NCBI RefSeq assembly: GCF_003663845.1 | Contig: NZ_RCCA01000001.1 | Coordinates: 992,001 to 1,056,000, forward strand | DNA: 64,000 nucleotides | From: Chryseobacterium sp. 7 | GTDB taxonomy: Bacteria; Bacteroidota; Bacteroidia; Flavobacteriales; Weeksellaceae | Direction: 5' to 3' | Shown here: positions 1 to 64,000 of the stretch, piece by piece | Position numbering within the stretch: position 1 is the first letter of the stretch | Layout: every line of letters begins with the position of its first letter | Notes under the pieces: generated by a model | Told to the model about the DNA's origin: nothing | The model's database searches: none | What the model saw: the letters and a program-made list of their open reading frames with translations, nothing else | Translations under genes and position numbers: made by a program

Positions 1-648
1 ATGTATGGATTTAAATTATTGAGAACACCAGATGGGAGAGTAATTTACGGAGATAACGGACTTCCCGGAAGACCCGCAGACATTGAAAAAGTAGGAAATG
101 CATTCCCGAAATGGAGAGCAGGTCTTCAGAATGATTTCAGAATTAAAAATTTTACAATCAGCTTCTCATTTGATGGTCAGTATGGTGGTATCGCCTACTC
201 ACAATCTCATCATAAAATGTCTGAACAGGGCAAGCTGAAATCTACCCTTCCGGGAAGAGATAATCCTGGCGGAATGATTGTAGGAGATGGTGTTATTCAG
301 AACCCTGACGGATCTTACAGCCCGAATACCAAAGGAGTAACCGCTTCATCCTATTACGGAGATTATTACAGAAGAGCCAATGTAGAAACCAACAGTTTCA
401 GCACAGATTTTATTAAGCTGAGAGATGCCAGAATTGCCTATTCTTTCCCAAAAGAAACCATTCAGTCTTTAGGGCTGGATGATCTTACGATTGCCATTTT
501 CGGAAAGAATCTGTGGATGTGGACGAAGTTCCCAATGTTTGATCCTGAAGTCGCTACACTGGATAATGCTACCATCACTCCGGGAGTCGAAATGGGGCAA
601 CTGCCTACAGCAAGAACAGTTGGTTTTCAGCTAAATCTTAAATTCTAA
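1..648 (+). CDS. SusC/RagA-family TonB-dependent receptor, C-terminal fragment
   Basis: The reading frame is open to the left edge, so this is the last ~215 residues of an outer-membrane receptor whose plug and most of the barrel lie outside the window. The tail ends in aromatic, alternating beta-strand sequence (TARTVGFQLNLKF), as SusC-family barrels do, and FIKLRDARIAYSFPK and IFGKNLWMWTKFP match the usual last strands. SusC proteins import oligomers across the outer membrane with a SusD lid. The SusD gene follows after 11 bases, which confirms the pairing. The first Met here is internal, not a start. The substrate cannot be told. Confidence 0.93.
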   Translation: MYGFKLLRTPDGRVIYGDNGLPGRPADIEKVGNAFPKWRAGLQNDFRIKNFTISFSFDGQYGGIAYSQSHHKMSEQGKLKSTLPGRDNPGGMIVGDGVIQNPDGSYSPNTKGVTASSYYGDYYRRANVETNSFSTDFIKLRDARIAYSFPKETIQSLGLDDLTIAIFGKNLWMWTKFPMFDPEVATLDNATITPGVEMGQLPTARTVGFQLNLKF

Positions 649-659
649 AATCTTTAAAA

Positions 660-2108
660 ATGAAAAAAATAATCATACATCTCACATTGGCTGTTTCTGT
701 TTTCATGCTACAGTCTTGCGACAGAACATTCGAGGAAATCAATACAGATACCAGTAAGATTAAAGATCCGTCAGTAGGAAGCCTTCTTGCTCCTATCCAA
801 TATGAAATGGGAAGTTATGGATATAACAGAGCGGATGACTTTACTTTCGATATTATGCAGATTGCTTTAGACTTTCCGAGTGAAGGAAATACCTACAGTA
901 GATATTATATGGACGAAAAAAGTGGTAACGGCTACTGGAATACTTCCTATAAATGGCTTAAACAGGTAAGTGACCTTCGAAAATATGCCACAAAAGAGCA
1001 GAATAATAATTATCTGGCCATATCGATGGTTTTAAATGCCTGGATTGCCTCTAATCTTACCGATGCATTCGGAGACGTTCCTTTATCTGAAGCGGTGAAG
1101 ATTGAAGAAAATATTCTGAGACCGAAATATGACAAGCAGAAAGATATTTACATCCAGCTTTTGAATGACCTGAAAACAGCCAATTCACTATTCAACACCA
1201 ATCAGGCATTAACGGAAACTGATTTGTTTTACAATGCTAATACCAACAGCCAGACAGGGATTTTAGGATGGAAAAAATTCTGTAATTCACTTTCATTAAG
1301 ATTGCTGACCAGAATTCTAAGCAGAAACGGAGAAGTGAATGTGTATGAAAGAATTCAGGAGATTGTCAACAATCCGGCTCAATATCCCATTTTCCAGAAT
1401 AATACGGATAGTGCTGTATTACCGCTTTCTGGAGTATCTCCATATTTGCCTCCAATAGCACGTCCACAGGATTTTACAGCCTACAGAGCAGCAGGAGAGT
1501 TCTTTGTTAATGCCATGAAAGACAATAATGATCCAAGGATGAGCATGTTTTTTACGAAAGCTAAAGCCACTACAGGAGAAGATCTTGGCTATAAAGGCGC
1601 TCCTTCGGGATATGCTTTGGGAACAGCTTTCAACTATCAGCCTTCCAATTTTAATCAGAACTTAGCAAAAGCTCCTTTAAAGATATTAATCATGACCTAT
1701 TCTGAAGTTCAGTTTATTCTGGCAGAATTGGTCAATAGAGGAATTGTTGCAGGAAATCAGCAGGTTTATTACGAAACAGGGGTGAAATCTATTATTGAAC
1801 AATGGGGAGCAACAGTTCCGGCTAATTATTTCAGCAATACAAAAGTAGCGTATGATGGTTCTCTTGAAAAAATTATGCTTCAAAAATACATCTCCCTGTT
1901 TTTTGTAGATCATCAGCAATGGTATGAATTCAGACGTACAAAACTGCCGGTATTGCCTAATAACGGAGGACTTCAGAATAGCGGACAGATGCCTGTAAGA
2001 TTTATGTATCCTACCACAACAAAAGTAATGAACGCTGATAATTACAACGCAGCCGTACAATCCATGGGTGGAGATAATATCACTGTAAAAATGTGGTGGA
2101 ATAAATAA
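660..2108 (+). CDS. SusD/RagB-family outer-membrane lipoprotein
   Basis: 482 aa. The N-terminus is a lipoprotein signal with lipobox LQSC (Cys20), followed by CDRTFEEINTD, typical of the SusD-like_2 branch (nutrient-binding outer-membrane lipoprotein). The rest is alpha-helical with a TPR-like start and the conserved C-terminal region (YISLFFVDHQQWYEFRRT) found in this family. It would cap the SusC barrel encoded just upstream and bind the substrate at the cell surface. Start and spacing (11 bases after SusC) fit a two-gene operon that continues into the phosphoesterase. Whether the ligand is a glycan, a peptide or a phosphorylated compound is unknown. Confidence 0.93.
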   Translation: MKKIIIHLTLAVSVFMLQSCDRTFEEINTDTSKIKDPSVGSLLAPIQYEMGSYGYNRADDFTFDIMQIALDFPSEGNTYSRYYMDEKSGNGYWNTSYKWLKQVSDLRKYATKEQNNNYLAISMVLNAWIASNLTDAFGDVPLSEAVKIEENILRPKYDKQKDIYIQLLNDLKTANSLFNTNQALTETDLFYNANTNSQTGILGWKKFCNSLSLRLLTRILSRNGEVNVYERIQEIVNNPAQYPIFQNNTDSAVLPLSGVSPYLPPIARPQDFTAYRAAGEFFVNAMKDNNDPRMSMFFTKAKATTGEDLGYKGAPSGYALGTAFNYQPSNFNQNLAKAPLKILIMTYSEVQFILAELVNRGIVAGNQQVYYETGVKSIIEQWGATVPANYFSNTKVAYDGSLEKIMLQKYISLFFVDHQQWYEFRRTKLPVLPNNGGLQNSGQMPVRFMYPTTTKVMNADNYNAAVQSMGGDNITVKMWWNK

Positions 2109-2152
2109 TAACCTCAATTGAAAAATTTAAAAAATAATTTAAAGATTTAAAA

Positions 2153-3742
2153 ATGATGAGTATCAATATAAAATTTTTAATGCCTTGTGTGCTGGTTTCA
2201 GCAATGGTATTCTCACAAACATCAGTTTCAGGATATGTCTACGAAGACAGCAATAAAAATCAAAAGAAAGAAAACCGCGAAAAAGGAATAGAAGGAGTAG
2301 CTGTTTCCAACGGTGTTCAGGTAGTTCTTACCGATAAAAACGGAAGATACAGCCTGCCGGTTCAGGAAGACCAGACTATTTTTGTGATTAAACCTTCAGG
2401 ATATCAAACGGCTTTGAATGCGAACAACTTACCTCAGTTTTATTACCATCATAAATCCAAAGGTTCTCCATCAGATTTTAAATACAAAGGAGTTGCACCT
2501 ACAGGAGATCTTCCCAAAGAACTGAACTTTCCGCTTTACCCACAAAAGGAAGATAAAAACTTTGATATCCTTGTTTTTGGTGATCCGCAGCCTTACACAG
2601 AAAAAGAACTGGACTATTTCAAAAGAGGAATTGTAAACGAAGTGAAGAAAACTAAGAAAAATGCTGTGTTGGGAATCAGTCTTGGGGATTTGGTAGGAGA
2701 CAACCTAAGCCTTCAGAAACCTTATGCAGATGTGATGAAAGAAGTGGGACTGCCTTGGTACAATGTGATGGGGAATCATGATATGAACTATGATGCGAAG
2801 GAAGACAAGCTTTCCGATGAAACATTTGAATCCAATTTTGGTCCTGCCAATTATTCTTTCAATTATGGGAATGTACACTTCATTATTCTGGACGATATCC
2901 TTTATCCCGATCCGAGAGATGGCAAAGGCTATTGGGGAGGATTCCGTGAAGACCAGCTTCAGTTCATCGAAAGTGATTTGAAACTGGTTGACAAGAATAA
3001 ATTAATCGTCATTTCCTTCCATATTCCGTTGGAACATAACAATGAAGACAGTTTCAGAAATGCAGACCGTCAGAAGTTATTTGATTTCTTAAATCCATTT
3101 CAGAATGTATTGCTTTTATCCGCACATACGCATATTCAACAGCAGATTTTCTATGGCAAAAAAGCAGGCTGGAACGGAATTAAAGAACTACACGAATACA
3201 ACGTAGGAACTACGTGTGGAGACTGGTATTCCGGAACACCGGATGATGCAGGGCTTCCTACCTCCACCATGAGAGATGGAACCGCAAAAGGATATTCTTT
3301 CATCACTTTTACAGACAATCAGTATAAAGTAAAATACAGAACAGCCGGAAAACCGGAAGAATATCAGATCAAATTATATGTTCCGAAAGTAATCCCATCC
3401 TCAAGAACTTCGGCGAAAGTACTGGCTAATTTCTTCATGGGAAGCAAAAAAGACAAAGTAGAATACAGAATAGACGGAGGAAAATGGGAAGAAATGGAAT
3501 ATGATGAAACCATAGACCCGAATTTTGCCCTTTCTGTTTTCAAATGGGATACCACAGAGAAAATTCTTCCGGGAAGAAGACCTTCCAACCCCGAAATGTC
3601 AAAACACATCTGGGAAGCAGATTTTCCTAAGAAGTTATCATTAGGAAAACATAAAGTTGAGGTGAAAGCGGTCGACATGTATGGCAATGAATTTTCTGCT
3701 TCAGAAGAATTTGAAGTTCAAAATGCTATCCAAATTCCTTAA
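2153..3742 (+). CDS. secreted calcineurin-like metallophosphoesterase with N- and C-terminal accessory domains
   Basis: 529 aa with a signal peptide ending near VFSQ. An N-terminal beta domain (about 25-125, SGYVYEDSNKNQKKENREKG) is followed by the metallophosphatase core, with metal-ligand motifs GDPQPY (~143), GDLVGDN (~181), GNHD (~207) and AHTH (~324). The C-terminal ~130 residues match the extra domain of Bacteroidota calcineurin-like phosphoesterases. It is predicted to cleave a phosphomonoester or diester in the periplasm or at the surface. It lies 44 bases after SusD and probably belongs to the same operon, which suggests a phosphorylated or nucleotide-like substrate for this locus (inference). 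The second Met is an alternative start. Confidence 0.9.
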   Translation: MMSINIKFLMPCVLVSAMVFSQTSVSGYVYEDSNKNQKKENREKGIEGVAVSNGVQVVLTDKNGRYSLPVQEDQTIFVIKPSGYQTALNANNLPQFYYHHKSKGSPSDFKYKGVAPTGDLPKELNFPLYPQKEDKNFDILVFGDPQPYTEKELDYFKRGIVNEVKKTKKNAVLGISLGDLVGDNLSLQKPYADVMKEVGLPWYNVMGNHDMNYDAKEDKLSDETFESNFGPANYSFNYGNVHFIILDDILYPDPRDGKGYWGGFREDQLQFIESDLKLVDKNKLIVISFHIPLEHNNEDSFRNADRQKLFDFLNPFQNVLLLSAHTHIQQQIFYGKKAGWNGIKELHEYNVGTTCGDWYSGTPDDAGLPTSTMRDGTAKGYSFITFTDNQYKVKYRTAGKPEEYQIKLYVPKVIPSSRTSAKVLANFFMGSKKDKVEYRIDGGKWEEMEYDETIDPNFALSVFKWDTTEKILPGRRPSNPEMSKHIWEADFPKKLSLGKHKVEVKAVDMYGNEFSASEEFEVQNAIQIP

Positions 3743-3780
3743 GCATTTTATTTTTTTACTATACCTTTTTTTAGATTTTA

Positions 3781-3812
3781 AAACCGGTTCTTATGAGCCG
3801 GTTTTAATTTTT
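3781..3812 (+). terminator. rho-independent terminator of the SusCD-phosphoesterase operon
   Basis: A 10-bp stem (AAACCGGTTC / GAGCCGGTTT, one G-T pair) with a TTAT loop, followed by a T-rich run, 38 bases after the phosphoesterase stop. Confidence 0.85.
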
Positions 3813-3896
3813 ATTATTCACCCAAATCATGGTTCATGAAACCATTAAAAAACTATTAAATCTATGTTTTCACCCCCTCATAAAAATGTTCTTTCG

Positions 3897-3904
3897 TAAC
3901 TTTG
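3897..3904 (+). promoter_or_regulatory. Bacteroidota -7 promoter box for the SDR gene
   Basis: TAACTTTG fits TAnnTTTG and sits 22 bases before the SDR start codon. No clear -33 TTTG is seen at the expected distance. Confidence 0.55.
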
Positions 3905-3926
3905 TAGTAAGAAAAGTATCATTACT

Positions 3927-4640
3927 ATGAATATAAACGGAAAAAATGCCATCGTAACAGGTGGTGGAAGAGGACTAGGGAAAGCGGTAGCATTAGCATT
4001 AGCCAATGAAGGAGTAAACGTTGCCATTACAGGGAGAAATGAGGAAAACCTTAAAATGACGGTTGAAGAAATTAAAAAACTGGGCGTGAACTCAGCCTAC
4101 GCAGTTTTTTCTGTAGACAATGAAATTCAGGTAAAAGCTGGAATAGAATCTTTAGCAGAACAACTGGGAGGAATTGATATTCTGATCAACAATGCAGGAA
4201 TCGGGGACTTTGGAAGCATTGAAGAAATGTCTTCTGAAACATGGGAGCAGGTAATTAAAACCAACCTTTTCGGAGTGTATTACGCAGCAAAAGCGGCCCA
4301 CCCATTCATGAAAGCTAAAGGTGAAGGTGATATCGTCAACGTAGCTTCTACAGCAGGCTTGAAAGGTGGACCGAATATGTCAGCATATGCCGCATCAAAA
4401 GCAGCAGTAGTATCTTTGTCTCAATCTATGATGGCAGAATGGAGAAAACAAAATATCCGTGTGATCACTTTGACTCCAAGTACAATTGCTTCAGATATGA
4501 GCATCCAGGGAGGACTTACAGACGGAAATCCTGATAAAGTATTACAGCCGGAAGACTTCGCAGAATGGGTAAGAGATATTCTGAAAATGAACAGAAGAGC
4601 ATTAATTGCAAACGGTTCTATTTTCTCTACAAATCCATAA
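3927..4640 (+). CDS. short-chain dehydrogenase, FabG-like 3-ketoacyl-ACP reductase
   Basis: 237 aa, a full-length classical SDR. The nucleotide-binding motif TGGGRGLG is at residues 10-17, NNAGIGDFG at about 87-95, catalytic Ser in VASTAGLKG near 140 and YAASKAA (Tyr-x3-Lys) near 152. The short length and C-terminus resemble FabG-type 3-oxoacyl reductases that use NADP(H), but no fatty-acid synthesis genes are nearby, so it may be a stand-alone reductase acting on another carbonyl substrate. It is a single gene with its own promoter and a repeat element downstream. Confidence 0.85.
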   Translation: MNINGKNAIVTGGGRGLGKAVALALANEGVNVAITGRNEENLKMTVEEIKKLGVNSAYAVFSVDNEIQVKAGIESLAEQLGGIDILINNAGIGDFGSIEEMSSETWEQVIKTNLFGVYYAAKAAHPFMKAKGEGDIVNVASTAGLKGGPNMSAYAASKAAVVSLSQSMMAEWRKQNIRVITLTPSTIASDMSIQGGLTDGNPDKVLQPEDFAEWVRDILKMNRRALIANGSIFSTNP

Positions 4641-4728
4641 TAAGGTTTACAATTTAAAGTTCAGGGTTTAAAGTTTAAAGTTTAAAGATTTTGGCAAAGG
4701 ACATTTTAATCTGGCTTGAATGATAAAA

Positions 4729-4896
4729 ATTCAATAGGAGCGGGCTTTAGCCCGCTTTCTCTTTTACCGTGTTTCTGGGAAAACTTACAGTTCCTTGTAT
4801 TTCAAGAGAATAACTAGAGGTTGTAATAAGTTTTGGCTAAAGGCAATGGAATTTGTCTTAATTTTGAAGATGGGTTAAAGCCCATCCCTATTGAAT
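4729..4896. repeat. MITE-like element with inverted ends and GGGCTTTA hairpins
   Basis: The ends are inverted copies: ATTCAATAGG at 4729-4738 and CCTATTGAAT at 4887-4896. Immediately inside each end lies a small hairpin of the same type, GCGGGCTTTAGCCCGC at 4740-4755 and GATGGGTTAAAGCCCATC at 4869-4886. The inside does not code. No clear target duplication was seen. A related half-copy (CTGGCTTTAGCCA) is at about 59570. The left hairpin plus T-rich tail may also end SDR transcription. Confidence 0.6.
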
Positions 4897-4910
4897 ATAG
4901 TATACGCAAT

Positions 4911-4938
4911 CATCTGTGATATCCGTGCAATCTGTGGA
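4911..4938. repeat. 28-bp interspersed repeat, copy 1
   Basis: Begins CATCTGTG and ends GCAATCTGTGG, followed by an A-run. The same unit occurs at 7534-7561 and 63206-63233, each time between genes. Confidence 0.65.
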
Positions 4939-5046
4939 AAAAAAACACAAATAAATTTTTCCATAGCATCCATTCAAAAAAATCAAAAAAATACCCGGTT
5001 TCAGCCAAAAATCTCTTCATCATTTTTTTAACCGTAATAACATTAG

Positions 5047-5054
5047 TATTTTTG
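5047..5054 (+). promoter_or_regulatory. prmA promoter -7 box
   Basis: TATTTTTG fits TAnnTTTG. It overlaps an in-frame TTG at 5052, which argues that translation starts at the ATG at 5070, just downstream of the expected transcription start. Confidence 0.65.
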
Positions 5055-5069
5055 CAGCAAATTAGTCAC

Positions 5070-5897
5070 ATGCAAAATTATTTAGAATTCAATTTCAAAA
5101 TTTCTCCATTGCAGCCTTGGAATGAGATTTTAATGGCAGAGCTTATAGAAATAGGTTTTGACAGCTTTACAGAAGAAATTGACGGAATTTTAGGATATAT
5201 CCAGACAGATTTGTTTCACGAAGATCAGCTGAAAGCACTTCCGATCTTTGAAAACGAAAATGTAAAAATTGAATATTCTTTCGAAGAAATGCCAAACATC
5301 AACTGGAATGAGGAATGGGAAAAGAACTTCTCTCCCATCAATATTGATGATAAAGTATTGATCAGAGCAGAATTCCACGAATCTGTACCGGGAATGCATG
5401 AAATTATCATTCAGCCTAAAATGTCTTTCGGAACAGGACATCACCCTACAACCCACCTGATGATCCAGCAGATGATGGATATTGATTTCAATGGTAAAAA
5501 AGTTCTGGATATGGGATGCGGAACTTCTGTATTGGCCATTTATGCAAAACAGCAGGGAGCAGGAGATACAAAAGCCATCGATATTGATGAATGGTCTGTA
5601 GAAAATTCAAAAGAAAATGCTGTAAGAAACAGTGTAGAACTGGATATTGAACAGGGAACTGCCGAAAATTTAGGAAAAGAAAATTTCGATATTATTTTAG
5701 CCAATATCAACAGAAATATTCTGATTTCAGACATCCCGACTTATGTTTCAGTATTGAATGACGGAGGACAACTATTGCTTTCAGGGCTTTGTTTCTTTGA
5801 TGTGGATGATATTCTGGAAGTATGCAAAGAAAGCGGACTTGAGCTGAAAAAGCAATTGCAGCGTGAAGAATGGGTAAGTCTTCTGCTTGAAAAATAA
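5070..5897 (+). CDS. prmA: ribosomal protein L11 methyltransferase PrmA
   Basis: About 275 aa. Start chosen at the ATG at 5070 (MQNYLEFNFKI); the frame stays open to an upstream TTG that lies in the promoter. The N-terminal substrate-recognition domain is followed by PrmA signatures FGTGHHPTTHLM, the SAM-binding loop LDMGCGTSVLAIYAK and the motif LANINRNIL. PrmA trimethylates ribosomal protein L11 on lysines and the N-terminus in the cytoplasm. Length and motifs are normal for the family. The SH3 protein gene follows after 25 bases and may be cotranscribed. Confidence 0.95.
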   Translation: MQNYLEFNFKISPLQPWNEILMAELIEIGFDSFTEEIDGILGYIQTDLFHEDQLKALPIFENENVKIEYSFEEMPNINWNEEWEKNFSPINIDDKVLIRAEFHESVPGMHEIIIQPKMSFGTGHHPTTHLMIQQMMDIDFNGKKVLDMGCGTSVLAIYAKQQGAGDTKAIDIDEWSVENSKENAVRNSVELDIEQGTAENLGKENFDIILANINRNILISDIPTYVSVLNDGGQLLLSGLCFFDVDDILEVCKESGLELKKQLQREEWVSLLLEK

Positions 5898-5922
5898 CAC
5901 ACCAAAAAAACAAAATATAACT

Positions 5923-6762
5923 ATGAAAACTTTATGGACAGCTTTATTTTTACTGATGCTGCAGCTTTTTACAGCACAGGAAACTGAAGTATATGCAGAT
6001 GGAGTCTTTGGCTTTGAGGAAAATAAAACCCAGAAGATTTTTACTGACTGGACCCGTGTGAGACAGGATCCCGGAGTGAATGCTCAGATTGTAGATTCGC
6101 TACAGATCAATCAGCAGGTTACGATTCTTAAAAAAGAAAATACAGTCCTGAAGCTGGGAGAAAGAAATGCTAATTGGTATAAAATCTCTTATCAGAAAGG
6201 GGAAAGTACATTGGAAGGTTATATCTGGGGTGGCAATCTTTGTGTAGGATACCGTAACAAAAATGGGCATGATTTCCTTTTTGGACTTTCTAAAACCATT
6301 GACAGGAAGAATAAAGAATTCAATGAGACCCAAAAGCAGAATATTGCCGGAATAAAAGTAATGGAAGGAAGTACACTCATTGATGAGGTGTATTTTGATA
6401 CAGGAAGAGGAGAAGAGCTGAGCTTTGCATCATTCAATATTGAAAGTGGTCACAAGCTGCAAAATGTTGAATTTACTTTAAAAGCAATGGTTTCCGGAGA
6501 AGCCTGTGGAATTGCCAGCTATGATCAGTATGTTCTTTTCAAGGATAAAAAACTGGTTGCCCTTCCGCAGTTAACAAATGTAGGAGATGCCGGAGCTTAT
6601 TATCACAGCGAAGAATATGTTTTTCCTAATGATAAAGGAGGGATTCCCAATGCATTTATCCTGAAAGTGGAAGATATGGAAGTGGATGAAAAAGACAGGG
6701 AGAAAAAGAAAAGCTCTTCCAAAACCTATCTTTGGAACGGAAGTTCTTACCAATTGAAATAA
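5923..6762 (+). CDS. secreted SH3-domain protein of unknown role
   Basis: 279 aa from the ATG at 5923, which begins a clear signal peptide (MKTLWTALFLLMLQLFTAQ). The in-frame extension to 5887 overlaps prmA and would bury the signal, so it was not used. Residues ~40-110 look like a bacterial SH3 domain (WTRVRQDPG, then WYKISYQKG and GYIWGGNLC), usually a cell-wall or ligand-binding module. The rest resembles no family I know. The C-terminus is rich in charged residues (EVDEKDREKKKSSSK). Probably periplasmic or surface-exposed. Confidence 0.75.
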   Translation: MKTLWTALFLLMLQLFTAQETEVYADGVFGFEENKTQKIFTDWTRVRQDPGVNAQIVDSLQINQQVTILKKENTVLKLGERNANWYKISYQKGESTLEGYIWGGNLCVGYRNKNGHDFLFGLSKTIDRKNKEFNETQKQNIAGIKVMEGSTLIDEVYFDTGRGEELSFASFNIESGHKLQNVEFTLKAMVSGEACGIASYDQYVLFKDKKLVALPQLTNVGDAGAYYHSEEYVFPNDKGGIPNAFILKVEDMEVDEKDREKKKSSSKTYLWNGSSYQLK

Positions 6763-6781
6763 TAAGTATTCTCAATATAGT

Positions 6782-6809
6782 AAACCGCTGTACTTATAGC
6801 GGTTTTTTT
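6782..6809 (+). terminator. terminator after the SH3 gene
   Basis: Stem AAACCGCT / AGCGGTTT with an 8-nt loop and a run of seven Ts. Confidence 0.85.
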
Positions 6810-6866
6810 GTGTAAAGATCTTTTACAGTTGAAAAAAATCGAATACATTTAGAAGATAAAAAACAA

Positions 6867-7499
6867 ATGGATATACTTGAAGATTTACTACCCATTCTAT
6901 TCTCAGTATTTGTAGGCGGCATCATCGGAATTGAAAGAGAATACCAGCTGAAGTCAGCAGGATTAAGAACCATGATTCTTGTGACACTCGGAGCATGTAT
7001 TTTTACCATGCTTTCTATGAGTCTGGGCGGGCCGGGAAGTCCTGACCGTATTGCAGCCAATATTATTACAGGAATCGGATTTGTAGGAGCCGGAGTTATT
7101 TTTAAAGAAGACAACAGAGTTTCCGGACTTACAACCGCTGTCACAATATGGATTTGTGCTTCTCTGGGAATGACCATAGGAGCCGGATATTATCAGGAAG
7201 CAATCATAGGCTCGCTGGTGGTATTTTTGCTGCTTATTATGTTCAAATATGTCCAGGATATTATTGATAAAATAAGTGTCCGCTACACCTATCAGATCAC
7301 ACTTCCTTATGAAGATGGAGTAGTGGAGAAATATGAGACTCTTTTTAAAGAACATGGCTTAAAATCAATCAGAGGAAAGCAAGTGAGAAGCGGTGAAAAA
7401 TACACCATCATCTGGCGTGTGCAGGGAGCTGCAAAAAAACATGATATCTGCACAAAAATCCTACTTAATGATCTGTCCATCGAAGAATTCCGATTTTAA
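6867..7499 (+). CDS. MgtC/SapB-family inner-membrane protein
   Basis: 210 aa. The first ~130 residues are hydrophobic with family motifs GGIIGIEREYQLKSAGLRT, ANIITGIGFVGAGVIFK and GLTTAVTIWICASLGMTIG, giving about four membrane segments. The C-terminal ~75 residues form a soluble ACT-like domain, as in MgtC. Members are linked to Mg2+ limitation, acid stress and ATP synthase control in other bacteria; the role here is not known. Monocistronic by spacing. Confidence 0.9.
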   Translation: MDILEDLLPILFSVFVGGIIGIEREYQLKSAGLRTMILVTLGACIFTMLSMSLGGPGSPDRIAANIITGIGFVGAGVIFKEDNRVSGLTTAVTIWICASLGMTIGAGYYQEAIIGSLVVFLLLIMFKYVQDIIDKISVRYTYQITLPYEDGVVEKYETLFKEHGLKSIRGKQVRSGEKYTIIWRVQGAAKKHDICTKILLNDLSIEEFRF

Positions 7500-7893
7500 T
7501 TAAAGCTTAAATAAATCTCATCCTATTCGCAAACATCTGTGAAAATCCGTGCAATCTGTGGGAAAAAACAGATTCAAAAAATCATTTAAAAAATAAAAAA
7601 TAGGACTGGAAAAACCAATCCTACCCAAACATGATTAAGTGTATAGTTCAGCCATTAACGGCTGCAAGGAATTAAAGCACAAAAAGATTTTTATTGAATG
7701 CTTAATCAATGTTCCTTATTACTAATTAAAACTAACTAAGTGACCTTTCGGTTGCATTTACTATGTAAAAGTAATACCTCCTTCTATCTCCCGGAACAAA
7801 AGATAAACTGATGCAGCGAAAAAGATCTCTGAAACGGAATTTTCATCCTGTGAAGCGGTTATCAAAAATTGGGGCTGTTTCCTTTTTTAATTT
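7500..7893. other. intergenic stretch, no gene
   Basis: 394 bases between convergent genes. It holds a 28-bp interspersed repeat copy (7534-7561) and a hairpin at about 7602-7625 (TAGGACTGG / CCAATCCTA) with a T-run on the minus strand that could end the isochorismatase-fold operon. A small ORF at 7811 has no support. Confidence 0.55.
7534..7561. repeat. 28-bp interspersed repeat, copy 2
   Basis: Starts CATCTGTGAAAATCCGT and ends GCAATCTGTGG. Matches copy 1 at 4911 and copy 3 at 63206. Confidence 0.65.
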
Positions 7894-8448
7894 TTATTGT
7901 ACCCAGTCATTTACCGTAATAACATCAGCCTGTCTTGGGAAAACCTTTCTCATCAGTACATTATGTACTTCTTCATCTCCGTCTTTACAGCAGTCTTCAA
8001 TCACCGTAAGATTATAATCCTTATCTGAAGCTTCTCTCACTGTAGATAAAACAACACCACTGGTAGAAACTCCAGTCAGTACCAGATGCTGAACATCCAG
8101 TCCGCGGAGAACAACTTCAAGATCACTTCCTGTAAAAGCACTAAATCTTCTTTTGGTAATCACGATATCTTTGTCTTCAGGATTAAGATCAGGATGAATA
8201 GCAATCCAGTCTTTCATATCAACATCTGCCATATGCTCTTTAATTCCTGAAAATGCTTTGTTTTTAGCACTTATTTCCGGCATTCCCTGTCTGAACCCTA
8301 CTGTAATATAAATAACTGGAATTTGGCGGGTTCTCGCGGCTTTAATAACTTCTTTAACATTAGATACCAATTCCTGTGAGTCTGGTATATTACTTAATAT
8401 TGATGACTGCATGTCCATCACCAGTAATGCTGTTTTTGTGTTTTCCAT
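7894..8448 (-). CDS. isochorismatase-fold hydrolase lacking the usual catalytic Cys
   Basis: 184 aa, full length for the isochorismatase/cysteine-hydrolase fold. The strand motif LLVMDMQ places the catalytic Asp at residue 12, and ITKRRFSAF places Lys99. The third position, normally Cys in nicotinamidase-type enzymes (GVxTxxC), is Gly131 in TGVSTSGVVLST. True isochorismatases (EntB and PhzD type) also have Gly there, so this may be an isochorismatase-like vinyl-ether hydrolase, or an inactive homologue. It follows the MFS gene after 5 bases, so the two form an operon. No siderophore synthesis genes are nearby. Substrate unknown. Confidence 0.8.
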   Translation of the reverse strand: MENTKTALLVMDMQSSILSNIPDSQELVSNVKEVIKAARTRQIPVIYITVGFRQGMPEISAKNKAFSGIKEHMADVDMKDWIAIHPDLNPEDKDIVITKRRFSAFTGSDLEVVLRGLDVQHLVLTGVSTSGVVLSTVREASDKDYNLTVIEDCCKDGDEEVHNVLMRKVFPRQADVITVNDWVQ

Positions 8449-8453
8449 TTTAA

Positions 8454-9734
8454 TTATACTTTATTTATGAATTGTTCTTCTGATTCTTCTAAAAGTTGAT
8501 TGTTGACCGCTTTGGTCTTGTTCTTTTTAAATAATAAGCGTCTGAAGACGACAGCAATTAAAATCCCTGCAATTCCTTCTATCAGCAAGGTTTTTGGTGC
8601 TCCTATTTTCTCTGAAACAAATCCGATCAGGACACTTCCCAAAGGCAGCATCCCGAATATGGCAGTCAACAAAATACTGATCGCTCTTGAACGCATTTCG
8701 GGAATCACTTCGGACTGTACAATGATATTACAGGTCGTAAACTGGGCTACACCACCCAAACCGGTAAGTGCTGCGAAGAACATAGACCAGTAGAAATTAG
8801 TAGCATATGAAAAGCAGATCAGTCCGACACTCAGAATAACTGTACTCAGGATAAGAATATTCCTCATGGAAGCTCCTTTTTTCAAAGAAGCCAGAAATAC
8901 CGTCCCGAGAACAGCTCCAATCCCGATAAAACTTGAGATATACCCAAATGTTTTAGCATCACCTTTAAAAATTTCCTTTGCATATACAGGAATTAAAGTA
9001 TCATAAGGCAAGATCAATAAACCTGTAATACTCAGCATAATGATGACCAGACTGATGGATGGTTCTTTTTTCAGATACCTGAAACCTTCAGCCAATTCTG
9101 TAAAAGTTCCTTTTTTACTGGACTTTTTAGGGAGAATCTTTATTTTCATTAATGATATGGAAAGCATTACTGCTGCAAAACTGGCTGCATTGATCAGAAA
9201 ACAAGTTCCTGCTCCGAATTTTTGGAGGATAATTCCGGAAAGGGCAGGGCCTGCTAATTTTGCAATACTTGCCATGGCTGCACTTAAAGACAGAGCGCTT
9301 GGAAGATCTTCATCATCCGTTACCACTTCATTGATCATAGCCTGTCGCGCCGGAATATCATAAGCATTGATAATCCCGAGAAAAATGCTGAGCACAATAA
9401 AGCTCCAGATATTCTGATGCCCTGTCATGACCAGAAAGGCCAATAAAGAAGCCTGAATTAATGATAAAATCTGAGTGATCTGTATAATTTTATACCGGTT
9501 ATAGCGGTCTGCAGCAACCCCACCTAATGCCGAAAATAAAAAGGAAGGGAATTGCTCTGCAAAAATGGTAAGCCCCAACATAAAGGCGGATTGGGTCATG
9601 CTGTAAACCACCCAAACTACCGCTGTACGCTGCATCCATGTCCCAAATTGAGAGACAGAACGCCCGAAAAAATACAACGTATAATTGGTGCTTCTGAAAG
9701 CCCGGAATGTACTGATATTACTTAATTTGTTCAT
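8454..9734 (-). CDS. MFS transporter, EntS-like exporter branch
   Basis: 426 aa with about 12 membrane segments. The N-terminus (FRAFRSTNYTLYFFGRSVSQFGTWMQ) and the loop GGVAADRYNRYK match the MFS_3 group, which contains the enterobactin exporter EntS and several drug exporters. The C-terminus is cytoplasmic and charged. It is cotranscribed with the isochorismatase-fold gene and lies 60 bases downstream of a TetR gene in the same direction, with a palindromic operator candidate just ahead. Export of a small aromatic or toxic compound is likely (inference). Confidence 0.85.
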   Translation of the reverse strand: MNKLSNISTFRAFRSTNYTLYFFGRSVSQFGTWMQRTAVVWVVYSMTQSAFMLGLTIFAEQFPSFLFSALGGVAADRYNRYKIIQITQILSLIQASLLAFLVMTGHQNIWSFIVLSIFLGIINAYDIPARQAMINEVVTDDEDLPSALSLSAAMASIAKLAGPALSGIILQKFGAGTCFLINAASFAAVMLSISLMKIKILPKKSSKKGTFTELAEGFRYLKKEPSISLVIIMLSITGLLILPYDTLIPVYAKEIFKGDAKTFGYISSFIGIGAVLGTVFLASLKKGASMRNILILSTVILSVGLICFSYATNFYWSMFFAALTGLGGVAQFTTCNIIVQSEVIPEMRSRAISILLTAIFGMLPLGSVLIGFVSEKIGAPKTLLIEGIAGILIAVVFRRLLFKKNKTKAVNNQLLEESEEQFINKV

Positions 9735-9748
9735 CTTTTTAGAATAGA

Positions 9749-9763
9749 CTATTTGACAAATAG
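9749..9763. promoter_or_regulatory. candidate TetR operator ahead of the MFS gene
   Basis: CTATTTGACAAATAG is a perfect palindrome around a central base, 15 bases upstream of the MFS start codon. The 10-mer TTTGTCAAAT inside it also occurs in the TetR gene's own promoter at 10456-10465. Confidence 0.55.
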
Positions 9764-9794
9764 TGTAAAAATGTCAAAATTGGAATAAATTTTT

Positions 9795-10394
9795 TTACCC
9801 GATATGTTTAATAACCATAGAGGTTAGTGTATTCGCTGTGTTGTTTAAATTTTTAAAATCGTTTTTTAAACCCATCTCGCGCCTTATTCCTCTGATGCTG
9901 CTCTGTAGAATAAAGATGATGGTTTCCTGTTCTTCAATGGTCACTTTAGGAATGTCACCATTGCTAATGCTTGTTGAGAATAGATTGAGAAGAAGGTTTC
10001 TTTCCGCTTCCATCATTCGGTTGTGGGCATCTGTGATATGCTTGGATTTTTCTTCATTATCCATCCCGGCTTCTATCGCTCTGAAAAATGAAGATCTTTC
10101 TTCCGATGTTTTTACTTTAGCCAGACAAAACTCCTGGATTTTTCCTTCAAAAGTGCTTTTCTTCTTCATCCTGGAATCAATCTCAGCAATAACTTCCTTA
10201 ATCAGGTTATCCAAAACCGCCTGAAAAACTTCTTCCCGGTTTTTATAATAATAATAAATTGATGTTCTGCTTTTCCCGACTGCTTTTGAAATATCATCCA
10301 TGGTCACTTTCTTTAAACCATATTTCAAATACAGTCCTGAAGCGGTTTCCAGGATTTGTTGTGAAAGCTGATCTTGTTCTGTATGAGATGACAT
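9795..10394 (-). CDS. TetR/AcrR-family transcriptional regulator
   Basis: 199 aa from the ATG at 10394 (MSSHTEQDQLSQQILETA). The frame runs on upstream through the promoter region, so the longer start was rejected. The HTH is classical: VTMDDISKAVGKSRTSIYYYYKNREEVF at about residues 33-60. The C-terminal ligand domain is helical and variable. It most likely represses itself and the downstream exporter-hydrolase pair, because both promoters share a palindromic motif. Ligand unknown. Confidence 0.88.
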   Translation of the reverse strand: MSSHTEQDQLSQQILETASGLYLKYGLKKVTMDDISKAVGKSRTSIYYYYKNREEVFQAVLDNLIKEVIAEIDSRMKKKSTFEGKIQEFCLAKVKTSEERSSFFRAIEAGMDNEEKSKHITDAHNRMMEAERNLLLNLFSTSISNGDIPKVTIEEQETIIFILQSSIRGIRREMGLKNDFKNLNNTANTLTSMVIKHIG

Positions 10395-10422
10395 TGTCTG
10401 AAAATAGTCTGAAATATGAATG

Positions 10423-10465
10423 CAAAAATAATATATTTTCGACAAAAAAACAAATTTTGTCAAAT
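10423..10465 (-). promoter_or_regulatory. tetR promoter with overlapping operator
   Basis: On the minus strand TTTG (10451-10454) and TATTTTTG (10423-10430) are 20 bases apart, a good Bacteroidota promoter. ACAAATTTTGT (10450-10460) and the shared 10-mer TTTGTCAAAT (10456-10465) overlap the -33 region. Confidence 0.6.
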
Positions 10466-10590
10466 TGTTAGTGGATTCTTATTTTTCGATGCCGCTTATA
10501 AAAATCAATAAAATTGATTCCATCTTTGCCTCCTTAAAATAAGGTAATGTAAAAAATAAAATTTGCGTTTAATGAAAAAGTAAAACAAAA

Positions 10591-10617
10591 AAGACTTATT
10601 AAAAATAGTAAGTCTTT
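10591..10617 (-). terminator. hairpin after a tRNA relic
   Basis: Stem AAGACTTA / TAAGTCTT with an A-run on its left (T-run on the minus strand). It is a diverged copy of the tRNA-Arg terminator found at 10722, 55258 and 55617. Confidence 0.6.
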
Positions 10618-10620
10618 AAG

Positions 10621-10675
10621 TGAGCGCGAAAGGATTCGAACCTTTGACGTCCCGATTGAAATCGGGACGCTCTAT
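10621..10675 (-). pseudogene. degenerate tRNA 3' fragment
   Basis: The T-arm and acceptor 3' strand are identical to tRNA-Arg(TCT) (TGAGCGCGAAAGGATTCGAA on the plus strand), but the anticodon arm is replaced by GTCCCGAT / ATCGGGAC with an aberrant loop. The D-arm fades out after AGAGC and the 5' acceptor half is missing. It cannot be a working tRNA. The same CCCGA-type substitution occurs at 55289. Confidence 0.75.
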
Positions 10676-10721
10676 TTTATGATCTATAAAAAGATTATTG
10701 ATTAAGAAATAAAAACAAAAA

Positions 10722-10748
10722 AAGACTCACTGTTACCAGTAAGTCTTT
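10722..10748 (-). terminator. original tRNA-Arg terminator, now cut off by the element
   Basis: Stem AAGACTCACTG / CAGTAAGTCTT (one mismatch) with loop TTAC and an A-run to the left, so it terminates leftward transcripts. It belongs to the tRNA-Arg whose 5' part now lies at 30.8 kb. Confidence 0.7.
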
Positions 10749-10797
10749 AAGTGAGCGCGAAAGGATTCGAACCTTTGACCGTCTGCTTAGAAGGCAG
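10748..10797. repeat. attL: 50-bp tRNA-Arg 3' fragment
   Basis: Identical to 30767-30816. Homology to the tRNA stops after GGCAG (left continues TGTAAA, right continues ATGCTC), which marks the inner edge of the core. Confidence 0.9.
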
Positions 10798-10903
10798 TGT
10801 AAATTTTATTTCTTTTATTTCTATATTTTTTCAAAACTCTAATATTTAGAGGGTTTTGTATTTTTGTATATTCTTTTTTTATCCTAATTTTTCTTATTTT
10901 CAC

Positions 10904-10911
10904 TATATTTG
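10904..10911 (+). promoter_or_regulatory. integrase promoter -7 box
   Basis: TATATTTG fits TAnnTTTG. It overlaps the left arm-site candidate by three bases, so integrase binding could shut off its own gene. Confidence 0.5.
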
Positions 10912-10930
10912 TTGTACCTATGTTGTACCT
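10909..10930. repeat. left arm-type site candidate
   Basis: Two direct copies of GTTGTACCT, 11 bases apart, within a 22-base stretch that recurs exactly at 30696-30717 near the other end of the element. Confidence 0.65.
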
Positions 10931-10945
10931 ATTAATATCTAATTC

Positions 10946-12157
10946 ATGGCAACGATCAAAATTATTCAAAGAACAAAAGCTCTGTCAAATGGGCTTTATC
11001 CTATCTTTTTAAGGATAACTAAAGATAGAAAATCTAAATTCATATCACTGAATTTGTCTTGTGAAAAATCTCAATGGAATGAAACTAAATCTGAGTTCAG
11101 AAAGAGTTACCCTAATTTCAAACAACTTAATCATTCATTAGTTGAGATTAAAAATAGGGCAGAAAAAATTATCTCTGATGTTATAGCTAAAGGAGAAGAC
11201 GTTACATTACATAAGTTTGAGGAATTATTCTTTGATTTTAAGAAAGGAGGTAAAACAGCAGTTAAAGACTTCTGGGAGGAAAAGATAAAGTCACTTGTTG
11301 AGTCCAAAAGTGTAGGTAATGCAAGGGCTTACAGAGATACTAAAAATAGCTTTTTTAAATTCGCTGGAGAAAAGCGACCCTATTACTTCAATGATATTAC
11401 ACCGGAATTACTCAATAGATACGAAGTATTTTTAAGATCAAATGATGGCACAGATGGCGGTATTTCTGTAAAGATGAGAACAATCAGAGCATTGTATAAT
11501 GATGCCATCGAAGAGAATATTGCATCAAAAGAACAATATCCTTTCAAGACCTATAAAATTTCAAAGCTTAAAAATGCTAATAATAAGAGAGCGCTGAATA
11601 TCGATGATATTGAGAAAATTAAAAAATTAAACATTGCCAAACATCCTGATTTAATTGATTCCAGAAATTATTTTATCTTCAGCTACTATACAAGAGGAAT
11701 GAATTTTTATGATATGATGATGTTAGAATGGAATGACATAGAAGTAGATAAAATCAACTACACCAGAAGAAAAACAAAAAGAACTTTTAATATTAAGATA
11801 GTAGAGCCCGTACAAGAAATTTTGGATTATTATAAAAATATCGACAAAAAGACAAAATATATCTTTCCTATTCTAACCTCAGATGAATTAACCCCGATGC
11901 AAATAGAGTATAGGAAGGATAAGACCTTGAAGAAGTTCAATAGAGACTTAAAACGTATAGCTAAAGTTTGCAAGATTGGAACAAAAATTACGAGCTATGT
12001 TGCTCGACATAGTTTTGCTACTAACCTGAAACAAAAAGGAGTTTCTACCGATATTATTTCAGAAGCAATGGGACATCAAAACTTAGCTATTACACAAGCA
12101 TATTTAAAAGAACTTGAAAATGATGTGATTGATGATGCTATGAATAAGCTTCTGTAA
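10946..12157 (+). CDS. tyrosine recombinase / integrase
   Basis: 403 aa, the usual size for Bacteroidota integrases with an arm-binding domain (~1-85), a SAM-like core-binding domain (~100-200) and the catalytic domain. Catalytic residues visible are Arg250 (YYTRGMNF), Arg354 in SYVARHSFAT (the first His of the HxxR box is Tyr, a common variant in this group), His in MGHQN and the Tyr nucleophile in TQAYLKEL. It is placed to act on the 50-bp att core in tRNA-Arg. The start is the ATG at 10946, 16 bases after the repeated GTTGTACCT sites. Confidence 0.93.
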   Translation: MATIKIIQRTKALSNGLYPIFLRITKDRKSKFISLNLSCEKSQWNETKSEFRKSYPNFKQLNHSLVEIKNRAEKIISDVIAKGEDVTLHKFEELFFDFKKGGKTAVKDFWEEKIKSLVESKSVGNARAYRDTKNSFFKFAGEKRPYYFNDITPELLNRYEVFLRSNDGTDGGISVKMRTIRALYNDAIEENIASKEQYPFKTYKISKLKNANNKRALNIDDIEKIKKLNIAKHPDLIDSRNYFIFSYYTRGMNFYDMMMLEWNDIEVDKINYTRRKTKRTFNIKIVEPVQEILDYYKNIDKKTKYIFPILTSDELTPMQIEYRKDKTLKKFNRDLKRIAKVCKIGTKITSYVARHSFATNLKQKGVSTDIISEAMGHQNLAITQAYLKELENDVIDDAMNKLL

Positions 12158-12167
12158 AACGGAATCT

Positions 12168-12186
12168 AAAAAGTGCTAAAGTGCCA
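12168..12186 (+). repeat. AAAGTGC tandem motif, site 1
   Basis: AAAGTGCTAAAGTGCC pair just after the integrase stop. Two further sites with the same double motif lie at 25584 and 25698. Confidence 0.5.
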
Positions 12187-12212
12187 TTTATCTTTAAAAA
12201 TAATTTTTCTTA

Positions 12213-12397
12213 GAGCCTGTTTAAATTTCTTATTTTGATTTTTTGTATAGAGATAAACTCAGTCTTAAAAAGTGTAATTTTAATAGATTTTTATTGAAAA
12301 TTTATCCATTTCACTCAAAAATATATCAAACATACATAAAATTAAATCACTGAAAATCATTCATATAAAAATATTTGAATAAAATTTAAACAGGCTC
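12213..12397. mobile_element. MITE with 16-bp perfect inverted ends and TTA target duplication
   Basis: Left end GAGCCTGTTTAAATTT (12213-12228), right end its exact inverse (12382-12397), flanked by TTA on both sides (12210-12212 and 12398-12400). The 185-bp inside is AT-rich and non-coding. The GAGCCTGTTTAAA ends and a TNA duplication fit the IS5/IS1031 group (family knowledge), so it would need a transposase in trans. Confidence 0.85.
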
Positions 12398-12442
12398 TTA
12401 GACATGATTTAAAATAATATAAAATATTAAAATCAATAATTT

Positions 12443-12478
12443 AAAGGTTGATCTCGGTTTGAGATTAACCTTTTTCAT
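12443..12478 (+). terminator. strong hairpin ahead of the ATPase gene
   Basis: Stem AAAGGTTGATCTC / GAGATTAACCTTT with loop GGTTT and a T-run. Probably ends integrase transcription and isolates it from the ATPase gene. Confidence 0.8.
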
Positions 12479-12530
12479 TTTATTAATGAACCATTAAACA
12501 AAGAATATTAACCATTAAATTTTAAAACGT

Positions 12531-13499
12531 ATGCAATTAAAACAATCACAACGACAACAAGTAAAGCTCAGATTAGGATTATCAGGAGCTTCGGGATTCG
12601 GTAAAACGAAGTCAGCCTTATTATTAGCCTTTGGAATGACCCAAGACTGGAGCAAAATAGCAGTAATAGATACAGAAAATTCCTCTGCATCTTTGTACTC
12701 AGACTTAGGAAATTACAATGTGTTGGATTTACAGGCTCCATACTCACCTGAAAGATATATTCAGGCTATTGAATTGTGTGAGAAGTCAGGAATTGAAGTA
12801 ATAATCATTGATTCGGTATCTCATGAATGGAATGGTACTGGTGGGTGTCTTGATATTCATGAGAAGCTTGGAGGGAGATTTCAAGATTGGAGTTTAGTCT
12901 CACCACGTCACCAAGCCTTTATCAATAAGATATTACAGTCAAGCTGTCATATTATTACGACTACCAGAAGAAAGATCGATTATTCTTTAGATATTGGAAG
13001 TAATGGAAAAACCCAAGTAGTGAAGCATGGAACTAAGGAAATCACACGCGATGGCTTCGAGTACGAGCTGACAATTAATTTTGAGTTAATCAATGAAAAT
13101 CATCTAGCTAAGGCTTCAAAAGATCGTACAGGGCTATTCATGAATCAACCTGAATTTATAATCACGTCTGACACAGGCAGAATGATTTTAGACTGGTGTA
13201 ATTCAGGTATTGCAGAAACTGCAAGTTTTGCAACTTCTTCTGAATCCTCTGTCACTTCTCCGAACTCAACAGATTATTTTGGTCCTGGTGAAGAGCGTTT
13301 CCCTATCAGTAACAATAATATAAGTAAAGATAGTATTCTAAATAGAATCAATGCCAGCAATACGATTGCCGAACTTTTGGCTATTTACAAACAGTATCCT
13401 GAATATCAGGACGAATTAAGACCTGACTATGAATCCAGAAAATCGTTCTTAATGAATTTGTCTAATCCTAAAAACTTTTCAACCAATGGACATCATTAA
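12531..13499 (+). CDS. AAA ATPase, Sak4/RecA-like
   Basis: 322 aa. Walker A GASGFGKTKSA near residue 19, Walker B VIIIDSVSHEW near residue 100, and a RecA-like spread of strands with TTTRRKIDY. The size and motifs match phage and island ATPases of the Sak4 type, single-stranded DNA annealing or recombination helpers (AAA_24-like). The C-terminal 70 residues are polar and poorly conserved. The next gene overlaps its end by 14 bases, so the two are translated together. A role in element replication or recombination is likely but not shown. Confidence 0.75.
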   Translation: MQLKQSQRQQVKLRLGLSGASGFGKTKSALLLAFGMTQDWSKIAVIDTENSSASLYSDLGNYNVLDLQAPYSPERYIQAIELCEKSGIEVIIIDSVSHEWNGTGGCLDIHEKLGGRFQDWSLVSPRHQAFINKILQSSCHIITTTRRKIDYSLDIGSNGKTQVVKHGTKEITRDGFEYELTINFELINENHLAKASKDRTGLFMNQPEFIITSDTGRMILDWCNSGIAETASFATSSESSVTSPNSTDYFGPGEERFPISNNNISKDSILNRINASNTIAELLAIYKQYPEYQDELRPDYESRKSFLMNLSNPKNFSTNGHH

Positions 13500-14700
13500 T
13501 AAAATCAGACCTGCAACCTTAGAAGAAGCTTTTGAACTCAGACCTGCACAAAATATTAAAGAGATTTCTCTGTATGAAAGCAGGATGAACAATGATACAG
13601 CTCATCATTCAAATCATCATTATTTTGTTCCTGGTACTGTTCCAACTGCAACAGAACCAAGAGAACAGATAGAATCAGGGCAGGAGAATATTGAAAATCA
13701 GGAAACATCTCAGGAGAGCGATAGCTCTCTTCAAAGAAATGAAGTTTACCAGGAACATAAACAATCAGAAGCGAAACAGTATGAAGACAAGCCTTTTATT
13801 GAAGCTAATACACAAGCGGTCAATCTCTATCATTTAAAGAATGACTGTATTATTCCAGTATTCAGCAAAGATAACGAAAAAACAATTGCTCATCAGGAAT
13901 TCATTGATGTGGTGATGAATGCAGCACAAAAGGTATTTCCTATGCAGAATATTACAGAACCTGAAATAAGGGTGTCACACCAGATTAAAGGTAGGACACC
14001 AGATGCTATACACCTAAGTGTAAAAGACCTATTGGATCATCAGAAAACCATTTATTATGAAAGAATGGCATTTATTATCAGGATTCCTGGTATCACAGAT
14101 GTAGTGAATGGAAATGAACTATCACTTACAATAGGTGGTGTCAGAAGCTATAATTTGGAGAACCTTTACAATAAGAAAACATTGGAACGAATGAAGTTTT
14201 TCATTGGTTTTCAGAATCAGGTATGCTGTAACTTATGTGTATCAACAGATGGGTTCAAGGAAGATATGAGGGTGTCCGGTACTCAGGAGTTATATTCCAA
14301 AACATTGGAAGTTATGCGAAATTATAATGCAGAGCTTCATTTAAAGCAGATGAAAGAACTTACCCATGATTCTCTCTCTGAACATCAGTTCGCGCAGCTT
14401 ATAGGAAGAAGCAGGTTGTATCAACACTTACCAAAACTTGAGAAACAGAATATCCCTTTGCTTAATTTCAATGACAGCCATATCAATACGATGGCAAAGG
14501 ATTATTATGAGGATAAGAACTTTTGCAGGCAGGAAGATGGAAATATCAATTTGTGGTCAGTGTATAACCTCTTCACGCAAGCCAATAAGTCATCATATAT
14601 AGATACTTTCCTGGATAGGAATCTGAATGCCCTTGAATTTACAAAAGAGATTCAGAAAACGCTCAATGGTAATTCTGATTACTGTTGGTTTTTGAGCTAG
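13486..14700 (+). CDS. DUF3871 family protein
   Basis: 404 aa. The N-terminal ~110 residues are low-complexity and Gln/Glu/Ser-rich. The conserved part starts near residue 140 with VSHQIKGRTPDAIHLSVKDL, then YYERMAFIIRIPGI, SLTIGGVRSYNLENLY and IGFQNQVCCNLCVSTDGF, which I recognise as the DUF3871 signature of Bacteroidota mobile elements. Function unknown. It overlaps the ATPase gene and ends at a strong terminator, so the pair is one transcription unit. Confidence 0.8.
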   Translation: MDIINKIRPATLEEAFELRPAQNIKEISLYESRMNNDTAHHSNHHYFVPGTVPTATEPREQIESGQENIENQETSQESDSSLQRNEVYQEHKQSEAKQYEDKPFIEANTQAVNLYHLKNDCIIPVFSKDNEKTIAHQEFIDVVMNAAQKVFPMQNITEPEIRVSHQIKGRTPDAIHLSVKDLLDHQKTIYYERMAFIIRIPGITDVVNGNELSLTIGGVRSYNLENLYNKKTLERMKFFIGFQNQVCCNLCVSTDGFKEDMRVSGTQELYSKTLEVMRNYNAELHLKQMKELTHDSLSEHQFAQLIGRSRLYQHLPKLEKQNIPLLNFNDSHINTMAKDYYEDKNFCRQEDGNINLWSVYNLFTQANKSSYIDTFLDRNLNALEFTKEIQKTLNGNSDYCWFLS

Positions 14701-14704
14701 AGAG

Positions 14705-14732
14705 ACTGCCCCTTAATTGGGGTAGTTTTTTA
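14705..14732 (+). terminator. terminator after the DUF3871 gene
   Basis: Stem ACTGCCCC / GGGGTAGT (one G-T), loop TTAATT, then six Ts. Confidence 0.9.
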
Positions 14733-14888
14733 CTATCCAGTGGATATAAAATCTATGTTAATAAAATATATTATAACACGTCAAGTTTTGTCGCTTTGCT
14801 GTGGTAGCTTTGCATTATAACTGCTAAAGAATAGGTTACGTTCATACTACACCATTAAATAACTCTTTTTATTGTGAACAAAAAAATA

Positions 14889-14896
14889 TACTTTTG
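14889..14896 (+). promoter_or_regulatory. promoter box of the Rhs operon
   Basis: TACTTTTG fits TAnnTTTG, 40 bases before the first gene of the operon, in a stretch with no ORF. Confidence 0.55.
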
Positions 14897-14936
14897 CAGG
14901 AAAATTAAAATATAAATATTTAATACATATACAAAT

Positions 14937-15791
14937 ATGAAAACAAAATTATTTTCGCTGGCACTGTTAGTGTCATCATTTACATTTGCACAAAGCTGGA
15001 ATACTACTGGGAATTCAGGGACTAATCCATCCAATAATTTCATTGGGACTACGGACAACCAACCGTTAGTTTTTAAAGCTAATAATAACCCATCACTTCG
15101 TATACTACCTAATGGATCTTTAAGAGTTGGACTCAATGATACGGATACCAATCCCCTTTCTACACTAAGAGTCTATAATAATGAAAATACTCTTCTTGAA
15201 ATTGCTAATTCACAAGGAAGATTTCAAATTGGAAAATCTTCATGTAATGGCTGTTATGGTGGTGGTGTAGGAGATACTGTCTTAAGAAATCTTGACGTTT
15301 CTCATAATATCATTATCGCTCAACCTAATGATGGTAATGACGGTTCCACCTATTTTGGTATTCAGGATGCTTATAACGGAACCTGGGTCAAGTTCTTCAA
15401 TAATGCCATTGCCAGATTTGATGGTAAAATTAAGGCTAAAGAAGTTGAAGTAAAAGCCAATGTATGGGCTGATTATGTGTTTAAAAAAGAATACCAGCTT
15501 AGATCTTTAGAGGATGTTGAAAAACATATTAATGAAAAAGGGCATTTGCCTAACATTCCCACTACTCAGGAAGTACTTGAAAACGGAATTAACGTTGCAG
15601 AGATGAATTCCAAACTCCTTGAGAAGATTGAAGAGTTAACACTCTATTCAATTAACCAGAATAAACAAATAAAACAACAGGCAGAACAGCTTAAGCAACT
15701 TCAGTCCGAAAATAAGGTTTTGAAAACTCAATCCAAAAAAATTGAGAAATTGGAACAGCAAATTCAGCAACTATTATCAACACAAAAATAA
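14937..15791 (+). CDS. secreted tail-fibre-like protein with C-terminal chaperone-like and coiled-coil region
   Basis: 284 aa with a signal peptide (MKTKLFSLALLVSSFTFAQ). The middle is beta-rich and Asn/Gly-rich, with a PLSTLRVYNNENTLLEI repeat typical of fibre shafts. From ~175 comes the motif ADYVFKKEYQLRSLEDVEKH, then HLPNIPTTQEV and EMNSKLLEKIEELTLY. This is the endosialidase-chaperone-like end common in Bacteroidota surface fibres. It closes with a Gln-rich coiled coil. First gene of the Rhs operon (6-base gap to the next), so a structural or targeting partner of the Rhs protein is plausible (inference). Confidence 0.75.
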   Translation: MKTKLFSLALLVSSFTFAQSWNTTGNSGTNPSNNFIGTTDNQPLVFKANNNPSLRILPNGSLRVGLNDTDTNPLSTLRVYNNENTLLEIANSQGRFQIGKSSCNGCYGGGVGDTVLRNLDVSHNIIIAQPNDGNDGSTYFGIQDAYNGTWVKFFNNAIARFDGKIKAKEVEVKANVWADYVFKKEYQLRSLEDVEKHINEKGHLPNIPTTQEVLENGINVAEMNSKLLEKIEELTLYSINQNKQIKQQAEQLKQLQSENKVLKTQSKKIEKLEQQIQQLLSTQK

Positions 15792-15797
15792 TCACAA

Positions 15798-16256
15798 ATG
15801 AAAACAAAATTACTATCACTATCATCTCTGATGATAGGCTTCTTCGGATTTTCCCAAACCGAAGTCTATTTCAAATATGATGAAGCCGGAAACCAACGAT
15901 ACAGGGGAACTGATTTAGCTGGGAAAACAGCAGAAAAGTCTGTACAAACTGTAGTTGAAACAGTTTCCGCCATTCAAACTATGGATGAAACTTCATTTTG
16001 GAAACAGATAAGATTATATCCCGTTCCTGTTAATGATATTTTAACAATAGACTGGACCGAAGAAGTAGACGGACTTATTGACAATGTTTCACTCTATCAG
16101 CACAGTACTGTTCACTGGAAATTCCAGCAGCAGAATACACCTGATCTTAACAAGCAAGTCAAGATTAACATGACGGGGTATGACTGGGGAGTATATGTTG
16201 TACGCTTTACATTAAAAGACGGTAGGATTTTTAGTAAAAATATCACTAAACGATAA
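15798..16256 (+). CDS. small secreted protein with T9SS type A sorting domain
   Basis: 152 aa. A signal peptide ends at FGFSQ and is followed by TEVYFKYDEAGNQRYRG, which resembles a single Rhs/YD repeat. The last ~80 residues are a type A sorting domain: IRLYPVPVNDILTIDW, then YDWGVYVVRFTLKDGR and KNITKR at the very end. Such domains direct export through the type IX system and cell-surface attachment. It sits 5 bases before the Rhs gene, which itself has no sorting domain, so it may help anchor or export that protein (inference). Confidence 0.8.
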   Translation: MKTKLLSLSSLMIGFFGFSQTEVYFKYDEAGNQRYRGTDLAGKTAEKSVQTVVETVSAIQTMDETSFWKQIRLYPVPVNDILTIDWTEEVDGLIDNVSLYQHSTVHWKFQQQNTPDLNKQVKINMTGYDWGVYVVRFTLKDGRIFSKNITKR

Positions 16257-16261
16257 GATTC

Positions 16262-19200
16262 ATGAAACGTTACGATAAGAAAATGCAGCTATTTTCAACA
16301 ATTATACTGTCCCTGTGTTCAGTACTGGGCTTTTCACAGACCATACTGTATCAGGCAGAAAGTACCTCAAGAACGGTACAAGATCCGCAATCGGTGGTGT
16401 TAGCTCAGGGATTTTATGCTTCTTCCAGCTCATCGAATCCCTTTGTAGCTAAAATAGGTCCAACTACAGAAAATCCGGGAGGTGGTCCTGTGGACTCCAA
16501 TGCCGGATCAACCAACCCATCAGGAACGACAGCACCGGAGGGGAAAAGCTTTCATGACACTAAGGGGAATATTGAAGTCAATGGAGCCGGGCAATTGCAA
16601 TTTACTTTGCCTATTGCTTTACCACCTGGAGTGAAAAGTGTAGCACCACAAATTAATCTTATATATACTAGTGGTTCATCTAACGGAATTTCCGGTTATG
16701 GTTGGAATTTATTAGGATTAACAGCTGTGTCAAGAACCGGAAGAAGCGTAGAAAAAGATGGAGAAGCTAAAGGTGCGCAATTAGATGAATCAGATTATTA
16801 TAGCTTTAACGGACAAAGGCTAATTCTAAAATCAGGAGAATATGGAAAAGATGGAGCAGAATATGTTACTGAAAAATATTCTAATGTCAAAATAAAATCA
16901 ATTGGAACCATTGCAGGACAAATGTGGAAAGGTCCCGAATATTGGGAGGTTACTTTTGAGGATGGTTCACAGGCATGGTATGGGGCAACCACCTCGGGGC
17001 TTAGTAATGCTAGAACTCCTATTGAATACAATATTGTAAAATGGAAAGATAGTCAGGGAAATTATATCACTTATAATTATTTGCAGACAGGTCTTTCAAA
17101 TATTACTACGATTTCAAGCATTCAATGGGGAGGTAATGAAACATTAAATAAGCCTCATTTTAACAAAATGGATTTCACCTATATTAGTAGAAGTTTAACT
17201 GAGGATTCTTATGTTGGAGGAGTTCGTTTTTTACAAACTCAACTTTTATCTGAAATTAAAGTAAGCTCCAATGGAAGCCAATTTAAAAAATATACAATCG
17301 AGTACCTGCAAAATGGGACGAATTATGAGGTCGTTGATAAAATAACGGAATACAATGCTGATAATAATGCTGCTAATCCGGTCGCTTTTACTTATCCAGC
17401 TCCTACACAACCTGTCTTAGAATTTTCAGACAATAATGTAGATAGCTTTGAAAACGTAAAACTGACAGGAGATTTTAACGGTGATGGATATCTGGATTTC
17501 TCATTGAATAGTGGTGTTGTAAAGCTTGGTGGGCTCAATAATACCTTTACTGATATTTCTACAGGTAAAACCTTTAATTCAGAAGCTAAAGTTGTCAATA
17601 CATTGTTAGATGAAGAAGGGCAAGTCTATAATGGGAATGGAATTGTTCAATATGAAGGAGGTAAAATTACAGGCTATATTTTCAGAGATAACCTATTTGT
17701 AAAAGTATTTGAAAAGTTTGTTTATGACGAATCAACTTGTACAAAAAGTAATTATCCTCCACCTGCTGGCTGTAAAATGTTATCTCCTAAATTAAATGAA
17801 GGAGATCTTAACGGGGATGGTATTTCAGATATATTTTTTACATTAGAAAAGGAAGTTTGTCAGTGGGTTTATGATCCTAACTGCGTCAATAAAACATCCA
17901 ATGACACGACTAACCGCCCTCCTCCATGCAGTATACTTGAATGCAATACTTATGCTATAGGAAGCTTCATTGTTGATTTAAAAAATGCTAACAATCCTTT
18001 ATCTACCTATACCCTTGATTCAGGGATCAATGAAAATTCTTATTATAAGCAACAATATCTGGATATTGATGGTGATGGTAAAGTAAATATTATTGATGTT
18101 TCCAATACAGCCTATACCGTATTTGAGTTTATAAAAACGGCTCCTAATCAGTATCTTAAGAAGATAAGATTCTCCGGTAATTTAGCGGAAACAAAAGCAC
18201 CGGAATTTCCTGTTTTGTTTGGGGACTTTAACGGTGACGGAAACCTTGATTTTACCATTCCAACTACAGATACACAGGAAAAAGATAATTGGAGATTCTA
18301 TTTGGGAACAGAAAAGGGATTTTCCAATTTTCTAAAAACGGACTTTTTGAAATACAGAAAGCCTGAAGATTATAAAAACAGTAGTTACCCTACTTTTAAT
18401 ATATACCAGCATGTGTATTCGGTGTCAGACATCAATAAAGATGGGAAATCAGATATTGTGCATATTCTCCCTTTTAACAAGGCGGGGCAAGTAAATGGAA
18501 GCGGACTTATACTTAACCGATACTTTGGCTATACTATTGATGCTTATACTGCTAACGGAGCTGCTACAAATGGCAGTCTTGATTTCTTTACCAGTTATAC
18601 TTATGGAGGATATAATTATGTAACCTGGGATGTTGGCAATTTTACGTTATTTTCCCCGATCACTTCACAGGTTAAAGTTAATAATAACTATTATGATGTA
18701 TTTTTATTCTGGAAAGAAAGGATGCACAAGCTTAAATCTCCCTCTTCGGTTGGAAAGCTGTCCCGGGTACAAACAATTACCCAGGGAGGAATTACTACAT
18801 CAGCAGATTATTTGGAGGTAATTCCGAATAATCCTCTTAACCCTAATTTTTATCAAAAGGTTAAAAAAGAGTATTATCCATATTTTTCTTTAAGCAGGGT
18901 TGACCAATCCTATGCTGTATCCCAGTTAAGACAAGAAGGAAGAAAGCAGGATTTCCGATACAGGGGAATGACCGGACATATGCAGGGAAAGGGAATGATG
19001 GGCTATCATCAGTCTGCCCGCTCGTCTTGGTATGCTGATGGGTTTGAAAATACCAAAATCTGGTCAGGAGCAGAAACCGATCCTCTTTTTGATGGAATTC
19101 CGGTAAAAGAATGGAGCATTAAAACCAATGATGAGTCTAAAATATTCCCTGCTGATATTTCTGAAAACAACACCCAGTTATTAAGTTTTAAATCTACTGT

Positions 19201-22200
19201 TTACCAAACAGATAAGCTATTAAACGGACAAATTGTAACAGGAGTAATTGCTGATACGGATAAACCGAAAGTTGTAACAGCTACTGTTCCCACAAGTACT
19301 AAAACAAAGGACTTCCTGAATGGTACATTAACAAATACTTCTATCACTTATGGGGATTATTATCTTCCAAAGCAAAGTGTATCGAATGTTAATAATGGAT
19401 ATGCCATAACAACTTCTAATTTTGAATATATTCATAATTTCTCAGGAATTGGAGCGGATTACTTTGTAGGTCGTCCTCAATCTAAAACCGATCAAATCTC
19501 AGCTTACGGAGATACCAAATCGGCAAAAGAAGAGTTTACCTATGAAAACAATCTCCTTAGAACCTTAAAAACGTGGAACAGAGATAATACCGGATATTTG
19601 CTCGAAACATACAATTACGATGGTTTCGGTAATATCACCGGAAAAACAATCAGCAATAGCGTAGATTCTCAAACTCAAACAGAAACAAGTCTGTATGAGT
19701 CTAAAGGAAGGTTTGTAGAGAAAAAGACAGATAATTTAGGATTAGAAACTAATATTGAGTACAATGACTGGGGACAGATCAAAAAGCAAACCGACCCGTT
19801 AGGAAATATCCTTACCAATACCTATGATGCATGGGGTAAACTCCTTACTTCCAAAACCAATTTGGGAGGAACAGTCACCTATCAGTACGAGAGAGATACT
19901 CAATCAAATATTATCGTAACCCAATACGATCCGGATGGAGATATTTCAAAAAAATATACCGACAGATTGGGTCAGGATTATAAAACCTCTACCAAAGCAT
20001 TCGGACAGGGGCAATTTATCTCTAAAGAAGTTCAGTATGATGTTTTAGGAAGAAAAATCAAAGAATCCGAGCCTTATTTTGATGGTCAGAGTCCAAGTCA
20101 ATGGAATACCATTGCATATGACGATACCGTGTTTCCTACCACCAAGGCAACTGCTACTGGGTTCAATGGTAAGCAGATGGAGACTACAGTTTCAGGCTTG
20201 ATAACAACCGCCAAAGAACTTAACGGCTATGGAAGAACCAGCTCTAAAACTACTGATGCCTTAGGCAATGTAATTTCTTCAACAGATAAAGGCGGAACCA
20301 TTACGTTCTCATATAATGCAGCCGGAGAACAAATTAAAGCCCAATATGCCGAAAATATTGTAACAACAAAATACGATTCATGGGGGAGAAAATCAGAATT
20401 TAATGATCCATCCAATGGATTGTATAAATATGAATACAACGGATTCGGTCAGCCAAAGAAAATTATCAGCCCGAAAGGAACCAAAGAATATACTTATAAT
20501 AATCTGGGGCAGCTGATAACTCAAAATGAAATTTCAACAACAGACGGAGGACAGGCTACCAACAAAACAATTTCTTTTACTTATGATAATAAAGGAAGGG
20601 TAATTTCAAAAGGTGGAACATCCAAAGGAAAAGCGTACAGCTCCAATATTTCTTATGATCCGCAAGGAAGAGTGCTTTCGTCCTCAGAAAGCAGTAACGG
20701 GAAATACTTTATTCAGAAAGGCATTACTTATGATGATAAAGCAAGGGTAATTTCTTATGAAAAACAGTTATATTCTTCCGGTGTTTTAACCAAAGTTCAG
20801 ATAGAAAATGTATATAGTGCCTGGAATGGAGAGCTTTATCAGATAAAAGATAAGGTAACAGGCAAGAGCCTGTGGGAGCTGAAAGAAACCAATGCTAAAG
20901 GTCAGGTGTTAAAAGCTAATTTGGGAGCTGCAAATGTTAATAATGCTTATGATACCAATGGCTTTTTAACCACTGTAAACCATTCTTCTGACGTAAAACC
21001 ATCTATTCTACAACTTTCCTATTCATTTAACGCCATAAAAAATGAATTGAATAGTAGAACAACGGGAGGAGATTTCAATATTGTAGAATCTTTTGATTAC
21101 GATGATAATAACCGTTTAGTGAACTGGACAAATCCGATAACAGGCATTAAACCATCTGTAAACAGAAACGTTTATGACATAAAAGGCAGAATCATGGAGA
21201 ACGATCAGGTAGGAACCTTGAAGTATGAAAATTCTGCCAAGATCTACCAGCCAACCGGAATGACCCTGAATGCTGCAGGAACACAAAATTATAACAATGA
21301 CCTGATCCAGAGCATTGCGTATAATGAAAACAACGATCCTGTATTCATCGACGGAATGAAGGGAGATGTAGCTTTTCAATATGGCTTAACCAGCATGAGA
21401 CAAAGGGTTACCTACGGAGGTAATTTTAGTATTGATAGCGACGGTAAGTTCACAAAATTCTACAGTGAAGATGGAAGTTTTGAAGTCATCAAAGACAACA
21501 CCACAGGAAAGGAAAAGCATATTATCTATATTGGTGGAAGCCCGTATGAAGCAAATATTGTATATTTAAAGAACTTTACGGAGACTAGCGGTTCTTACAA
21601 ATTTTTGCATAAAGATTATATTGGTAGTGTTTTAGCAATAAGTGATGAAGCTGGAAATAAACTAGAACAAAGACATTTTGATGCATGGGGTAATTTTACA
21701 CACTTGCAGATAGGAAATGGCGCGATTATTACAGACAAGAATAGTATTGATACTACTTCGTTATTAATAGACAGAGGATACACCAGTCATGAACATTTTG
21801 CAGAAGTAGGAATCATCCACATGAACGGTAGGTTATATGATCCACTATTAAGGAGATTCTTAAATGCTGATGAAAATATTCAGGATCCTTACAATACCCA
21901 GAATTACAATAAGTATGGGTATGTGATGAACAATCCTTTGATGTATAATGATCCGAGTGGTGAATTCTGGCAGATTTTTGCAATTCCTATTGTTAAAGCG
22001 TTACTTTTTGCTGTAGTCTCTTACACTGCTACTGTTTTGATTACTGGTGCGAAGTTTAATATTCTTAACTTATATTCTAGTATTGTAATGAGTTTGATAA
22101 GTGCGGGGATAACAACTGTTATAGGGGATGTCTTTTCTACTGCAACTGCAAGTATAGGAAATGAAGCTTTAAAAAGCCTCGTCCATGCAGGAGTACAGGG

Positions 22201-22990
22201 AACATTAAGCTTTATGCAGGGTGGCAACTTTTTCACTGCAGCAGCAAGTGCATTTTTATCAAGCTTTGCTTCTTTTGGATATGCTAAAGCTATTGGAGAA
22301 GCTGCATATAGCGGTGTAGGACAAGTTGCGCTTGGAATGTTTTCTGGGGGTGTGGGATCTGCCCTTACAGGAGGAAATTTCTGGGATGGTGTGAATATTG
22401 GAGGGATTGTGGCGTTATTTAATCATGCAATGCATAGAATGGATGGTGGACTAGGAGATGGAGGCAAGAAAAAATCTAACTATAAAATACCAAGAAAGAC
22501 AGTAAATTTTGAAGCTTCATCACTTGCATTACCTTTTGGATCAGTAGGAGGAAGAGATAATGATCCATATGTTCCAGATTTTGATTGGTATACTATAAGA
22601 GGTACTATAAATTTAATTGGCAATGAATTATCAGTTGTAGCATATGGAAGCAGTGCAAATACTAACATAACTAAACATTACAGAGGTTCAGTTATAGTGG
22701 AAGGTTCATCACCATATGGTATTTCAACATTTAGATATGAGAAATCTTTAAATATTTTAAAAGATGTAAATGATTTTCGTCCAGCAGATCATAAATATAT
22801 TGGTAGAGCTGATTTTGTTATACCTTCTGGTACTATGAGTATAAACGTTAGAGTAACTGCTGGTTATACGGCGACGACTAATATGGACACCTCTAATGTA
22901 GTGCCTTTTTATCCATTAGGAAGAGCTACATTTAATTATACTTTTTCATCATATAAAGGGGGCATGAATCAATATCCTTTAATAAAATAA
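16262..22990 (+). CDS. giant secreted Rhs-repeat protein with variable C-terminal tip, polymorphic toxin candidate
   Basis: 2242 aa. Signal peptide to ~26 (VLGFSQ); SpvB/TcaC-like N-terminal region ~95-290 (GQLQFTLPIALPPG, GYGWNLLGL); FG-GAP/VCBS calcium-loop repeats, e.g. GDFNGDGYLDF (~403), GDLNGDGISDI (~517), GDFNGDGNLDF (~655); YD/Rhs repeats ~1110-1700; Rhs core ~1780-1900 ending GRLYDPLLRRFLNADE and NNPLMYNDPSGEF (~1896-1901). After the core come a hydrophobic stretch and GGNFWDGVNIGGIVALFNHA (~2037-2056), the usual pre-toxin linker. The last ~160 residues match no toxin family I recognise. The Rhs shell normally encloses and releases this tip. A small membrane protein gene follows after 5 bases as immunity candidate. 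The 3' part becomes AT-richer, as in swapped toxin modules. Confidence 0.85.
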   Translation: MKRYDKKMQLFSTIILSLCSVLGFSQTILYQAESTSRTVQDPQSVVLAQGFYASSSSSNPFVAKIGPTTENPGGGPVDSNAGSTNPSGTTAPEGKSFHDTKGNIEVNGAGQLQFTLPIALPPGVKSVAPQINLIYTSGSSNGISGYGWNLLGLTAVSRTGRSVEKDGEAKGAQLDESDYYSFNGQRLILKSGEYGKDGAEYVTEKYSNVKIKSIGTIAGQMWKGPEYWEVTFEDGSQAWYGATTSGLSNARTPIEYNIVKWKDSQGNYITYNYLQTGLSNITTISSIQWGGNETLNKPHFNKMDFTYISRSLTEDSYVGGVRFLQTQLLSEIKVSSNGSQFKKYTIEYLQNGTNYEVVDKITEYNADNNAANPVAFTYPAPTQPVLEFSDNNVDSFENVKLTGDFNGDGYLDFSLNSGVVKLGGLNNTFTDISTGKTFNSEAKVVNTLLDEEGQVYNGNGIVQYEGGKITGYIFRDNLFVKVFEKFVYDESTCTKSNYPPPAGCKMLSPKLNEGDLNGDGISDIFFTLEKEVCQWVYDPNCVNKTSNDTTNRPPPCSILECNTYAIGSFIVDLKNANNPLSTYTLDSGINENSYYKQQYLDIDGDGKVNIIDVSNTAYTVFEFIKTAPNQYLKKIRFSGNLAETKAPEFPVLFGDFNGDGNLDFTIPTTDTQEKDNWRFYLGTEKGFSNFLKTDFLKYRKPEDYKNSSYPTFNIYQHVYSVSDINKDGKSDIVHILPFNKAGQVNGSGLILNRYFGYTIDAYTANGAATNGSLDFFTSYTYGGYNYVTWDVGNFTLFSPITSQVKVNNNYYDVFLFWKERMHKLKSPSSVGKLSRVQTITQGGITTSADYLEVIPNNPLNPNFYQKVKKEYYPYFSLSRVDQSYAVSQLRQEGRKQDFRYRGMTGHMQGKGMMGYHQSARSSWYADGFENTKIWSGAETDPLFDGIPVKEWSIKTNDESKIFPADISENNTQLLSFKSTVYQTDKLLNGQIVTGVIADTDKPKVVTATVPTSTKTKDFLNGTLTNTSITYGDYYLPKQSVSNVNNGYAITTSNFEYIHNFSGIGADYFVGRPQSKTDQISAYGDTKSAKEEFTYENNLLRTLKTWNRDNTGYLLETYNYDGFGNITGKTISNSVDSQTQTETSLYESKGRFVEKKTDNLGLETNIEYNDWGQIKKQTDPLGNILTNTYDAWGKLLTSKTNLGGTVTYQYERDTQSNIIVTQYDPDGDISKKYTDRLGQDYKTSTKAFGQGQFISKEVQYDVLGRKIKESEPYFDGQSPSQWNTIAYDDTVFPTTKATATGFNGKQMETTVSGLITTAKELNGYGRTSSKTTDALGNVISSTDKGGTITFSYNAAGEQIKAQYAENIVTTKYDSWGRKSEFNDPSNGLYKYEYNGFGQPKKIISPKGTKEYTYNNLGQLITQNEISTTDGGQATNKTISFTYDNKGRVISKGGTSKGKAYSSNISYDPQGRVLSSSESSNGKYFIQKGITYDDKARVISYEKQLYSSGVLTKVQIENVYSAWNGELYQIKDKVTGKSLWELKETNAKGQVLKANLGAANVNNAYDTNGFLTTVNHSSDVKPSILQLSYSFNAIKNELNSRTTGGDFNIVESFDYDDNNRLVNWTNPITGIKPSVNRNVYDIKGRIMENDQVGTLKYENSAKIYQPTGMTLNAAGTQNYNNDLIQSIAYNENNDPVFIDGMKGDVAFQYGLTSMRQRVTYGGNFSIDSDGKFTKFYSEDGSFEVIKDNTTGKEKHIIYIGGSPYEANIVYLKNFTETSGSYKFLHKDYIGSVLAISDEAGNKLEQRHFDAWGNFTHLQIGNGAIITDKNSIDTTSLLIDRGYTSHEHFAEVGIIHMNGRLYDPLLRRFLNADENIQDPYNTQNYNKYGYVMNNPLMYNDPSGEFWQIFAIPIVKALLFAVVSYTATVLITGAKFNILNLYSSIVMSLISAGITTVIGDVFSTATASIGNEALKSLVHAGVQGTLSFMQGGNFFTAAASAFLSSFASFGYAKAIGEAAYSGVGQVALGMFSGGVGSALTGGNFWDGVNIGGIVALFNHAMHRMDGGLGDGGKKKSNYKIPRKTVNFEASSLALPFGSVGGRDNDPYVPDFDWYTIRGTINLIGNELSVVAYGSSANTNITKHYRGSVIVEGSSPYGISTFRYEKSLNILKDVNDFRPADHKYIGRADFVIPSGTMSINVRVTAGYTATTNMDTSNVVPFYPLGRATFNYTFSSYKGGMNQYPLIK

Positions 22991-22995
22991 CTAAA

Positions 22996-23289
22996 ATGAA
23001 AAATCTATCTTATTCAATAAGTATGGTATTATATATCATTGGAATATATATAATTTACAATTACATATTTTTATTTTTATATAAAATTTGCGTGTTTGGC
23101 ATAAATAAAGGTTTAATAGTCTCTTTTATTCTTTATTTTATATCTATTATATTAGGTGTTTTACTCATTAAATACAATAAAAAAATCCTTTATCTAATTA
23201 TACCAGTAAGTAAACGAATTAATGCACAAATAAATATTTTTGAAATATCAATTATTACTTTTTTAATATTTGAGCTTTTTTTATACTAA
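22996..23289 (+). CDS. small membrane protein, candidate immunity protein to the Rhs tip
   Basis: 97 aa with three hydrophobic segments (around 8-33, 40-58 and 83-97). The start is 5 bases after the Rhs stop, the usual place for the cognate immunity gene. Very AT-rich. A membrane immunity protein would suit a toxin that acts at the membrane or in the periplasm (inference). The next 48 codons in the +1 frame (to about 23437) are also open and hydrophobic, so the gene may be frameshifted; see findings. No family recognised. Confidence 0.5.
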   Translation: MKNLSYSISMVLYIIGIYIIYNYIFLFLYKICVFGINKGLIVSFILYFISIILGVLLIKYNKKILYLIIPVSKRINAQINIFEISIITFLIFELFLY

Positions 23290-23415
23290 AAAATATATTT
23301 TTTTATTTTTCATCTTCTATAAATGATCCTTTCTTAAAATATAATATAATTTTTAGTTTAATTAAAATCATAGCAATTGTAGTAATATTTTCTTTTAGAA
23401 AAAAAATTGTAAAAT

Positions 23416-23769
23416 ATGTTACTTATAAAATTTAAATTCAAAGCAAATTATCAATATGTCATTTTAAAATTAGAAGAGGAGGGATATATCTTTTCATATA
23501 ATGATGATAAACTTTCTATCTTCTGTAATGAAGATTGTTATTTAAAAATTAATAAATATGTAGAAAGTTTGAAAATCGATGAAAATGAGATTGAATCGGA
23601 ATATTTTTCACATGATGAGTACGTAAATTGGCATTTTCATAAATATAAACTTTCCGATAAAACAGGAAAACGTCCTTTCTTTTTGTTTAGTAATGCATAT
23701 AAAAGATTAGTCTGGCTATATTTATTTATAATATTTTTAGCATTATTTTTTGCCTATTTTTTCAGTTAA
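23416..23769 (+). CDS. hypothetical protein with C-terminal membrane anchor
   Basis: 117 aa. The first ~90 residues are soluble, acidic and Tyr/Lys-rich, and the last ~22 are one hydrophobic segment (LYLFIIFLALFFAYFFS). It lies between the immunity candidate and a displaced Rhs-core relic, which suggests it belongs to the Rhs toxin-immunity array, perhaps as a second immunity protein. I do not recognise the family. Base composition is much more AT-rich than the Rhs core. Confidence 0.45.
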   Translation: MLLIKFKFKANYQYVILKLEEEGYIFSYNDDKLSIFCNEDCYLKINKYVESLKIDENEIESEYFSHDEYVNWHFHKYKLSDKTGKRPFFLFSNAYKRLVWLYLFIIFLALFFAYFFS

Positions 23770-23773
23770 GCTA

Positions 23774-23857
23774 GGTAATGTTTTAGCCATTAGTGATGAA
23801 GCAGGAAACAAACTAGAAAAAAGGGAAGTCTTCAAAAACAGGAAAGGCTACCATTAA
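23774..23857 (+). pseudogene. displaced Rhs-core relic
   Basis: 27 codons reading GNVLAISDEAGNKLEKR, then an unrelated tail and a stop. It matches the core of the full Rhs protein (GSVLAISDEAGNKLEQR, DNA at about 21627-21670). It has no start of its own. This is what is left of an older Rhs C-terminal cassette. An IS982-type element was inserted 40 bases downstream. Confidence 0.8.
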
Positions 23858-23903
23858 TATTATCAAATTCCTGTATCAATTGATGCTGGAATTTTTATTT
23901 TAC

Positions 23904-24878
23904 ACTCGTAGTGCATTATCAAACTAACGCAATTTTAATATTGTTCATTTTTCTATTAAAGACAAAAACATTTACAAATTGAATAAAAGTTAGTGCTGTT
24001 ATTTTGCTCAATATCCTTGTCTTAAAGCCATTAAATGATTTTGCATAGTTGCTTCTAATTTTAAATTGATCACAAAGTTGAGAAAACAGGGTCTCAATTC
24101 TCTTTCTCGATTTTCTGAAAATATATTTCTGTTTTTGGTAATTTTTTTGATTGATTCTCATTGGTGTATCCAGTTTTATATTTGCATAATTGAACAAGTC
24201 AGATTGTACCTGAGCGGACAAATAACCTCGATCTCCGATCAATGTACAGTCATTAATTTGATGTTTTATATCCTGCAAAAAATGAATATCATGAATGCTT
24301 GCCGTAGAAATGTCAAAACTTTGAAAAACCCCGGAAACAGAACATATTGCATGCAGTTTGTAACCGTAATAATAACTGGACTGGGAAGCGCAATAACCTC
24401 TACTTGGAAATGAAAATTCACTTTCTTTACAAATTTTGGAGCGTTTTGCTCTTGCATTTCTACAAATTTCCAAAGGCATAGAGTCAATAATAAAAACGTT
24501 TTCAATCTCATTAAACCGAACAACTATAAGCTTTCGAATCCTTTCCAAATGCAGGAATAATTTCCTCTTTCTACGGTTGTAAACACTTCTTTCGATCATT
24601 CCGTTTAATTTTGAATTTGACAGATGTCTAAATAGCTGGTATTCTGAATCTATCGATAAATATTCTGCAGAAATATTAAGAGCAACAATCTCTAAATCAG
24701 ACAGTTTTGGCTTAATTGGTTTGAAATAAAAGTTCTCATCTGAGATTAACTTCTTTAATTCATTTAAAATAAAATTGTAAATTGCATCTAGGTTATTCAT
24801 TATGTATCAGATTGATAGTCAATACAATATACGAATTTTTCGTATTATGAATAACCTTTTTTATAATGCACTACGGGT
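23904..24878. mobile_element. IS982-family insertion sequence
   Basis: 975 bp. The ends are near-perfect inverted copies: left ACTCGTAGTGCATTAT, right (inverted) ACCCGTAGTGCATTAT. It is flanked by a perfect 7-bp target duplication ATTTTAC (23897-23903 and 24879-24885), so the insertion is recent and unrearranged. It contains one transposase gene on the minus strand. Confidence 0.93.
23919..24800 (-). CDS. IS982-family transposase
   Basis: 293 aa, intact and full length. DDE residues are visible in FIIDSMPLE (~106), LIGDRGYLS (~190) and KRIETLFSQL (~236). YYYGYKLHAI and the N-terminal LSDLEIVALNISAEYL match IS982-type enzymes. It catalyses transposition of the surrounding 975-bp element. The minus-strand start is near the right end of the IS. 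Confidence 0.92.
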   Translation of the reverse strand: MNNLDAIYNFILNELKKLISDENFYFKPIKPKLSDLEIVALNISAEYLSIDSEYQLFRHLSNSKLNGMIERSVYNRRKRKLFLHLERIRKLIVVRFNEIENVFIIDSMPLEICRNARAKRSKICKESEFSFPSRGYCASQSSYYYGYKLHAICSVSGVFQSFDISTASIHDIHFLQDIKHQINDCTLIGDRGYLSAQVQSDLFNYANIKLDTPMRINQKNYQKQKYIFRKSRKRIETLFSQLCDQFKIRSNYAKSFNGFKTRILSKITALTFIQFVNVFVFNRKMNNIKIALV

Positions 24879-24885
24879 ATTTTAC

Positions 24886-25166
24886 GTCTTTATGTATGTA
24901 AGAAACTATAAGACCCCGGAATGTATATAAAAGTGCTATTGTATCTTTCCGAAAAAATTTCTGAAAAAAAATTCAACAACCTTTTTTACGTGTAATTCTC
25001 CCTGTCCTTCAACCCCCACGAGTTCTCAGCAGGGAAGTACCCGCCCCATCAGTAATGATGTAAGAAAAATTTCGCAGGCAGTACTACAATCAAGGTGATA
25101 GCTGATGTATTATTGCTCACAATTCTTATGTTCCTGGTGCTTTATCTAACTCAAAAATCAACTACA
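24886..25166. other. intergenic stretch after the IS
   Basis: 281 bases with no supported gene. The stretch at 25010-25060 is more GC-rich and has no counterpart elsewhere in the window. Reading frames to 25095 would extend the next gene, but with a hydrophobic leader unlike the rest of it. Confidence 0.5.
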
Positions 25167-25565
25167 ATGGTAACAATTATCAACTATAAACAAAGACAGA
25201 AAGAAGATGGTTCTACATTCTATGTACTAGAAGTTCAAGGAGGTATTGAAATGGTTATGAGCCAAACTACAAATCAGTTCTATGCCACATCCAAAAAGGC
25301 TTCCATTTCATCAACATTTGATGAGCTTACCTGTCAAGCTCTTATAGGAACTCAAATGCAAGGAAGTATCATTAAACAAGAATGTGAGCCTTATGAATAT
25401 ACTGTTAAGGACACAGGAGAAGTGATTGTCCTTCATCACCGATTTGTATACTCACCACACGAACCAGGAAAAGAAAATACTGCTAATAGACAGGTAAGTA
25501 ACAGTTTTACCGCTGATATGGAATCCTTTTCAAGAAATGGAAAACATGTATTAGCAGAAGCATAA
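25167..25565 (+). CDS. conserved hypothetical protein of Bacteroidota mobile elements
   Basis: 132 aa from the ATG at 25167 (MVTIINYKQRQKEDGSTFYVLEVQGG). The frame is open from 25095 and would add a hydrophobic leader, but the soluble start looks more natural. The protein is beta-rich, with the stretch VMSQTTNQFYATSKKASISSTF and C-terminal FVYSPHEPGKE. From memory, similar short proteins lie beside RadC genes in mobile elements. No function known. Confidence 0.55.
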   Translation: MVTIINYKQRQKEDGSTFYVLEVQGGIEMVMSQTTNQFYATSKKASISSTFDELTCQALIGTQMQGSIIKQECEPYEYTVKDTGEVIVLHHRFVYSPHEPGKENTANRQVSNSFTADMESFSRNGKHVLAEA

Positions 25566-25583
25566 CAGCTTCATTCAACATAC

Positions 25584-25716
25584 AAAGTGCCAAAGTGCCG
25601 AATTTTTGTAAAACTTTAAAATTTTCAGAATCACATAATCTGCTCACATCAACCAGAGTAGATTTATGAAGATCGAAAAAAATTAGTTTTCAGATATTTC
25701 GGCACTTTGTCACTTT
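25584..25716. repeat. 19-bp inverted repeat with internal AAAGTGCC tandems
   Basis: Left arm AAAGTGCCAAAGTGCCGAA (25584-25602) and right arm its inverse with one mismatch (25698-25716), 95 bases apart. Each arm holds two tandem AAAGTG(C/A)C units, and a third pair lies at 12168. It sits between two element genes and may bind an element-encoded protein. Confidence 0.6.
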
Positions 25717-25746
25717 TTTACTTTTCACCAACAAATCTACTTTATA

Positions 25747-26184
25747 ATGAATAAGTTAATGGAAATATCTGTTACATATAATACAGGCAATCATGAAAAG
25801 ATAAGGATAAACAGCCATAAGAAAGCCTACAGTCTGGTTATTGAAAACTGGAACATGGGTACTATTGAATTTCAGGAAGAATGCAAGGTAATTATGATGA
25901 ATAAAGGAAACTTTGTATTAGGCATATACAACGTCTCAAAAGGCGGTATAGACAGTTCAGTAGTAGACATAAGAATTATTCTGGCTGTAGCTCTTAAATG
26001 CAACGCTACTCAACTGATACTGGTACATAATCATCCTAGTGGAAATCTCAAACCCAGCGGTTCAGACCAAACAATAACCAAGAACTTAAAGAAAGCTTGC
26101 GAACTGCTGAATGTATCACTTTTAGACCATTTGATTATCACCAGGAACAGTTTTTATAGTTTTAATGAAGAGAATAGGTTTTAA
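25747..26184 (+). CDS. RadC-family JAB-domain protein
   Basis: 145 aa. The metalloprotease-like JAB/MPN signature is complete: LVHNHPSGNLKPSGSDQTIT (His-x-His-Pro-Ser-Gly, then Ser and Asp as ligand), with DHLIITRNSFYSF at the end. It is shorter than housekeeping RadC because the N-terminal UPF0758 helical part is missing, as is normal for copies on islands and phages. Function is unproven. Start at ATG 25747 just after the inverted repeat. Confidence 0.88.
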   Translation: MNKLMEISVTYNTGNHEKIRINSHKKAYSLVIENWNMGTIEFQEECKVIMMNKGNFVLGIYNVSKGGIDSSVVDIRIILAVALKCNATQLILVHNHPSGNLKPSGSDQTITKNLKKACELLNVSLLDHLIITRNSFYSFNEENRF

Positions 26185-26281
26185 ATATGTTGTTTCAGTG
26201 TATTCCTGCATAGTACACTATAAATTTCTTTATGTTCCTGGTAAACTAAACTCCTTCCAGATTAGTATTAATAGCTAAAAC

Positions 26282-26518
26282 TTATTCTTTCGGAAGCTCA
26301 AAATCCAAGAAATCTTTCATTGGAATTTCTAACCCTTCACTAAGTCTGTATAGCTGATAAATTGTAATATTAGTTTTGCCGGACTCCATTCTGGAAATAT
26401 TAGTAGGATCAATTTCACCTCTCATTCTGCCTACCAGTTCAACCTGAGTAATACCTTTTTGTATTCTCAATTCCTTAATTCTTTTTCCTACGATTATTTG
26501 AATCTCAGATTTTTCCAA
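26282..26518 (-). CDS. XRE-family helix-turn-helix regulator
   Basis: 78 aa. The HTH (GITQVELVGRMRGEIDPTNISRMESGKTNITI) fills the protein. The start must be the TTG at 26518: a stop lies in frame five codons upstream and the first ATG is beyond the HTH. The start codon sits one base from a palindrome (26520-26540) that covers the -33 box of the rightward promoter, so it probably represses that promoter and itself. It is a candidate maintenance switch for the element. Confidence 0.82.
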   Translation of the reverse strand: MEKSEIQIIVGKRIKELRIQKGITQVELVGRMRGEIDPTNISRMESGKTNITIYQLYRLSEGLEIPMKDFLDFELPKE

Positions 26519-26519
26519 C

Positions 26520-26540
26520 TTGACTTATTTGACAAGTCAA
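26520..26540. promoter_or_regulatory. operator candidate between XRE and the exported protein gene
   Basis: TTGACTT and AAGTCAA, 7 bases apart, centred on 26530. It covers the TTTG at 26528-26531 of the rightward promoter. Confidence 0.6.
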
Positions 26541-26558
26541 AGAAACTCGATATATTTG
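26528..26558 (+). promoter_or_regulatory. consensus promoter for the 26611 operon
   Basis: TTTG (26528-26531), 19 bases, then TATATTTG (26551-26558): an exact Bacteroidota promoter, directed at the exported-protein gene. Confidence 0.8.
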
Positions 26559-26610
26559 CGTGAATAAATGTCATATATGGCAAGTTTTAATTTAATATTT
26601 AAATACACTT

Positions 26611-27078
26611 ATGAAAAAACTACTATTTATTACAGCTTTATTATTATCAATTTCAATATTCAGTCAACAGGGAGTAGATTCAATATATATTCCTCAATAT
26701 GATAAATCGTTTGATGATCAGGGTTTTCAATATGCAACCACATCTGTAGATGGTAAAAGATATTATGTAAAGATTGACAAGTCCCAGAAGCTATTTGATA
26801 AGACTATTATGTCAGTAGATGTTTGGGTGAAGTATAACTATACTTCTAAAACAAAAGGTAAGAATGGAAAATCAAAGAAAATTGATACCGGGCATTACTT
26901 GGAATATATGAACTTTGATTGCACTGGAAAAACCTACACAGAGGGAGAAATATTACGGTATAACTCTACTGGAAAACTTATTAATCGAGATGAAAGGTTC
27001 TCGAATATTACACGAAGAATTGTACCAGGTTCAGTAAGTGAAGGGCTATTTGAAGCAGTTTGTCGTAAAACCAATTAA
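26611..27078 (+). CDS. secreted hypothetical protein
   Basis: 155 aa with a signal peptide (MKKLLFITALLLSISIFSQ). The mature part is small, beta-rich and Lys/Tyr-rich, with a Gly/Lys loop (SKTKGKNGKSKK), two Cys (FDCTGKTY and EAVCRKTN) that could form a disulfide, and no recognised domain. It is read from the promoter that the XRE protein probably controls. A 12-base gap separates it from the next gene, so they form an operon. Possibly an element cargo or surface-modifying factor. Confidence 0.65.
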   Translation: MKKLLFITALLLSISIFSQQGVDSIYIPQYDKSFDDQGFQYATTSVDGKRYYVKIDKSQKLFDKTIMSVDVWVKYNYTSKTKGKNGKSKKIDTGHYLEYMNFDCTGKTYTEGEILRYNSTGKLINRDERFSNITRRIVPGSVSEGLFEAVCRKTN

Positions 27079-27090
27079 TCTATATCACAC

Positions 27091-27333
27091 ATGAAATATT
27101 TGCTCCTAGTGTTAGCAATACCTGTATTTATTATATTTTCTGTATTCCTGAGCCTATTCTTTGGTATTCTCATTCGTTTTATTAATGAGGGAGGCCGCTT
27201 TAAAAGCCCTTTGGATGACCATAGACCGATGCCCATAGCTCTTAAAGACAAGGAATTTTGGAAAACTCTTTTAACAGGCTTTTTCGTTTATTTTACTTTG
27301 CTAATCATTGTAAAGTACTTATCAGCAGAATAA
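27091..27333 (+). CDS. small two-span membrane protein
   Basis: 80 aa. Hydrophobic segments at about 3-31 and 60-77, with a polar loop (GGRFKSPLDDHRPMP) between. No family recognised. Second gene of the XRE-controlled unit, ended by a terminator. Confidence 0.55.
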   Translation: MKYLLLVLAIPVFIIFSVFLSLFFGILIRFINEGGRFKSPLDDHRPMPIALKDKEFWKTLLTGFFVYFTLLIIVKYLSAE

Positions 27334-27370
27334 ACGAAGCAGAGAGTCTGAAAACAATATATAATAACCA

Positions 27371-27398
27371 CCAACCACCTCAAAGCAGGTGGTTTTTT
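27371..27398 (+). terminator. terminator of the exported/membrane protein pair
   Basis: Stem AACCACCT / AGGTGGTT, loop CAAAGC, then a T-run. Confidence 0.85.
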
Positions 27399-27417
27399 AC
27401 TAGTCAAAATCAAAGAT

Positions 27418-27843
27418 ATGAAACCACGAATACCATTCAGAATAGGTTATCAATATGATAACTGGGAACTGAACTTAATAACACTGCCGGACAGAATCCC
27501 GGAGAATGATTTATATATAAGTTACCTTTGGGTTGGAAGTAAGGTAAAGCCATTTCTGGGCTTTATTCTCCATAGAACAGAACTTATATTTTATTGGGAT
27601 AGGCTGGAAGCAGTAATATTGGAGTTTGACAAAAAATCAGAACACTATTACAACAGGATGAATAAAGCTTTATCGGAAAGGTTCCCGGAATTTACTTCTG
27701 AAACTCTTCCAGACAGTACTGTTATATTCAAGTTTACAACTGAAAAGATAACCTACTGGAATATCTATTATGTCCCATCGAGGGAAATAAAGTTGATTTA
27801 CTTTGCTAATAGGTTTGCATATGTTAACCGGATATTTGAATAA
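27418..27843 (+). CDS. hypothetical protein
   Basis: 141 aa, soluble, Tyr/Phe/Glu-rich (YYNRMNKALSERFPEF, then WNIYYVPSREIKLIYF). No signal, no membrane span, no recognised domain. It starts 20 bases after the upstream terminator and ends before the 9-bp repeat array at 27937. Codon use is like the other element genes. Role unknown. Confidence 0.5.
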   Translation: MKPRIPFRIGYQYDNWELNLITLPDRIPENDLYISYLWVGSKVKPFLGFILHRTELIFYWDRLEAVILEFDKKSEHYYNRMNKALSERFPEFTSETLPDSTVIFKFTTEKITYWNIYYVPSREIKLIYFANRFAYVNRIFE

Positions 27844-27936
27844 ACCAGTACCAAGATTGATATTGTACCAGGAATAGAACATGACAGATTATGAAGTGAA
27901 TTAAAAGAAGCGATTCAGGAATTGAACCGCTTCTTA

Positions 27937-27972
27937 TTGCAGATTTTGCAGAAATTGCAGATTTGGCAATTT
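27937..27972 (+). repeat. 9-bp iteron-like array A
   Basis: Four tandem 9-mers: TTGCAGATT, TTGCAGAAA, TTGCAGATT, TGGCAATTT. It abuts the 3' end of the DUF3987 gene. The same motif in opposite orientation forms array B at 29262. Confidence 0.75.
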
Positions 27973-29335
27973 ACTTCAATTTCAATTTTTCATATTTACC
28001 ATGGCCTACCTTTCTTAGAATAGAAAGCTTTTGCCATCTGTTTAAAATATCAGCAAAAGTCCTTTCTGCAAAGCCTAAATCTTTAGCAATCACTAAGCCT
28101 TCTGCTCTTGAAAAAGTTTTAGGAAGGTTATTATGTAAAGCTCTTTCAAGCATTGGCAGATGTGCACTATTTTTATTGTACAGGTCAAAAACAAATAACG
28201 AATGGTCAATTAATGATTTTATTAATTCAACTGCGGTATTCATATCAGTATCAGAACATATGTATTCCGTTGTTACGGGATCATTTATTGAAATATTAGT
28301 TTTGTTTCTAAGTACTGTAAGTATCAGACATATTCTAAAGAATATTACCCCTAGTCTCTTGACCACTGAAAGAAAATCTGTTTTCTTATTTTTAATAAGA
28401 ATATCTGTTGCAGCTATCATTCTATCCTGGAATTTATCCCACTGTTCTGGTGTTAACTTAACCTCTATGTGTGTTTTATGGTTGAATAGGCTGAAGTATA
28501 AATCATAGATTTCTTTCGAAGCATTTGAAAATAGCTCATCATAGTCTACATATTCAGCATTTGGCGACACATCTTTCCAACCTAAGACATCATCAAAGTA
28601 ATAAAATATAAACCTACTGAATAGCCCATTTTCTTTTGAATCTATTAAAGGCTTAAGCTGGTTAGGTGTTCCAGATAAGACAATGGATAACTTAGGGTTC
28701 TTAATCTGATAGAATCGGTCATCTATACTTCTGCTGATAGCAATTTTTTCGTGGTGGAATGCTTTGCGCATAACATCTGAAAAATTTCCCCATTCTTGTT
28801 TCAGCATATTGGAAAGGGAATCCGCTTCTGTATCAAAAATAAGTAAGCCATCATGAGAATGTTCCAGATGATGATAAAACTTGGCTCCACTTGTGTTGGC
28901 TGGAACTTCTTTCACTTGTAGTTCAGGTTTTGCTACATTTTCTTTGTCTTCCAGCTTCTTATAAGCGATTATAGCCTGTTTGCTGTCTTTCAGTACTTTA
29001 TCATGAATAGGTTCTATCAATATTTTAGACCAGCTCATAACACCTTTTCCACTTGCAGGAGGAGCTAAAAAGAATAAATAAAGATTAGGACTATATTTTC
29101 TATGGTCATAAATACCAAAAACTTTCGGCATGCAGCAACTTAATACTCCTAGTGAGGAAAGGAATATAAGATCCCTTTCCCTGCCTGTAAATTGTGCAAT
29201 GATTTCATTTAAAGGTTCCGGCAAGTTTTCATAGATACAATCCGGCAAGAATTGATGAGTTTCTGCCAAGTCTGCCAAAGCTGCAATATCTGCATTTTCT
29301 GCAATTTCAACTTTTTTTTCGTTTTCTCTATCCAT
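27971..29335 (-). CDS. DUF3987 domain protein, helicase/primase-like
   Basis: 454 aa. The DUF3987 core spans most of the protein: ENLPEPLNEIIAQF, then LYLFFLAPPASGKGVMSWSK (a P-loop-like GxxxSGKG), LLIFDTEADSLS and LSGTPNQLKPL. The C-terminal ~70 residues look like a winged-helix tail (FSRAEGLVIAKDLGFAERT). DUF3987 proteins accompany replication modules of phages, plasmids and islands. Its first codons are the 9-bp repeats of array B (residues 10-24, IAENADIAALADLAE), and array A lies at its stop. It overlaps the HTH gene by 8 bases, so the two are cotranscribed. Confidence 0.82.
   Translation of the reverse strand: MDRENEKKVEIAENADIAALADLAETHQFLPDCIYENLPEPLNEIIAQFTGRERDLIFLSSLGVLSCCMPKVFGIYDHRKYSPNLYLFFLAPPASGKGVMSWSKILIEPIHDKVLKDSKQAIIAYKKLEDKENVAKPELQVKEVPANTSGAKFYHHLEHSHDGLLIFDTEADSLSNMLKQEWGNFSDVMRKAFHHEKIAISRSIDDRFYQIKNPKLSIVLSGTPNQLKPLIDSKENGLFSRFIFYYFDDVLGWKDVSPNAEYVDYDELFSNASKEIYDLYFSLFNHKTHIEVKLTPEQWDKFQDRMIAATDILIKNKKTDFLSVVKRLGVIFFRICLILTVLRNKTNISINDPVTTEYICSDTDMNTAVELIKSLIDHSLFVFDLYNKNSAHLPMLERALHNNLPKTFSRAEGLVIAKDLGFAERTFADILNRWQKLSILRKVGHGKYEKLKLK
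29262..29306 (-). repeat. 9-bp iteron-like array B
   Basis: Five 9-mers, read on the minus strand as AATTGCAGA, AAATGCAGA, TATTGCAGC, TTTGGCAGA, CTTGGCAGA. They lie inside the start of the DUF3987 gene and are inverted relative to array A. Confidence 0.7.
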
Positions 29336-29615
29336 TTCTTTTTGTCTTTAATGTGTTAAGGTAATCCTCTGCATACTCTGCCTGGGATTTTTGTTCATTG
29401 GAAAGCATCCATTTAATAAGATCAGACTTTTTGAAATAGATTAGTTTTCCATTCGGTTTATAAAATGTGATTGCTTTTTTGTGCGTGATTTTGTAGAGAG
29501 CACTAAGAGAAATACTCAGGAACTCAGCTGCTTGTTTAAAGTTTAGAATGTGTTCGGTGAACATATCTGCACTTTGAACAGTACTGTTGCTACTACTTTG
29601 ATTCGATAAATTCAT
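29328..29615 (-). CDS. excisionase-like helix-turn-helix protein
   Basis: 95 aa. A MerR-like HTH_17 domain fills residues 20-75: LNFKQAAEFLSISLSALYKI, then GKLIYFKKSDLIKWM. Such proteins serve as excision directionality factors or activators in Bacteroidota integrative elements. It overlaps DUF3987 downstream and has a perfect palindrome 27 bases upstream of its start. Expected partner: the integrase at 10946. Confidence 0.82.
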   Translation of the reverse strand: MNLSNQSSSNSTVQSADMFTEHILNFKQAAEFLSISLSALYKITHKKAITFYKPNGKLIYFKKSDLIKWMLSNEQKSQAEYAEDYLNTLKTKRNG

Positions 29616-29642
29616 ATCTTATATCAATATTAAAATTATTTG

Positions 29643-29661
29643 CTTACAGACTTTCTGTAAG
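29643..29661. promoter_or_regulatory. operator candidate ahead of the excisionase-like gene
   Basis: CTTACAGA and TCTGTAAG, a perfect 8-bp inverted repeat with a 3-base spacer, just downstream of a near-consensus promoter box (CATATTTG on the minus strand). Confidence 0.6.
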
Positions 29662-29767
29662 TCGGCGCAAATATGAAAAGTGATATAAAAGTGAAAAAAT
29701 GCAAAAAGTGGTGATAAGGTGGTGACGAAAAATAAATGTAGTGATAAGACAAAAAAAGACAGAATTT

Positions 29768-30631
29768 CTAATTTCTGTCTTCTAGTTCCTGTTTAATAAT
29801 TTGTGGAATAAAGGCTAATCCTTTATATGTAACTTGACTTTTACTTCCAAACTTTTTATAAAATGGATCAGACCCAGTACCGTCAAAATTTACAAATAAT
29901 TGCTTGATAAGAGCGAGAAAATCGGCTTTTCTGGGCCTCCTTCCATAAAGATGCTTATGTAGTACCCAGAAAGTGAAAGAAAGCAATTGTCGAGATATTT
30001 TAACCTCTTTTATTCTCCTATCACCAACTTCTGTAGTTTTATTGCTGATATAAGCTTTTATAGTTGAAATAAGGAACTCAAAATCATCATCTGGCATAAT
30101 CTTCTCCCTTTTCTCATTTTGACCCTTTAAATAGCCTAGCACAAGGTGTAAAAGCTCATCGTCATTGGTGTAATTTGTTTTCAATACATTGAAATTAGGG
30201 ATGCTGAGAACTAGCTGTTTACCAGGATTAGAGATAAATTTGTTGTTCACATAATCTCTTATTTCGGTGATAAAATAAATAAAAGAGGGGAACTTATAAA
30301 AGGTTTCGGGGTTATTATTGATGATATATTGTAGGTCAGATTGTAAGTATTTAATATAATCTTTCATCTTCTCTGCATTTTGTATTAAATAATGATCAAT
30401 CAACGCCTGACTGGTGGCTAATTCGTGATGTAAAACTTGATAAAAAAAGGATTCAAAGCTATATACCACATCATTAAGATATATAATTCCTTTATCATTA
30501 TCAACATTACAAATAGAACTAGTGTTTTCTTCAAAACCTAACGAAAGGTACTGTCTGATTTCTGCGTTCAGATTAACATCTTTGAAAATATTTACAAAAT
30601 AGAGTATTGGCGAATTATACTTAAATTCCAT
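29768..30631 (-). CDS. hypothetical protein of the element's right end
   Basis: 287 aa from the ATG at about 30631 (MEFKYNSPILYFVNIF); the frame is open farther up, but that part runs through the arm-site repeat. All-helical in appearance, Lys/Asn/Tyr-rich, with WVLHKHLYGRRPRKADFLALIKQLF near the end, which could bind nucleic acid. No signal or membrane span. I do not recognise the family. It is the gene next to attR. Confidence 0.55.
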   Translation of the reverse strand: MEFKYNSPILYFVNIFKDVNLNAEIRQYLSLGFEENTSSICNVDNDKGIIYLNDVVYSFESFFYQVLHHELATSQALIDHYLIQNAEKMKDYIKYLQSDLQYIINNNPETFYKFPSFIYFITEIRDYVNNKFISNPGKQLVLSIPNFNVLKTNYTNDDELLHLVLGYLKGQNEKREKIMPDDDFEFLISTIKAYISNKTTEVGDRRIKEVKISRQLLSFTFWVLHKHLYGRRPRKADFLALIKQLFVNFDGTGSDPFYKKFGSKSQVTYKGLAFIPQIIKQELEDRN

Positions 30632-30695
30632 ACAACAAAAATAAGAAAAAGTTATAATAGGAAAGTAAATGAATGGTAAATCAGTTTTATTAAAA

Positions 30696-30717
30696 TTGTT
30701 GTACCTATGTTGTACCT
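30696..30717. repeat. right arm-type site candidate
   Basis: Exact copy in direct orientation of the 22 bases at 10909-10930, with GTTGTACCT twice. It lies 50 bases inside attR. Confidence 0.65.
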
Positions 30718-30731
30718 GAATGAAAATAAAA

Positions 30732-30757
30732 AAGTCTCTACATTGCTGTAAAGACTT
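30732..30757 (-). terminator. element-borne terminator for tRNA-Arg
   Basis: Stem AAGTCTCTACA / TGTAAAGACTT (one G-T) with a 4-base loop and a T-run on the minus strand. It takes the place of the tRNA terminator displaced to 10722. Confidence 0.8.
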
Positions 30758-30766
30758 GATTATCAA

Positions 30767-30816
30767 TAAGTGAGCGCGAAAGGATTCGAACCTTTGACCG
30801 TCTGCTTAGAAGGCAG
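30767..30816. repeat. attR: 50-bp core within the intact tRNA-Arg
   Basis: Identical to 10748-10797. Confidence 0.9.
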
Positions 30817-30844
30817 ATGCTCTATCCAGCTGAGCTACGCACCC
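30771..30844 (-). tRNA. tRNA-Arg(TCT)
   Basis: 74 nt, no encoded CCA. Acceptor GGGTGCG pairs with CGCGCTC, D-arm GCTCAGCTGGATAGAGC, anticodon arm TCTGC-CTTCTAA-GCAGA (anticodon TCT), T-arm AAAGG-TTCGAAT-CCTTT. Cotranscribed with tRNA-Pro upstream. Its 3' half is the integration site of the element. Confidence 0.95.
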
Positions 30845-30876
30845 ATTAAATAGTTTTGAGAAAACTATTAAAACAG

Positions 30877-30951
30877 TCGGGGCGGCAGGATTCGAACCTG
30901 CGACCTCCTGGTCCCAAACCAGGCGCGATGACCGGACTACGCTACGCCCCG
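30877..30951 (-). tRNA. tRNA-Pro(TGG)
   Basis: 75 nt. Acceptor CGGGGCG/CGCCCCG, anticodon arm CCTGG-TTTGGGA-CCAGG. First gene of a two-tRNA unit with tRNA-Arg. Confidence 0.95.
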
Positions 30952-30993
30952 AGGGTGTCATCAGTAACGATATTTACTTCGTTTTTGCGGTTG

Positions 30994-31001
30994 CAAAGGT
31001 A
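30994..31001 (-). promoter_or_regulatory. promoter box of the tRNA-Pro/Arg unit
   Basis: TACCTTTG on the minus strand, fitting TAnnTTTG, 43 bases before tRNA-Pro. Confidence 0.65.
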
Positions 31002-31183
31002 CAATACTTTTTCAAATAAAAAAATAAAATGCAGAATAATTTTTAATTAATTTTTCATGAAAACTTTTTTAATACCTTTACCCTATTCATAACCATTGAC
31101 TTATCTTGTTTTAAAAATGATGAAAAAATTTTCAGTTTTTTTGTTCAGATTATGCATTATTATTCCAAAATAAAAAAGTAGTC

Positions 31184-31702
31184 TTGAGGAGAGAAGGATG
31201 TTTTCTTCTGTTCAGTTGTTTTTTGATGTTGCTCAATTCCTGTTGTAAGGAGGAAAAATTGGTGACGCATAAAATATCCAACATATCCTTCAGCTTACCC
31301 AGCTCTTTTGTCGTTAAAAAAGAACCTGCTGAAGATTCTCAGGTGTTTAGTATAAACGCCGGAAATAAGTGTGTCGGATATATTTACTATGGTGATTATA
31401 AGCCCTTTGAGGAAGATAATTATATGGTTACTGTGGAGCCTGAGATCTTTGAAAGATTTAAAAATAATAAAGAACTTAAGACTTACTTTTCTGATAATTC
31501 TGATAGAGATTACAGAAACGGAATTTATAATGTTAATTATTACTACTACGATACGGTCAATAACCATAGAGCGCAGATTACGCTGCCTAAGAAAATGGAT
31601 AAAGGATCTATCGGTGTTCATTTTGATAGTGTAGATGTTTACAAAAATAAGATGGCAATTATTGTCAATGATTTGAGTGAAGAAAATAAAAAACTGTTTT
31701 AA
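31184..31702 (+). CDS. hypothetical lipoprotein
   Basis: 172 aa starting at TTG 31184; no ATG gives a full signal. The N-terminus MRREGCFLLFSCFLMLLNSC has a lipobox LNSC (Cys20). The mature part is Asp/Asn/Tyr-rich with KISNISFSLPSSFVVKK, typical of small envelope lipoproteins. No family recognised. Stands alone between the tRNA unit and the nuclease gene. Confidence 0.6.
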   Translation: MRREGCFLLFSCFLMLLNSCCKEEKLVTHKISNISFSLPSSFVVKKEPAEDSQVFSINAGNKCVGYIYYGDYKPFEEDNYMVTVEPEIFERFKNNKELKTYFSDNSDRDYRNGIYNVNYYYYDTVNNHRAQITLPKKMDKGSIGVHFDSVDVYKNKMAIIVNDLSEENKKLF

Positions 31703-31855
31703 AAAGTCTTTAAAACCATTAAAATCAATCCATACCATTAAAAGGCTATAGGAAATTAACTGGAGAGATTAAATAATATAAAAATTTGTTTCTGATGATT
31801 AAATTTTTATATTACGAACACAATGTTAGAGGTAGTTTTTATTCTATAGAAGCAT

Positions 31856-31863
31856 TATCTTTG
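31856..31863 (+). promoter_or_regulatory. promoter box of the nuclease gene
   Basis: TATCTTTG ends only four bases before the ATG at 31868, so the mRNA would be leaderless or start at Met5. Confidence 0.5.
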
Positions 31864-31867
31864 CCCC

Positions 31868-32392
31868 ATGAAAAGATTAATGCTGCTGTACATCCTTTTT
31901 CCTGTATTCCTATTCTCACAGACTACCGGAAAAGTGATCAAAATTTCAGACGGAGATACCATTACTTTACTGTTAAAAGGCAATCAGCAAAAAAAGATCA
32001 GATTAGCTGAAGTGGATTGTCCCGAAAGTGGGCAGGCATTCGGTAAAAATGCCAAGCAGTTTACTTCTGCTCAGGTATTTGGAAAAACGGTAAGCTTTGT
32101 AGAAACCACTACAGACCGCTACGGAAGATCTATTGCTAAAGTGTATTATGATGATGGGAAATACCTTTCCAAAGAGCTTATTAAAGCAGGAATGGGATGG
32201 TGGTATTTTTCTTATTCTAAAGATGACTCTCTGGGTAAAATTCAGCAAAATGCCAAGAGTAAGAAGATGGGCTTATGGCAGGACATTAATGCCATAGCTC
32301 CCTGGGAATACCGCAAAATGAAACGCGATCTTAGAAACAATAAGAAAATAGAAACTGCTAGAACCGGAACAAAAGTAAAAGCAATAGCTTAA
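31868..32392 (+). CDS. secreted thermonuclease (SNase) family protein
   Basis: 174 aa. Signal peptide (MKRLMLLYILFPVFLFSQ), then the staphylococcal nuclease-like fold: VIKISDGDTITLL, catalytic IRLAEVDCPESGQAFG (Arg, Asp, Glu), VETTTDRYGRSIAKVYY (second Arg) and the C-terminal helix KKMGLWQD. A Ca2+-dependent DNA/RNA phosphodiesterase exported from the cell. The first ATG lies very close to its promoter box; the Met at 31880 is an alternative start. Confidence 0.9.
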   Translation: MKRLMLLYILFPVFLFSQTTGKVIKISDGDTITLLLKGNQQKKIRLAEVDCPESGQAFGKNAKQFTSAQVFGKTVSFVETTTDRYGRSIAKVYYDDGKYLSKELIKAGMGWWYFSYSKDDSLGKIQQNAKSKKMGLWQDINAIAPWEYRKMKRDLRNNKKIETARTGTKVKAIA

Positions 32393-32491
32393 ATATTTTA
32401 GGAAGGAAGCTGCTCGATATGTATTTCTTGATTGTTTTAGAACAAATTCCCATAATGTATTTTATCTGGTGGCAATTTTTCCGTACAATAA

Positions 32492-32528
32492 ATGAACAAA
32501 AATAGAAGTATCTTCTATTTTTGTTCAT
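32492..32528. repeat. perfect 17-bp inverted repeat
   Basis: ATGAACAAAAATAGAAG and its exact inverse with a 3-base loop, about 100 bases after the nuclease stop. It could be a terminator for either strand or a protein site. Confidence 0.7.
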
Positions 32529-32679
32529 GAATATTTCGATTCAAGAAAGGAAATTTTGTGATTTCAAATGAAGTGGTCATCATATTCTTTTTCTCAAAAT
32601 CAGGTAAAAAAATGTGTATTAAACATGATTAAGCCTTTAAAAATGAGTATTATTGTAAGAGGATAAATTCTAAAAATGT

Positions 32680-33429
32680 ATGGGACATTGGGAGATCTTT
32701 TTGTTTTTTTTAATTATTGCTTTTGTTTACTCTTCTGTAGGATTTGGAGGAGGATCCAGTTATCTTGCAGTATTGGCCATGTACAATCTTCCTTATCAGG
32801 AAATACGCTTAACAGCATTGGTCTGCAATATAATTGTAGTGGTAGGAGGTGTTTTTATTTATATCAAAAATAAACAGATCGATTGGAAAAAAATACTGCC
32901 AATCGCTTTCGTAAGTGTTCCCATGGCTTACCTGGGAGCTGTTTTGAAAATAAGCCAGGAAACTTTTTTTTTAATTCTGGGAATTACCTTAATTGTTGCT
33001 GCGCTTTTATTATGGATTAAAACAGAAACAAAAAATGAAGGAGAAATTTCAGAAAATACAAAAGGTTCTTTCATCAGAAACGGATTTTTGGGAGGAGGAA
33101 TTGGTTTTTTATCAGGATTGGTAGGAATTGGCGGAGGAATCTTTCTTTCTCCACTGTTAAATCTGATGAAATGGGATACCCCACGAAAAATTGCAGCCAC
33201 ATCCAGTGTTTTTATCCTGGTTAATTCCATATCCGGAATTGTCGGGCAATTATCCGGTTTGTCTGCAGATATGGATTACTTCAGAATTCTGAGCTTATGC
33301 TTTGCTGTATTTATTGGAGGGCAGATAGGTTCCAGAATGTCTTTGAAATGGAATCCCTTAGTCATCAAAAGAATGACAGCTGTCTTGGTTTTGGTGGCAG
33401 GGATAAATGTTTTAATAAAATATTGGTAA
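32680..33429 (+). CDS. TSUP (TauE/SafE) permease
   Basis: 249 aa with about eight membrane segments. Duplicated TSUP signatures: YSSVGFGGGSSYLAVLAMYN in the first half and GGIGFLSGLVGIGGGIFLSP in the second. The family moves sulfite, sulfonates or other organic anions. Here it heads the moaD-moaE-fdhD operon (6-base gap to moaD), so it could import or export an anion linked to the molybdoenzyme, e.g. formate or a sulfur compound (inference). Confidence 0.88.
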   Translation: MGHWEIFLFFLIIAFVYSSVGFGGGSSYLAVLAMYNLPYQEIRLTALVCNIIVVVGGVFIYIKNKQIDWKKILPIAFVSVPMAYLGAVLKISQETFFLILGITLIVAALLLWIKTETKNEGEISENTKGSFIRNGFLGGGIGFLSGLVGIGGGIFLSPLLNLMKWDTPRKIAATSSVFILVNSISGIVGQLSGLSADMDYFRILSLCFAVFIGGQIGSRMSLKWNPLVIKRMTAVLVLVAGINVLIKYW

Positions 33430-33435
33430 TTTAAA

Positions 33436-33678
33436 ATGAAGCTTACAATACTGGCATTCGGAATAACTAAAGATATTTTCGGAACCTCAGAAAAAGAAAT
33501 CGAAATACATGAAGGTGCACATGTAAAAGCACTCAAAGAACTTCTGGAAAAAGACTTTCCGGTACTGAAAAGCTTGAAATCTTACTTTATTGCCATTGAT
33601 GATGAATATGCTGAGGATGACCAGATAATAACAGTCTCTAACGAAATAGCAATAATCCCTCCGGTAAGCGGCGGGTAA
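33436..33678 (+). CDS. moaD: molybdopterin synthase small subunit MoaD
   Basis: 80 aa ubiquitin-like sulfur carrier ending in the required di-glycine (IIPPVSGG). The C-terminal Gly is adenylated by MoeB and then thiocarboxylated to feed sulfur to MoaE. Overall fold pattern and length are standard. moaE follows after 5 bases. moeB lies in the convergent operon at 39290. Confidence 0.93.
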   Translation: MKLTILAFGITKDIFGTSEKEIEIHEGAHVKALKELLEKDFPVLKSLKSYFIAIDDEYAEDDQIITVSNEIAIIPPVSGG

Positions 33679-33683
33679 AAGAT

Positions 33684-34100
33684 ATGATAGATATACAAAT
33701 AACAGAAAATACACTGGATCTCATCATCTGCTTTACTGCTGCTTCTGATGCCGCATGTGGAGGAATGGCATCATTTGTAGGAACAGTACGTAATCATACC
33801 CAAGGGAAAATTGTAACTCGTTTGGAGTATGAATGTTATGAATCTATGGCTGTTAAAGAAATAAGGAAAATAGCAGATAAGGCCATTTCTCTATTTTCCG
33901 TAAAGAATATTGTAGTTCATCACCGCACCGGAATTCTGTATCCTGGTGATGCAGCCATCATAATAGTAGTAAGTGACGGGCATAGAAATACCGTTTTTGA
34001 TGCCTGCAGCTATATGATTGAAAACATCAAAAAAACAGTTCCGATCTGGAAGAAAGAAATTTTTGAAGACGGAGAAGAATGGGTTTCAGCACATCCGTAA
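33684..34100 (+). CDS. moaE: molybdopterin synthase catalytic subunit MoaE
   Basis: 138 aa. MoaE motifs GGMASFVGTVRNHTQGK, LEYECYESMAVKE, HRTGILYPGDAAIIIVVSDGHR and the C-terminal VPIWKKEIFEDGEEWV with the active-site Lys. It converts cyclic pyranopterin monophosphate to molybdopterin with MoaD. Full length, in operon with moaD. Confidence 0.95.
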   Translation: MIDIQITENTLDLIICFTAASDAACGGMASFVGTVRNHTQGKIVTRLEYECYESMAVKEIRKIADKAISLFSVKNIVVHHRTGILYPGDAAIIIVVSDGHRNTVFDACSYMIENIKKTVPIWKKEIFEDGEEWVSAHP

Positions 34101-34144
34101 TTAGGAATAAAATTTTGTACCTTTACTATATCAGTCATTATAGT

Positions 34145-35017
34145 ATGAAAACAAATCTGCTGTCAAATAAAGCTGTAAATCAGATAGAAATCATTAAAGT
34201 TAAGGATAGCTACGGTTTTCCTTACACCGATGATATTTCCGTAGAAGAACCTTTGGAAATCCGGGTGTCTTACCATGCAGGAGATCAAAAAGAATTCAAA
34301 AATATATCTGTAACCATGCGTACTCCCGGGAACGATGCAGAACTTGCTGCCGGGTTTTTATTTACAGAAGGAATAATTTCCAGTCAGGAGCAGGTTAAAA
34401 ATATATATTTTCCAGAAGCTTGCTCAAGAAACAAAGAAAATATAGTTATTGTTGAGCTGGCAGAAGGTTTCATTCCTGAACTGATGAAAGCCGACAGAAA
34501 CTTTTATACCACTTCCAGTTGTGGTGTCTGCGGAAAAGGTTCCATAGAATCCATAAGAACAGTAAGTGCTTTTCATCATCATCCCAAAGAAAATATAACG
34601 GTCACTCTGGAAACATTGTACCAGTTATCCGAAAGACTGCAGTCTTTTCAGAATAATTTCAGTGCTACAGGCGGAATACATGCTTCCGGTATATTTGATA
34701 CAGAGGGCAGTTTGCTTGCATTATGGGAAGATGTAGGAAGACATAATGCTTTAGATAAACTGATAGGGCATGCCTTATCTGCAGGTTTGCTCCCGCTCCA
34801 TGATAAAATTTTGGTTTTAAGCGGAAGGGCGAGTTTTGAACTCATTCAGAAAGCTGTAATGGCAGGAATTTCTATTGTTGCAGCAATTGGGGCTCCATCC
34901 AGCCTGGCAGTAGATCTTGCCAAAGAATTTGATATCACTTTATTAGGTTTTCTACGGGATAACAGGTTTAATATATACCATTCCGGAAGCCATTTTAATA
35001 TTGAAAATTTGTTATGA
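34145..35017 (+). CDS. fdhD: formate dehydrogenase accessory sulfurtransferase FdhD
   Basis: 290 aa from ATG 34145 (MKTNLLSNKAVNQIEI); the earlier in-frame start at 34079 overlaps moaE. Motifs: SVEEPLEIRVSY, TPGNDAELAAGFLFTEGII, the Cys loop TTSSCGVCGKGS (sulfur-transfer cysteines), ATGGIHASGIF and WEDVGRHNALDKLIG. FdhD passes sulfur from IscS to the Mo-bis-MGD cofactor of formate dehydrogenases. The next gene overlaps its stop by 4 bases. Confidence 0.94.
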   Translation: MKTNLLSNKAVNQIEIIKVKDSYGFPYTDDISVEEPLEIRVSYHAGDQKEFKNISVTMRTPGNDAELAAGFLFTEGIISSQEQVKNIYFPEACSRNKENIVIVELAEGFIPELMKADRNFYTTSSCGVCGKGSIESIRTVSAFHHHPKENITVTLETLYQLSERLQSFQNNFSATGGIHASGIFDTEGSLLALWEDVGRHNALDKLIGHALSAGLLPLHDKILVLSGRASFELIQKAVMAGISIVAAIGAPSSLAVDLAKEFDITLLGFLRDNRFNIYHSGSHFNIENLL

Positions 35018-35364
35018 AAATAAGAATTAAAGATAATTCATTAAGATTTCGTCTTACCCAATCCGAAGTTGCAAAACTAGGTGAAGACGGAGCTGTCTCA
35101 AGCTTTACAGAATTTGTAAACCGTCCGTTTATTTATTCCATTGAAAAAACAGGTGAGGAAGAACTTTCTGCAGAATTTATTGACAACAGGATTGTTCTGA
35201 GAATGCCGGAAATAATGATCACGGAATGGACTTCCACAGACAGAGTAGGCTTTGAAGGTCAGACCGGAAACATTAAGCTTTTGATAGAAAAAGATTTTGT
35301 ATGCATTGATAATACGCTGGAAGATCAAAGCGACAATTACCCGAATCCCAACATGAAATGCTAA
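35014..35364 (+). CDS. small conserved protein linked to fdhD (DUF7009-like)
   Basis: 116 aa. Begins MKIRIKDNSLRFRLTQSEVA and ends in NPNMKC; beta-rich, soluble, with VGFEGQTGNIKLLIEKDF. It is translationally coupled to fdhD (ATGA overlap) and followed by the molybdoenzyme, so a role in assembling or regulating that enzyme is likely. I recall this as DUF7009, but the name is from memory. No catalytic motif seen. Confidence 0.65.
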   Translation: MKIRIKDNSLRFRLTQSEVAKLGEDGAVSSFTEFVNRPFIYSIEKTGEEELSAEFIDNRIVLRMPEIMITEWTSTDRVGFEGQTGNIKLLIEKDFVCIDNTLEDQSDNYPNPNMKC

Positions 35365-35391
35365 TGGCCATTTCTTAAAAATATACAGATC

Positions 35392-37788
35392 ATGGAAAAG
35401 AAAGATGTATTCAATAAAGCAGATGCGGACCGCCAATTACCCTCAGCGGAACCTCCTTATAAACTGTTGAATCTGAAACAGGAACTTCCCAAAAAATGGG
35501 CTGCCGGGGTTTCCGCCGTGATACATTCCCTGGACCAGCTGGTACTTAATGCATCGGTTCTTCGTGGTGGAAGGGCGCTTTTCAGCATGAATCAGTTTGA
35601 TGGTTTCGATTGTCCCAGCTGTGCATGGCCAGATCCGGATGATGAACGTTCCCGTCTGGGAGAATACTGTGAAAACGGGGCAAAAGCCCTGGCAGAAGAA
35701 GCGACTTCCAAAAAAATCGGAGCAGAGTTTTTCAAAGAGAATTCTGTGTACGATTTGGCAAAAATGACAGATTTTGAAATCAGTCAGCTGGGAAGGATTG
35801 CAGAGCCCATGTATCTGCCAAAAGGAGGTACTCATTATCAGCCTATAAGCTGGGATGATGCCTTTGCCAAAATTTCAAGCCAATTAAATGCGCTGGATTC
35901 CCCAGATGAAGCCATATTTTATACATCGGGAAGAACAAGTAATGAAGCAACATGGGTATATCAGTTGTTCGCCCGTGAATTCGGTACCAATAATTTTCCG
36001 GACTGTTCAAATATGTGCCACGAAACTTCGGGATATGCCCTTTCCAGAAGCATCGGTATAGGAAAAGGAACAGTGAAACTGGAAGATTTTTATGATACTG
36101 ATCTTATCATTATTATGGGACAGAATCCGGGAACCAATTCACCCAGAATGCTTTCCGCGCTTACAAAAGGAAAGAAAAACGGGGCGAAGATTATGGCTGT
36201 CAATCCACTTCCGGAAGCGGGTTTAAAAGGATTCAAAGATCCTCAGCAGGTTCGGGCTTTATTGAATAAACCTTTTGAACTCTCAGACTTATACCTTCCC
36301 GTTAAGATCAATGGAGATATGGCACTTTTAAAGGCCCTTCAGATTCTGGTACTGGAAGAAGAAACTAAAAATCCGGGGAAAGTTCTTGATCAGGATTTTA
36401 TAGCAAATAAAACGGCAGGATTCAATGAATTGGTTGAAGAATTAAAAAGATATGATCTTAATTTCTTATCCAAGGAATGCGGAATCCCGGTTGAAAATTT
36501 AAGAGAAGCGGCACAAATGATCGCTGCTAAAAAACGCATGATTGTATGTTGGGGAATGGGAATTACCCAACAGCATAACGGCGTGGAAATGATCTATAAT
36601 ATTGTGAACCTTTTATTAATGAAAGGAAGCATTGGAATCCGTGGGGGTGGAGCATGCCCTGTTCGTGGTCACAGTAATGTACAGGGGAATAGAACATTAC
36701 TCATTAATCATCATCCAACTACTGAGCAATTAGATAAATTACAGGAATATTATGGCTTTACAGTACCAAGAAAAGGAGGATATGATGTAGTTAATGCGCT
36801 TAAGGCCATGCACGAAGGAAAGGTGAAATTTATGTTCTGTATGGGAGGGAATTTCCTTTCTGCAGCACCGGATACTACCTTCACCGCAGAAGCAATGCGT
36901 AATCTGGAAATGTCAGCCATTGTTTCTATAAAGCTGAACAGAAATCATCTTATTCATGGCAAAGAAGCTCTTATTTTACCCGTAGTTTCAAGAAGTGAGA
37001 AAGATATTGTGAATGGAGAAATCCAGCATGTAAGCACAGAAAATTCTATGGGAGTTGTAGAAGCTTCCAAGGGAGTTCTAGATCCTATTTCCAGCCATCT
37101 TATTAATGAAACACATGTTGCCTGCAGAATGGCAAAAGCCGTTTTGGGTGAACGTTCTGTGGTAGATTGGGATAAATTTATCAACAGTTATGATGCTATT
37201 CGTCATGATATAGAACAATGTATTCCCGGGTTTGAAAATTATAACAAAAGAGTAGTGCAGAAAGGAGGTTTCTACCTTCCGAACGGCCCTAGAGATGGAG
37301 TTTTCAACAGTGAATTTAATCCAGGAAAAGCCGCTTTCAATATCACAGCTGTACCAGATAATTCGCTTGCCGAAGATGAATATCTAATGGGAACCACCAG
37401 AACCCATGATCAGTTCAATACCGTTGTATATGGTTTGAATGACCGCTATCGCGGTATTTTCAATGAAAGAAGGATTGTGATGATGAACGAAAATGATATT
37501 GATAAAGCAGGGCTTAATGAAGGAGATCATGTAGACCTTTTCAATTATGATGACGGAATTGAAAGAATTGCCCCTCTTTTTATTGTGGTAAAATATCCTA
37601 TTCCACAGAAAAGTACAATGACCTATTTTCCGGAAACCAATGTTTTGGTATCCATTAATAATGTAGTGAATGGTGCCAATATGCCCGCTTCCAAATATGT
37701 ACGAATCAAAATCCGTAAGCACAATCCGGATATTTTTAAAAGAATTGATGATCATATCACGGCTGCTGCAGGTACTAATCTCAAATAA
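35392..37788 (+). CDS. FdhF/YdeP-family molybdopterin oxidoreductase
   Basis: 798 aa. An iron-sulfur motif near the N-terminus (Cys74-x2-Cys77-x15-Cys93) is followed by the molybdopterin domains. The Mo ligand position is Cys209 in DCSNMCHETSG, the slot taken by Cys or Sec in formate dehydrogenases. QNPGTNSPRML and GGGACPVRGHSNVQGNRT bind cofactor. The C-terminal domain (~660 on) is the molydopterin dinucleotide-binding part. Only three clear Cys for the cluster are seen, as in YdeP-like enzymes, and no NADH or quinone partner subunits are present, so the electron partner and substrate are uncertain despite the fdhD linkage. Confidence 0.88.
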   Translation: MEKKDVFNKADADRQLPSAEPPYKLLNLKQELPKKWAAGVSAVIHSLDQLVLNASVLRGGRALFSMNQFDGFDCPSCAWPDPDDERSRLGEYCENGAKALAEEATSKKIGAEFFKENSVYDLAKMTDFEISQLGRIAEPMYLPKGGTHYQPISWDDAFAKISSQLNALDSPDEAIFYTSGRTSNEATWVYQLFAREFGTNNFPDCSNMCHETSGYALSRSIGIGKGTVKLEDFYDTDLIIIMGQNPGTNSPRMLSALTKGKKNGAKIMAVNPLPEAGLKGFKDPQQVRALLNKPFELSDLYLPVKINGDMALLKALQILVLEEETKNPGKVLDQDFIANKTAGFNELVEELKRYDLNFLSKECGIPVENLREAAQMIAAKKRMIVCWGMGITQQHNGVEMIYNIVNLLLMKGSIGIRGGGACPVRGHSNVQGNRTLLINHHPTTEQLDKLQEYYGFTVPRKGGYDVVNALKAMHEGKVKFMFCMGGNFLSAAPDTTFTAEAMRNLEMSAIVSIKLNRNHLIHGKEALILPVVSRSEKDIVNGEIQHVSTENSMGVVEASKGVLDPISSHLINETHVACRMAKAVLGERSVVDWDKFINSYDAIRHDIEQCIPGFENYNKRVVQKGGFYLPNGPRDGVFNSEFNPGKAAFNITAVPDNSLAEDEYLMGTTRTHDQFNTVVYGLNDRYRGIFNERRIVMMNENDIDKAGLNEGDHVDLFNYDDGIERIAPLFIVVKYPIPQKSTMTYFPETNVLVSINNVVNGANMPASKYVRIKIRKHNPDIFKRIDDHITAAAGTNLK

Positions 37789-37803
37789 TATTTAAATATA
37801 GTA

Positions 37804-38289
37804 ATGATAAAACTATTTTTTCTTCTCGTATTCTCTTTTTGCAGTACTGTGTCAGCACAAACTGGTTTTAAACTCAAGGTTTATGGTGAAGTTGCACAGC
37901 CTTTAGAGTTAAGCTTATCTGATCTTTCAAAAATGGCTAGAGGAGAAGCTGTAATGAAAGATAAAGAAGGAAATTCACATACTTTTACCGGAGTTCCTAT
38001 CACAGAGATTTTAGGAAAAGCAGGTGTTCCTTCCGGAAAAGCGCTTCATGGGAAAGAAAACTTCTCAAAATATGTATTAATAAAATGTTCAGATGGTTAT
38101 CAGGTTTTATTTTCCCTTGCAGAACTTGATCCCTCCATTCAGGATAAAAATGTCATTATTGCAGATACTATAGATGGAAAGCCTTTATTGGCAGACAAAG
38201 GTCCGCTTCGTATTATTGCAGAAGGAGAAAAAAAGCCGGCAAGAAGTTCTTATCAGGCTACGGAAATTGTGATAGGAAGTATTAAATAG
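37804..38289 (+). CDS. secreted molybdopterin-binding-domain-like protein
   Basis: 161 aa. Signal peptide to VSAQ, then a compact domain resembling the oxidoreductase molybdopterin-binding fold (PF00174 type): VYGEVAQPLELSLSDLSKM, TFTGVPITEILGKAGV and GPLRIIAEGEKKPARS. It is much shorter than sulfite-oxidase-type enzymes and lacks an obvious Mo-ligand Cys in the usual place, so it may be a binding or non-catalytic member. 15 bases after the large oxidoreductase, probably its periplasmic partner. Confidence 0.72.
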   Translation: MIKLFFLLVFSFCSTVSAQTGFKLKVYGEVAQPLELSLSDLSKMARGEAVMKDKEGNSHTFTGVPITEILGKAGVPSGKALHGKENFSKYVLIKCSDGYQVLFSLAELDPSIQDKNVIIADTIDGKPLLADKGPLRIIAEGEKKPARSSYQATEIVIGSIK

Positions 38290-38382
38290 TAAAAAAGATA
38301 TTTCCGCATCAGAATAATGAAGAATGTGATAAATTTGTAAACTAAGAAGATAAGAAAACTTCCCTGTCTTTAGGGCTTAACA

Positions 38383-39300
38383 ATGATCATAAGAAAAAAA
38401 GAACACTGGTTTAGAATGCTTTTTGTATGGCATGGCTCTGTATTGCCTGCATTGCTTCCCCGTTTGGGATTGCTTTTAATGCTGTCTCTAGTGGTGACCT
38501 ATTTTCATGGAACCATCTTATCCTTTAAAATTCCCTTAAATCCTGCACCACTTACATTGTTTGGTTTTGTACTGGCTCTGTTTCTGGGATTCCGGAATAA
38601 TGCCAGCTATGACAGATTTTGGGAAGGACGTAAGCTTTGGGGAGCTTTACTGAATACGGCACGTGCGTTGACCCGCCAGGCCATTACTTTAAAAAATAAA
38701 GAAAGTAATGATGTTTCTGTACATCATTTTGTTCAGTTACTTGGTGCTTTTGTCTTTGCATTGAAACATCAGTTGAGAGGAACAGATGTTTATGAGGATT
38801 TACAATCAAGGCTTGATGAAGATCAATTGAAAATTGTTATGGCGTCAAAATATAAACCGGCGGTCATTATGCGGCTTCTTGGAGAATGGGTACAGAAAGT
38901 AAAAGACGGAGGCGGTATAGATTCTATCCAGCAGGCTCGTTTTGATGAAAATCTGGATAAGCTTTCTGATATTTTGGGTGGTTGTGAAAGAATAATCTCA
39001 ACCCCGATTCCTTATAGCTACAGGGTTTTGCTGCATCGTACAGTATATATTTATTGTTTTCTGTTGCCTTTTGGGCTTGTAGATTCGCTGGGGTGGTTTA
39101 CACCGCTTATTGTGGTATTTGTAGCTTATACTTTTGTGGCTTTTGAAGCCATCGCAGATGAGATTGAAGAACCTTTCGGTACGGATGCAAATGACCTTGC
39201 GCTGAATAGTATGTGCATCATGATTGACGAAACAATTCATGAAATTGCAGGTGAACAGATTGCTGCTACTCAAAAAGTAACCCAGAATATTATTGACTGA
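38383..39300 (+). CDS. bestrophin-family (UPF0187) membrane protein
   Basis: 305 aa. Characteristic sequence LALFLGFRNNASYDRFWEGRKLWG after the first two membrane helices, with two more helices around 210-255 and the C-terminal FGTDANDLALNSMCIMID. Bacterial homologues form pentameric anion/cation channels. It lies at the end of the Mo operon but after a 93-base gap, so cotranscription is uncertain. Its stop overlaps the convergent moeB stop by 11 bases. Confidence 0.9.
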   Translation: MIIRKKEHWFRMLFVWHGSVLPALLPRLGLLLMLSLVVTYFHGTILSFKIPLNPAPLTLFGFVLALFLGFRNNASYDRFWEGRKLWGALLNTARALTRQAITLKNKESNDVSVHHFVQLLGAFVFALKHQLRGTDVYEDLQSRLDEDQLKIVMASKYKPAVIMRLLGEWVQKVKDGGGIDSIQQARFDENLDKLSDILGGCERIISTPIPYSYRVLLHRTVYIYCFLLPFGLVDSLGWFTPLIVVFVAYTFVAFEAIADEIEEPFGTDANDLALNSMCIMIDETIHEIAGEQIAATQKVTQNIID

Positions 39301-40330
39301 TATTCTGAATTCCACCTTTTAAAGAAAACACGTTTTTATCAGGAAACACTTTTTTTATTTTTCTTACAGCTTCCGAACTGCGTTTTCCAGACTGGCAATA
39401 TACTAAAACAGGTTTTAAGCAGTCAGAAATATAATCAAGATGCTGCTCTAATGCTTCCACAGGGATGTTGCTTCCCCCAATATTGAATTGGTGATGTTCT
39501 TCCGGATTACGTACATCGATGATGTCAAAATTTTCTTTCGACTGGTTTAATTCTTCAAAGGTAATGAGCTCAACAGTTTGAGGTAAACCCGTAATCTGAA
39601 ATGGAGTATTTTTTAGCTTAATGATTTGGGTCTTGCCACTTATTACATTGATGATCCAAAGTTTGCCGGCTAAAAGATCATTGGGTTGGGTAAAGTATTT
39701 TATGGCTTCGTTCGCCTGCATACAACCTACCATCCCAGCCAGTGTAGGAATTACTCCACCTTCCCTGCAATTGGGAACCTGTGAACTTTCTGCATCAGGA
39801 AAAATATCACGGTAATTGGGAGAATACGTGCCGTCTTTCTGTAAAACGTTCCAGATGCTTACTTGCCCTTCATACTGGTAAATAGCCCCGTAAACTAAAG
39901 GCTTTCCAGCCAATACACAGGCATCGTTCAATAAACATTTAGTCTCAAAATTATCTGTTCCTTCAATAATCAGGTCAAATTCTGAGATTAAGTCCATCAC
40001 ATTGGAAGAGGTAACCTTCAGACGGTAAGGATTTATAGAAACAGAAGGGTTTTGCTGCAACAGTTTTTTTGCTGCAACATCTACTTTATACATCCCAATG
40101 TCATTAGGTGTATATAAAATCTGGCGGTGAAGATTGCTTTCCGAAACAATATCATCATCTGCAATACCAATGGTTCCTATACCTGAAGAAGCCAGATATT
40201 GAGCCGAAGGACTGCCCAGACCTCCCATACCAACAATCAGTATTCTGGCATTTTTAAGCAGTTTCTGGGAAGAAATCCCAAATCCTGGTAATGCAATCTG
40301 GCAATGATAACGTTCAAATGGGTCACTCAT
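39290..40330 (-). CDS. moeB: MoeB-type adenylyltransferase fused to a rhodanese domain
   Basis: 346 aa. E1-like ThiF/MoeB domain (1-~235): nucleotide loop GMGGLGSPSAQYLASSGIG, DDDIVSESNLHRQIL and TDNFETKCLLND. A C-terminal rhodanese domain (~255-346) has active Cys in VYCQSGKRSSEAV. It activates the MoaD C-terminus and may itself supply sulfur, as in MOCS3/UBA4-type proteins. Last gene of the leftward moa operon; 9 bases after mobA. Confidence 0.92.
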   Translation of the reverse strand: MSDPFERYHCQIALPGFGISSQKLLKNARILIVGMGGLGSPSAQYLASSGIGTIGIADDDIVSESNLHRQILYTPNDIGMYKVDVAAKKLLQQNPSVSINPYRLKVTSSNVMDLISEFDLIIEGTDNFETKCLLNDACVLAGKPLVYGAIYQYEGQVSIWNVLQKDGTYSPNYRDIFPDAESSQVPNCREGGVIPTLAGMVGCMQANEAIKYFTQPNDLLAGKLWIINVISGKTQIIKLKNTPFQITGLPQTVELITFEELNQSKENFDIIDVRNPEEHHQFNIGGSNIPVEALEQHLDYISDCLKPVLVYCQSGKRSSEAVRKIKKVFPDKNVFSLKGGIQNISQ

Positions 40331-40339
40331 AGCTGAAAT

Positions 40340-40942
40340 TTATTTTCTTAGAATTTTCTGAGCTTTTGCCATGTCTTCAGGAGTATTTACATTCATCAAA
40401 GAATCTGGGTTGGCGGGTTTCAGAATCAATGTATCACTATTGATCAGGACTTTTCTTGGACATGTATTTCCTATTCCTAAAAAATTGAGGAGCAAAGGAT
40501 AGCTTTTGGGTTCCCAAATGGTGATGAGTGGTTCTGGCAAACCATCAAATGGGCTTTCATATGTGGTTGCTGCTTTTTCCGGGTCTCTGGATTGTATCAG
40601 AAATTCTAATGAATTTTTATCCAGTAAAGGAAGGTCACACGCTACTACCAGCCATGCTTTATCTCTCTGAGAACGCAATGCAGAAAGAATTCCGCCAAAC
40701 GGCCCCATATTTAGAAAAGTATCGGTAAGGGCATTGTATTCCGGATTGAAGTTGCCCAGCTGATCCTGTCTGCAGGAAATAAAAACTTCATCACAAAAAG
40801 GAGTCAGAAGATCCGCCGCGAAGTATCTCTGTTCTTTTCCGTGCCAGTTGATTTTATCTTTAGGGTTTCCCATTCGCACGCTTTTTCCGCCTGCCAGTAC
40901 CAGCCCGTTGAGTTTCGGGAAATCAGTCTCTTTTGAAATCAT
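40340..40942 (-). CDS. mobA: molybdenum cofactor guanylyltransferase MobA
   Basis: 200 aa from ATG 40942; an AGGAGG sits six bases upstream, rare in this phylum, and favours it over the TTG at 40963. The NTP-transferase signature LNGLVLAGGKSVRMGNPKDK starts near residue 10, with VVACDLPLLD later. It attaches GMP to molybdopterin to make MGD, needed by FdhF-type enzymes. The first 20 bases overlap moaC. Confidence 0.9.
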   Translation of the reverse strand: MISKETDFPKLNGLVLAGGKSVRMGNPKDKINWHGKEQRYFAADLLTPFCDEVFISCRQDQLGNFNPEYNALTDTFLNMGPFGGILSALRSQRDKAWLVVACDLPLLDKNSLEFLIQSRDPEKAATTYESPFDGLPEPLITIWEPKSYPLLLNFLGIGNTCPRKVLINSDTLILKPANPDSLMNVNTPEDMAKAQKILRK

Positions 40943-41399
40943 TTTTTCCTCCTGTTTTTTCAATTAGCTTTATTTCTTTTACTGTAATGTCGTGGCTCAT
41001 GGCCTTACACATATCATAAATTGTAAGGGCTGCAACGGAGGCTCCTGTAAGTGCTTCCATTTCAATCCCTGTTTTAGCCACCACTTCAGCAGTACAATAG
41101 ATTTCCACTTCGTTTTGAGCATTAATTTCAATATCTATTTCGCAGTTATCCATACCAATCGGGTGACAAAGCGGGATAAGATCACCTGTCTTTTTTGCAG
41201 CCATTATTCCGGCAATGATTGCTGTTTGAAATACGGATCCCTTTTTCGTTTTAAAATCATCTTTCCGGAGCGTGGCAAGAATATTTTCCGGCAGCGAAAC
41301 TATCGCTCTGGCAACAGCTTTACGGTGCGTAATTTTTTTTCCGCCTACATTTACCATACCCGGCTGTTCTTTTTTATTTAGATGTGAAAAGTCTGTCAT
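40923..41399 (-). CDS. moaC: cyclic pyranopterin monophosphate synthase MoaC
   Basis: 158 aa. MoaC signatures MVNVGGKKITHRKAVARA, KGSVFQTAIIAGIMAAKKT, LIPLCHPIGMDNCEIDIE and VAKTGIEMEALTGASVAALTIYDMCKA with the active-site Lys and His. Second step of Moco synthesis, with MoaA. Lies 8 bases after moeA and overlaps mobA. Confidence 0.95.
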   Translation of the reverse strand: MTDFSHLNKKEQPGMVNVGGKKITHRKAVARAIVSLPENILATLRKDDFKTKKGSVFQTAIIAGIMAAKKTGDLIPLCHPIGMDNCEIDIEINAQNEVEIYCTAEVVAKTGIEMEALTGASVAALTIYDMCKAMSHDITVKEIKLIEKTGGKNDFKRD

Positions 41400-41407
41400 G
41401 ATTCAAA

Positions 41408-42607
41408 TTAAAAATTATATTTCCAGATTTTATAGACTTCGCCTTTTTTAAATTCGGTTTTTTCCAGGGGAAGTTCCATGAAGGCATGGGTTTCTGCAAG
41501 ATGGGAAAAATCTCCGGAACCGTTGGTATTTATTGACTCTGCTATTAATTGTCCTGATTGATTGATGCTGAGTTTTACCTGAGCAAAATACTGCAGCGGA
41601 AAAGGAACCTCTAAATTGTTCTGCAAAACAGCATACTGATTTGTAGTAGAAATTTCCAAAGATCTTTCCAGCCAAGGAATAAAATACCGGTGCAGACACA
41701 TAAATACGGAAACAGGATTTCCGGGAAAGGCGAAAATTAATTTTTCATTTTGGCTTTTTCCAAACCAGAAGGGCTTTCCGGGTCTTTGTTTTATTTTGTG
41801 AAAGAGTTTTTCTACCCCAAGTTCTTCACAGGCTTTCGGGAGATAATCAAATTTTCCCATAGAAACTCCGCCGCTCATGATCAGAATATCGTACACTTCA
41901 ATGCATTGGGAAAGTTCTTTTTTAATGAATTCAAAATCATCATTCCAATGCAATAAATCTGCTTTGATTTTATATTTTTCTAAAACAGATTGTATGGTAA
42001 TTCCGTTGGAACGTCTTAGTTGGAAAAATGTAGGAGTAGTTTCGGGAGGAACCATTTCGTCTCCGGTGGAAATAATAACCACTTTGGGAAGCTTTTTCAC
42101 GGATACAATTGTTTTTCCAACAGATACGGCAATTCCAAGAATGGCAGGCGTAATAATTTCACCTGCTTTTACCAGTATTTCATTGGCTTTTTTATCTCTT
42201 CCTTTTACATGGATATTCTGCCCTTTTTTGATGTCAATATTAATCTTTGCAATTGTATGGTCAATTGAAATATCTTCATAACGGATAACGGTGTCCATTG
42301 AAGAATGAAGGGCTGCACCCGTCATTATTTCAAGGCATTCGTTTTCATTGTCTACAGGAATGGGAGTTTCTCCGGCGGCCTGTACAGCTTTGATGGTAAA
42401 AGCTCTGGTTCCTTTTTCGTATGCTTTAAAACTGATGGCAATTCCGTCTACTGTTGGCCTGTCAAAAGGAGGCAGGTCACGGTCTGCGGTAATATTTTCC
42501 GCTAAAACTCTTCCCAATGCATTTTCATAGGATATTTCTTCCGTTCCAAAGTTTTTTATCTGAGAAAATATGATTTCCTCTGCCTGTTGTACGCTGATCA
42601 TTTCCAT
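41408..42607 (-). CDS. moeA: molybdopterin molybdotransferase MoeA
   Basis: 399 aa with the domains of MoeA: N-terminal DRDLPPFDRPTVDGIAISF, then the MoCF-like core with STGDEMVPP, IMSGGVSMGKFDYLP and FWFGKSQNEKLIFAFPGNPVSVF, and domain IV at the C-terminus. It inserts molybdate into (adenylylated) molybdopterin. No mogA/moaB gene is in the window. Two bases after moaA. Confidence 0.94.
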   Translation of the reverse strand: MEMISVQQAEEIIFSQIKNFGTEEISYENALGRVLAENITADRDLPPFDRPTVDGIAISFKAYEKGTRAFTIKAVQAAGETPIPVDNENECLEIMTGAALHSSMDTVIRYEDISIDHTIAKINIDIKKGQNIHVKGRDKKANEILVKAGEIITPAILGIAVSVGKTIVSVKKLPKVVIISTGDEMVPPETTPTFFQLRRSNGITIQSVLEKYKIKADLLHWNDDFEFIKKELSQCIEVYDILIMSGGVSMGKFDYLPKACEELGVEKLFHKIKQRPGKPFWFGKSQNEKLIFAFPGNPVSVFMCLHRYFIPWLERSLEISTTNQYAVLQNNLEVPFPLQYFAQVKLSINQSGQLIAESINTNGSGDFSHLAETHAFMELPLEKTEFKKGEVYKIWKYNF

Positions 42608-42609
42608 AA

Positions 42610-43596
42610 TTAACCTCCTATTGTTGCCATTGACTGATGAATCTGCGAAGAGTTCAGACTCAATTTTTCAGCTTCCCATCCGTCTTTTGGCTTTTTATGT
42701 ATGGCGCTGATAATGATGTTCTTCAGTTCAATATCTGTTTTTCCAGCCCGTATTTCATCTTTCAGATTGATTCCGCCGCCCTCGTATAAGCAGGTTCTGA
42801 GGATTCCGGATGGTGTGATTCTTATTCTGTTGCAGTCTCCACAAAATGAGCGTGTATACGCTGCAATGATTCCGATACCACCCATAAAACCTGGAATCTT
42901 ATAATTGTATGAAGTTGAACCTTGAGGATCTTCTGTCTTTTGAATTTCGTGGAAGTGTTCTTTGATGTGATGATAAATCTGGGTGAAATTCCATTTTAGA
43001 GAAACATTCGTATCGCTGCCGTTAAAAGGCATTTCTTCAATAAATCGGACATCTACAGGAAGATCTTTTGTAAGTGTTACCAGTGGAATAATATCTTCAA
43101 TATTCTGCCCCTCCATCACTACGGTATTGATTTTTACTTTGATATTGTGCTGCAATAAGCGATCAAATGTCTTCATCACTTTATCAAAACTATTTCTCCG
43201 TGTAATTTTGAAAAAACGGTCGCTGTCAAGTGTATCTAGACTTAGATTGACAGAGCGTATTCCATATTTTTTTAATTGCGGAATATACTGATCAGTAAGA
43301 AGACCGTTGGTTGTAATACTGAGATCACTCAAACCATGTAATTGTGATATTTTCCGAATAAGCTCAATGCTGTTTTTTCTCACGAAAGGCTCGCCTCCTG
43401 TAATCCTGATTTTATCCACTCCCATATCTGTAAATACAGAACAGATTCTGAGCATTTCCTCATCGGTCATCAGTTCATCTTGTTTGATCCAGCTAAGACC
43501 TTTTTCCGGCATACAATAGGTACAGCGGAGATTACACCGGTCTACAACAGCAAGCCTGAGATAATTAATGCGCCTTCCAAATTGATCTGTCAACAT
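42610..43596 (-). CDS. moaA: GTP 3',8-cyclase MoaA
   Basis: 328 aa radical SAM enzyme. The N-terminal cluster motif RCNLRCTYCMPEKGLSW (CxxxCxxC), ITGGEPFVRKN, and the C-terminal cluster CGDCNRIRITPSGILRTCLYEGGG are complete. The C-terminal GG dipeptide (MATIGG) required for activity is present. First enzyme of Moco synthesis. First gene of the leftward operon, with a good promoter and palindrome upstream. Confidence 0.96.
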   Translation of the reverse strand: MLTDQFGRRINYLRLAVVDRCNLRCTYCMPEKGLSWIKQDELMTDEEMLRICSVFTDMGVDKIRITGGEPFVRKNSIELIRKISQLHGLSDLSITTNGLLTDQYIPQLKKYGIRSVNLSLDTLDSDRFFKITRRNSFDKVMKTFDRLLQHNIKVKINTVVMEGQNIEDIIPLVTLTKDLPVDVRFIEEMPFNGSDTNVSLKWNFTQIYHHIKEHFHEIQKTEDPQGSTSYNYKIPGFMGGIGIIAAYTRSFCGDCNRIRITPSGILRTCLYEGGGINLKDEIRAGKTDIELKNIIISAIHKKPKDGWEAEKLSLNSSQIHQSMATIGG

Positions 43597-43618
43597 TTTA
43601 AATACAATGAGTCTTATA

Positions 43619-43651
43619 CAAATATACTGAATGAAGTAAATTCATTTCAGT
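43619..43651 (-). promoter_or_regulatory. moaA promoter with overlapping palindrome
   Basis: TATATTTG on the minus strand (43619-43626) fits the -7 box. An imperfect inverted repeat (ACTGAATGAA / TTCATTTCAGT, 43626-43651) covers the spacer and -33 region, where a repressor could act. Confidence 0.6.
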
Positions 43652-43680
43652 ATTTATTGGCCAAATCTCATAAAAAATAA

Positions 43681-43707
43681 AAATCTTACAATAGGGTTGT
43701 AAGATTT
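43681..43707 (-). terminator. terminator after the acid phosphatase gene
   Basis: Perfect 11-bp stem AAATCTTACAA / TTGTAAGATTT with loop TAGGG, and a T-run on the minus strand. Confidence 0.85.
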
Positions 43708-43719
43708 TCTTGGAATATT

Positions 43720-44544
43720 TTATGGATTAGATTTCACAGCATCATACATCATTGAGTTTCTCTGCTGATCTGTATAATCATATTTGTAGTTATAAAATGA
43801 GGATTCCCAGTCTCCGTAACTCACATTCGGGATGATAATGAATTTCTTTCCAAAGTCATCTGCGGAATTTTTTACGGCTGAAGAACGTTCTGTTTCAGAT
43901 TTTTTGTCAAACAGATCAGAGAAATCGGCAAGATTATCGCCCAGAAGCAAAACGATATTATAATTTTTAGCAATGTCTTTTCTGCGGGTTTCCTTACTGC
44001 TTTCTTTTGATCTTAAAATAAGGTTGGTATCACTTTGAACAGGGAAATTGTATTTCTTTAAATTCTTCAGAGTTCCTTCACGTTCCTGCTCAACACGGTT
44101 GGTCACATAGAAAACCTGAATCCCTTTGCTTGCAGCATACTGATAAAACTTCTGAGAACCTGTAAGTGGAGTAGCGATTCCTTTTGCCGTCCATTCTTCC
44201 CATGTTTTCTGATCGTAATTCTTCCCCATTTTTGAGCGTTCCACAGCGTAATAAGAATTGTCTAAAAAGGTTTCATCAATATCGGAAACGATGGCTAAAG
44301 GTTTGTCTGATTTCTGCGCTAAAGCCTGATCCAGACGGAGTGTTGCAATATTGTACGCCTGAAGGCACAATGCTTCATATTCTGCTGCTCTTTGCTGATA
44401 AAATGCAGCATATATTTTTCCGTCACGTCCAAGGTTTTGATAAGGAGTTTCTTCCGTGGAAGTCTTTGCAACCGGAGCTGCCGTTGTACACGATATAACC
44501 GAAACAAGGAAACAGCCTGCAATAATGAGATTAAAATTTTTCAT
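43720..44544 (-). CDS. lipoprotein e(P4)-family 5'-nucleotidase / class C acid phosphatase
   Basis: 274 aa. Lipoprotein signal with lipobox VISC (Cys19). HAD-type catalytic motif AIVSDIDETFLDNSYY (DxD), TNRVEQEREGTLKNLKKYNF and the acidic motif LLLGDNLADFSDLF. P4-type enzymes dephosphorylate nucleotides such as NMN at the outer membrane to allow uptake. Full length and single gene. Confidence 0.93.
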   Translation of the reverse strand: MKNFNLIIAGCFLVSVISCTTAAPVAKTSTEETPYQNLGRDGKIYAAFYQQRAAEYEALCLQAYNIATLRLDQALAQKSDKPLAIVSDIDETFLDNSYYAVERSKMGKNYDQKTWEEWTAKGIATPLTGSQKFYQYAASKGIQVFYVTNRVEQEREGTLKNLKKYNFPVQSDTNLILRSKESSKETRRKDIAKNYNIVLLLGDNLADFSDLFDKKSETERSSAVKNSADDFGKKFIIIPNVSYGDWESSFYNYKYDYTDQQRNSMMYDAVKSNP

Positions 44545-44614
44545 TGAATTTGAATAGGAAAGACAAAATTATGACAATTTGATTGCATGGCAAATATTTT
44601 ATGGAAGTAAAAAA

Positions 44615-44645
44615 GGAGACCGACTATAAGAACAAGCCAGCCTCC
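44615..44645 (-). terminator. terminator of the prp-valine operon
   Basis: 10-bp stem GGAGACCGAC / GCCAGCCTCC (with G-T pairs), T-run on the minus strand, 35 bases after the enoyl-CoA hydratase stop. Confidence 0.75.
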
Positions 44646-44680
44646 TAAAAATCAAATATATCTTTAAGAATTATTTTCGT

Positions 44681-45463
44681 TTATTCTCCTTTAAAATCAG
44701 GGTTTCTTTTTTCTACAAATGCGCTGATACCTTCGTTGTGATCCTTCGTGTCAAATAATTCTCCGAATAAAACAGCTTCCTGTCGTAAGCCATCAGTAAT
44801 ATGTAATTCCGTACCTGTGTTCAGTGATTGTTTTGCTTTTGCTACGGCTACAGGACCTCTTGAGGCTATTATTTGAGCTAATTTGTGAGCTTCATTCAAT
44901 AATTCTTCAGGAGCAATCACACGGTTTACAAAACCTAGTTCTTTACAGGCTTCTGCTGAGTAAAATTCACCTGAGAATATCATTTCTCTTGCTTTGTACA
45001 ATCCAATAGCTCTCGGTAAGCGCTGTGTTCCTCCAAAACAAGGCAATAATCCAAGGGTAACTTCCGGTAATCCGAATTTTGCTTTTTCACTGGCTAAGAT
45101 GATGTCACAGGCCAAAGCGAGCTCGCATCCTCCGCCTAATGCAAAACCGTTAACTGCTGCTATCACGGGGAAGGGGAATGCTTCAATAGAATTGAAAGCG
45201 GTTTGAGCCATCAACGAAAATTCTGTAGCTTGTTTTGGAGTCATACCTTGCATGGATTTAATGTCGGCACCAGCAACAAAAGCTTTTTCCCCGGATCCGG
45301 TAATGATTAAAACCCGGATATCTTTATTGGATTGGATTTGATCTGCGAATGATTTCAATTCATTTAAAACCGTTTCATTTAAAGCATTTAAAGCCTGCGG
45401 GCGGTTGATGGTTAAGGTTCCGACATGTCCTTCCTGCTGGTATAGTAATGTTTCAAAATTCAT
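44681..45463 (-). CDS. enoyl-CoA hydratase (crotonase family)
   Basis: 260 aa. Crotonase motifs AFVAGADIKSMQGM (oxyanion loop), ALGGGCELALACDI, FGLPEVTLGLLPCFGGTQRLPR with Glu, and C-terminal EKRNPDFKGE. Both catalytic Glu positions (GGGCELA and PEVTLG) are kept, so hydratase activity is likely; in this operon it would hydrate methacrylyl-CoA to 3-hydroxyisobutyryl-CoA. Last gene of the operon, 2 bases after mmsB. Confidence 0.9.
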   Translation of the reverse strand: MNFETLLYQQEGHVGTLTINRPQALNALNETVLNELKSFADQIQSNKDIRVLIITGSGEKAFVAGADIKSMQGMTPKQATEFSLMAQTAFNSIEAFPFPVIAAVNGFALGGGCELALACDIILASEKAKFGLPEVTLGLLPCFGGTQRLPRAIGLYKAREMIFSGEFYSAEACKELGFVNRVIAPEELLNEAHKLAQIIASRGPVAVAKAKQSLNTGTELHITDGLRQEAVLFGELFDTKDHNEGISAFVEKRNPDFKGE

Positions 45464-45465
45464 GA

Positions 45466-46350
45466 TTACTGATGTTTGTTTAAAAATTGAATGATGCTTG
45501 AAAAATCACTTGTGCCATTTCCGGCTTCACTCCAGATTCTGTAAAGGTTTAAGGCTGCATTTCCCAATGGGGTAGAGGTTCTGGTTTCCAGTCCGGCTTC
45601 CGCTGCCAATCCTAAATCTTTTGTCATCAGATCCACCGCGAATCCTCCTGAGTATTCTCTTGAAGACGGAGCATTTTCCATCACTCCTGGATACGGATTG
45701 TAAACTTCCAGCGACCAGTTTCTCCCGGAACTTTTCTGCATAATTTCACTTAATATTTTAGGTTCTAATCCGTGACGGACTCCTAAATTAATGGCTTCAG
45801 AGGTTCCAATCATGTGTATAGCCAGCAGCATATTATTACAGATTTTTGCTACCTGTCCAGCCCCGGAATCCCCGGCATGGAAGATATTCTGTCCCATGCA
45901 TTTTAGTATCGGTCTGGCCTTTTCATAGTCTTTGGTTTTACCGCCAACAATAAAGGTTAATGTTCCTGCCTGTGCTCCTGCAGTACCACCGGAAACAGGT
46001 GCATCGATCATTTTGCATCCCTTTGTAGCAGCCAGTTCAGCAACAGAGCGGGCAGTGACTGCATCAATAGTACTGCTGTCAATGATCAGTGTATCATGTT
46101 TCAGCTGACTGATGAATTCTTCGGAATAGAGCTCAGCAACGTGTTTGCCAGACGGAAGCATTGAAATAATAATATCCGCGTTTTTCGCCGCTGCTACAGC
46201 TGAATCAGAGATCTGTCCGCCTGCTGAAACTAATATTTGCAAAGCTGATTGTGAAAGATCAAATCCGGTAACGTTATGACCTTTCTTTATAAGGTTGATG
46301 GCCATGGGACCACCCATATTTCCTAATCCTATAAATGCGATATTTGACAT
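45466..46350 (-). CDS. mmsB: 3-hydroxyisobutyrate dehydrogenase
   Basis: 294 aa. Rossmann motif FIGLGNMGGPMAINLIKKGH, substrate motif DAPVSGGTAGAQAGTLTF and GQVAKICNNMLLA with the catalytic Lys. NAD-dependent oxidation of 3-hydroxyisobutyrate to methylmalonate semialdehyde in valine breakdown. It fits its place between the CoA hydrolase and the other valine genes. The mmsB name is by function and context. Confidence 0.9.
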   Translation of the reverse strand: MSNIAFIGLGNMGGPMAINLIKKGHNVTGFDLSQSALQILVSAGGQISDSAVAAAKNADIIISMLPSGKHVAELYSEEFISQLKHDTLIIDSSTIDAVTARSVAELAATKGCKMIDAPVSGGTAGAQAGTLTFIVGGKTKDYEKARPILKCMGQNIFHAGDSGAGQVAKICNNMLLAIHMIGTSEAINLGVRHGLEPKILSEIMQKSSGRNWSLEVYNPYPGVMENAPSSREYSGGFAVDLMTKDLGLAAEAGLETRTSTPLGNAALNLYRIWSEAGNGTSDFSSIIQFLNKHQ

Positions 46351-46352
46351 AA

Positions 46353-47462
46353 TTAATCTTTTTTTCCTAAGTTTTTTAATGGATGTTCTTCATGAGGCCA
46401 AAGCGGAGCAAAATAGCTGTCTACCCATTCTTTAGTTATATCACTGAATGTAGCAGGATGCCATTTTGGAGACAAATCTTTATCTACTAGTAAAGCTCTT
46501 ACCCCTTCTGCAAAATCTGGATGAATACAGCATTGGCAGGATAAGTTTAATTCTGATTGAAAGACTTCTTCCAGACTTAAATTTTCACCTTCTTTCAATT
46601 GCCTGAAGATGATGTGTGCTGAGCTTGGCGAGCCTGCTTCAAAGCTTTTTATTCCTGTATTGATCCATTCATCTTTATCAGGATATTGCAGTAAAATTTC
46701 TTTAAATGCTTCCAAAGAATCCATTCCTTCAAACTTTTTAATAAATGAATGATGGATTTGTGCCTGTGATTCGGGAGTATCTGTTTCTTTGGAGATATTT
46801 TCCAGGATTACGGAAACTGTTTGATGGTTATTTCCATTCCACTGAGCCTGGTTAAGATCATCCAGGAGTTTTTCTTTTGAACTGGAAGAAACGTAATAAT
46901 CTGCCAATCCTAAGAATTTACAGTCGGCTCCTTCTAATCTGGCACCCGTTAATCCTAGATAAATTCCATAAGCGGAAGGCATTTTATTTAAAAACCACGT
47001 ACCGCCAACGTCAGGATATAAACCGATGGTAATTTCAGGCATTGCGAGTTTACTTCTTTCTGTAACAATACGATGGGATGCCCCAACCATAATTCCGATG
47101 CCGCCACCCATCACAATTCCATGTCCCCAGACAATAATGGGTTTCGGATACGTGTGAATAGCATAATCTACCTGATATTCCTTTAAAAAGAAATCGAAAC
47201 ACGGCTGAGGTATTTGTGTCCCATCAATGCTTTGCTGTTCAATAATAGCATTGTGAAGTTTTCTTACATCTCCTCCGGCACAAAGGGCTTTTTCACCTGC
47301 TCCCTGAATAAACAGACAGGCTATTTCATCGGATGTTTTCCAGTTTTCCAAAACAGTTTTCAGTTCTTCAATCATTTCTAATGAAAGCGAATTGAGTGTT
47401 TTTTCGGAATTCAGGGTGATGATCCCGACTTTATTTTTTATTTCTGTTAGTACTAAACTCAT
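46353..47462 (-). CDS. 3-hydroxyisobutyryl-CoA hydrolase
   Basis: 369 aa, too long for a plain hydratase and matching the HIBCH subgroup: GAGEKALCAGGDVRKL, GHGIVMGGGIGIMVGASHRIVTE, PEITIGLYPDVGGTWFLNK and the C-terminal EGVRALLVDKDLSPKWHP. It frees 3-hydroxyisobutyrate from CoA so that MmsB can act. Two bases upstream of mmsB on the minus strand. Confidence 0.92.
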   Translation of the reverse strand: MSLVLTEIKNKVGIITLNSEKTLNSLSLEMIEELKTVLENWKTSDEIACLFIQGAGEKALCAGGDVRKLHNAIIEQQSIDGTQIPQPCFDFFLKEYQVDYAIHTYPKPIIVWGHGIVMGGGIGIMVGASHRIVTERSKLAMPEITIGLYPDVGGTWFLNKMPSAYGIYLGLTGARLEGADCKFLGLADYYVSSSSKEKLLDDLNQAQWNGNNHQTVSVILENISKETDTPESQAQIHHSFIKKFEGMDSLEAFKEILLQYPDKDEWINTGIKSFEAGSPSSAHIIFRQLKEGENLSLEEVFQSELNLSCQCCIHPDFAEGVRALLVDKDLSPKWHPATFSDITKEWVDSYFAPLWPHEEHPLKNLGKKD

Positions 47463-47477
47463 TTTTAATCTTTTGAA

Positions 47478-48638
47478 TTAACGGATTTGTATCATGGCTC
47501 CTTCTTCTAAAATTTTTCTGGAGATCACCAGTTTCATAATTTCGTTGGTTCCTTCTACTATCTGATGTACTCTGGCATCACGCATAAGGCGTTCCACCGG
47601 AAAATCCTGTGTACATCCATATCCGCCTAATATCTGTAATGCTTCATTACAAATATTGAAGCACATATCGGTAGCCAGGCGTTTTGCCATAGCACAGTAA
47701 GTAGTAGCATTTGTGTCTTTAGAATCTAATTTGAAAGCAGCTAAATGAACCATCTGGCGGGCTGCTACAAGTTCTGTCGCCATATCAGCGATTTTAAACT
47801 GCAGCGACTGAAACTGTGCCAGTGATTTGCCGAACTGCCTTCTTTCATGCATATACTTTCTAGCTTGATTAATAGCTCCCTGTGCCGCTCCTACAGAACA
47901 CGTTCCGATATTGATGCGGCCACCATCCAGACCTTTCAATGCTATTTTAAAGCCTTGTCCCAATTCTCCCAAGAGGTATTTTTCATCTACTTCTACCTGA
48001 TCAAAGAAGACAAAGCGTGTCGGCTGGGTATTCCAACCTAATTTTTTCTCTTTTTCTCCGAAACTGATTCCTTTAGAATTGGCTGGAACGACAAAAGCAC
48101 TGATTCCTTTGGGACCGGAATCTCCTGTATGGACTATTACAATGAGTATATCACTTTCGCCTGCCCCGGAGATGAATGCTTTTGTCCCGTTAATGATGTA
48201 TTTGTTCCCATTTTTTATTGCCGTTGTTTTTAAAGCTGCTGCATCTGAACCGGAGCCCGGCTCAGTAAGACAATAGGATCCTAATAATATTCCTGATGAC
48301 AAATCCGGACATAATTGTTTTCTGATTTCATCATTCCCAAATTCATCAATCATCCATGAAACCATATTGTGTATGGTAATGTAGGCGGTAGTGGAAGGAC
48401 AGGCTGCAGCGAGTTCTTCAAATATAATGCTGGCATCTAATCGCGATAATCCCAGACCTCCGGCATCTTCGCTGGTATAAACACCGCAGAAACCCAGTTC
48501 TCCGGCTTTTGCGATGGCTTCCCTCGGAAATATCTTCTGGGAATCCCATTCCGAAGCATAAGGTGCCAGTTCTTTATCGGCAAATCTTCTTGCGGCATCC
48601 TGAAACGCCAGTTGATCTTGATTTAGGTTGAATTCCAT
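47478..48638 (-). CDS. acyl-CoA dehydrogenase, probably isobutyryl-CoA dehydrogenase
   Basis: 386 aa. ACAD signatures YCLTEPGSGSDAAALKTTA and the C-terminal QILGGYGCTQDFPVERLMRD plus QIVEGTNEIMKLVISRKIL. FAD-linked oxidation of a branched acyl-CoA; the flanking HIBCH, MmsB and MmsA genes point to isobutyryl-CoA. Complete and in frame. Overlap-free 15-base spacing to the next gene. Confidence 0.92.
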   Translation of the reverse strand: MEFNLNQDQLAFQDAARRFADKELAPYASEWDSQKIFPREAIAKAGELGFCGVYTSEDAGGLGLSRLDASIIFEELAAACPSTTAYITIHNMVSWMIDEFGNDEIRKQLCPDLSSGILLGSYCLTEPGSGSDAAALKTTAIKNGNKYIINGTKAFISGAGESDILIVIVHTGDSGPKGISAFVVPANSKGISFGEKEKKLGWNTQPTRFVFFDQVEVDEKYLLGELGQGFKIALKGLDGGRINIGTCSVGAAQGAINQARKYMHERRQFGKSLAQFQSLQFKIADMATELVAARQMVHLAAFKLDSKDTNATTYCAMAKRLATDMCFNICNEALQILGGYGCTQDFPVERLMRDARVHQIVEGTNEIMKLVISRKILEEGAMIQIR

Positions 48639-48645
48639 AGAAAAC

Positions 48646-50141
48646 TTATTTTAAACTGATGGTCATATTCAGATCGCCTACAGGAATGTCTTCTTCAAAC
48701 CAACGGGCTGTAATCGTTTTGGTTTCCGTGTAAAAACGAACACCTTGTTTTCCGTAAGAATGCAGGTCGCCAAAGAATGATTTTCTCCATCCTGTAAAAG
48801 AGAAAAACGGTAATGGAACAGGAATCGGAAGGTTTACTCCAATTTGTCCCACTTCAATTTCATGCTGGAATTTTCTTGCTGCTGCTCCTGAGTTGGTAAA
48901 GATTGAAGTTCCGTTTCCATAAGGATTAGCATTGATTATTTTAACAGCTTCATCCAGTGTTTCTGCTTTCATAAGTAATAGGGCTGGCCCGAAAATTTCA
49001 TCTTTGTAAATATTCATATCCGTAGATACATTATTGAATAACGTTGCTCCTACAAAGTATCCGTTTTCATAGCCTTCCACTTTACAGTTGCTGCCATCCA
49101 GCAATACTTCGGCTCCCTGGTCGTAAGCACTTTTAATTAACCTTACAACCTTATCTTTTGATTGTTTGTTGATGAGAGGACCAAAGGCAGCAGAATCATC
49201 AGACCAAACTCCAGGTTTAATCGTACTTAAAGCTTTTTGATATCATCCACCCAATTTTGAGCTTCACCCACCAAAACGGCTACACTGATGGCCATACAAC
49301 GCTGTCCGGCTGCTCCGCAGGAAGCTCCTACGAGATTGTTTATCACCTGTTCTTTATTGGCGTCCGGCATTACTACCATGTGGTTTTTTGCGCCGCCAAA
49401 AGCCTGAACTCTTTTCAGATTATCGGTTCCTGTACGATAAACATGTTCCGCTACAGGAACTGAGCCTACAAATGAAATTGCTTTGATTTCCAGATGATTC
49501 AGAATATGATTGACCTGGTCTTTGGAACCGTGAACAATATTCAGAACTCCTTTAGGAAAACCTGCTTCCAGAAATAACTCAGCCATTTTCATAGAAGTCA
49601 TAGGTGTTTGCTCTGAAGGTTTTAAAATGAAGGTATTTCCACAGGCAATCGCTATTGGAAACATCCATAAAGGAATCATTGCAGGAAAGTTGAAAGGGGT
49701 AATCCCTGCACAGACGCCAAGGGGCTGAATATAGCTGTAGGTATCAACACCTCTTGCTACATTTTCTACCGTTTCTCCCATCATAAGTGTCGGAATGTTG
49801 CAGGCATGTTCTACCACTTCAATTCCACGCCATACATCTCCCATGGCATCAGGGAATGTTTTTCCGTTTTCTTGGGAAAGAATTTTGGCAATTTCTTTTT
49901 GATTTTCTTTTAAAAGCTGCTGGTATTTTAGAAAGAATCTGGCTCTTTCCGGGGTAGCGACTTCTTTCCATATTTTGAAAGCTTCTTTAGCGGATTCTAT
50001 AGCCTGATCTATTTCAGATAATTCCGTTAAAGGGACTTCTGCAAGAATTTCCTGGGTAGCTGGATTTTCTACAGGAAGATGCTGTGTAGCTTTACTTTCT
50101 ATAAAATCTCCGTTGATTAATATTTTTACTTTTTGTGACAT
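48646..50141 (-). pseudogene. mmsA: methylmalonate-semialdehyde dehydrogenase, frameshifted
   Basis: The N-terminal part (50141 to ~49227; [20 protein letters not shown]) and the C-terminal part (~49226 to 48646, ending [20 protein letters not shown]) are in different frames. The break is at a run of five A on the minus strand (T5 at 49234-49238): six would restore [20 protein letters not shown] and join the halves into one ~500-aa enzyme. The catalytic Cys lies in [14 protein letters not shown], before the break. MmsA makes propionyl-CoA from methylmalonate semialdehyde, the link from valine to the prp genes upstream. A real mutation or a homopolymer sequencing error cannot be told apart here. 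The ATG at 50141 is preferred over 50195. Confidence 0.9.
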
Positions 50142-50208
50142 GATTTTTAGATTGAGAGTGAAAAGCTGAGAGTGCATTTCATTTTCCACTCTCAACCTTT
50201 GAATTAGA

Positions 50209-51660
50209 TTATATTACCAGAAGATCAACGAATTCGTTGACATCCAGATTAACAAGCGTATCGTATTCTAAAGAATTTTCTAATACAATTCTCTGTTGTT
50301 TTTCCGGGAAAATTCTGGCAAGATTTACTTTGTATTTCTTGATCAGTTCAGGAATTCCTTCATCTCTTCTGCGTTTGTGGCCAATTGGATATTCTACAAC
50401 GATTTCTTCCAAGACTGTTCCATCGTTTAATTCTACCGTTAAAGCATTAGCAATGGAACGTTTTTCCGGATCATGATAATCTGTAGTAAACTGTACATCT
50501 TCCACACATTCAATTTTATCACGAAGGATGTCAATTCTTGGATCTGATGCCACATTATCTTCATAATCTGCAGCAGTCAGTCTTCCGAAAATCAATGGAA
50601 CTGCTACCATGTACTGAATAGCATGGTCACGGTCAGCAGGGTTGTTTAGCGGACCTTTTTTATCAATGATACGAATGCAGGCTTCGTGGGTACGGATGGT
50701 TATTTTCTTGATATCTTCAGCGGATTTTCCTGATTCTTTTAACTGATGATGTAACGTGATTGCTGCTTCTACAGCCGTTTGAGAGTGGAATTCTGCCGGG
50801 AAAGAGATTTTGAACAGTACATTTTCCATAACATAAGAACCATATTCTCTCTGGAATTTGAATTCATTTCCTTTGAAAGATACATCATAGAATCCCCATG
50901 TTTTTGCGGTTAGTACGGACGGATAGCCCATTTCACCTGTTTGGGCAATTAATGCCAGACGTACAGCTCTTGATGTGGCATCTCCGGCAGCCCATGATTT
51001 ACGGCTTCCTGTATTGGGAGCGTGACGGTATGTTCTTAAAGACTGTCCATCAACAAATGCTAGAGAAATGGCATTGATCAATTCATCGCGGGTCAAACCG
51101 ATCAGTTTTCCAACAACCGCTGTAGAGGCTAGTTTTACCAATAAAACATGGTCTAAACCTACTTTGTTGAATGAGTTTTCTAATGCTATAACTCCCTGGA
51201 TTTCATGAGCCATGATCATTGCTTCCAAAACCTGTTTCATTTTTAACGGAGCTTTTCCTTCTGCAATATTTGTTCTGGAAAGCCAGTCTGCTGTTGCTAA
51301 AATTCCTCCCAGATTATCTGAAGGATGTCCCCATTCAGCGGCTAACCAGGTATCATTAAAATCGAGCCAGCGGATAATTGCTCCGATGTTGAAAGCAGCC
51401 TGTACAGGATCTAATTGAAATTGAGTCCCCGGAACTTTAGCCCCGTTCGGAACTACAGTACCTTTTACGATAGGCCCTAAAAGTTTGGTACATGCAGGAT
51501 AGGTCAGTGCTTCCAATCCGCATCCGATGGTGTCTAATAAACAGTAATGAGCTGTTTTCCAGGCTAAATCGTTTTTGATTTCATAGGTTAATACATAATC
51601 TGCAATATCTGTTAATACCTGATCCGGTTGTGGTCTTTCGTTTGAAATGTGTGATGACAT
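50209..51660 (-). CDS. prpD: 2-methylcitrate dehydratase PrpD
   Basis: 483 aa, MmgE/PrpD family. Signatures [37 protein letters not shown] and [24 protein letters not shown] are those of proteobacterial PrpD. It dehydrates 2-methylcitrate to 2-methylaconitate. Third gene of the methylcitrate cycle block, 34 bases after prpC. No acnD or prpF is present, so this PrpD would be the stereospecific stand-alone type. Confidence 0.95.
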
Positions 51661-51694
51661 CTTTATTTTTTGATTTAATTATGAATTGATTTTT

Positions 51695-52849
51695 TTATTT
51701 TCTGTTTTCGATAGATACAAAGTCTTTATTTTCAGGACCTGTATAATTGGCACTTGGGCGGATAATTTTCCCATCCTGTCTTTGTTCGATAATGTGAGCG
51801 CTCCATCCGGTAACTCTTGAAATAACAAATAATGGAGTGAACATCAAGGTAGGAACTCCCATCAGGTGGTAAGATACTGCGGAGAACCAGTCCAGATTAG
51901 GGAACATTTTCTTTTCTTCCCACATGACAGTCTCCAGCCTTTCAGCGATATTGTACAGCAGCATATCTCCTGCTTCTTCGGAAAGTTCTTTGGCTACTTT
52001 TTTTATGACTACGTTTCTTGGATCCGATATGGTGTAAACGGGATGCCCGAATCCAATAATAACTTCTTTGCTGGCAATACGTTTTCTAATATCTTCTTCT
52101 GCCTCATCAGGAGAATTGTAACGGCTTTGTATTTCAAAAGCCACTTCATTGGCTCCTCCATGTTTTGGACCTCTCAAAGCTCCGATAGCTCCTGTGATAC
52201 AGGAATAAAAGTCTGATGAGGTTCCGGCAATAACACGAGCAGTGAATGTAGATGCATTGAATTCATGCTCAGCATACAGATTAAGAGATATTTCCATTGC
52301 TTTTACCCATGAATCAGGAGCTTTTTTACCATGTAAAAGATGAAGAAAATGCCCGCCGATAGTATCATCATCCGTCTCTACATTAATTTCTTTGCCATTA
52401 TGTGTATAGTGATACCAGTATAAAAGTCCGGAACTGAATGATGCCAGTAATTTGTCTGCAATATCTCTTGCCCCAGCCACATTGTGATCGTCTTTTTCAG
52501 GCTGGATGCTTCCAATTGCTGAAACCATAGAACGCATCACGTCCATTGGATGTGCCGCTGCCGGAATACTTTTTAAGATATTTCTTACAGAGTGGGGTAG
52601 CCCTCTCAATGATTTTAATTTTGCTTTATAATTTTTTAATTGAGCTTCAGTAGGCAGCTGACCATAAATCAACAGGTAGGCTACTTCTTCGAATTGTGCT
52701 CTTTCTGCAAGATCCAGAATATCATAACCTCTGTAATGAAGATCATTTCCGCTTTTTCCTACACTGCAAAGAGCGGTATTACCTGCTGTTACCCCGGAAA
52801 GTGCTACACTTTTTTTAGGTTTAAATGTTGGTTCGCTATTCGTTGACAT
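51695..52849 (-). CDS. prpC: 2-methylcitrate synthase PrpC
   Basis: 384 aa. Citrate-synthase fold with [51 protein letters not shown] and [16 protein letters not shown] (catalytic His and Asp nearby). The short N-terminus and prpB/prpD neighbours make it the propionyl-CoA-using form. It overlaps prpB by 14 bases, so translation is coupled. Confidence 0.93.
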
Positions 52850-53744
52850 GAGTATTTTGTTTAAAAAGGTTATCTAATTTTTGTTCATAATCATAGTAGC
52901 CAATGCTTTGATAGAGCTCTTCTCTGGTCTGCATCGTATCCAGTACATGAGCTTGCGTTCCATCCTGGCGGATATGCAGGTAGACATTCTGCGCCGCTTT
53001 ATTGGCTGCTCTGAATGCAGAAAGAGGGTAGAGGATAAGTCCCACACCTGCATTTTTTAATTCTTCTACAGTGTACATTTTAATCATCCCAAACTCAGTG
53101 ATATTGGCGAGTACCGGAATTCCTGCCGCGTCAACGAATTTTTGATAAAAGGTTAAGTCAGGAACTGCTTCGGCAAAAATGAAATCTGCTCCGGCTTCTT
53201 TATAAGCAACAGCTCTTTCTAAAGTTTTTTCAAGACCTTCATTCGCAAAAGCATCTGTTCTTGCTCCGATCACAAAATTTTCATCGGTACGGGCATCTGC
53301 TGCGGCCTTAAGTCTGTCTACCATTTCCTCTTTGCTTACGATTTCTTTTCCGGGACGGTGTCCACAACGTTTTGCGCCCACCTGATCTTCAATGTGAATA
53401 GCTGCTGCTCCGGCTTTAATCAATGATTTTATCGTTCGGGCAACATTGAAGGCAGAAGGTCCGAATCCTGTATCAATATCCACCAAAAGGGGCAAATCAC
53501 AAATATTAGTAATACGCTGAACATCTATGAGTACGTCATCCAGAGTAGTAATTCCAAGGTCAGGAATTCCTAAAGATCCCGCGGCAACACCTCCTCCTGA
53601 AAGATAAATAGCATTAAAACCAGCCTGCTGTGCCAATAATGCATGATTCGCATTGATGGCTCCCACAATCTGAAGGGGATTTTCTTTTTCCATGGCCTTC
53701 CGGAATTTTAATCCGGGTGACTTCCAGTTTTCATTTTTGATCAT
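52836..53744 (-). CDS. prpB: 2-methylisocitrate lyase PrpB
   Basis: 302 aa from ATG 53744 ([18 protein letters not shown]), preferred over the earlier in-frame start because conservation begins here. PEP mutase/ICL superfamily motifs: [30 protein letters not shown], the active-site [12 protein letters not shown] (KKCGH type) and IGARTDAF. It splits 2-methylisocitrate into pyruvate and succinate. First gene of the long operon; 450 bases of leader separate it from the B12 riboswitch. Confidence 0.94.
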
Positions 53745-54194
53745 TTTAATATGTATTGTTGAGTTGAAGTTTGTTTGTCTGTGAAGAAGCATAAGATCTG
53801 TAATGTTTTAGCTTTTGAGTAAAAAAGAAAAGATGGGAGAGAAGCTGAGAAATCTTACAATTGTCCAGATATCTGGAATTTTGGAAAACTCTGATTGTCC
53901 AGACCTGTAAAATAAGCCTGTGTTGATTCCATGAATAATTAAGATTGCTTTGGTACACCATTACTTTTTACATTGATTAAATCTTATAAAAAGTTCTCAG
54001 TAAACTTCGCGGTGCTTTATGAAGAAAGAAAATTACGGAAAGGGTATACGACTGAGCTACAGAATTATGAGCAGCACTAATGTATACTCATATTCATCTC
54101 AAAAAATAAATAGACTGATAAAAAAGTTATCACACTATATCCATATCGTATCATACCTGACTGTAAGCTTCAAATCGCGAAAGCATCGTCAATA
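53745..54194. other. prpB upstream region, no gene
   Basis: 450 bases without a credible ORF; the frame at 53746-53961 looks non-protein-like. It contains the 14-bp palindrome at 53864 and a weak AT-rich hairpin with a T-run on the minus strand (about 54100-54130; TGATAA / TTATCA) that might be a riboswitch-controlled terminator. Confidence 0.5.
53864..53903. promoter_or_regulatory. palindrome and direct repeat upstream of prpB
   Basis: TCCAGATATCTGGA (53864-53877) is a perfect 14-bp palindrome. Its half ATTGTCCAGA (53860-53869) recurs at 53894-53903, 34 bases away, i.e. on the same helix face over about three turns. A likely repressor site, regulator unknown. Confidence 0.6.
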
Positions 54195-54365
54195 CGAAAT
54201 AGGCAGGTCTCCTGACTTGTAACGGTTTTTATCATCCTTCCCATATAAAAAATATACAGTGGATATCAATGGATAAAAACTTTTATGTGTTACTTACAGT
54301 TGCGCGACAGTTCGTGATTTTCACACGATTCCCTTTTAATACACAGCTAAGTGTAACCAGTTTCG
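54195..54365 (-). ncRNA. cobalamin (B12) riboswitch
   Basis: On the minus strand all conserved blocks appear in order: AAAAGGGAATCGTGTGAAAATC, CGCGCAACTGTAAG, CCACTG then TATGGGAAGG, and AAGTCAGGAGACCTGCC, with outer stem CGAAA (54361-54365) and TTTCG (54195-54199). The next gene in this orientation is prpB, 450 bases downstream. B12 binding usually turns expression off. Confidence 0.9.
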
Positions 54366-54399
54366 GTTGATAAAGAAGGTTTTAAGAACTCCTTGGTGG

Positions 54400-54407
54400 T
54401 AAATATA
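54400..54407 (-). promoter_or_regulatory. weak promoter box ahead of the riboswitch
   Basis: TATATTTA on the minus strand, one base off TAnnTTTG, about 35 bases upstream of the riboswitch. Confidence 0.4.
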
Positions 54408-54568
54408 GGGTTTTTATAATAATGAAAAAGATATTTTATGTAATCAATAGTTTTTTTAATGTAATCTATTGAAAATGCTTGAGTTGTGATGTGTGTTTTA
54501 GAAGAAAAACGGATGGTTTATGTTGTTAAATTAATATAAAAGATACCCGGAAAATTAAAGATAGTTAA

Positions 54569-54576
54569 TAAATTTG
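54569..54576 (+). promoter_or_regulatory. promoter box for the 54625 gene
   Basis: TAAATTTG fits TAnnTTTG, 48 bases before the ATG. Confidence 0.5.
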
Positions 54577-54624
54577 CTATTCTTCTTTCATTTTATAAAT
54601 TTTATTAGTCATATATAGTAGATC

Positions 54625-55191
54625 ATGGTAGACATTGCAGAATTTAAACAAAACTTGGGCCTGAGTGAAATTCCGGTAGAGCTTGAAAAGCTAATCTATT
54701 TCCAGAATACTATTTCCTCGTTTGAAAACTATTCACAAGGTTTTGGTGTTTTAATTGATAATAAATCCGGATTGAAAAGCTGGAGTGATGACGAAAATTT
54801 TTTGAATAGCATGCTGCCTTTTGCTCAGGCCAATGGTTCAGGTTCATTCTATGCCATCTGGAATAATGGAACGGATCAGCCTTTACATAAAATGCCTGTT
54901 GTAGTTTTTGGAGATGAAGGAGGTGTTCATATTATTGCTGAAAATATTGTACAGCTTTTACATTTACTCACTTTTGACACTGAAATTTCAGTAGATTTCG
55001 ATGAGGCTTATTTTTATAAAGACGAAGACGATTATGAAGAGAATGAAGGTTTAAACGAATATTTGACTTGGATGAAAGGAGATTATGGTTTAAATAGAAT
55101 TGAAGAACCTGATTTACTGATTAAAAATGCTCAGGCTCAATATAAAGAAAGTTTTGATCAGTGGTTTGGGCAATACTTTACAGATAATTAA
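54625..55191 (+). CDS. acidic hypothetical protein, possibly SUKH/SMI1-KNR4-like
   Basis: 188 aa, strongly acidic (YKDEDDYEENEG), soluble. The central FYAIWNNGTDQPLHKMPVVVFGDEGGVHIIAENI with LVQ-like helix after it recalls the SUKH (SMI1/KNR4) fold found in toxin-immunity proteins, but I am not certain. It is read divergently from the riboswitch and ends near the tRNA relics. No operon partner. Confidence 0.6.
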   Translation: MVDIAEFKQNLGLSEIPVELEKLIYFQNTISSFENYSQGFGVLIDNKSGLKSWSDDENFLNSMLPFAQANGSGSFYAIWNNGTDQPLHKMPVVVFGDEGGVHIIAENIVQLLHLLTFDTEISVDFDEAYFYKDEDDYEENEGLNEYLTWMKGDYGLNRIEEPDLLIKNAQAQYKESFDQWFGQYFTDN

Positions 55192-55257
55192 TCTTGTATT
55201 AATAGCTTCTCTACATAAGATTTTTATTTTTGATCAAAGAAAACCATGGAAAACAAA

Positions 55258-55286
55258 AAAGACTCACTGTTACCAGTAAGTCTTTA
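55258..55286 (-). terminator. tRNA-Arg-type terminator, copy next to the tRNA relic
   Basis: Stem AAGACTCACTG / CAGTAAGTCTT with loop TTAC, same as 10722-10748. T-run on the minus strand. Confidence 0.7.
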
Positions 55287-55288
55287 AG

Positions 55289-55643
<355 letters not shown>

Positions 55644-55645
55644 TG

Positions 55646-55719
55646 TGAGCGCGAAAGGATTCGAACCTTTGACCGTCTGCTTAGAAGGCAGATGCTCTAT
55701 CCAGCTGAGCTACGCACCC
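55646..55719 (-). tRNA. tRNA-Arg(TCT), second copy
   Basis: Identical over 74 nt to the gene at 30771-30844, with the same acceptor, D, anticodon (CTTCTAA) and T arms. Third gene of the Ser-Pro-Arg unit. Confidence 0.95.
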
Positions 55720-55751
55720 ATTAAATAGTTTTGAGAAAACTACTAAAACAG

Positions 55752-55826
55752 TCGGGGCGGCAGGATTCGAACCTGCGACCTCCTGGTCCCAAACCAGGCG
55801 CGATGACCGGACTACGCTACGCCCCG
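55752..55826 (-). tRNA. tRNA-Pro(TGG), second copy
   Basis: Identical over 75 nt to 30877-30951. The 32-base spacer to tRNA-Arg also matches except for one base. Confidence 0.95.
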
Positions 55827-55841
55827 AATATATAAGAAGAG

Positions 55842-55926
55842 CGGAGGGTAAGGGATTCGAACCCTTGCGACACTTTCGCGTCGACAGTTTAGCAAACTGC
55901 TCCGTTAACCACTCCGGCAACCCTCC
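55842..55926 (-). tRNA. tRNA-Ser(GCT)
   Basis: 85 nt with a long variable arm. Acceptor GGAGGGT/ACCCTCC, anticodon loop TTTGCTAAA (GCT), T-arm AAGGGTTCGAATCCCTT. First gene of the tRNA unit. Confidence 0.95.
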
Positions 55927-55970
55927 TTTTTTTTTATTTTTTAATGATCGTTGTTCCGTTATTGCGAGTG

Positions 55971-56002
55971 CAAATATAGAACAGATTTCTTTATTTACCA
56001 AA
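55971..56002 (-). promoter_or_regulatory. promoter of the tRNA-Ser/Pro/Arg unit
   Basis: On the minus strand TTTG (about 55999-56002), 20 bases, then TATATTTG (55971-55978). Close to consensus. Confidence 0.7.
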
Positions 56003-56024
56003 TAAAATTCAAGAAAATTTTGCG

Positions 56025-56032
56025 TATTTTTG
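56025..56032 (+). promoter_or_regulatory. amidase promoter box
   Basis: TATTTTTG, 29 bases before the ATG at 56062, divergent from the tRNA promoter. Confidence 0.6.
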
Positions 56033-56061
56033 AGCTAATAAATCATCCAAAAACCAAACTG

Positions 56062-57087
56062 ATGCGTAAGACATTATATATCATCGGATTAAGCACTTTT
56101 GTTTTTTCATGTACTTCCCAGCAAAATGTGAAAAAAAATACTTACAAACCGAAAACCCCAATAACACAGGCCAAACCGACGGTTCAACCTACCACTCCGG
56201 TAGCTCCAAAACCAAAAGTTGTATCTGATCATGGAGTAGACTTTTTTACTACTAATATAGCAGACCCAACAAAAAATGATAATACGGCAAGTTATGGTTC
56301 TATTGTGGCGGCAAAACCAGCTGGATATAAAGTGGTGAAAACTTATTTCCCTGCAGTTGCCCAGAATTTCAGACAACGTTACCTAATATTACATTATACG
56401 GCACTTCCGGACGATAAATCAATTACCGTTCTTACCCAACAGGCTGTGAGTGCCCATTATCTGGTAAATAATACAGGAGGTAATGAGATTTATCAACTAG
56501 TAGATGAAAACAAACGTGCCTACCACGCAGGGGTAAGTGCATGGAGAAATGATAAAAATCTTAACGATACTTCCATCGGTATTGAAATTGTCAATATGGG
56601 GTATACCACGGATGCTGCGGGTAATAGAACATTTGCTCCTTTTAGTGATGAGCAGGTGAAAAAAGTAGCCGCTTTGGTTAAAGATATTGTAACAAGATAT
56701 CAGATACAGCCTACCAACGTATTGGCACATTCAGATATTGCTCCTACAAGAAAGCAGGATCCTGGGCCAATGTTCCCATGGAAAAAGCTTTATGACGAAT
56801 ACCAGGTAGGAATGTGGTATGACGAAGCGGCTAAGCAGACTTATCTAGAGGCAGCGCAGGCAGACATTACAGCAAGATATAACGATACAAGCTTTATTTT
56901 CCTTATCCAGACTGCATTGCAGAAATTCGGTTACGGGATGGATCTGAGCGGGAAATGGGATGATGCTACCAAGAAAACCATTGAAGCATTCCAGTACCAC
57001 TTCCGTCCACAAAATTATGACGGAATTATGGATGGCGAAACATGGGCAATATTGCAAGCTTTGAATCAAAAATATCCAACAAAATAA
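56062..57087 (+). CDS. N-acetylmuramoyl-L-alanine amidase lipoprotein with peptidoglycan-binding domain
   Basis: 341 aa from ATG 56062 (MRKTLYIIGLSTFVFSC, lipobox with Cys17); the frame extends upstream through the promoter and was trimmed. A Pro/Thr/Lys-rich linker precedes an Amidase_2 domain: RYLILHYTALPDDKS (Zn His), YHAGVSAWR, SIGIEIVNMG and LAHSDIAPTRKQDPGPMFPW (Zn His and Asp). A peptidoglycan-binding helical domain is at the end (ALQKFGYGMDLSGKWD, TIEAFQYHF). AmpD/AmiD-like outer-membrane enzyme that cuts the amide bond of cell-wall fragments. Confidence 0.92.
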   Translation: MRKTLYIIGLSTFVFSCTSQQNVKKNTYKPKTPITQAKPTVQPTTPVAPKPKVVSDHGVDFFTTNIADPTKNDNTASYGSIVAAKPAGYKVVKTYFPAVAQNFRQRYLILHYTALPDDKSITVLTQQAVSAHYLVNNTGGNEIYQLVDENKRAYHAGVSAWRNDKNLNDTSIGIEIVNMGYTTDAAGNRTFAPFSDEQVKKVAALVKDIVTRYQIQPTNVLAHSDIAPTRKQDPGPMFPWKKLYDEYQVGMWYDEAAKQTYLEAAQADITARYNDTSFIFLIQTALQKFGYGMDLSGKWDDATKKTIEAFQYHFRPQNYDGIMDGETWAILQALNQKYPTK

Positions 57088-57099
57088 TTCAAATTAAAG

Positions 57100-57121
57100 C
57101 GCATCGGTTAGATGCGTTTTT
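57100..57121 (+). terminator. terminator after the amidase gene
   Basis: Stem CGCATC / GATGCG, loop GGTTA, T-run. Confidence 0.75.
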
Positions 57122-57159
57122 GCTATCTTTAAACGATCAAAAACAGTAAAATATCTGTA

Positions 57160-58560
57160 ATGGAAAATTTCAGAAAAGAAAGTGATTTATTAGGCGAACT
57201 GAATGTGCCTTTAGATGCTTATTATGGGGTTCAGACACAAAGAGCTATCGACAATTTTAAAATTTCAGGACAGCTTTTGTCTTCATATCCGGATTTCATA
57301 AAAGGATTGGCGTTTGTAAAAAAAGCAGCGGCCAAAACCAATTATGAACTAGGACTTCTAGACGAAAACCTGTATTTTAAAATAGCAGAAGCGTGTGATG
57401 AAATTGTAGAAGGGAAATATCATGACCAGTTTCCGGTAGATATGATTCAGGGGGGAGCAGGAACTTCCATCAACATGAATGCGAACGAAGTGATCGCCAA
57501 TATCGTATTGGAAAAATTAGGAAAAAATAAAGGAGAATACGAATTCTGTTCACCTAATGATCATATCAACCTTTCACAGTCTACCAATGATGCTTATCCT
57601 ACAGCAATCAAAATGGGATTGCTTCAGATGAATATCGGACTGGTAGAAAAACTGGAAAGAATTATCACCGCTTTCCGTGCAAAAGGACAGGAGTTTCATG
57701 ACGTAATCAAAATGGGACGTACACAGCTTCAGGATGCTGTTCCAATGACTTTGGGACAGGAGTTTGAAGCGTATGCCGCTACGTTGGAAGAGGATATCTC
57801 CAAACTGAATAACAATGCAAACCTTTTTGTAGAAGTGAACATGGGTGCAACCGCTATTGGAACAGGATTAAATGCTCCGGTAGGGTATGCCACTCTTTGT
57901 GCTAAAAACTTAGCTCAGATTACAGGATTCCCGATTGTTTCCGCACCAGATTTGGTAGAAGCAACTCCAGATACAGGATCTTATGTAATTTACTCTTCAG
58001 CTACAAAACGTCTTGCCGTAAAATTATCCAAAATCTGTAACGACTTAAGATTACTTTCATCAGGCCCGAGAGCAGGTCTTTTTGAAATCAATCTTCCACC
58101 AATGCAGCCGGGATCTTCTATCATGCCAGGTAAGGTAAATCCGGTGATTCCGGAAGTGGTAAATCAGGTTTGTTTCAAAGTATTCGGAAATGATCTTACC
58201 GTGACTTTTGCTGCAGAAGCAGGACAGTTACAGCTGAATGTAATGGAACCGGTACTTTCCCATGCCATCATGGAAAATATCAACTTCCTTTGCAATGCTT
58301 TAGATACCCTTCGTGACAAATGTGTGGTAGGAATTACTGCCAATAAAGAAATTTGCCTGAATATGGTGAAGCACAGCATCGGTATTGTAACAGCGTTGAA
58401 CCCTTACATTGGGTACAAACAGTCTACACAGATTGCTAAAGAAGCATTGGAAACCGGAAAAAGCGTTTACAACCTTGTCCTTGAAAAAGGAATTCTTTCT
58501 CAGGAGAAACTGGACGAAATTCTTGATCCGAAAAACATGCTGAAACCGCATAACAAATAA
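57160..58560 (+). CDS. aspA: aspartate ammonia-lyase
   Basis: 466 aa. Fumarase/aspartase superfamily: GVQTQRAIDNFKISG, GGAGTSINMNANEVIAN, SPNDHINLSQSTNDAYPTAI and the signature GSSIMPGKVNPVIPE. VIPE (rather than the fumarase variant) and GAGTS favour aspartase, which deaminates L-aspartate to fumarate. Soluble homotetramer. Full length. Confidence 0.93.
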   Translation: MENFRKESDLLGELNVPLDAYYGVQTQRAIDNFKISGQLLSSYPDFIKGLAFVKKAAAKTNYELGLLDENLYFKIAEACDEIVEGKYHDQFPVDMIQGGAGTSINMNANEVIANIVLEKLGKNKGEYEFCSPNDHINLSQSTNDAYPTAIKMGLLQMNIGLVEKLERIITAFRAKGQEFHDVIKMGRTQLQDAVPMTLGQEFEAYAATLEEDISKLNNNANLFVEVNMGATAIGTGLNAPVGYATLCAKNLAQITGFPIVSAPDLVEATPDTGSYVIYSSATKRLAVKLSKICNDLRLLSSGPRAGLFEINLPPMQPGSSIMPGKVNPVIPEVVNQVCFKVFGNDLTVTFAAEAGQLQLNVMEPVLSHAIMENINFLCNALDTLRDKCVVGITANKEICLNMVKHSIGIVTALNPYIGYKQSTQIAKEALETGKSVYNLVLEKGILSQEKLDEILDPKNMLKPHNK

Positions 58561-58650
58561 ATTCTATAAACGATCAACGATCAATGGTAATTAAATATCC
58601 TAAAAAGCTTCTTATCATTGATCATTGATCATTAATCATTTATAATTCCC

Positions 58651-59505
58651 GTGAGGTTTTTAATTATAATTCCTGCTCATAACGAAGAAGACAATCTCCC
58701 ATTTACTCTTGATTCTTTACAACAGCAAAGCAGCAAAGATTTTAAAGTAGTGGTGGTCAACGACGGGTCTACAGACAGAACATCTGAGATGATCAGGAAA
58801 TATACCGAAACTGATGTCCGTTTTGAAACAATCAACCTTCAGAAATCTGAGCATCAGCCAGGTTCCAAAGTGGTTCATGCCTTTAAAAATGGACTTCACA
58901 CTCAATCTTTGGATGAATTTGATATCATCTGTAAATTTGATGCTGATATCATCCTTCCGGAAAACTATCTGACAGCAGTAGAAAACGCTTTTGCCAATAA
59001 CCCCAAATATGGACTGGTAGGAGGACTCTTGTATATTGAAAAAGATGGAAGCTGGGTGTATGAAGGAAATTCTAATAAACATCATGTAAGAGGCCCTATG
59101 AAGGCTTACCGTAAAGAATGTTTCATTCAGATCGGTGGTTTAAGAGAAACATTGGGTTGGGATAATATTGACTCTATACTGTTGGAAAATCTGGGATGGA
59201 AGGAAGTTGTTCTTCCTGAGCTTCATGTAAAACTGATTAAAGTAAAAGGAGCTGATTACACCATACGACCTGCGGATTATTATGGAAGATATTTCTATTT
59301 CTTAGGACTGAACCGATTTCTGGCTTATATTGCCTCTTCAAAAGAAGCCATGAAAAGCAAATCTGTTTCATTTTTCTTCGATATCATTAAATCTTATGAA
59401 GATTGCAGATCAAAGAAACTGGAACTGAAAATTTCGAAAGAAGAACAGAAAGCCGTTAATGATCAGCGTTGGAGAATGTTGAAAAAGAAATGGCTGAAAA
59501 TGTAG
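58651..59505 (+). CDS. family 2 glycosyltransferase
   Basis: 284 aa starting with GTG (MRFLIIIPAHNEEDNLPFTL); no better start is in frame. GT-A fold: VVVNDGSTDRTSEMI and the DxD-like CKFDADIILPENY. The C-terminal half is charged with no membrane span. Acts on a nucleotide sugar for surface polysaccharide or lipid glycosylation. First of a small glycan block, 90 bases after aspA in an ATCATTGATC-rich spacer. Confidence 0.88.
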   Translation: MRFLIIIPAHNEEDNLPFTLDSLQQQSSKDFKVVVVNDGSTDRTSEMIRKYTETDVRFETINLQKSEHQPGSKVVHAFKNGLHTQSLDEFDIICKFDADIILPENYLTAVENAFANNPKYGLVGGLLYIEKDGSWVYEGNSNKHHVRGPMKAYRKECFIQIGGLRETLGWDNIDSILLENLGWKEVVLPELHVKLIKVKGADYTIRPADYYGRYFYFLGLNRFLAYIASSKEAMKSKSVSFFFDIIKSYEDCRSKKLELKISKEEQKAVNDQRWRMLKKKWLKM

Positions 59506-59565
59506 TAGGTAAATTAAATATTCATCAATAGAAACGGCTTTTTAACCCATTTAATAAAAAATAAA

Positions 59566-59583
59566 AATTCCACTGGCTTTAGC
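59566..59583. repeat. half-copy of the GGCTTTAGCC repeat
   Basis: ATTCCACTGGCTTTAGCCA resembles the inverted ends of the element at 4729-4896. It lies between the two glycosyltransferase genes. Confidence 0.45.
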
Positions 59584-59613
59584 CAAAAACTAAGATATAA
59601 CTTCCGCAAACCC

Positions 59614-60654
59614 GTGAAAAAAATAGCTTACATAGAAATAGACACTCATGCAGAAATTGCCCAGGCTTTCATGGATATTATGAAAGGTTCTCAGGATTTC
59701 TCGGTAGACTATTATTTTTCAAAAAGAATCAAAGATCAGATCAATCATAGCGATGAAGCTGTGTTTTTGTCAGACAGTTCTATGATTCTGGATCAGTTAA
59801 AGGGAAAAGGATATGATTTGGTGATTATAGGGACTGTACACCGTTATTTCAATACCTTTTTAGCGGTAACGAAAAAATACAATACAGCAATCATTACCCA
59901 TAATCTTAATTTCATAAAAGCTTCAAAGACGGATCTGATGAAAAGTATTTTCAAAGGAGACATTGTTTTCAGACTAAAACTGTGGCTGAAAGAAGGATTA
60001 TTTTATAAAACCAAAGTTTATCAGACCTCCAGGTCTCTTTTTGTACTGGATGAAGCACTGATTTCAGAGAGGTATAAGTTTTTGCCGTTGTTTTATACAA
60101 GAAATTTTGATAAAACAAAAAATGAGGGTCTTGTGGTGGTAATTCCTGGCGGTGTTTCGCAGAAAAGAAGAGATTATTATTATATTTTCGAAACTATTCA
60201 GAAACTCAATACAGATCAATCCTGTAAATTTGTATTTCTTGGAAAAGCAAGCGGGCAAGAGTTAAAACAACTTGAAAACCTGTCTGAAAAACTTCCTGAA
60301 AATATTGAAATCACCTATTTTTCTGACAGAGTTTCTTACAAAGAATTTGAAAAATGGATGCAGAAAGCAGATGTTTTATGGTGCCCGATTCAGCAGGATA
60401 CAGAGTTTTTCAGCATGAAAGAAACCTATGGACTGACTAAAATGACAGGAAACCTTGGTGATGCCATAGCATACGGGAAACTAGCTGTTTTTCCCAAGAA
60501 TTATCCTTCAAAAATTGACTTTATTATTCCTGAAAAAGAAAATGCTTTTGAACAGTTAATGGTTCTTTCGGAGACTCCGTTTGACTTATATGCAGCATAT
60601 GGAAGAAAAGAAGTCCAGAAAAAGCTGGAACAGTTTCTAATGAGTTTACTGTAG
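59614..60654 (+). CDS. GT-B type glycosyltransferase-like protein
   Basis: 346 aa starting at GTG 59614 (MKKIAYIEIDTHAEIAQAF). The N-terminal Rossmann-like half reads DLVIIGTVHRYFN; the second half has VVVIPGGVSQKRRDYYYIF, CKFVFLGKASGQEL and ADVLWCPIQQDTEFFSMKETYGLTK, where the Glu could be the GT4 donor ligand. Close to no single named family that I know; GT4-like is the best guess. Part of the polysaccharide block. Confidence 0.7.
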   Translation: MKKIAYIEIDTHAEIAQAFMDIMKGSQDFSVDYYFSKRIKDQINHSDEAVFLSDSSMILDQLKGKGYDLVIIGTVHRYFNTFLAVTKKYNTAIITHNLNFIKASKTDLMKSIFKGDIVFRLKLWLKEGLFYKTKVYQTSRSLFVLDEALISERYKFLPLFYTRNFDKTKNEGLVVVIPGGVSQKRRDYYYIFETIQKLNTDQSCKFVFLGKASGQELKQLENLSEKLPENIEITYFSDRVSYKEFEKWMQKADVLWCPIQQDTEFFSMKETYGLTKMTGNLGDAIAYGKLAVFPKNYPSKIDFIIPEKENAFEQLMVLSETPFDLYAAYGRKEVQKKLEQFLMSLL

Positions 60655-60682
60655 ATATATTCTCTTTTCCCGTAAAATCACC

Positions 60683-62182
60683 TTATTTAATCTTAAATAC
60701 GCTTTTAATAAACCTCATATTCAGATAGTCTTCAACCGGGAAAATCTTGGTGAAGTAATTTCCAATGTAGATCAGGATCAAAACAACTGTCGGTTTGTAC
60801 ATAAGATTAAGCAGATTGCTGTTGAAGTTCGGAAGAACGATTGCAACAGTAATGGCTAAAGTACAGATGATAGAGACAAAAATCATTTCAATAGTCAAAG
60901 GCGAAACTTTAAAGACAATATAATTGAAAACGATTTTTACAACATTATAAATCGTAAGGGAAATGGCTGTAGATAAAGCAATTCCGATTAGTTTCAGATC
61001 TGTATTTTTAATGAAATAATAGTTCAGTCCTATGGTTAATCCGGCCAGTAAAAGCATGACCAGAATATTGAATCTGTAATATTTTGAAAGTGAAATAATA
61101 TTCCCGTTGAATCCTGTTGCAAGGTCTATCAATACTGCAGAACCCCAGATCCAGACTACAGGTTCATATTCTCTCAGCATGGTTCCGTTTTTTGGCATAA
61201 ACTGTGTCAGGTAAGGAAAACCTACCATAATACAGGAAAATAAAACAGCGCCAAGGAAATATAAGGTTAAAGATGTTTTCTTATGAAATCTGTCCAGTTC
61301 TTCCATATCTCCGTCTGCCAGCGTTTTGTTGATAATAGGAGCCGAAATATTAAATAATCCAAGCTGTGGAATAGAAATCAATGAAATCAGAGCATATAAA
61401 ACAGAGTAGATTCCTACTTCTTCCATCCCCATAAATTCACCAATCATAAAGCTGTTGATCGCCAGATAATTTCCAAAAGTTCCCAGAAATCCAAAGAAAC
61501 TGTAATTAAAGAACTCTTTCCAGAAGTTATTTTTTTTGAAATAATCCGTATTAAAATCCAGCTGAATTTTTTCCAGTTTATTGGTATAATAAATATAACC
61601 TAAAAGCATTAAAAAGAAGATTCCAAAAAAGAAAATAAATGCAATATTCTGTGATGTACCAGCCGTAATATTCTGTGATAAAGCAAAGAAAAACAGACAG
61701 AATGCTCCCAGATTGGCTATCTTCGGAAACAGGTTATCAAAAATATTGGAAACCACAATTCTTTTATAATTGGAAGTGTATTTGTTGAAAATAGCACACA
61801 ATGAGAGGATTAGAATCAGAGGAAGAATCATCTCCTTGATTTTCCATGCTTCTGAATGCCTGAATTTCGGGTAAAAATAGGGAAGTATAAAAAATACCAC
61901 CGTGAAAATAATAAAGTTGATAAAAACAGTCAGTAAAGATAGTGACAGCATATTCTGCTTTTTACCATCTCTTTCCACTTTGTGAAAAAATTTCACATTC
62001 GAATAAGAAATACCCAACACAACAAAAGGAACGAGCATCTCGGCCGTTGGAAGAATGTAACGCAGCTTTCCGTAAAATTCAAAATCATTCGGAAATATGA
62101 ATATTGCGGAAACGGTGCCCAGCAAAAAACCAATATAACCGATAATGGAATATTTGAAGCCTTGTCTCGCTACTACACTCAT
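60683..62182 (-). CDS. oligosaccharide flippase (Wzx-like)
   Basis: 499 aa with 12-14 membrane segments and few charged loops. N-terminus ARQGFKYSIIGYIGFLLGTVSAIFIFP matches polysaccharide-biosynthesis (MATE-like PST) exporters, which flip lipid-linked glycans across the inner membrane. It is convergent with the preceding glycosyltransferase gene (28-base gap) and cotranscribed with the FkbM gene upstream of it (8-base gap). Confidence 0.9.
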   Translation of the reverse strand: MSVVARQGFKYSIIGYIGFLLGTVSAIFIFPNDFEFYGKLRYILPTAEMLVPFVVLGISYSNVKFFHKVERDGKKQNMLSLSLLTVFINFIIFTVVFFILPYFYPKFRHSEAWKIKEMILPLILILSLCAIFNKYTSNYKRIVVSNIFDNLFPKIANLGAFCLFFFALSQNITAGTSQNIAFIFFFGIFFLMLLGYIYYTNKLEKIQLDFNTDYFKKNNFWKEFFNYSFFGFLGTFGNYLAINSFMIGEFMGMEEVGIYSVLYALISLISIPQLGLFNISAPIINKTLADGDMEELDRFHKKTSLTLYFLGAVLFSCIMVGFPYLTQFMPKNGTMLREYEPVVWIWGSAVLIDLATGFNGNIISLSKYYRFNILVMLLLAGLTIGLNYYFIKNTDLKLIGIALSTAISLTIYNVVKIVFNYIVFKVSPLTIEMIFVSIICTLAITVAIVLPNFNSNLLNLMYKPTVVLILIYIGNYFTKIFPVEDYLNMRFIKSVFKIK

Positions 62183-62190
62183 AAGTCGTT

Positions 62191-62985
62191 TTAAATGTTT
62201 TTAGGTATAAAAATAATATTGTTGATGTACTGAGTTTTATTTTTTTCGTCGTTTGTATTTTGTGTTAGGATATCTTCTGTAAGATTTTCCAGCGTAAAGC
62301 TGTTTCTGTTCAGATATCTGGCTTCGTATCCCCAGCTCATTACTTTGGATATTTCATTCCATATTGGTGTTTGGTGGTGTCTTTGTTCCATTTCGACCAT
62401 TAAGGTCGGCTTGAACTGTCTGATAGTTTCTTTGGCTCCGGAAAGCGTCTTTATTTCGTTTCCTTCAACGTCTATTTTGATGAAATCAAGTCTGTTGAAA
62501 TGTTCCAGTGCGGCCCATTCATCCAGTTTGATGACTTTTACTTTTTCTGTATAACTTTTCTCTTCTCCTTTTTCTTTGTAAGAAGTATTTAAAGTACCGC
62601 GGGAAGCAATTGTTTTTCCGTTAATCACAGGTACTTTGAACTCAGCAATCATGTTTTCATCAGAAAGCGCCAAAGGAAAAACACGCATAGACGGAAATAA
62701 TCTCTTTAATCGTCTGTACAGCTTTTTATTAGGCTCAAAACCATAAATATGTTCATGATTCAAAGTATTCTCCAGCTGGTAAAGGAAAGTTCCTACATTC
62801 GCACCAATGTCCAGTATTACAGCATTTTTGGGAAGGTATTCTTTGATCCATACCAGTTCCGGTTCTACATTACGTTCCGAAAAGTTATTCTTATTAAGAT
62901 TATTTAAATTTTTAAAATATCTTTTTTTGTAGAAATTCGGGGTTATGTATTGTAGTTTCTCTGCAATTTTTTGGTATAAAGACAT
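62191..62985 (-). CDS. FkbM-family methyltransferase
   Basis: 264 aa from ATG 62985 (MSLYQKIAEKLQYITPNF), chosen over the upstream ATG at 63009. SAM-binding motif ILDIGANVGTFLYQLE, acidic loop IYGFEPNKKLYRRLKRLF, and RLDFIKIDVEGNEIKTLSGA, the FkbM hallmark. Probably O-methylates a sugar of a surface polysaccharide, in line with the flippase and glycosyltransferases beside it. Confidence 0.9.
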   Translation of the reverse strand: MSLYQKIAEKLQYITPNFYKKRYFKNLNNLNKNNFSERNVEPELVWIKEYLPKNAVILDIGANVGTFLYQLENTLNHEHIYGFEPNKKLYRRLKRLFPSMRVFPLALSDENMIAEFKVPVINGKTIASRGTLNTSYKEKGEEKSYTEKVKVIKLDEWAALEHFNRLDFIKIDVEGNEIKTLSGAKETIRQFKPTLMVEMEQRHHQTPIWNEISKVMSWGYEARYLNRNSFTLENLTEDILTQNTNDEKNKTQYINNIIFIPKNI

Positions 62986-63205
62986 TGTAAGCTTTTTGGC
63001 GAACAGCAAAGATAAGGAAAAATGTAAAACTTTTCTTAAAAAATGTTAATTATAATAACTTGATTTTCAGAACGAATCTTTAAAATTTATTTTTATAACC
63101 CATTGAATTCTAATATATTTTGAATTTTTTATAAAGATACTCATATACCACAAGTGCCTCTGTTAAAAAATCAATTAAGTATAATGCCACCCTAATAGCT
63201 CCAAT

Positions 63206-63233
63206 CATCTGTGAAAATCGGTATCATCTGTGG
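63206..63233. repeat. 28-bp interspersed repeat, copy 3
   Basis: CATCTGTGAAAATCGGT, then ATCATCTGTGG. Four to five bases differ from copy 2 at 7534. Confidence 0.6.
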
Positions 63234-63262
63234 TCGAGAAAAAAAATCTTTACGTAAAGTTA

Positions 63263-63928
63263 CTAAAGAAAAGGGGTATTCAGGAAATCATTGAAAGGTT
63301 TCATCAGCTTGAAAACTTTGCTCATGTTTTTCACTGCATTTTTATCCAGTACTTCCTCGTCTTTCAGAGAATATACCACAATGAAATTCTTCAATTTCAG
63401 ATATTCTCCCATGGGATCTTCTTTTTCAAAGCCCTGAGGGATCTTTTTCAGTTTATCGTCCTGATCAAGCTCCGGAAAATGTTTTTTGAAATCTTTATTA
63501 TTGAGAATTTTGAGAAAATCGTCTCCGTACAAGGAAATTTCCTTACGTACTTCTTTCAGAACAGAAGATTCCGGCATGTAGATTCCTCCGGCTAGAAAGG
63601 ATTTTCCCGGTTCCATATGCAGGTAATAACCTCCTTTCTGGCTGCCTTTTCCCATTCCCAGAGAAGCTCCGAAATTGGTTTTGTATGGTACTTTGTCTTT
63701 TGAAAAACGGGTATCTCTATATATTCTGAATAACGCTTTTTTACTGTCTATTTTAGCAAGTTCTTCATCAAAACCGGACATCTCTTTAATCAGTTCATCC
63801 AGAAATGAAACCACATTTTGCTGGGATTCTGTGTACAGGTCTTTATTTTCATTAAACCAGTCGCGGTTATTATTTTTATTTAATTTTTTTAAAAAATCAA
63901 AAGTTTTGGGAGAAATACTTGCAGACAT
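63263..63928 (-). CDS. DUF2461 family protein
   Basis: 221 aa. The DUF2461 (TIGR02453) hallmark is clear: FLKKLNKNNNRDWFNENKDLY, then RIYRDTRFSKDKVPYKTNFG and GGYYLHMEPGKSFLAGGIYMPE. Soluble, single domain, full length. Function unknown; the family is widespread and usually monocistronic. 72 bases to the window end hold nothing I recognise. Confidence 0.9.
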   Translation of the reverse strand: MSASISPKTFDFLKKLNKNNNRDWFNENKDLYTESQQNVVSFLDELIKEMSGFDEELAKIDSKKALFRIYRDTRFSKDKVPYKTNFGASLGMGKGSQKGGYYLHMEPGKSFLAGGIYMPESSVLKEVRKEISLYGDDFLKILNNKDFKKHFPELDQDDKLKKIPQGFEKEDPMGEYLKLKNFIVVYSLKDEEVLDKNAVKNMSKVFKLMKPFNDFLNTPFL

Positions 63929-64000
63929 ATTGTGTTAAGTGTTTTTTATAGTTGAATAATTGCTGATTGAGAAGCGGTTCAGTCCCGACCCCTATATCTC

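Follow-up and report, generated by a model that had tools for sequence, protein, structure and literature searches.

Results

An Rhs operon on an integrative island

The window analysed here, a stretch of 64,000 nucleotides from Chryseobacterium sp. 7, contains an integrative, mobile island at a tRNA-Arg gene (30770–30844, minus strand). The island ends are formed by a 50-bp att-like direct repeat, of which the copy at 10748–10797 is a perfect match to that at 30767–30816, the latter overlying the 3′ end of the tRNA gene. The tyrosine integrase gene of the island (10946–12157, plus strand; PF00589, PF13102 and PF17293) and this repeat bear out a preliminary description of the DNA, made from the letters alone, which had placed the locus on a tRNA island. 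An IS982-family insertion (23904–24878, minus strand; transposase at 23919–24800) carries inverted repeats at both ends.

Three open reading frames follow one another on the plus strand, all present as previously proposed for a secreted operon: a 284-AA fibre-like gene (14937–15791), a 152-AA T9SS-sorted gene (15798–16256) and a 2242-AA Rhs gene (16262–22990). The signal-like N-termini of all three products were judged by eye, as was the coiled-coil-like C-terminus of the fibre-like protein. The latter matched no Pfam, NCBIfam or PHROG family; of 101 adaptor loci (see below), 74 carry a homologue of it on the upstream side. Following its signal-like N-terminus, the Rhs carrier has matches to SpvB, FG-GAP, RHS_repeat and Rhs_assc_core, and its scores (PF05593, 80.8 bits; TIGR01643, 61.2; TIGR03696, 49.4) identify both YD repeats and an Rhs-associated core, the latter at 21767–21961 (residues 1836–1900, TIGR03696). 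In the NCBIfam scan of the Rhs protein, whose library probably includes a TANFOR model, TIGR01643 and TIGR03696 were the only matches at E ≤ 0.001. Together, the sequence features support the assignment of the locus as a polymorphic Rhs operon with a candidate toxin tip.

A YD motif and a T9SS sorting domain are combined in the 152-AA protein

The product of 15798–16256 is a predicted T9SS sorting adaptor composed of a signal-like N-terminal stretch (MKTKLLSLSSLMIGFFGFSQ, by inspection), a YD motif predicted to form a hairpin (15858–15908, plus strand; residues 21–37, TEVYFKYDEAGNQRYRG), a linker and a type A sorting domain (16014–16241, plus strand; residues 73–148). The sorting domain scores 27.1 bits against PF18962 (Por_Secre_tail), barely at the Pfam cut-off of 27; in a set of 22 adaptors, 21 gave a match at E ≤ 10. 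The motif, near-invariant among adaptors, reads F-x-YD-x-AGNQ-x-x-R in this protein and is followed by a linker whose length varies from adaptor to adaptor. A motif of the F-x-YDxxGN type was found in 140 of 145 distinct adaptors and in 1 of 14,500 shuffles, a conservation that is partly selected, since the motif was one of two search patterns for adaptors and profile hits were taken as full length; with S allowed for N, a rule set after viewing the five misses, the count becomes 145 of 145. In 18 divergent adaptors, 24–52% identical to that of the window, and leaving the start Met aside, the motif is invariant at F25, D28, G31, N32, Q33 and R36, the sorting domain at P75, P77, W86, Y133 and K151.

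No family HMM called the adaptor motif a YD repeat, and its likeness to a profile built from Rhs YD repeats is moderate (median z 2.24), with high values (z about 5.8) confined to the best-scoring adaptors; for 20% of the 145 adaptors, none of 200 shuffles reached the score. Among the 20 cargo proteins used as controls, two (L245, p 0.01; L248, p 0.04) equal many adaptors in this comparison, and three lamin-tail-type partners, described below, gave p values of 0, 0.005 and 0.045.

Many genomes of the order have an adaptor-type partner beside Rhs

Searches by adaptor yielded 103 hits, of which 80 were kept, and an Rhs stretch lay within 700 bp downstream in 79 of the 79 loci fetched in this way. 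Adding 22 adaptors from the window and from Rhs-selected loci, partly the same genes, brings this to 101 of 101. A further 40 adaptor-like loci are more distant, 39 of them hand-picked and one from a separate search; the next large ORF encodes an Rhs protein of 2,016–2,351 AA in 38 of these; one exception (L202) stops at a contig end, and in the other (L209) a 328-AA ORF intervenes, with the Rhs ORF further on. Loci selected by Rhs have an adaptor-type partner upstream in 18 of 20 cases, the remaining two lying at contig ends, whereas among 20 control loci of cargo bearing only a sorting domain none contained an Rhs gene.

Six of those 18 partners are a different protein that likewise joins a YD motif to a sorting domain. 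The six Rhs loci of a clade at 32–33% identity have a partner of approximately 390–403 AA in which the YD motif stands shortly before the sorting domain; both such partners that were scanned contain a lamin-tail domain, and their sorting domains fall below the Pfam cut-off. At one locus of another class (L280), small YD genes, at least one of them with a sorting domain, are found downstream of the Rhs end, which was located by eye. None of 20 Rhs C-termini scanned contained a sorting domain. The small T9SS-sorted protein with a YD-like motif noticed in the preliminary description is, therefore, a conserved partner and not an incidental neighbour.

The tip is an exchangeable module

The nearest relatives of the Rhs carrier align with it up to residue 2060–2062 and then diverge, while other relatives part earlier; a paralogue in the same genome is about 85% identical up to residue 2061 and different beyond. 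The exchangeable tip, earlier put at about 160 AA, is accordingly longer, comprising some 180 residues (2063–2242; 22448–22990, plus strand) that are predicted to be all-β. No match of the tip to a described family emerged from the libraries searched, in agreement with its initial designation as unrecognised; a leukocidin/hemolysin-type pore-former fold was among the candidates considered for it. The core is common to many relatives, whereas for the tip just three relatives came to light, all on other Rhs proteins, and among 59 genomes the tip was matched in one, its own. On the corresponding island in a related species the tip block is a different one, the 111 distinct complete Rhs C-termini fall into 59 tip families, and one tip family occurs on several different cores. 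An invariant tip had been named as the observation that would speak against toxin-tip replacement, and what we find is the reverse. In relatives, the same slot holds HExxH tips in 40 of 111 cases and, in one, a colicin-type tip (PF09000), and we regard the present tip as a likely toxin domain by its setting. It appears to represent a small β-domain family, so far without a name, that has its own small genes.

Small genes and cassette relics follow the tip

Five bases past the Rhs stop codon starts the gene for a 97-AA hydrophobic protein (22996–23289, plus strand), the small membrane-protein-like gene anticipated at this position and a candidate immunity gene. A 117-AA ORF (23416–23769, plus strand), with a WHxxKY...PFF signature and a C-terminal hydrophobic segment, comes next. 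Neither small gene matched a known family, and no relative of the 97-AA protein was found. The 117-AA ORF, in contrast, is similar to the gene that stands second behind each of two related tips, namely those of L073 (score 64 versus 29 ± 5.4 for shuffles, 0 of 1000 reaching it) and L103 (6 of 1000 shuffles). Among the 59 genomes its top HMMER relative, a 154-AA protein of genome G010 (35% identity over residues 4–93, E 1.1e-5), is unlinked, so likeness by itself does not link this ORF to the present tip, and a profile of four 117-AA-like proteins retrieved no further convincing member among the loci examined.

Immediately downstream lies a relic of the Rhs core (23774–23823, plus strand), 50 nt that are 88% identical to 21623–21672 (E = 1.7e-10 within the window) and appear to mark the junction of a lost older cassette. 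The core copy described earlier is thus present, although 17 codons of it are homologous and not 27, the other ten up to the stop codon being unrelated to the core. Pieces of core are also found downstream of other Rhs genes, and this, with the E-value, makes a chance match improbable. A 34-nt flank (23863–23896, plus strand) recurs on the downstream side of two other Rhs genes, that of L089 (97%, 34 nt) and that of another locus of the same genome, L043 (94%, 32 nt), and is likely the 3′ end of the lost cassette. The core fragment and the flank are the clear relics here. In the layout of toxin-tip replacement proposed previously, the core relic and the tip that differs from that of the matching island are retained, while the 117-AA ORF is less likely to be a member of the displaced cassette.

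Discussion

Sequence analysis shows the close linkage of adaptor and Rhs, the modular build of the adaptor, a hypervariable Rhs tip that is exchanged as a unit and has small genes after it, the lack of a sorting domain in the 20 Rhs C-termini scanned, and a SprA gene in a genome where a T6SS sheath gene was not detected. We consider it reasonably probable that the 152-AA protein is an in-trans T9SS export adaptor for an Rhs protein with an exchangeable, likely toxic tip. More tentatively, and with slightly less than even confidence, we suggest that Flavobacteria export Rhs shells by a split signal, a small protein donating a YD β-hairpin and bearing the sorting domain in trans. As a T9SS signal needs a free C-terminus and the C-terminus of the Rhs is the presumed toxin, the signal would be supplied on a second chain. 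The genome encodes the SprA translocon (TIGR04189, 2062.7 bits).

According to this model, all three operon products would leave the cytoplasm by Sec, the spiral Rhs sheet would gain one more YD strand by docking of the adaptor hairpin, and passage of the complex through SprA, the type IX translocon, would be directed by the sorting domain. The complex may then be displayed on the surface or released and the tip freed, possibly to attack the envelope of a neighbouring cell, a target suggested only by the membrane-protein neighbours of the tip, while the 97-AA protein, and perhaps also the 117-AA protein, would protect against it. Across the family, a simple heuristic detects neither a membrane nor a signal feature in 43 of 108 first downstream genes, and not every tip need therefore act in the envelope. 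It should be noted that a folded Rhs shell may exceed the width of the SprA pore, which counts against export by an adaptor, and that the linkage could instead stem from shared regulation or surface anchoring, without docking.

Indeed, T9SS substrates are often surface-anchored, and the 152-AA protein could be an independent cargo, serving as surface anchor, cap or receptor for an Rhs protein that exits otherwise; the variable length of the linker and the equally linked fibre-like gene would fit such a role. We nevertheless hold this to be unlikely, as the search of the genome for a T6SS sheath gene gave no match and an Rhs-like motif makes up the invariant part of the adaptor, an indication of contact with Rhs itself. 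Less likely still is a Tc-like complex directed at eukaryotic hosts and not at rival bacteria, as the SpvB domain and FG-GAP repeats might suggest: the tips are hypervariable, those of the present family are followed by their own small genes, one relative has the PF09000 tip, and immunity-like neighbours are sensible only if sister bacteria are the targets. That the tip is a non-toxic structural or adhesive domain seems the most improbable of these readings; its predicted all-β nature and the presence of an adhesin domain (PsrP) among its weak fold matches are set against the HExxH and colicin-type tips in the same slot and its occurrence on different cores ahead of small genes.

As regards immunity, the present tip may have the 97-AA protein as its sole immunity protein, with the 117-AA ORF as the immunity gene of the older, displaced cassette, a view for which the position of this ORF just before the core relic, 126 bases past the 97-AA gene, and its unlinked best relative in G010 could be cited. 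This, too, is rather unlikely, albeit less so than the foregoing alternatives, because a similar gene comes after two relatives of the present tip; we take the 117-AA ORF as the probable second gene of the present tip cassette.

The T6SS Rhs effectors likewise combine a YD-repeat shell, a core, a variable tip and a small gene after the tip. They differ from the present system in that our search for the sheath protein VipB (PF05943) gave no match in this genome, E. coli being matched among 14 control genomes, and in that the Rhs N-terminus here is signal-like, by eye, and carries SpvB. With CDI/Rhs orphan modules, as far as presented in the parts of Poole et al. (2011, PMC3150448) drawn on here, the locus shares the swapping of tip and immunity gene on a conserved carrier with displaced pieces left downstream; it differs in that nothing but 50 nt of core and a short flank is left and that the carrier is a T9SS-linked Rhs.

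That Rhs genes neighbour T9SS sorting genes is already known from Apibacter, in which SpvB and TcdB domains occur in many of the Rhs genes, most of these genes adjoin others with type A sorting domains, as at the present locus, and the authors regarded a T9SS association as probable and antibacterial use as possible (Steele and Moran, 2021, PMC8125069). In the relevant passages of that account, neither a motif–linker–sorting design nor an order-wide linkage nor a mechanism of docking is mentioned. Likewise, about 87% of the TANFOR polymorphic toxins of Bacteroidetes have a predicted Sec signal and their neighbourhoods are enriched for T9SS sorting domains, T9SS export being the authors' speculation (Jana, Salomon and Bosis, 2020, PMC7073777). 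The carrier there is TANFOR, whereas here it is Rhs, and the neighbours described in the sections of that paper considered here are SprB-repeat and sorting-domain proteins, as opposed to a dedicated small YD protein. In these portions of the two papers, the T9SS is named as the sole two-step secretion system that is widespread in Bacteroidetes, and the part that it plays in delivering antibacterial toxins is presented as speculative or not well understood (PMC7073777, PMC8125069).

A YD motif joined to a sorting domain beside Rhs would provide a sequence tag for finding such toxins, and a linked, dedicated adaptor would reduce the question of T9SS toxin delivery to one deletion experiment. If our interpretation is true, a dedicated modular adaptor would show that the T9SS accepts cargo in trans, and could represent a general route for toxins that need their own C-terminus free.

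Results

On the sequence, the gene cluster at 14937-22990 is a well-supported Rhs polymorphic toxin operon. Its products are a fibre-like protein of 284 aa, a 152-aa protein that bears a T9SS sorting domain (15798-16256, + strand) and a 2242-aa Rhs protein (16262-22990, +) with SpvB, FG-GAP, YD-repeat and core domains. A 97-aa hydrophobic gene (22996-23289, +) starts 5 bases past the Rhs gene, and a 117-aa gene (23416-23769, +), a 50-nt relic of the Rhs core (23774-23823) and an IS982 element follow in that order. The operon lies on an island of the 5.09 Mb genome that carries an integrase gene and has at its two ends a perfect repeat of 50 bp (10748-10797 and 30767-30816) within the 3' end of tRNA-Arg. 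The tRNA-Arg and tRNA-Pro pair is itself duplicated (30767-30952 and 55642-55827; 98.9% identity over 186 bp), and incomplete copies lie near 10582-10797, 55250-55356 and 55603-55711; these repeated copies point to several integrations at one tRNA site, perhaps with two elements in tandem. A DUF3871 gene (13486-14700) and a gene judged RadC-like by eye (25747-26184) border the operon, and both are found again on the matching island of genome G032 (L051). The strain has three further Rhs operons with adaptors (L042, L043 and L044), the Rhs genes of the latter two being interrupted.

Tip exchange, proposed in the preliminary description, is well supported. Rhs matches occurred in 30 of the 59 genomes searched, this strain included, while the tip region (residues 2063-2242) matched in this strain only. 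A second Rhs copy in the same genome is ~85% identical through residue 2061 and then diverges. Used as query against 5.8 billion proteins, the tip region returned a single entry, P0001, with 41% identity in the tip and 75% over the full protein, and two more relatives lay in loci fetched for another reason, from C. herbae (L103; tip 41%, carrier Rhs 56%) and Chryseobacterium sp. Bi04 (L073; tip 38%, carrier 43% over the first aligned stretch). On the G032 island the right flank is 90.6% identical across 2.9 kb, the left part with the start of the Rhs gene 77.7% and the later Rhs part 77.1%, with poor alignment mid-gene; the tip-and-small-gene block (~21967-24950) does not align, the core relic excepted. 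Single-linkage clustering of the last 150 residues (E < 1e-3) sorted 111 distinct complete Rhs C-termini into 59 tip families. HExxH was present within the last 220 residues in 40 of the 111, and a Pfam scan of 20 placed one above the cut-off of colicin-type PF09000. A pattern of this kind is the signature of polymorphic toxins.

For the window tip the predicted fold is all-beta (mean pLDDT 70.5; 77.4 for the L103 form), and structural comparison gave it no clear relative. By a simple heuristic, 49 of 108 first downstream genes in the family encode an N-terminal hydrophobic stretch or lipobox, 16 another hydrophobic segment and 43 neither. Because the neighbours of the window tip are membrane proteins, the envelope would be its likely target.

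The 117-aa orphan had been read as part of a displaced older cassette, a reading that its resemblance to genes behind related tips now argues against. In L103 and L073 the tip is followed by two overlapping genes, encoding a hydrophobic protein (146 and 150 aa, respectively) and a second protein (96 and 94 aa). The 117-aa protein scores 64 against the 94-aa L073 protein (shuffles 29 +/- 5.4; 0/1000 as high) and 52 against the 96-aa L103 protein (6/1000 shuffles); in tblastn against the collected loci, L073 was the best match outside this genome, yet with an E value of 0.57. Against tying the gene to the present tip counts the best HMMER relative in the 59 genomes, an unlinked 154-aa protein in genome G010 (L041:1492-1956; 35% over residues 4-93, E 1.1e-5). 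When the four proteins were combined in a profile, they were themselves recovered, as they must be, and no further match was convincing; L135 came next (E 0.0077). Taken together, these alignments favour membership of the 117-aa gene in the present cassette. The G010 protein may represent the origin of the 117-aa family.

What clearly remains of an older cassette is instead the 50-nt core piece, which is real but spans 17 codons, not the 27 originally described, together with a 34-nt stretch (23863-23896) that recurs downstream of Rhs in L089 (97%) and in L043 of the same genome (94% over 32 nt). Core stretches 3' of an intact Rhs ORF were flagged in eight rows, corresponding to six loci (L059, a second full Rhs, was dropped, and L127 was counted together with L056, whose contig is equally long), and L055 is a seventh. 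In L056, L057 and L127 the intact Rhs is trailed by a series of partial core, tip and small-gene units, and in L057 small genes recur in similar form. Orphan modules are described by Poole et al. (2011; PMC3150448).

The larger surprise of the locus is the 152-aa protein. A public-genome scan with its family, in which one of two search patterns was the adaptor motif itself, retained 80 of 103 hits, representing 79 distinct loci, and a Rhs stretch lay within 700 bp downstream in 79/79, although some are the same genes as in the Rhs-fetched loci and a few are Rhs fragments. An order-wide search gave any match in 105 of 395 genomes, many to sorting domains only. From 40 full-length adaptor regions picked by hand (39 from this search, one from the Rhs search), 38 lead directly into a 2,016-2,351-aa Rhs; one of the others is at a contig end and in L209 a short ORF precedes the Rhs ORF. 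Sampling by Rhs is the less biased test of linkage, and here the adaptor was upstream in 18/20 loci, the other two being at contig ends. Of 20 control regions chosen for a sorting domain alone, none had Rhs in the stretch fetched, and two had a loose YD pattern, away from the sorting domain.

Adaptor homologues have a common layout: a signal-like stretch and a TEVYFKYDEAGNQRYRG motif, then a linker that differs between them in both sequence and length, and finally the sorting domain. Our first motif pattern matched 140 of 145 distinct short adaptors and 1 of 14,500 shuffles; the five misses carry S for N, and a second pattern, set after these were seen (S allowed for N, Q and R added), matched 145/145. 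Leaving the start Met aside, 18 divergent adaptors are invariant at F, D, G, N, Q and R within the motif and at P, P, W, Y and K within the sorting domain. Family HMMs did not call the motif, and the fit to a Rhs YD-repeat profile is moderate (median z 2.24), with scores just as good in two of the 20 controls. Six Rhs loci (L212-L217), from a clade at 32-33% identity, are paired with a different protein, ~390-403 aa long. Both of the two scanned by Pfam contain a lamin-tail domain, and these partners carry a YD motif just ahead of the sorting domain, apparently a separate construction on the same plan. In another class, L280 (1-3279) encodes three small YD-motif proteins in tandem, reading GNR in place of GNQ, one full length with a sorting domain; by eye, these lie downstream, not upstream, of a Rhs-like C-terminus and the next gene.

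Discussion

An association of Rhs with the T9SS has been raised before. Steele and Moran (2021; PMC8125069) report that most rhs genes of Apibacter adjoin T9SS type A sorting-domain genes and consider a T9SS association probable, and Jana et al. (2020; PMC7073777) include, as speculation, a like T9SS proposal for TANFOR toxins. In A. raozihei, three of the 27 Rhs genes with higher expression are reported to have been classed as T9SS effectors (PMC12645872). The open-licence literature searched yielded no account of a protein design that joins such a motif to a sorting domain.

The genome has SprA, no T6SS sheath gene was detected in it, and no sorting domain occurred in the 20 Rhs C-termini scanned, which leads us to propose that the adaptor would hold Rhs by its motif and supply the T9SS signal in trans. 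A T9SS adaptor acting in trans is, by inference, the best reading of this conserved partnership and a rather probable one.
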